From Pseudomonadota bacterium (GTDB lineage Bacteria > Pseudomonadota > Gammaproteobacteria > Pseudomonadales > UBA5518), in the NCBI GenBank assembly GCA_022705125.1, contig JAKJFB010000003.1, forward strand, positions 1-16,297: a stretch of DNA of 16,297 nucleotides. Direction: 5' to 3'. Both the position numbers and the translations under genes were made by a program. The stretch's first letter is position 1, and the number at the start of each line of letters is the position of its first letter. Below the pieces are notes generated by a model. That model saw only the letters and a list, made by a program, of their open reading frames with translations, did not search any database and was not told where the DNA came from. Shown here piece by piece: positions 1-16,297 of this stretch.

Positions 1-184
1 CCCCGCCTCGGCGGCAATCGCGCTGCAGCGCGATTGCCTTAAAACAATTGCACAGCACGGTTTTAACTCTACGCGGCAATCTGGTCCCGCGCAAGCCCGG
101 GCGCGAGCCGCAAGCGATTACGGTGGCCAACGGCGAACCGATGCGCTAAAACGGCGAGGCTGATTTCGCCCCGAGGACAAGCGC
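1..184. other. Window edge; possible 3' tail of an upstream + strand gene
   Basis: This stretch precedes the first confident gene. One + strand frame is open from base 3 to a TAA at 147-149 and ends with residues QAITVANGEPMR. It could be the C-terminus of a gene starting outside the window, but I do not recognise it and 48 residues are too few to judge. The only other structure is the palindrome at 13-38. A GAGGA ribosome binding site for the next gene lies at 173-177. Confidence 0.3.
13..38. repeat. Perfect 26-bp palindrome
   Basis: Two 13-base arms (GGCAATCGCGCTG and its exact reverse complement) meet with no spacer at bases 25/26. As RNA it would form a long GC-rich stem with a small loop in either orientation. 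No T-run follows on either strand, so it is not a canonical intrinsic terminator. It might be a bidirectional transcription end, a protein-binding site or a dispersed repeat. Confidence 0.6.
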
Positions 185-955
185 TTGCACGATGCGGGAA
201 ACCTGTTCGACGTATCCGGCAAGGTGGTGCTGATCACCGGCGGAAGCCGCGGACTGGGCCGCGCGATGTCGCTGGCCTTTGCCCGGCGCGGCGCGAAAGT
301 GGTGATCGCCAGCCGCAAGATCGGGTCCTGCGAACAACTGGCCGCGCAAATCACGGCGCAAGGCGGCACGGCGATGGCCCTCGCCTGCCACGTGGGCCAG
401 TGGGACGCTCTGGAAGGCGTGGTGGATGCCGTGGAGGCCCGTTTCGGCAGGCTGGACGTATTGATCAACAACGCCGGCATGTCGCCAACCGCCGAGTCGC
501 TGCTCGCCACCGGCGAAGCGCTGTTCGACAAGATCATCGACATCAACCTGAAAGGCCCCACGCGGCTCACCGCGCTGGCAGCCACGCGCATGGGCAGGAA
601 CGGCGGCGGCTCGATCGTCAACATCAGCTCGCTCGCCTCGCTGAAGCCGACACCGCTCACGACCGTCTACAGCGCCGCCAAGGCCGGCCTCAATGCACTC
701 ACCCGCGCCTCGGCGCAGGAATATGCGCCGCTGGGCGTGCGCGTGAACTGCATCGTCTGCGGTACCTTCGACACCGACGCCACGGCCGGCTTCGTGCGCA
801 ACCCGGCTTTCCTGGCCGAGGTGGTGAAGCCCATCGCACTCGCGCGCGTCGGCAGAGCCGACGAAGTGGTGGGCGCGGCGCTCTACTTCGCGTCGGCGGC
901 CTCTAGCTACACCACGGGCGCCATCATGAACATCGACGGCGGCGTGATGCCCTGA
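185..955 (+). CDS. SDR family NAD(P)-dependent oxidoreductase (FabG-like)
   Basis: A classical short-chain dehydrogenase of 256 residues, the usual length for the family. The N-terminal Rossmann fold carries TGGSRGLG at 18-25 and NNAG at 95-98. The catalytic residues are Asn121 (NLKG), Ser149 (NISSL) and the YSAAK motif Tyr162/Lys166. The C-terminus ends with GAIMNIDGG, typical of the FabG/glucose-1-dehydrogenase group. It should reduce or oxidise a carbonyl/alcohol pair in the cytosol; the substrate cannot be read from sequence. The start is TTG at 185, chosen because GAGGA lies 7 bases upstream and the domain begins only a few residues later; the first in-frame ATG would cut into the Rossmann fold. 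It converges on the next SDR gene, 52 bases away. Confidence 0.93.
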   Translation: MHDAGNLFDVSGKVVLITGGSRGLGRAMSLAFARRGAKVVIASRKIGSCEQLAAQITAQGGTAMALACHVGQWDALEGVVDAVEARFGRLDVLINNAGMSPTAESLLATGEALFDKIIDINLKGPTRLTALAATRMGRNGGGSIVNISSLASLKPTPLTTVYSAAKAGLNALTRASAQEYAPLGVRVNCIVCGTFDTDATAGFVRNPAFLAEVVKPIALARVGRADEVVGAALYFASAASSYTTGAIMNIDGGVMP

Positions 956-1007
956 GCGGCGTCCGGTGCCGGCGAGCCGGGCGCCCACCGCGAGCGCTCC
1001 TCGGGGA

Positions 1008-1817
1008 TCAGATCCCCATCAGGTTGTCGCGCTGGCCCATCGCCACTTCGGCGCAGTAACCGTAATCGACGGGCACGTTCAGGCCACTCACGAACCCCGC
1101 CAGCCGGCTGTTCAGCAGCACCAGCGCCTCGCCCATCTCGGCGGGCTCGGCGAAACGGCCGTTGGAGGGACAGAACAGCTTGATGGCGTCCGCGGGCACC
1201 TGCTGCGTGAGCTGGTCCATGAATGCCGTCGCGGTGGGCGAGGGGCTGATGCAGTTGATGCGCACGTCGCGACTGGCCAGCTCGCCGGCCATCGTCATCG
1301 TGTAGACGATCAGGCACTGCTTGGAAAAGCCGTAGGCGTCGGCGTTCAGCTCGGGCGCATCCTTCAGCCAGGCCTCGGCCGCATCGAAGCCCTCGAGCGC
1401 CAGGAATTTCCGGACCAGCTCGAGATTGGCTTTCCACCCCATGCCCGCGGTGGAGGCTATCGATGCGATGGCGCCGCCCTTGCCGATGCGCGGCAGCAGT
1501 GCGTCGGTCAGGTGCTTCAGGCCGACGAAGTTGATCATCATGGTGTCGAAGGCCGAAAACGGCGGGTGCGGCACGCCGGCGCAATTGAACAGCGCGTAGA
1601 TCTCGCCGGGCAACTGTGCCAGCGCCGCATCGATCGACGCCTTGTTCTTCATGTCGGTGCGGATCGCCTTCGCAACCGGCGCCGTCACCTCGCCGATGTC
1701 CAGCGCATGCACCTCGGCGCCCAGCTCCACCAGGAGGCGCGCCGCCGCTGCACCCATGCCGGAGGCGGCACCGGTGATCACCACTTTCCTGCCCTCGTAA
1801 CCCAGGACGTTCTTCAT
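1008..1817 (-). CDS. SDR oxidoreductase resembling 3-alpha-hydroxysteroid dehydrogenase/carbonyl reductase
   Basis: A 269-residue short-chain dehydrogenase. It has TGAASGMG at 15-22, NCAG at 78-81, a catalytic serine at about 119 (ASIAS) and YGFSK with Tyr162/Lys166. Between the serine and tyrosine strands there is a long insert, about residues 124-160 (GWKANLELVRKF... to ...ELNAD). That layout is the one I know from the Comamonas testosteroni 3-alpha-HSD/carbonyl reductase branch, where the extra helices cover the substrate pocket. The start ATG at 1817 is preferred over an upstream in-frame start at 1874 because AAAGGAGA stands just before it and the domain begins directly. Steroid or bulky ketone substrates are an inference from the fold. 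It lies 120 bases downstream of the PBP gene on the same strand. Confidence 0.9.
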   Translation of the reverse strand: MKNVLGYEGRKVVITGAASGMGAAAARLLVELGAEVHALDIGEVTAPVAKAIRTDMKNKASIDAALAQLPGEIYALFNCAGVPHPPFSAFDTMMINFVGLKHLTDALLPRIGKGGAIASIASTAGMGWKANLELVRKFLALEGFDAAEAWLKDAPELNADAYGFSKQCLIVYTMTMAGELASRDVRINCISPSPTATAFMDQLTQQVPADAIKLFCPSNGRFAEPAEMGEALVLLNSRLAGFVSGLNVPVDYGYCAEVAMGQRDNLMGI

Positions 1818-1903
1818 GTTGTCTCCTTTGTCCGAATGGACCTTTGCACGACTCGCCGCGTGCGGCGGGCGCAATCATGCTGTGCCGCGATAACCGGAGG
1901 CAA

Positions 1904-1936
1904 TGCCCCGGATGCAATCGCGCCCGCCCCGGGGCA
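1904..1936 (-). terminator. Hairpin just after the PBP stop codon, possible terminator
   Basis: TGCCCCGG (1904-1911) pairs perfectly with CCGGGGCA (1929-1936) around a 17-base loop. It starts one base beyond the stop codon of the PBP gene on the minus strand. No T-run follows, so it may be a transcript-end stabiliser or weak terminator separating the PBP from the SDR gene. Confidence 0.4.
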
Positions 1937-1937
1937 C

Positions 1938-4900
1938 TCAGGGGGGCGTTGCGGGGCTGGCGTTGGCCGCCAGCGCGAGCATCGACGGCGTGCCGTCGAG
2001 CAGCGGCGCCAGCGTCGGCATCAGCGCGCCGAGCAGGCGTACCGGCAGGCCGCTGGTGAACTCGTACTGCGCGGCCTGCGCACCCGGCACGAAGGCCGTG
2101 ATGGTGCCGAAGAAGCGGTCGTCGATCATGAACACGAAGGTCGCCACGCGGTTCACCACGCGCGACTCGAGGAGCCGTCCCGGCGAGGCATAGACCTCGA
2201 AGCGGTGATCGCCGGTGCCGGTCTTGCCGCCGACCAGGTGGCTGGAACCGTCCGGGCGTACAAGCTGCGGCAGCAGCGCGCGCGCCGTACCCTCCTGGAC
2301 CACGTCGAGCAGCGCCGCGCGCGCGGTCTGCGCGACCTCGGGATGCATCACCCGCTTGCCCTCGGCGGACTGGGCCGCGTACTCGACCTCGTAGGGCGTG
2401 CCGGCGGCAAAGTGCAGCCCGGTCACGAGGCGCGAGGGATAGCGCACGCCGCCCTGCACGATGGTACCCATCAGCTCCGCGAGCGCCGCCGGGCGGTCGC
2501 CGGAACTGCCGATCGCGGTCGCCAGCGAGGGCGTCAGCGAGGCGAAGGGATAACCCAGGCGCTGCCACTGGCGGTGCAGTTGCTGGAAGGCCTCGATCTC
2601 CAGCAGGTCGAGGATGCGCCGGTCCTGCGCGCGCCGGCGGCTGGTCTTCATCAGCCAGCCGTAGACTTCCTGGCGCACCTCGGTGCCGGCCGCCAGCACC
2701 TCGTCGCGCGTCGCCTCCGGGTGCCGCTGCAGGTAGTCGATCAGCCACAGCTCCAGCGGATGCACGCGCGCGAGGTAGCCGCGGTCATTGAGGTTGAACT
2801 TCTCCGGCGGGTAGCGCTGGAACAGCGCCTCCCGACCCTCTGCCGTGAACTGTTCGTCCGGCACGTAGCGCGCGAGCCAGGGCGCGAGATCCTGCGCCTG
2901 CATTCCCGGCCACACCGAGCGCAGCGCCACTACCACCGCGCGCGGCGTCACGCGCACGCCGTCGAGCAGAGTGCGCAGCGCCTCGTCGCGGCTCTTGCCG
3001 TGGTATTTCTGGTAGAAGCGGCGCAGGTACACGCTGCCCTCGCGGTCGGCGAAGCGCTTGAGGTATTCGCCGCGCCCGGGATCGGCGGCGTTCTCCAGCA
3101 GACGCGCCGTGGTCGAGGGCGCGCGGTACATGTAGTGATCCACCACCTCGCGCATCATGCGGATGAACACCAGGTTCACCGAACGGCGCAGCGCCTCGGC
3201 CACCGTCATCACGGCGTTGTTGTCGCGGCTCTCGAAGTTGCCGAAGCGGTGCGCGCCGCCGCCGGTGTAGAACGTCTGCCCGGTGGCCGCTGAATAGCGG
3301 CGCTGCATCGCGGCCGCCAGCGTATCGGCGAGGCTGGCGCCGGGGTTGGCGCCGAGGTAATCCAGCACCCAGGCGCTCAGGCGGTCCCGCGGGTGGAGCT
3401 CGGCGCGCGCGCGCGCCAGGTCCGGCGCAGCCACGCTGCGCTCGTGGACTTCGGCGATCAGTTCCAGCCAGCTCACCAGGGTACGCAGCTTGGCGGTGGA
3501 GCCGAGGTCGAGCTTGGCGCCGGCATTGATGTCGAGCGGCTGGTCGAGGTTGTCGGCATTGATGCGCAGGTGGTTCACGCCCTCGCCGCGCTCGTAGAGC
3601 GTCAGGCTGTAGACCACCTTGGACGGGTCGCTGGCGCGCAGCAGCCGCGTGCCGGTGAGCCCCAGTTCCCCGATGCGCGCCGGATCGGCCAGCCCGCGCA
3701 GGAACGTGGTGACCTCCTGCTGCACGGTGGCGTCGAGCGTGGTGCGCGCCGTGAGATCGAACCGGTCGAGTTCGTAGAGGCTGCGCACGCCGAGCAGCGA
3801 GAGCAGTTGCGTGCGCGCGAGGTTCACGCCCTTCTGGCGCGTGAAGTCGACCACCGGCGAGGCACCGGCGCGCGCGCGCAGCACCAGCGGCGCTGCCTGC
3901 GCCGCCGCGGCCAGGTCGCCCGGGATCACGCCATCGCGCGCCATGCGCCGCAGGTGGCTGTCGGTGAGCGCCGCCAGCGCCGCGGTGTCGCGCAGGTAGT
4001 GGGTCGGGCGGCGCACCGCGAGGATCAGCGCGAGCACCTGCTTGTAATAGTGCGCCCGCTCGGCGAGCGGCGCCGCCGGATCCGCGAGCACGCGGTTGAC
4101 CTCGGCGAAGGGGCTGCCGAACCAGGATTCCAGCCCGTCGCCGAGGCTCGCCACCTCACCGTAGCCCGGCTGTGCGGCCAGCGGCAGCGCGTTCAGATAA
4201 TTGAGCAACAGCTGCTGGCGCGCGGGCAACGTGTACTGGCCGCCGCTGTAGACGCGCAGACTGGCCGAGCCCATCTGCAGCAGCTTGTCGCGCGCATCGC
4301 GCGTGATGCCCTCGGGCGAATGACGGAACTTCTCGAGCTGCGTGGCCAGCGTGCTGGCGCCGATGACTTTCTGCTGGCGCCCGAGCGACTTCAGCGCCTG
4401 CTGCCCCACGGCCACGCCGAGGCGCTCCCAGTCGACCACGGGATTCATGGTCGGGCGCGCGGGATCGAGCAGTTCGCGGTCCTCGACGTAGAGCAGCGTG
4501 CGCGCGACCAGATCGGGAACCGCGGCGAAATCGGCGTAGACGTTGCGCGGGTAGCGCGCCTGCTGCACCACGGCGCCGTTCAGGTCGAGCAGCCTGAGGC
4601 CGGCCTGGCTCTTCTCCGGGTAGACGTTGAAGAAGTCCCGGGCGGCGAGCTCGCTCATGCGGCGCGAAGGCACGGCCTGGCGCTCGACGGCGAAGCCCGC
4701 CTTCTCCAGCCGGGGAGCCAGCTCCGGCAAGGCGGCGTAGCCGAGGCGGATATCATAGGGGCCGCGATCGGGTCGCAGCGGTGCGCGCGCCGGCCCCTCC
4801 CCGAGCTCGAATGATATGCCGCTGGCAAAGGCCGCGAGCCAGCGCGACTGCAGCGTCGCGTGGCGGATCTCGTCCTGGGCGACGAAGCCGAGCGCGAGCA

Positions 4901-5087
4901 CGGCGCCGAGCACGAGCACCCCGACCATGACCCGAACGGCCGGCGCGACGACGCGCTCCCATAACGACACCCTGCCCTTGGAGCGGTCTGCCGACGGCGC
5001 GTTCGGACGCGCATTGCCGGGGGCAAGCAGCAGCCCGCGGTGATCCACGAACGGGATGTGGCGGAGGACGCTGCCGCGCGTGATCAC
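1938..5087 (-). CDS. Large class A penicillin-binding protein (GT51 transglycosylase + transpeptidase)
   Basis: A 1049-residue inner-membrane protein with a periplasmic body that should polymerise and crosslink peptidoglycan. Basic residues are followed by one membrane helix at about 48-70. The GT51 domain (about 190-340) shows VEDREL with Glu202, GASTLATQ at 243-250, NYLN at 296-299 and a terminal WFG. The transpeptidase has all three penicilloyl-serine motifs: GSTAK (Ser530, Lys533), SVN (636-638) and KTG (955-957). Two oddities stand out. The RKxxE motif of GT51 reads DKLLQ, putting Gln271 where the second essential Glu is expected. About 200 residues (640-845) separate SVN from the next recognisable transpeptidase strand, which makes the protein longer than typical PBP1a/1b. 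The start is GTG at 5087, with GAAGG 8 bases upstream; GTG at codon 40 is an alternative. Confidence 0.9.
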   Translation of the reverse strand: MITRGSVLRHIPFVDHRGLLLAPGNARPNAPSADRSKGRVSLWERVVAPAVRVMVGVLVLGAVLALGFVAQDEIRHATLQSRWLAAFASGISFELGEGPARAPLRPDRGPYDIRLGYAALPELAPRLEKAGFAVERQAVPSRRMSELAARDFFNVYPEKSQAGLRLLDLNGAVVQQARYPRNVYADFAAVPDLVARTLLYVEDRELLDPARPTMNPVVDWERLGVAVGQQALKSLGRQQKVIGASTLATQLEKFRHSPEGITRDARDKLLQMGSASLRVYSGGQYTLPARQQLLLNYLNALPLAAQPGYGEVASLGDGLESWFGSPFAEVNRVLADPAAPLAERAHYYKQVLALILAVRRPTHYLRDTAALAALTDSHLRRMARDGVIPGDLAAAAQAAPLVLRARAGASPVVDFTRQKGVNLARTQLLSLLGVRSLYELDRFDLTARTTLDATVQQEVTTFLRGLADPARIGELGLTGTRLLRASDPSKVVYSLTLYERGEGVNHLRINADNLDQPLDINAGAKLDLGSTAKLRTLVSWLELIAEVHERSVAAPDLARARAELHPRDRLSAWVLDYLGANPGASLADTLAAAMQRRYSAATGQTFYTGGGAHRFGNFESRDNNAVMTVAEALRRSVNLVFIRMMREVVDHYMYRAPSTTARLLENAADPGRGEYLKRFADREGSVYLRRFYQKYHGKSRDEALRTLLDGVRVTPRAVVVALRSVWPGMQAQDLAPWLARYVPDEQFTAEGREALFQRYPPEKFNLNDRGYLARVHPLELWLIDYLQRHPEATRDEVLAAGTEVRQEVYGWLMKTSRRRAQDRRILDLLEIEAFQQLHRQWQRLGYPFASLTPSLATAIGSSGDRPAALAELMGTIVQGGVRYPSRLVTGLHFAAGTPYEVEYAAQSAEGKRVMHPEVAQTARAALLDVVQEGTARALLPQLVRPDGSSHLVGGKTGTGDHRFEVYASPGRLLESRVVNRVATFVFMIDDRFFGTITAFVPGAQAAQYEFTSGLPVRLLGALMPTLAPLLDGTPSMLALAANASPATPP

Positions 5088-5194
5088 CGGGAAGACCTTC
5101 GCGGGAAAAGGGATTTGCTCGAAGTCTAGCCGGCCCCGGCGTACCGGCCCGTCTTTATGGCTTATTCCCGCAGCGGCGGTTGCACGGAACGTGA

Positions 5195-5725
5195 TCAGGG
5201 TCCCAGGCGGTACTCGAGATAGCGCAGGCGGTCGAACTCGGCGCGCATCGTGGCATCGAGATAGCGCAGTTCGTTCAGCAGGGTGCGCCGCGTATCCTCG
5301 TCATCGGCGTCATCGAGCGCGTCCATCAGCGTGTGGCGCCGGCTCTCCAGCGAATCGATGCGCTGGCGCTGCACCTGCACCTCGCGCCCGGCCTGGTAGT
5401 AGCGCTCGAACATCACCCCGGTCTCCCCGGGGCATACGCCGGCATACATTGCGCCCGAGAGGCCCTCGCGCACCGCGTTGGCGGGCGTGCAGTAGCTGTC
5501 GATGCCGCGGTCGTAGCCGGCGCGCCAGGTCTCCTCGTCGACGGTGAAGCCGTATTCGGCGCAGGCCCTGGCGTGCGCCGCGATGCGCTGCCCGCTGGTG
5601 CCGGCGGCGCCGTCGCGGTAGCCGATCTGCTCCCAGTCGGCATCGGCGCATTCGCTCTCGGACAGGCTGGCGCAGCCGCCGAGCGCAAGCGCGAGCAACG
5701 GAAGCAGCGGGGAAATTCGCATCAT
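5195..5725 (-). CDS. DUF2799 domain lipoprotein
   Basis: 176 residues. A hydrophobic leader ends in a lipobox, LALGGC, with Cys18 as the predicted lipidated residue, so the mature protein should be membrane-anchored in the periplasm. The body matches the DUF2799 pattern: WEQIGYRDGAAG, a conserved Cys in HARACAEYGF, YDRGIDSYC, and GAMYAGVCP followed by FERYYQAG. The last 60 residues are charged and helical (QRQRIDSLESRR onward), probably a short coiled coil. The biochemical function is unknown. It starts ATG-ATG with only a weak purine stretch upstream, so the exact start may be either Met. It lies 107 bases upstream of the PBP gene in the same direction and may share its transcript. It is divergent from the YcfJ-like gene. 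Confidence 0.82.
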   Translation of the reverse strand: MMRISPLLPLLALALGGCASLSESECADADWEQIGYRDGAAGTSGQRIAAHARACAEYGFTVDEETWRAGYDRGIDSYCTPANAVREGLSGAMYAGVCPGETGVMFERYYQAGREVQVQRQRIDSLESRRHTLMDALDDADDEDTRRTLLNELRYLDATMRAEFDRLRYLEYRLGP

Positions 5726-5906
5726 GACCGGGACCGCGGTTTAAGCCAGGCTGACAGCCTACCGTTGCCCGCCCCGCCATGAAAGACGGGCCGCAAAAAA
5801 TCGAGCAACGCACAAAGCGCGCAGGCGGTTGACGCCACTTTTACCTACCACAGGCGCGGCTCGTGGCTGCTACCATCCGCGACACCGATCACAGGAGGAG
5901 AGTTGC

Positions 5907-6449
5907 ATGAACAAGTCGATGCTCATTGGCGGCGTGCTCGGCGGCGCGGTGGCGATCGCCGGCGGCGGCATCGCCGGATACAAGATGCTGGAGGAGCCGA
6001 AATACGCCGAAGTCGTCGCCGTGACGCCGGTGACCGAGCGCATCGAGACGCCTCGCGAGGAGTGTCACCAGGAGCAGGTGACGCGGCGCAAGCCGGTCAA
6101 GGACCAGCACCAGGTGGTGGGCACCGTGCTCGGCGCGGTCGCCGGCGGGCTGCTCGGCGACGCCCTCGGCGGCGGCGGCAGCAACAAGGGCGCGAAGATC
6201 GCCGGCGCCGCGGCCGGCGGTTATGCCGGCAACAAGACCCAGGAAAAGATGCAGCAGGGCGCGACCTACACCACCACCGAAACGGTCTGCAACACCGTGA
6301 CGGACGTCAGCGAGCGCACCGTGGGCTTCGATGTCGACTACCGCATCGGCGACAAGGCCGGCCGCGTGCGCATGGACCACGACCCGGGCGACGTGATCCC
6401 GCTGCGCGACGGACAACTGGTGCTCGCGAGCGCGCCCGCCGCCCAGTGA
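5907..6449 (+). CDS. ycfJ: YcfJ-like glycine-zipper 2TM domain protein
   Basis: 180 residues, closely following the E. coli YcfJ plan as I remember it. It begins MNKSML, then a glycine-rich membrane segment at 6-25, then PKYAEVVAVTPV, then TPREEC (Cys53) and the VTRRKPV region. A glycine zipper (VVGTVLGAVAGGLLG, then AKIAGAAAGGYAGNK) spans 71-109. The C-terminal domain contains YTTTETVC, GFDVDYRIGDKAG and RMDHDPGDVIPL. Family members (Rick_17kDa_Anti type) are envelope proteins; YcfJ homologues such as UmoD have been linked to envelope-stress and Rcs signalling, but the mechanism is unclear. The ATG at 5907 is preferred over an upstream in-frame start at 5829 because AGGAGGAG (5893-5900) sits 6 bases before it and the homology starts there. 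Confidence 0.88.
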   Translation: MNKSMLIGGVLGGAVAIAGGGIAGYKMLEEPKYAEVVAVTPVTERIETPREECHQEQVTRRKPVKDQHQVVGTVLGAVAGGLLGDALGGGGSNKGAKIAGAAAGGYAGNKTQEKMQQGATYTTTETVCNTVTDVSERTVGFDVDYRIGDKAGRVRMDHDPGDVIPLRDGQLVLASAPAAQ

Positions 6450-6461
6450 CGCTGCCGCCGC

Positions 6462-6510
6462 CGTGGGTCCGCATTCGTGCGGACATTCTCCGGATAAATC
6501 CGGACCCACG
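6462..6510. repeat. REP-like inverted pair (BIME), GTGG class
   Basis: The outer arms CGTGGGTCCG (6462-6471) and CGGACCCACG (6501-6510) are exact complements. Inside lie two compact hairpins: GTCCGCA-TTCG-TGCGGAC (6467-6484) and TCCGGA-TAAA-TCCGGA (6489-6504). Each half reads GTGGGTCC followed by a palindrome, one on each strand. That is the classical definition of a REP (a GTRG tetranucleotide plus a stem-loop) arranged as a head-to-head pair. It lies 12 bases after the YcfJ-like stop codon and may also protect or end that transcript. Confidence 0.75.
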
Positions 6511-6517
6511 AAGATTG

Positions 6518-6561
6518 CCGGCTGACGCCGGACCTTTACGTGGGTTCGACTCCAGTCGAAC
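6518..6561. repeat. Second REP-like hairpin pair
   Basis: CCGGC-TGAC-GCCGG (6518-6531) is followed by GTGG at 6540-6543 and the hairpin GTTCGACT-CC-AGTCGAAC (6544-6561). The second unit has the same CGTGGGT start as the unit at 6462, with a different but perfectly paired stem. Flanking TTGCCG (6515-6520) and CGGCAA (6564-6569) are also complementary and could close the whole structure. It occupies most of the 242-base gap before the aldehyde dehydrogenase gene. Confidence 0.65.
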
Positions 6562-6691
6562 GTCGGCAACCCGGCCGCCCTCGCGTCAGCCAGGGCGCAG
6601 CCGTGTATCATTCGCAGCCTCCTCTCCGGGCGATTGCGGCGAGGTATCGAGACTCTGACCAACTGTCTCCCATTTGCCCAGAGGAGTAACC

Positions 6692-8155
6692 ATGTCGCTC
6701 GCACTCAAGGATCCCGGCCTGCTGCGCACCCGGGCGTTTATCGACGGCCAGTGGATCGATGCCGATTCCGGCGAGACGCTCGCGGTGCTGAACCCGGCGA
6801 GCGGCGAGACCATCGCCGAGGTGGCCAGGTGCGGCCAGGCGGAGACGCGCCGCGCCATCGCGGCGGCCGAACGCGCGCAGAAGGACTGGGCGCGGCGCAC
6901 CGCGAAGGAGCGCGCCGTGCTGCTGCGCAAGCTCTTCGACCTGATGATGGCCAACCAGGAGGATCTCGCGCGCATCCTCACCGCCGAGCAGGGCAAGCCG
7001 CTCGCGGAAGCGCGGGGTGAGATCGCCTACAGCGCGAACTTTGTCGACTGGTTCGCCGAGGAGGCCAGGCGCGTCTACGGCGACACCATTCCCGCGCACG
7101 CCGCCGACAAGCGCATCGTGGTGATCAAGCAGCCGATCGGCGTGGTGGCCTGCATCACGCCGTGGAATTTCCCGAGCGCGATGCTCGGGCGCAAGATCGC
7201 CCCGGCGCTCGCGGCCGGCTGCGCGGTGGTGTGCAAGCCCGCGAACAACACGCCGCTGTCGGCCTTCGCGATCGCGGTGCTCGCCGAGCGCGCCGGCTTC
7301 CCGCCGGGCGTGATCAACGTCCTGGGCGGGCGCACGCGCGAGATCGGCGACGAGCTCTGCTCCAACCCCGCGGTGCGCAAGCTCACCTTCACCGGCAGCA
7401 CGCCGGTCGGCAAGGAACTGATGGCCAAATGCGCCGCGACGGTGAAACGCACCTCGATGGAGCTCGGCGGCAACGCGCCTTTCATCGTCTTCGACGACGC
7501 CGACCTCGATGCCGCTGTCGCCGGGGCGATCGCCTCGAAGTATCGCAACGCGGGCCAGACCTGCGTCTGCGCGAATCGCATGCTGGTGCAGGACGGCGTC
7601 TACGAGGCCTTCACCGCGAAGCTCGCCACCGCCGTCGCGCAGTTTCGCCTCGGCGACGGTGCGCAGGACGGCATCAACATGGGACCGCTGATCGACGAGG
7701 GCGCCGCCAACGAGGTGATGAGCTTCGTCGAGGACGCCGTCGCCAAGGGCGCGACCGTGGTCACCGGCGGCACGCGCGGCAGCCTCGGCGGCAGTTTCGT
7801 GGAGCCGACCATCCTCACCAATGTCTCGACCGACATGCGCGTCTTCAACGAGGAGATCTTCGGCCCGGTCGCACCGGTGTTCCGCTTCTCCACCGAGGCC
7901 GAGGCCATCGCGCTTGCCAACGACACGCCTTTCGGTCTCGCCTCGTATTTCTACGCGCGCGACATCGGCCGCATCTGGCGCGTGGCCGAAGGCCTGGAAT
8001 ACGGCATCGTCGGCATCAACGAGGGCATCATCTCCACGGAGGTCGCCCCCTTCGGCGGCGTGAAGGAGTCCGGTTCCGGCCGCGAGGGCTCCAAGTACGG
8101 CATGGACGACTACCTCGAGATCAAGTACCTGTGCATGGGCGGGATCGACCGCTGA
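6692..8155 (+). CDS. gabD: NAD(P)-dependent succinate-semialdehyde dehydrogenase
   Basis: 487 residues, standard aldehyde dehydrogenase length. It oxidises succinate semialdehyde to succinate in the cytosol, feeding 4-aminobutyrate or related carbon into the TCA cycle. Visible residues are Asn159 in PWNFP, Lys182 in CKPA (cofactor binding), FTGST at 233-237, the general base Glu257 in MELGG, and catalytic Cys291 in NAGQTCVCANR. The Cys-x-Cys block and the C-terminal SGSGREGSKYGMDDYLEIKYLCMGG are hallmarks of the GabD branch. ATG at 6692 is chosen because GAGGAG (6681-6686) lies 5 bases upstream; an in-frame TTG at 6674 has no such site. No gabT partner is in the window. A related semialdehyde, such as glutarate semialdehyde, remains possible as substrate. 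Confidence 0.93.
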   Translation: MSLALKDPGLLRTRAFIDGQWIDADSGETLAVLNPASGETIAEVARCGQAETRRAIAAAERAQKDWARRTAKERAVLLRKLFDLMMANQEDLARILTAEQGKPLAEARGEIAYSANFVDWFAEEARRVYGDTIPAHAADKRIVVIKQPIGVVACITPWNFPSAMLGRKIAPALAAGCAVVCKPANNTPLSAFAIAVLAERAGFPPGVINVLGGRTREIGDELCSNPAVRKLTFTGSTPVGKELMAKCAATVKRTSMELGGNAPFIVFDDADLDAAVAGAIASKYRNAGQTCVCANRMLVQDGVYEAFTAKLATAVAQFRLGDGAQDGINMGPLIDEGAANEVMSFVEDAVAKGATVVTGGTRGSLGGSFVEPTILTNVSTDMRVFNEEIFGPVAPVFRFSTEAEAIALANDTPFGLASYFYARDIGRIWRVAEGLEYGIVGINEGIISTEVAPFGGVKESGSGREGSKYGMDDYLEIKYLCMGGIDR

Positions 8156-8377
8156 TTCCTCTGAACATTGGGGCGCACGCCTTGCAAATCCATCCGCCGC
8201 TGGATGGACGCGCGCTGGTGCGATCGCGCCCGGCACCGCAGCCGACACGTCCGCAGGCAGCTCACGAAGAGCTGCTGAACCGGGCAGGACGATAGACCTG
8301 CCACCCGCCGCGATGGGTTAGTATTTTCGGCGCGCCCCATCGGAACGAAAGCAAGAGACCCCAGGAAATCCACGTCA
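8156..8377. other. Intergenic gap with two hairpins
   Basis: The gap holds TCCATCC / GGATGGA (8189-8208, 6-base loop) and GCAGCTC-ACGAA-GAGCTGC (8257-8275). Neither is followed by a T-run on the + strand, so I call them possible transcript-end structures for the dehydrogenase and not definite terminators. A weak TAGTAT at 8319-8324 could be the -10 of the peptidase gene, but no good -35 is visible. AGGA at 8363-8366 is its probable ribosome binding site. Confidence 0.35.
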
Positions 8378-10162
8378 ATGAACTCGATTGCAGAACGACT
8401 CGGCGCGGTGCGCGAGCAGATGCGCCAGCGCGGTCTCGACGCGCTGATCGTGCCGCGCGCCGACGAATACCTCGGCGAATACATCCCGGCGCGCAACGAG
8501 CGGCTGCGCTGGATCAGCGGCTTCACCGGCTCGGCGGGCGTGGTGGTCGTGCTCGCCGACGCGGCGGCGATCTTCGTCGATGGCCGCTACACCGTGCAGG
8601 TTCGCCAGCAGGTGTCGGAGCAACTGTTCGAAGTCCTCCATCTGGTCGACGAGCCGCACGCGCGCTGGCTGGGCAAGCGGCTCGGCGAAGGCAGGCGCGT
8701 CGGCTACGACCCGCGCATGCACACGCTGGCGTGGCAGAAGAAGACCGCCGACACGCTGGCGCGCAGCGGCGTCGAACTTCTGGCGCTGGAGGAGAATCTC
8801 ATCGACCTGTGCTGGCGTGATCGCCCGCAGCCCGAGCGCCATCCCGCGATCCTGCTGGAGATGCGTTACACCGGCAAGTCGAGCGCGGACAAGCGGCGCG
8901 AGATCGGCGCGGCCATCGCCGGGCAGGGCGCCGACGCCGCGCTGGTGTTCGCGGCCGACTCGGTGGCCTGGCTGCTGAACATCCGCGGCAGCGACGTGCC
9001 GCACCTGCCGCTGGTGCTGGGCCATGCCCTGCTCCACGCCGACGGCAGGCTCGCGTTCTTCACCGACCCGCTGAAAATTCCCGCGGGCTTCGAGGCGCAC
9101 ACCGGCGCGGGCGTCGAGGTGCTCGCCGAGAGCGAGGCGGATGCCTCGTTCCGCGCCCTCGCCGGCAGGCGCGTGCTGGCGGATCCGGACACGGCCAACG
9201 CCTGGTGCCAGCTGCGCCTCGCGGCGCACGGCGCCGAACTGGTCGCCGGCGCCGATCCGGTGCTGCTGCCCAAGGCGTGCAAGAACGCCGCCGAGATTGC
9301 CGGCATGCGCGCCGCGCATATCCGCGATGCGGTTGCCGAGATCCGCTTCCTCGCCTGGCTCGACGCCGAGGTCGCGGCGCAACGCCTGCACGACGAGGCG
9401 ACGCTGTGCGAACGGCTCCACGCTTTCCGTGCCGCCGACCCGCTGCTGAAGGACCTGAGCTTCGACACCATTTCCGCGGCCGGCGGCAACGCCGCGATGT
9501 GCCACTACCGACACTCCGACACCGATCCCGGACGCCTGGAGATGAACAGCGTCTACCTCGTGGACAGCGGCGCGCAGTACCTCGACGGCACCACCGATAT
9601 CACGCGTACCGTCGCGATCGGGGATGCGGGCGCGGAGATCCGGCGCATGGCAACGCTGGTGCTGAAGGGCCACATCGCGCTCGACCAGGCGCGCTTCCCC
9701 AAGGGCACCACCGGCACGCAGCTCGATGTGCTGGCGCGCCAGTTCCTGTGGCGCGAGGGCTTCGACTACGACCACGGTACCGGCCACGGCGTCGGCAGCT
9801 TCCTCAGCGTGCACGAGGGGCCACAACGCATCGGCAAGGCCTGCAGCGCCGCCGAGCTCAGTCCCGGCATGGTGGTGAGCAACGAACCGGGCTACTACAA
9901 GGCCGACTGCTACGGCATCCGCCACGAGAACCTCCTGCTGGTGAAGGAGCTCGGGCAGCAGCCCGGCGCCGACCGCGCGATGTACGGTTTCGAGGCGCTG
10001 ACGCTGGTGCCCTTCGACCGCGCGCTGCTGGACCCCGCGCTGATGACAGGCGAGGAGATCGCGTGGCTGAATGCCTACCACCGGCGCGTGCGCGAGACCA
10101 TCGGGCCGTTGCTGGACGGCAGCGACCGCGCGTGGCTGGAGAACGCGACGCGCGAACTGTAG
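8378..10162 (+). CDS. Aminopeptidase P family protein (three-domain Xaa-Pro aminopeptidase, M24B)
   Basis: 594 residues. This matches the long XPNPEP1-like form: two creatinase-type N-terminal domains (about 1-150 and 155-300), the pita-bread metallopeptidase domain (about 310-525) and a short C-terminal extension. It is shorter neither at the start nor at the end than that family, and longer than E. coli PepP. Metal ligands are all present: Asp396 (VDSG), Asp407 (TTDIT), His470 (GTGHG), Glu503 (NEPGYY) and Glu517 (RHEN). The supporting histidines are His376 (CHYRH) and His479 (VHEGP). It should remove N-terminal residues preceding proline from peptides in the cytosol. The last codons are CTG-TAG, and this TAG is part of the REP-like arm CTGTAGGT. 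An IS1182 element begins 10 bases beyond. Confidence 0.92.
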   Translation: MNSIAERLGAVREQMRQRGLDALIVPRADEYLGEYIPARNERLRWISGFTGSAGVVVVLADAAAIFVDGRYTVQVRQQVSEQLFEVLHLVDEPHARWLGKRLGEGRRVGYDPRMHTLAWQKKTADTLARSGVELLALEENLIDLCWRDRPQPERHPAILLEMRYTGKSSADKRREIGAAIAGQGADAALVFAADSVAWLLNIRGSDVPHLPLVLGHALLHADGRLAFFTDPLKIPAGFEAHTGAGVEVLAESEADASFRALAGRRVLADPDTANAWCQLRLAAHGAELVAGADPVLLPKACKNAAEIAGMRAAHIRDAVAEIRFLAWLDAEVAAQRLHDEATLCERLHAFRAADPLLKDLSFDTISAAGGNAAMCHYRHSDTDPGRLEMNSVYLVDSGAQYLDGTTDITRTVAIGDAGAEIRRMATLVLKGHIALDQARFPKGTTGTQLDVLARQFLWREGFDYDHGTGHGVGSFLSVHEGPQRIGKACSAAELSPGMVVSNEPGYYKADCYGIRHENLLLVKELGQQPGADRAMYGFEALTLVPFDRALLDPALMTGEEIAWLNAYHRRVRETIGPLLDGSDRAWLENATREL

Positions 10163-10172
10163 GTCGGCATGA
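10157..10172 (+). repeat. Left fragment of an interrupted REP-like palindrome
   Basis: Bases 10157-10164 read CTGTAGGT, and their exact reverse complement ACCTACAG lies at 13175-13182. Next comes CGGCAT (10165-10170), whose complement ATGCCG lies at 11780-11785. The two insertion sequences split what looks like one GTAG-class REP palindrome. The TAG stop of the aminopeptidase gene (10160-10162) is inside the GTAG motif. Confidence 0.6.
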
Positions 10173-10196
10173 AGAGCCTGTGTAAAAACTCCGCCG
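10173..10196 (+). repeat. IS1182 left terminal inverted repeat
   Basis: Starts AGAGCCTGTGT and ends CCGCCG. Compared with the right repeat, it differs at positions 12, 14 and 18 of 24. Complementarity could be extended outward to 10165 (CGGCAT), but that part is better explained as target palindrome. Confidence 0.88.
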
Positions 10197-10239
10197 CGTG
10201 AATCACACTATGCCCGAGCATGGCGCGAGGGCGTAGTGG

Positions 10240-11631
10240 ATGGCACATGTGCGTGGAGTGAATCGTTCGCAAAGCAGCCTGTTTCCCGAATCGCTGGATG
10301 ATTTCATCGGGCCGGACCACGTGGTGCGGTTGATCGACGGGTTTGTCTCGACGCTGGATCTGGTGGCACTGGGATTCGCCAAGGCTGTGCCAGCCAGGAC
10401 GGGTCGCCCGCCCTACGATCCGGCGGATCTGCTGAAGCTCTACATCTACGGCTACATGAGTCACGTGCGCTCGAGCCGGCGCCTGGAGCGCGAGAGCCAG
10501 CGCAACATCGAACTGCTGTGGCTGCTGCACCGGGTGAGCCCGGATCACAAGACGATTGCAAACTTCCGCCGCGCCAACGGCGAGGCGATCGGCAAGCTGA
10601 CCAGTGCCTTCGTGCGCTTCTGCCGCGAGGCCTCGCTGCTGGGCGATCTGGTGGCGATCGACGGGAGCAGGTTTGCGGCCTCGAACGCGCTGGACCGGGT
10701 GGTCAAGCGCCAGGAAGTGGCGCGGGAGCTCGAGCGGGTGCAGGCGTACCTCGAGGGACTAGAGCAGGCCGATGCCGCGGAGGTCGATCTGGTCGAGGGG
10801 GTGGATGTGGCGGCGGCCACCCAGGCCCTGCAGGCGCTGAAGCAGCGCGGCGAACTGGAAGCGCTGCTGGCGCAGATGGACGAGGCCGGCAGCGAGCAGC
10901 TGGGGCTGACGGATACGGACGCACGCAAGATGCCGGTGACGCAGGGCGGCGGGTTCCAGGTGGGCTACAACGTGCAGGTGGCGGTGGACACGCAGACGCA
11001 CCTGATCGTGCATGAAGAGGTCACCGACGCGGTGGTCGACCGCGGGCAGCTCAAGCCGATGGTCGAGGGCATCCGGCGAGCGCTGGAGCACGACGCCTTT
11101 GCGGTCGTGGCCGAAGCGGGGTACTCGAAGGCCGACGATGCGGCGCACTGCGAGGCGCTGGGGATTACCACCTATGTGTCGCGTGAGCACGGGGTGAACC
11201 GGCACGGGTTGTTCGACAAGCGGGCGTTTGTCTACGAGGCCGAGGCGGACCGCTACCGCTGCCCGGCGGGACAGTATCTGGCTTATCAGGGCACGAACCG
11301 GCGCGACCGGATGCGCCAGTACCGGGCGACACGTTGCCGGGGTTGCCCGCTGAAGGCGCAATGCACCACGGCCCGGGTGCGCACGGTGGTGCGCCACGAA
11401 GAGGAAGCCGCGCTGGAACGGATGGACCGGCGGGCCCGCGACAACCCGCAGGTCCTGCGCCGGCGCAAGGCGACGGTGGAGCACGTGTTCGGGACACTGA
11501 AGAGTCTGATCCCGCGCTTCGTGATGCGCGGGCGAGCGCACGTGAGGACAGAAATCAGCCTGGCGACGCTGGCCTACAACCTGAAGCGGATGATGACGTT
11601 ACGAGCAGCGGCCGTCTTCAGCCCCGCGTGA
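10240..11631 (+). CDS. IS1182-family DDE transposase, possible catalytic substitution
   Basis: 463 residues, full length for the family. The N-terminus has the usual SLFPESLDDFIGPDHVVRLID block and RPPYDPADLLKLYIYGY. The DDE core shows Asp141 in VAIDGSRF, DARKM followed by GYNVQVAVD, and Glu414 in TVEHVFGTLK with Lys421 in the E-(6)-K spacing. The second acidic position normally reads ADAGY or similar. Here it is AEAGY with Glu292 (codon GAA at 11113), which may reduce or abolish activity. A zinc-finger-like CRGCPLKAQC lies before the last motif. ATG at 10240 has GAGGG about 8 bases upstream. It would excise and insert the surrounding element. Confidence 0.93.
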   Translation: MAHVRGVNRSQSSLFPESLDDFIGPDHVVRLIDGFVSTLDLVALGFAKAVPARTGRPPYDPADLLKLYIYGYMSHVRSSRRLERESQRNIELLWLLHRVSPDHKTIANFRRANGEAIGKLTSAFVRFCREASLLGDLVAIDGSRFAASNALDRVVKRQEVARELERVQAYLEGLEQADAAEVDLVEGVDVAAATQALQALKQRGELEALLAQMDEAGSEQLGLTDTDARKMPVTQGGGFQVGYNVQVAVDTQTHLIVHEEVTDAVVDRGQLKPMVEGIRRALEHDAFAVVAEAGYSKADDAAHCEALGITTYVSREHGVNRHGLFDKRAFVYEAEADRYRCPAGQYLAYQGTNRRDRMRQYRATRCRGCPLKAQCTTARVRTVVRHEEEAALERMDRRARDNPQVLRRRKATVEHVFGTLKSLIPRFVMRGRAHVRTEISLATLAYNLKRMMTLRAAAVFSPA

Positions 11632-11753
11632 GGGGCACGGGGGTGCTGTGCGTGCGTTCAGCGCGCTGCACAGCGCCCAAAGCCCCGAAAAAACCTGGCC
11701 GACAGCGAAGCGGCAAAAGCCATCCGCTTCTGGCAGCCATTACCCACGACTAC

Positions 11754-11777
11754 CGGCGGGGTTCTGACACAGGCTCT
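11754..11777 (-). repeat. IS1182 right terminal inverted repeat
   Basis: Reads CGGCGGGG ... ACACAGGCTCT on the + strand, so its complement begins AGAGCCTGTGT like the left end. It ends 11 bases before the inverted repeat of the neighbouring IS110 element. Confidence 0.88.
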
Positions 11778-11788
11778 GAATGCCGTAT
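11778..11788. repeat. Middle fragment of the interrupted REP, between the two insertion sequences
   Basis: Eleven bases, GAATGCCGTAT, are all that separates the two elements. ATGCCG is the partner of CGGCAT at 10165-10170. CCGTAT continues into the IS110 end as CCGTATAT (11783-11790), which is repeated exactly inside the IS110 non-coding region at 11844-11851. Confidence 0.55.
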
Positions 11789-11802
11789 ATGGTCCCCTCC
11801 CT
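11789..11802 (+). repeat. IS110/IS1111 inverted repeat, transposase 3' side
   Basis: ATGGTCCCCTCCCT, identical to the reverse complement of 13154-13167 at all 14 bases. Confidence 0.88.
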
Positions 11803-12060
11803 GTTTGCAAGGTTTCCAGATCTGGTTTGCGGAGAGATTGCACCCGTATATCCGACCTGTTGATGGGAGCGGTTGTCTGTAGCTCCCTGGCCATCATGGA
11901 TATTCGCGCACGCGCTGCCCATCGACCTAGCGACCTGTGACGGTCTCGGCATTCACCGGCTTTCACGCGTGGGGATGACTCCTCTTGCCACGATCTATCG
12001 ACCCGCAATCGGGGAGGCGTGCGCGCCTCCGTTGTTGCACTAACGCCGCAAGACTTTCGC
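11803..12060 (-). ncRNA. Candidate bridge RNA/seekRNA of the IS110-family element
   Basis: This gene-free tail follows the transposase stop on the minus strand. In IS1111-type elements the guide RNA is known to come from this position. Read as minus-strand RNA, UCCCAUCAAC (11868-11859) is exactly complementary to the minus-strand DNA at one element junction (13167-13176). AUAUACGG (11851-11844) is identical to the minus strand at the other junction (11790-11783). A plausible fold has an outer stem AUAUCC/GGAUAU (11903-11898 with 11853-11848) and an inner stem GGGAGC/GCUCCC (11887-11882 with 11870-11865) with an 11-base loop. The first guide partly overlaps the inner stem. Transcript ends are unknown; the guide core is about 11840-11905. 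Confidence 0.55.
12013..12030 (-). other. Perfect hairpin downstream of the IS110 transposase
   Basis: GGAGGCG and CGCCTCC form a 7-bp stem around a 4-base loop, 30 bases beyond the transposase stop. No U-run follows. It may end or process the transposase transcript, or form the first structured element of the guide RNA. Confidence 0.5.
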
Positions 12061-13089
12061 CTAAGCGGCCACCATCTGATACGTCTCACCGCTGCGCAGC
12101 AGCGCCCAGGCTGTGCGCACGTTACGATTGGCCAGCGCCACCGCCGCCACGTTCGCGTGGTGCGTCGCCGCCACCTCCCGGACCCAGCGACTGCGCCGGT
12201 CCTCCTTGGTGCCCGCCGTGCGCAGCGCCGCGCGCGCCCCGTGCACCAGCAACGTGCGCAAATACCGGTCCCCGCGCTTACTGATACCCAACAGCCGTTC
12301 CTTGCCCCCGCTCGAATGCTGTCGCGGCACCAGCCCCAGGAAGGCCGCGCACTGGCGCCCCTTCTCGAACTGCGCCCCATCCCCCAACAGCGCCACCCAC
12401 GCCGTCGCCGTCAACGGGCCGATCCCCGGGATACTCATCAACCGCACACACCGCGGATCCTGGTGCGCTAGGTGCTCGAGCTTCCCGTCCAGGCGCGCCA
12501 CCTTCTCGTCGAGCTCGCACAGCTCCTGGTAACTCTCCGCGTACGCCTCGCGCGCCGTTGCCGACAGGCTATTGCCCGCATCCTCCAGCAGCCGCGGCAA
12601 GGCCCGGCGCAGCAACCCCAGCCCCTTGCTGACCACGATCCCGTACTGCCCCAGCGTCCCGCGGATCTGGTTGGCCAGCGCCGTGCGCCGCTTCACGTAC
12701 TGCTCGCGCTGGCGATGCAACAGCATCAGATCGTGCTGCTCCAGGCTCTTGACCGCCACAAAACGCATCGTCGGGCGGCCCACTGCCTCGCAGATCGCCT
12801 CCGCATCGCGGGCATCGTTCTTGTTCGCCTTCACGTACGGCTTCACGAACGCCGGGTTCATAATCCGCGCGTCGTACCCCAGCTTGATCAACTCCCGCGC
12901 CCAATAATCCGACCCGCAGCACGATTCCATCCCCACCACACATCCCTCGACGCGATCGAGGCGGGCAAAGAACGCCAAAACCTGACGCCGTTTGAGTTGG
13001 CGGCGCACCATCACGCACTCTTCAGCATCCACCCCGTGCACCTGGAATACGTCCTTTGCCAGATCCAAACCCACGCGTGTAATCTTCAT
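12061..13089 (-). CDS. IS110-family transposase (DEDD, RNA-guided recombinase)
   Basis: 342 residues, full length. The N-terminal RuvC-like DEDD domain shows GLDLAKDVFQVHG with Asp9, GMESC with Glu55 and NKNDARDAEAICEAV with Asp92/Asp95. A helical middle follows. The C-terminal Transposase_20 domain has the hairpin PGIGPLTA at 221-228 and LGLVPRQHSSGGKERLLGISKRGD, which contains the catalytic serine (Ser259 or Ser260). All key residues are present, so the enzyme looks active. The start ATG at 13089 is chosen over an upstream in-frame GTG because AGGAGGGG lies 6-7 bases before it and homology begins at MKITRVGLDLAK. Family members cut and exchange strands at sites chosen by an RNA from the same element. 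Confidence 0.95.
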   Translation of the reverse strand: MKITRVGLDLAKDVFQVHGVDAEECVMVRRQLKRRQVLAFFARLDRVEGCVVGMESCCGSDYWARELIKLGYDARIMNPAFVKPYVKANKNDARDAEAICEAVGRPTMRFVAVKSLEQHDLMLLHRQREQYVKRRTALANQIRGTLGQYGIVVSKGLGLLRRALPRLLEDAGNSLSATAREAYAESYQELCELDEKVARLDGKLEHLAHQDPRCVRLMSIPGIGPLTATAWVALLGDGAQFEKGRQCAAFLGLVPRQHSSGGKERLLGISKRGDRYLRTLLVHGARAALRTAGTKEDRRSRWVREVAATHHANVAAVALANRNVRTAWALLRSGETYQMVAA

Positions 13090-13153
13090 CTCGGTCCCCT
13101 CCTGACGTTTGACTGGAACACCGATCCCAGTCTGGCACTCGATGCCGGTAAGG

Positions 13154-13167
13154 AGGGAGGGGACCAT
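13154..13167 (-). repeat. IS110/IS1111 inverted repeat, transposase 5' side
   Basis: AGGGAGGGGACCAT on the + strand, the exact complement of 11789-11802. It lies 65 bases upstream of the transposase start codon. Confidence 0.88.
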
Positions 13168-13182
13168 CCCATCAACCTACAG
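13168..13182 (-). repeat. Right fragment of the interrupted REP-like palindrome
   Basis: CCCATCA followed by ACCTACAG. The last eight bases are the exact complement of CTGTAGGT at 10157-10164. On the minus strand it reads CTGTAGGTTGATGGG, a GTAG-type REP start. The TAG stop codon of glgC (13179-13177) lies inside it, mirroring the arrangement in the aminopeptidase gene. Confidence 0.6.
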
Positions 13183-14484
13183 GCGCGTGCCGTCGGGAAT
13201 CACGCCGTTCTTCGGGATCACCACGATGCCATCGCGGATGCAGTACAGATCGTGGTCGAAATTCTCCGGCTTGCCCTGCGGCGAGATCACGACGTGGCTG
13301 CCGATGCGCGCGTTCTTGTCGATGATCGCATTGCTGATGTGCGTGTGCTCGCCGATGCCGATGCGCGGCCAGCCGCGCGCCGCGGCTTCGCGTATCGAGG
13401 CGTCGGACTCGTAGTAGTCGCCGCCGAAACTCACCACGCGATGCAGCGTCGATCCCGCGCCCACGATGCTGCGGATCCCGATCAGGCTGTGCGAGATACG
13501 CGAGGGGTTGATGATGCATCCGTCGGAGATCACGGCGTGGTCGATCTGCGCGCCGTTGATCTTCGAGGCCGGCAGGAAGCGCGGGTGGGTGAAGATCGGC
13601 GCCGCCATGTTGAAGAAGTCGAATTGCGGCAGCTCGCGCGTGGTGTCGAGGTTGGCCTCGAAGAACGAGCGGATCGTGCCGATGTCCTCCCAGTAGCCGT
13701 CGAACACGAAGGCGTGCACGCGATGGCTGTCTATCGCGCCCGGAATGATGTGCTTGCCGAAATCCGTGAGCGTGTTGTCCAGCAGGTCGAGCAGCACCTG
13801 GCGCCTGAACACGTAAATCCCCATCGAGGCGAGAAAGCGTTCGCCGCTGGCTGCGAGCCCGAGCGCGGCGGCGGCCGCCGCATCGAGGCGCAGCGAGTCC
13901 AGCAGTTGCGGGTCCTGCGGTTTCTCGACGAAGCGCGCGACGCGGTTGCCCTCGCCAAGCTGCATGATGCCGAGCGCGGGAGCCGCCTCGCGCCCGATCG
14001 CGAGCGTCGCGACCGTGAGATCGGCGCCGGTGTCGACGTGCTGCTCGATGAGCAGGCGGAAATCCATGCGGTAGAGCTGGTCGCCGCTGAGGATCAGCAC
14101 GTGATCGAAGTCGTGGCTCAGCAGGTGCTGCAGGTTCTTGCGCACCGCGTCGGCCGTGCCCTGGTACCAGCTCTGCGTGGTCGGGGTCTGCTCCGCGGCG
14201 AGGATCTGCACGAAGCCGCCGCCGAAGTGATCGAGCAGGTAGGACTGGGCGATGTGCCGGTGCAGCGAGGCCGAGTTGAACTGTGTCAGCACGTAGACGC
14301 GGCGCAGGCCGGAATTGAGGCAGTTGGAGATCGGGATGTCCACCAACCGGTACTTGCCGGCCAGCGGTACCGCGGGCTTGGATCGTTCGCGCGTCAGCGG
14401 ATAGAGCCGCGTGCCGGCGCCTCCGCCCATGATCACGCTGAGTACGCGCTGGTTGTTGGCTCTGGCTCGTGAAGTTCCGGGCAT
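13177..14484 (-). CDS. glgC: Glucose-1-phosphate adenylyltransferase (ADP-glucose pyrophosphorylase)
   Basis: 435 residues. It makes ADP-glucose from ATP and glucose-1-phosphate, the committed step of glycogen synthesis in the cytosol. The N-terminal nucleotidyltransferase domain has GGGAGTRLYPL at 20-30, KPAVPLAGKYRL, WYQGTADAV at 106-114, catalytic Asp135 in SGDQLY, Lys188 in FVEKP (sugar phosphate binding) and WEDIGT at 265-270. The C-terminal left-handed beta-helix (about 300-435) ends GIVVIPKNGVIPDGTRL. These motifs resemble cyanobacterial/plant enzymes more than the E. coli type. ATG at 14484 is preferred over a TTG at 14508 since neither has a clear ribosome site and the homology begins just after. 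No other glycogen gene is visible. The stop lies in a REP-like arm next to the IS110 element. Confidence 0.95.
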   Translation of the reverse strand: MPGTSRARANNQRVLSVIMGGGAGTRLYPLTRERSKPAVPLAGKYRLVDIPISNCLNSGLRRVYVLTQFNSASLHRHIAQSYLLDHFGGGFVQILAAEQTPTTQSWYQGTADAVRKNLQHLLSHDFDHVLILSGDQLYRMDFRLLIEQHVDTGADLTVATLAIGREAAPALGIMQLGEGNRVARFVEKPQDPQLLDSLRLDAAAAAALGLAASGERFLASMGIYVFRRQVLLDLLDNTLTDFGKHIIPGAIDSHRVHAFVFDGYWEDIGTIRSFFEANLDTTRELPQFDFFNMAAPIFTHPRFLPASKINGAQIDHAVISDGCIINPSRISHSLIGIRSIVGAGSTLHRVVSFGGDYYESDASIREAAARGWPRIGIGEHTHISNAIIDKNARIGSHVVISPQGKPENFDHDLYCIRDGIVVIPKNGVIPDGTRL

Positions 14485-14561
14485 GAATCGGCGCCGTTGC
14501 AGGGGCAAGGCGCCGGATTATTGCATAGCGGGTCGATGTGTCGTGCGCGCTGCTGCGATGC

Positions 14562-14583
14562 GGGCCGGACCGCAGCCCGGCCC
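14562..14583 (-). terminator. GC-rich hairpin after the small secreted protein gene
   Basis: GGGCCGG (14562-14568) pairs with CCGGCCC (14577-14583) around an 8-base loop, 12 bases beyond the stop codon on the minus strand. No U-run follows. It could be a weak terminator or attenuator between this gene and glgC. Nothing else stands out in the 111 bases between the two genes. Confidence 0.4.
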
Positions 14584-14595
14584 AAGGGTCGGTTC

Positions 14596-14931
14596 TCAGC
14601 GCGCGGCGCTCATTGCCAGCTCGGGCCGCGTGCCGCGGGCGCGCGGGGCCAGCCCGATGACTTCACCACTGCGGCCGTTCACCTCGCAGATCGCCAGGAA
14701 AGCCTTGCCGCCATCGGCCGGCAGTACCTGCATGCGCACCTTGCGACTGTCGTTGCCACCATAGACACCCTTGAACTTGACCCGCGCGGGGCGTTCGCCC
14801 GATGCGTACTGCGATGCCGCCTGCGCCTTGCACGCCGTGGCCGCCTCGGCCACCGACATCGATGCCGCCGATACCGTCGAGGCCATGCCTGCGACCACTG
14901 CCGTCAATACCACGCCGTAGATCGTCTTCAT
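14596..14931 (-). CDS. Small secreted protein of unknown function
   Basis: 111 residues, not recognised. MKTIYGVVLTAVVAGMASTVSA is preceded by no other domain and looks like a Sec signal peptide cut after Ala22, leaving a periplasmic or secreted protein of about 89 residues. It contains two cysteines, Cys34 and Cys82, that could form a disulfide. The middle (ARVKFKGVYGGNDSRKVRMQVL) looks like beta strands, followed by FLAICEVNGRSGEVIGLAPR. The start ATG at 14931 has GAGGAGA 6 bases upstream, while earlier in-frame starts have none. It is divergent from the LysR gene across 115 bases, so that regulator may control it. It precedes glgC on the same strand. Confidence 0.75.
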   Translation of the reverse strand: MKTIYGVVLTAVVAGMASTVSAASMSVAEAATACKAQAASQYASGERPARVKFKGVYGGNDSRKVRMQVLPADGGKAFLAICEVNGRSGEVIGLAPRARGTRPELAMSAAR

Positions 14932-14967
14932 TGCCGTTCTCCTCATGTACCGTTGGGGAATCCGTGC

Positions 14968-14997
14968 TTGTTCACCGACACGGCTCCACTGTAGTCT
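14968..14997 (+). promoter_or_regulatory. Possible sigma-70-type promoter for the LysR gene
   Basis: TTGTTC (14968-14973) and TAGTCT (14992-14997) are separated by 18 bases in the divergent gap, 49 bases before the LysR start. The -10 match is weak. The gap is also where an autoregulating LysR protein would be expected to bind, but I see no convincing dyad. Confidence 0.25.
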
Positions 14998-15046
14998 GTG
15001 CTTTGGCGCACGAGAATAGATGTTTGAGCACATTCGAGGTGCAAAT

Positions 15047-15958
15047 ATGCAGAGCATCAATTGGGACGACCTGCGCTATTGCCTCGCGGTCGCAAAAGAG
15101 GGCTCGGTCACGGCCGCCGCGCGCAAGCTGGCGGTCAACCACACCACGGTGTCGCGGCGCATCAGCGCGCTGGAGCAGGAACTGAACGTCACCCTGTTCG
15201 ACCGCTCCACCACGGGCTGGCTGATCACGCCGGTCGGCGAGACCATCCTCGGATCGGCCGAGCACATGGCCGACGAGGTCAACAGCATCCGCCGCCTGGT
15301 GCAGGCGGACCGACAGGAGCTGAGCGGCAAGCTGCGCGTCACCTCGGTCGACATCTGCATCCAGCGCCTGCTGCTGCCGCCGCTGCGCGCCTTTGCGCGC
15401 CAGTATCCCGACATCGACATCGAGCTGATCGCCTCCACCGAGGTGATCGACCTCTCGGTGCACGACGCCGACATCGCGTTTCGTACCACGAACCAGCCGC
15501 CCGCGAACGTGGTCGGCAAGCACATCGCCGACTTCGCCTATGCCGTCTACGCCACACCCGAACTGCACGAGCAGTTCCGCGCGGACCCGCGCAAGGTCAG
15601 TGCGATCACCTGGAACGCGATGGCGTCGGCGAGCACCGCGCCGGCCTGGCTCGCGAAGTGCTTTCCCGGGATGCCCATGCGCTATCGCGTGAATTCGCTG
15701 ACCATCGCCTTCGACCTGGCGCGCCAGGGCATGGGCTTCACGCTGCTGCCCTGCGCCATCGGCGACATCGCGCCCGAACTGCGTCGCGTCCCCGTCGACT
15801 ACCGCGAGCCGCCGGTCGGCTTCTGGGTGCTGTCGCACATCGACCTGCGCACGACGGCGCGCATCCGCATCTTCCGCGACTTCATGCTGGAGGCGATCGC
15901 GCCTTACGTGCCGTTGATCGAGGGCGAACGCGAGAACGCCTGGCAGGCTAGCCGTTGA
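15047..15958 (+). CDS. LysR-family transcriptional regulator
   Basis: 303 residues, normal family length. The N-terminal winged helix-turn-helix (about 5-65) reads DLRYCLAVAKEGSVTAAA, then VNHTTVSRRISALEQEL and TLFDRSTTGWLITPVGE. The rest is the periplasmic-binding-protein-like effector domain, including LRVTSVD at its start, DADIAFRT, and GMGFTLLPCAIGD near the end. It should bind DNA as a dimer or tetramer and respond to an unknown small molecule. ATG at 15047 is chosen because GAGG (15036-15039) lies 7 bases upstream; an in-frame ATG at 15020 has a poorer site. It is divergent from the small secreted protein gene, a common arrangement for a LysR target. Its last 11 bases overlap the end of the next gene on the opposite strand. 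Confidence 0.92.
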   Translation: MQSINWDDLRYCLAVAKEGSVTAAARKLAVNHTTVSRRISALEQELNVTLFDRSTTGWLITPVGETILGSAEHMADEVNSIRRLVQADRQELSGKLRVTSVDICIQRLLLPPLRAFARQYPDIDIELIASTEVIDLSVHDADIAFRTTNQPPANVVGKHIADFAYAVYATPELHEQFRADPRKVSAITWNAMASASTAPAWLAKCFPGMPMRYRVNSLTIAFDLARQGMGFTLLPCAIGDIAPELRRVPVDYREPPVGFWVLSHIDLRTTARIRIFRDFMLEAIAPYVPLIEGERENAWQASR

Positions 15959-16297
15959 GCGTCGCCGCGGCGGTGAACAGCCCGCTGCGCGCCGCCTCGG
16001 TCACGACGCGCGCCGCCGGGTGGCTGATGCGACGCTCCACCGTGATCAGGAAGAAGCGCTCGCGCACCGCCTCGGTGGCGCCCACCGCCACCACGCCGTA
16101 TTGGCGCGCCACCTCGGCGGCAATTGCGCTCGGCATGGCGAACACCCCCGCGCCGGCCTGGCCGAAGGCCTTCATCAGCGCGCCGTCGTCGAACTCCCCG
16201 ACCAGGCGCGGGTGGATGTTCGCGGCGTGCAACCAGCGCAGCAGCGGCGCGCGCAACGCGCTGTCCTCGCCCGGGATCAGCAGCGGCGCGCGATCGA
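15948..16297 (-). CDS. NhaR-type LysR-family regulator, C-terminal part only
   Basis: The frame stays open to the end of the window, so the N-terminal helix-turn-helix lies outside; about 116 residues are visible. They belong to the effector domain: APLLIPGEDSALR, then LVGEFDDGALMKAFGQAGAG, MPSAIAAEV, RQYGVV and ERRISHPAARVVTEAARSGLF. I recognise this order from NhaR, the LysR protein that activates the nhaA sodium/proton antiporter gene in enterobacteria. Whether it controls an antiporter here cannot be seen. It ends with TAG at 15950-15948, overlapping the 3' end of the convergent LysR gene by 11 bases. Confidence 0.85.
   Translation of the reverse strand, partial: DRAPLLIPGEDSALRAPLLRWLHAANIHPRLVGEFDDGALMKAFGQAGAGVFAMPSAIAAEVARQYGVVAVGATEAVRERFFLITVERRISHPAARVVTEAARSGLFTAAATLNG

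Follow-up and report, generated by a model that had tools for sequence, protein, structure and literature searches.

The window, the whole stretch of 16,297 nucleotides analysed here, carries an IS1111-group element of 1389 bp on the minus strand (11786..13174). Its transposase gene (12061..13089, minus strand) encodes a protein of the DEDD type with both Pfam domains present, DEDD_Tnp_IS110 (PF01548) and Transposase_20 (PF02371), and the GL-P----S(t)G motif of the group can be seen by eye in the translation as GLVPRQHSSG. The open reading frame as listed runs from 13167 to 12061 (minus strand), and the likely start, judged from the translation, is the internal ATG at 13089 (MKITRVGLDL...). 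Only 64 bp separate the left repeat from this likely start, while about 260 bp of non-coding DNA (12060 to 11803), the tail, lie 3' of the transposase. The features by which the IS1111 group is recognised, DEDD domains, sub-terminal repeats, extensions of 7 and 3 nt, a long downstream non-coding region and the motif, are all found in the window.

Ends and insertion site of the element

The sub-terminal inverted repeats are perfect and 14 bp long (left, 13154..13167; right, 11789..11802; both minus strand), against the 11-13 bp perfect or near-perfect sub-terminal repeats usual for the group. The accessible text of PMC11187229 gives the rule that IS1111 elements run on past their repeats, by 7 nt on the left and 3 nt on the right, and the ends of the 34 IS1111-type elements laid out here fit it. 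By this rule the window element has a left extension TGATGGG, the right donor (13168..13174, minus strand), and a right extension ATA, the left donor (11786..11788, minus strand). In transposase sense the layout is GTAGGT|TGATGGG-repeat, then the body of the element, then repeat-ATA|CGGCATTCA. The boundaries are set at 11785|11786 and 13174|13175 because unbroken joins exist in the window's intact left palindrome arm and in a related genome, G064. In the left arm (10157-10170) GTAGGT is joined directly to CGGCAT. The sole intact REP found in G064 (L066) is TAGGTCGGATT, in which TAGGT is joined to CGGATT, in agreement with the flanks of L001 and L006, elements of that genome. The IS1111 group makes no target duplication.

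Two further observations concern the ends. In 30 of 32 elements, and in 12 of the 19 held-out elements described below, the left extension and the right flank begin with the same letter; the window is an exception (13174 against 11785), with T in the left extension and C in the right flank. There is also a third copy of the repeat at 13091-13102, immediately before the transposase start codon or overlapping it. It agrees at 10 of 12 positions in the window and at 12 of 12 in L001, L006 and L045, and an agreement of 9 of 12 or better is seen in 15 of the 34 elements (shuffles have a mean of 2.67 and a maximum of 7). A ribosome-binding site may explain part of this signal.

The element lies in a near-perfect palindrome whose arms (10157-10173, 11777-11785 and 13175-13182) hold the stop codons of convergent pepP-like and glgC genes. 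The plus strand reads ACCTACAG at the left target flank (13175..13182), which overlaps the glgC stop codon, and TGAATGCCG at the right target flank (11777..11785). The intact left arm, CTGTAGGTCGGCAT (10157..10170, plus strand), overlaps the pepP stop codon. A second element with IS1182-type domains, which we take to belong to the family of that name, occupies the centre of the palindrome from 10174 to 11776, with TGAA on both sides. An earlier note on this DNA had placed the IS1111 element inside a REP, and it does lie inside a REP-like palindrome, so termed by its likeness to the G064 palindrome only. A repeated REP was not found in the host: the core GTAGGTCGGCAT is in none of the collected loci. 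A wider palindrome pattern matched one of eight genomes, once, in G064, and none of the six nearest-genus genomes or G265. The stretch after pepP is without the palindrome in all five nearest-genus loci, and the search for an empty site gave no glgC match in any of the six nearest-genus genomes.

Four guide places in the tail

The earlier note had proposed that two short segments of the tail, matching the two element junctions, act as a pair of target guides. Its sequences, strands and coordinates are right: TCCCATCAAC is read on the minus strand at 11868-11859 and on the plus strand at 13167-13176, and ATATACGG is read on the minus strand both at 11851-11844 and at 11790-11783. The matches do begin in the last base or bases of the repeats, but they reach out into the REP less far than had been described. 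Because the element ends at 11786 and 13174, 8 of the 10 and 5 of the 8 matched bases are its own terminal sequence, the left extension containing most of the first match, which leaves 2 and 3 bases for the host. The chance estimates were also too favourable. Instead of about 1 in 2000, a match of at least 10 at the left junction on either strand arose in 18 of 3000 shuffles (0.6%), and a match of at least 8 at the right junction, put at under 1 in 100, arose in 308 of 3000 (10%). Both matches together were equalled in 2 of 3000 dinucleotide shuffles of the tail. Comparison across the family reverses the ranking by chance, since it backs the 8-mer and not the 10-mer.

That comparison covered 51 IS1111 elements, 32 at first and then 19 held out. 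For every element, each RNA place was scored against the element's own DNA and against the DNA of the other elements, with 20,000 permutations; the permutations leave some common descent in, and the ends in the first set are partly hand-chosen. Fifty sequences with a transposase match had been collected, of which 34 were kept by eye, with repeats starting ATG (AGG in L048). The 16 dropped were L002, L010, L013 to L022, L031, L036, L046 (the same copy as L006) and L047; L013 has a candidate repeat that was left unused. A lower-ranked repeat pair was taken for L008, L009, L026, L028 and L042, and the repeat start was moved by one base to fit in L007, L024, L035, L042 and L043. The first test used 32 of the 34 elements, with L006 and L040 set aside. 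The held-out loci came from a further protein search that covered 369 genomes of the class, and they were scored with the queries and regions of the first test. This search added 29 loci, of which 19 were used, nine of the others having no detected repeat and L080 being too short, while L085 was kept with its Ns.

Matches tend to fall in four places, counted back from the right repeat: a right target guide (RTG) at about -147 to -158, a left target guide (LTG) at about -115 to -132, a right donor guide (RDG) at about -85 to -104 and a left donor guide (LDG) at about -47 to -58. At all four the 32 elements fit their own DNA better than that of others, and none of the 20,000 permutations did as well. 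The mean own and other scores were 6.97 and 5.03 of 9 for the RTG, 6.66 and 4.67 of 8 for the LTG, 7.06 and 5.39 of 8 for the LDG and, the smallest effect of the four, 6.34 and 5.71 of 9 for the RDG. Seven controls in the wrong place or on the wrong strand were null in this set. In the 19 held-out elements the own score was equalled or exceeded in 0 (RTG), 0 (LTG), 3 (RDG) and 0 (LDG) of 20,000 permutations, and four controls were null. When 50 of the 51 elements (all except L085) were thinned by tail identity to 41, 27 and 15, all four signals were kept; at 15 elements the RDG stood at 2 of 20,000 and the other three at 0. The LDG also tracks the right extension: in the same 50 elements, the exact 6-mer made of AT, the extension and the following base was found in 26 of 31 elements with ATA, 8 of 8 with AGA, 3 of 3 with GTA, 2 of 3 with ACA, 2 of 4 with ACG and 0 of 1 with GGA. 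The four guide places thus covary with the target or with the element's ends, and the own-versus-other tests in the first and held-out sets reject a chance origin of the whole pattern.

In the window, three guides are clear and the RDG is weak. The RTG, UGAAUGCCGA (11946..11955, minus strand), is the complement of the right target CGGCATTCA together with one left base; in register it scores 9 of 9, and 0 of 31 other elements' flanks fit it equally well. The LTG, UAGGUCG (11923..11929, minus strand), is identical to the left target TAGGT followed by CG, with a score of 7 of 8 that 2 of 31 others equal. The LDG, AUAUACGG (11844..11851, minus strand), is identical to the right end ATATA followed by CGG, 8 of 8, again equalled by 2 of 31. 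The RDG place, AUAUCCAUGA (11894..11903, minus strand), is assigned by homology; it matches the element's own left end at 5 of 9 positions, a score that the left ends of 30 of 31 other elements equal or exceed. Two near relatives, L001 and L045, likewise mismatch at this place by eye. In the tail RNA the RTG (11955-11946) precedes the LTG (11929-11923), the order described for the seekRNA of IS1111, in which the top-strand complement lies 5' of the bottom-strand complement.

The second of the earlier segments is therefore the LDG itself: AUAUACGG occupies a conserved guide place, as had been supposed, but it reads the element's right end, as a donor guide, and not the target. The first, UCCCAUCAAC (11859..11868, minus strand), is out of register, consisting of the 3' strand of an apical hairpin and a CAUCAA linker. 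Its place scored 5.03 against own and 4.99 against other DNA in the 32 elements, with 8636 of 20,000 permutations at least as high, and 9684 of 20,000 in the held-out set; it remained null at 50, 41, 27 and 15 elements (5713, 5040, 3425 and 7638 of 20,000). Since UCCCAUCAAC is off register and without family signal, its match is probably a coincidence of hairpin and linker.

Predicted structure, and what the relatives read

An RNAalifold consensus of 32 of the 34 tails (L008 and L009 set aside) has two stem-loops. In this family structure 89.4% of cells are paired and 157 cells are changed on both sides. The covariation score is 0.659, while slid versions of the structure reach 0.195 at most; of the five covariation measures, the number of pairs changed on both sides (14) did not exceed shuffles (80 of 500). 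The target loop carries the RTG and LTG on its two strands around an inner hairpin (GACC/GGUC, 11932..11945, minus strand; alignment columns 52-55/69-72, 97.6% of cells paired). In the donor loop the RDG and LDG places flank a GGCC/GGYC stem, which in the window closes as GGCC/GGUC an inner stem-loop at 11854..11892 (minus strand; columns 115-118/150-153, 96.9% of cells paired). The inner stem GGGAGC/GCUCCC noted earlier is present as an apical hairpin in the window's predicted fold. The outer stem AUAUCC/GGAUAU is in that fold too, but across the 32 tails only 73.3% of its cells pair, against the 89.4% of the family structure. Its two innermost pairs are kept in 32 and 30 of 32 tails and one more in 14 of the 16 that have letters there, while the remaining three are broken in 11, 12 and 20 of 32. 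Taken alone, the window RNA folds no more stably than shuffles (z 0.02), and Rfam gave no match at E up to 1 across 9900-14600. With its four guide places and the family structure, the tail does have the anatomy of a guide RNA of the seekRNA or bridge-RNA type, as the earlier note had proposed.

The closest comparison is with REP-inserted relatives in G064 (L001, L006) and G265 (L045), whose transposases are 44% identical to the window's and which share the target GTAGGT|CGG and the 8-nt LDG. The tails of L001 and L045 are 68% identical to the window's, and all three elements have the LTG UAGGUCG beside the flank GTAGGT. They differ on the other side: L001 and L045 have the RTG (T/C)TAATCCG and the right flank CGGATTAG, whereas the window has the RTG TGAATGCCG and the right flank CGGCATTCA. 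By its letters, this difference is a natural change of target.

Closer copies were looked for. A DNA search with the tail matched 5 genomes among 145 relatives, with whole related tails only in G064. The transposase search of genome contigs gave 17 loci, with identities of up to 55% across almost the whole length and 73% within a short stretch. The top identity among the matches listed was 53% in 390 genomes of the order and 56% in 369 genomes of the class, loci being taken from 30 of the 37 matching genomes in each case, and the best on plasmids was 56%. Viral contigs gave no transposase relative by the patterns used. No near-identical copy of the window element was found in these searches with tail DNA and transposase.

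Elements present in several copies were compared in 12 groups (a 13th, G245, was outside the comparison), and in 8 of these the copies have identical tails over -170 to -40. All three copies in G077 share the flanks ggcttacc|cgcgctac, the two in G079 share 14 left and 7 right bases, and the two in G157 share 5 left and at least 14 right bases. Only short or broken common flank stretches occur in G221, G365 and G664, and the flanks agree loosely in G635 and G514. The five copies in G514 (L093, L100-L103) have identical tails and a right target at a variable offset before a CCGCCATG-like sequence, which suggests a looser target reading there.

The reading that we prefer, at a probability of roughly 80%, is that the 3' tail of this IS1111-group element encodes a two-stem-loop RNA of the bridge-RNA or seekRNA type, with four guide places for the target and for the element's own ends. 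The RTG and LTG would specify GTAGGT|CGGCATTCA, one arm of the palindrome on which the pepP-like gene and glgC converge, and the RDG and LDG would be donor guides that match the element's own ends. Transposase and guide RNA would join the ends into a circle, which would then insert at a matched site. The element's anatomy, its boundaries, the conserved structure and the covariation emerge from the sequence analysis; from the published mechanism of the family we infer transcription of the tail, actual base pairing, circle formation and activity of the window copy. Several observations count against this reading: the weak RDG, the T/C exception, the z of 0.02 and lack of an Rfam match, the loose target agreement in two multi-copy groups, the palindrome not found in the nearest genus and the lack of near-identical copies in which to test the guides.

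Might the target loop alone guide DNA? The RDG and LDG likeness would then reflect protein-binding motifs or copied ends, and the transposase would read the ends through the sub-terminal repeats. In the accessible part of PMC11187229 an 82-nt RNA is sufficient for transposition of ISEc11; if that RNA is without a donor loop, such a loop would not seem to be needed. The domain that binds IS1111 ends is left open by the authors. The RDG effect is also the smallest of the four, and the window's own RDG is weak. Against this, the LDG follows changes in the 3-nt right extension. The RDG complements the left end, and its signal is absent from two wrong places and returns in the held-out set. We consider this alternative unlikely.

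Still less probable is that UCCCAUCAAC is the working right donor guide of the window element, relocated to the linker strand. It is an exact 10-nt complement of the left junction, a match that few shuffles equalled, and the usual RDG place is degenerate in the window; yet its place has no family signal, the homologous segments of L001 and L045 fail to match their left ends, and the CATCAA linker, shared by 6 of 50 elements including the window, is combined with six different left extensions. That the two segments of the earlier note are target guides is hardly tenable despite their exact matches, as the joins in the left arm and in L066 place most matched bases inside the element and in-register target guides lie elsewhere. 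The pair was rejected on these grounds; the real target pair, UGAAUGCCGA and UAGGUCG, which the note had missed, lies 5' of them in the RNA, at a distance of about 60 to 105 nt.

A separate and doubtful proposal concerns the REP-targeting subgroup, in which the LTG strand might run past the junction base into the left extension, so that during excision one RNA strand would recognise the whole of the integrated left junction. If true, this would add to what is known of bridge RNAs, which read target and donor separately. In the window the RNA UAGGUCGAUGGG (11929-11918) agrees with the integrated left junction TAGGTTGATGGG at 11 of 12 positions; the agreement is 12 of 12 in L045 and 9 in a row in L001. 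A good LTG anchor is present in 24 of 32 elements, and in these the RNA after the LTG scores 3.25 (own) against 3.04 (other) of 6 for the left extension (29 of 20,000). It also fits the element's own right flank better (2.08 against 1.77, 249 of 20,000). The LTG with the following stretch scores 8.78 against 6.48 of 12 for the left junction and 7.62 against 6.11 for the target (each 0 of 20,000). A conserved GATNAGG in the RNA may explain the read-through signal.

Relation to known guide RNAs

ISEc11, ISPa11 and ISKpn4, as described in the accessible text of PMC11187229, share with the window element the sub-terminal repeats, the 7/3 extensions, the long non-coding region after the transposase and a seekRNA with the top-strand complement 5' of the bottom-strand complement; ISPa11 also has a REP-like target. 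They differ in the letters of target and guides, and donor-end matches are seen as well in the family compared here. The seekRNA of IS1111, a 70-100 nt RNA co-purified with the transposase, is assigned in those parts of PMC11187229 to target reading, the flanking target also being needed for excision. The bridge RNA of IS621 (PMC11208160, in the parts available) has target and donor loops, each with a left-half guide for the bottom strand and a right-half guide for the top strand, an arrangement that the window RNA resembles. For left and right donor guides our comparison gives a family signal in both cases, with the window LDG exact and the RDG weak. In the IS110 group the RNA is in the left end, whereas the window's RNA region follows the transposase, at the right end, in keeping with what has been published for IS1111. 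In each loop of the window RNA the right guide comes before the left, the reverse of the IS110 group as exemplified by ISEc21 (accessible part of PMC11187229), not by IS621 itself. Among solved structures, only IS621 and ISCro4 were matched by sequence at E up to 0.001.

Guide RNAs of the bridge-RNA and seekRNA type are already known, and the wider value of this one lies in the support that sequence comparison gives to donor guides in the RNA of IS1111 elements. Within its accessible text, PMC11208160 reports potential donor-binding nucleotides in the six IS110/IS1111 elements inspected. Our literature search, whose coverage leaves out most subscription journals, gave no title or abstract opening that reports a statistical test of IS1111 donor guides.

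As far as their available parts go, PMC11208160 and PMC11187229 give different answers to the question of whether the ends of an IS1111 element are read by RNA. The 51-element comparison, in which target and donor guide places covary with DNA, makes a compensatory-swap experiment straightforward. It also yields a rule by which the four guides can be placed in IS1111 tails like the window's, and it shows how readily terminal extensions are taken for the target.
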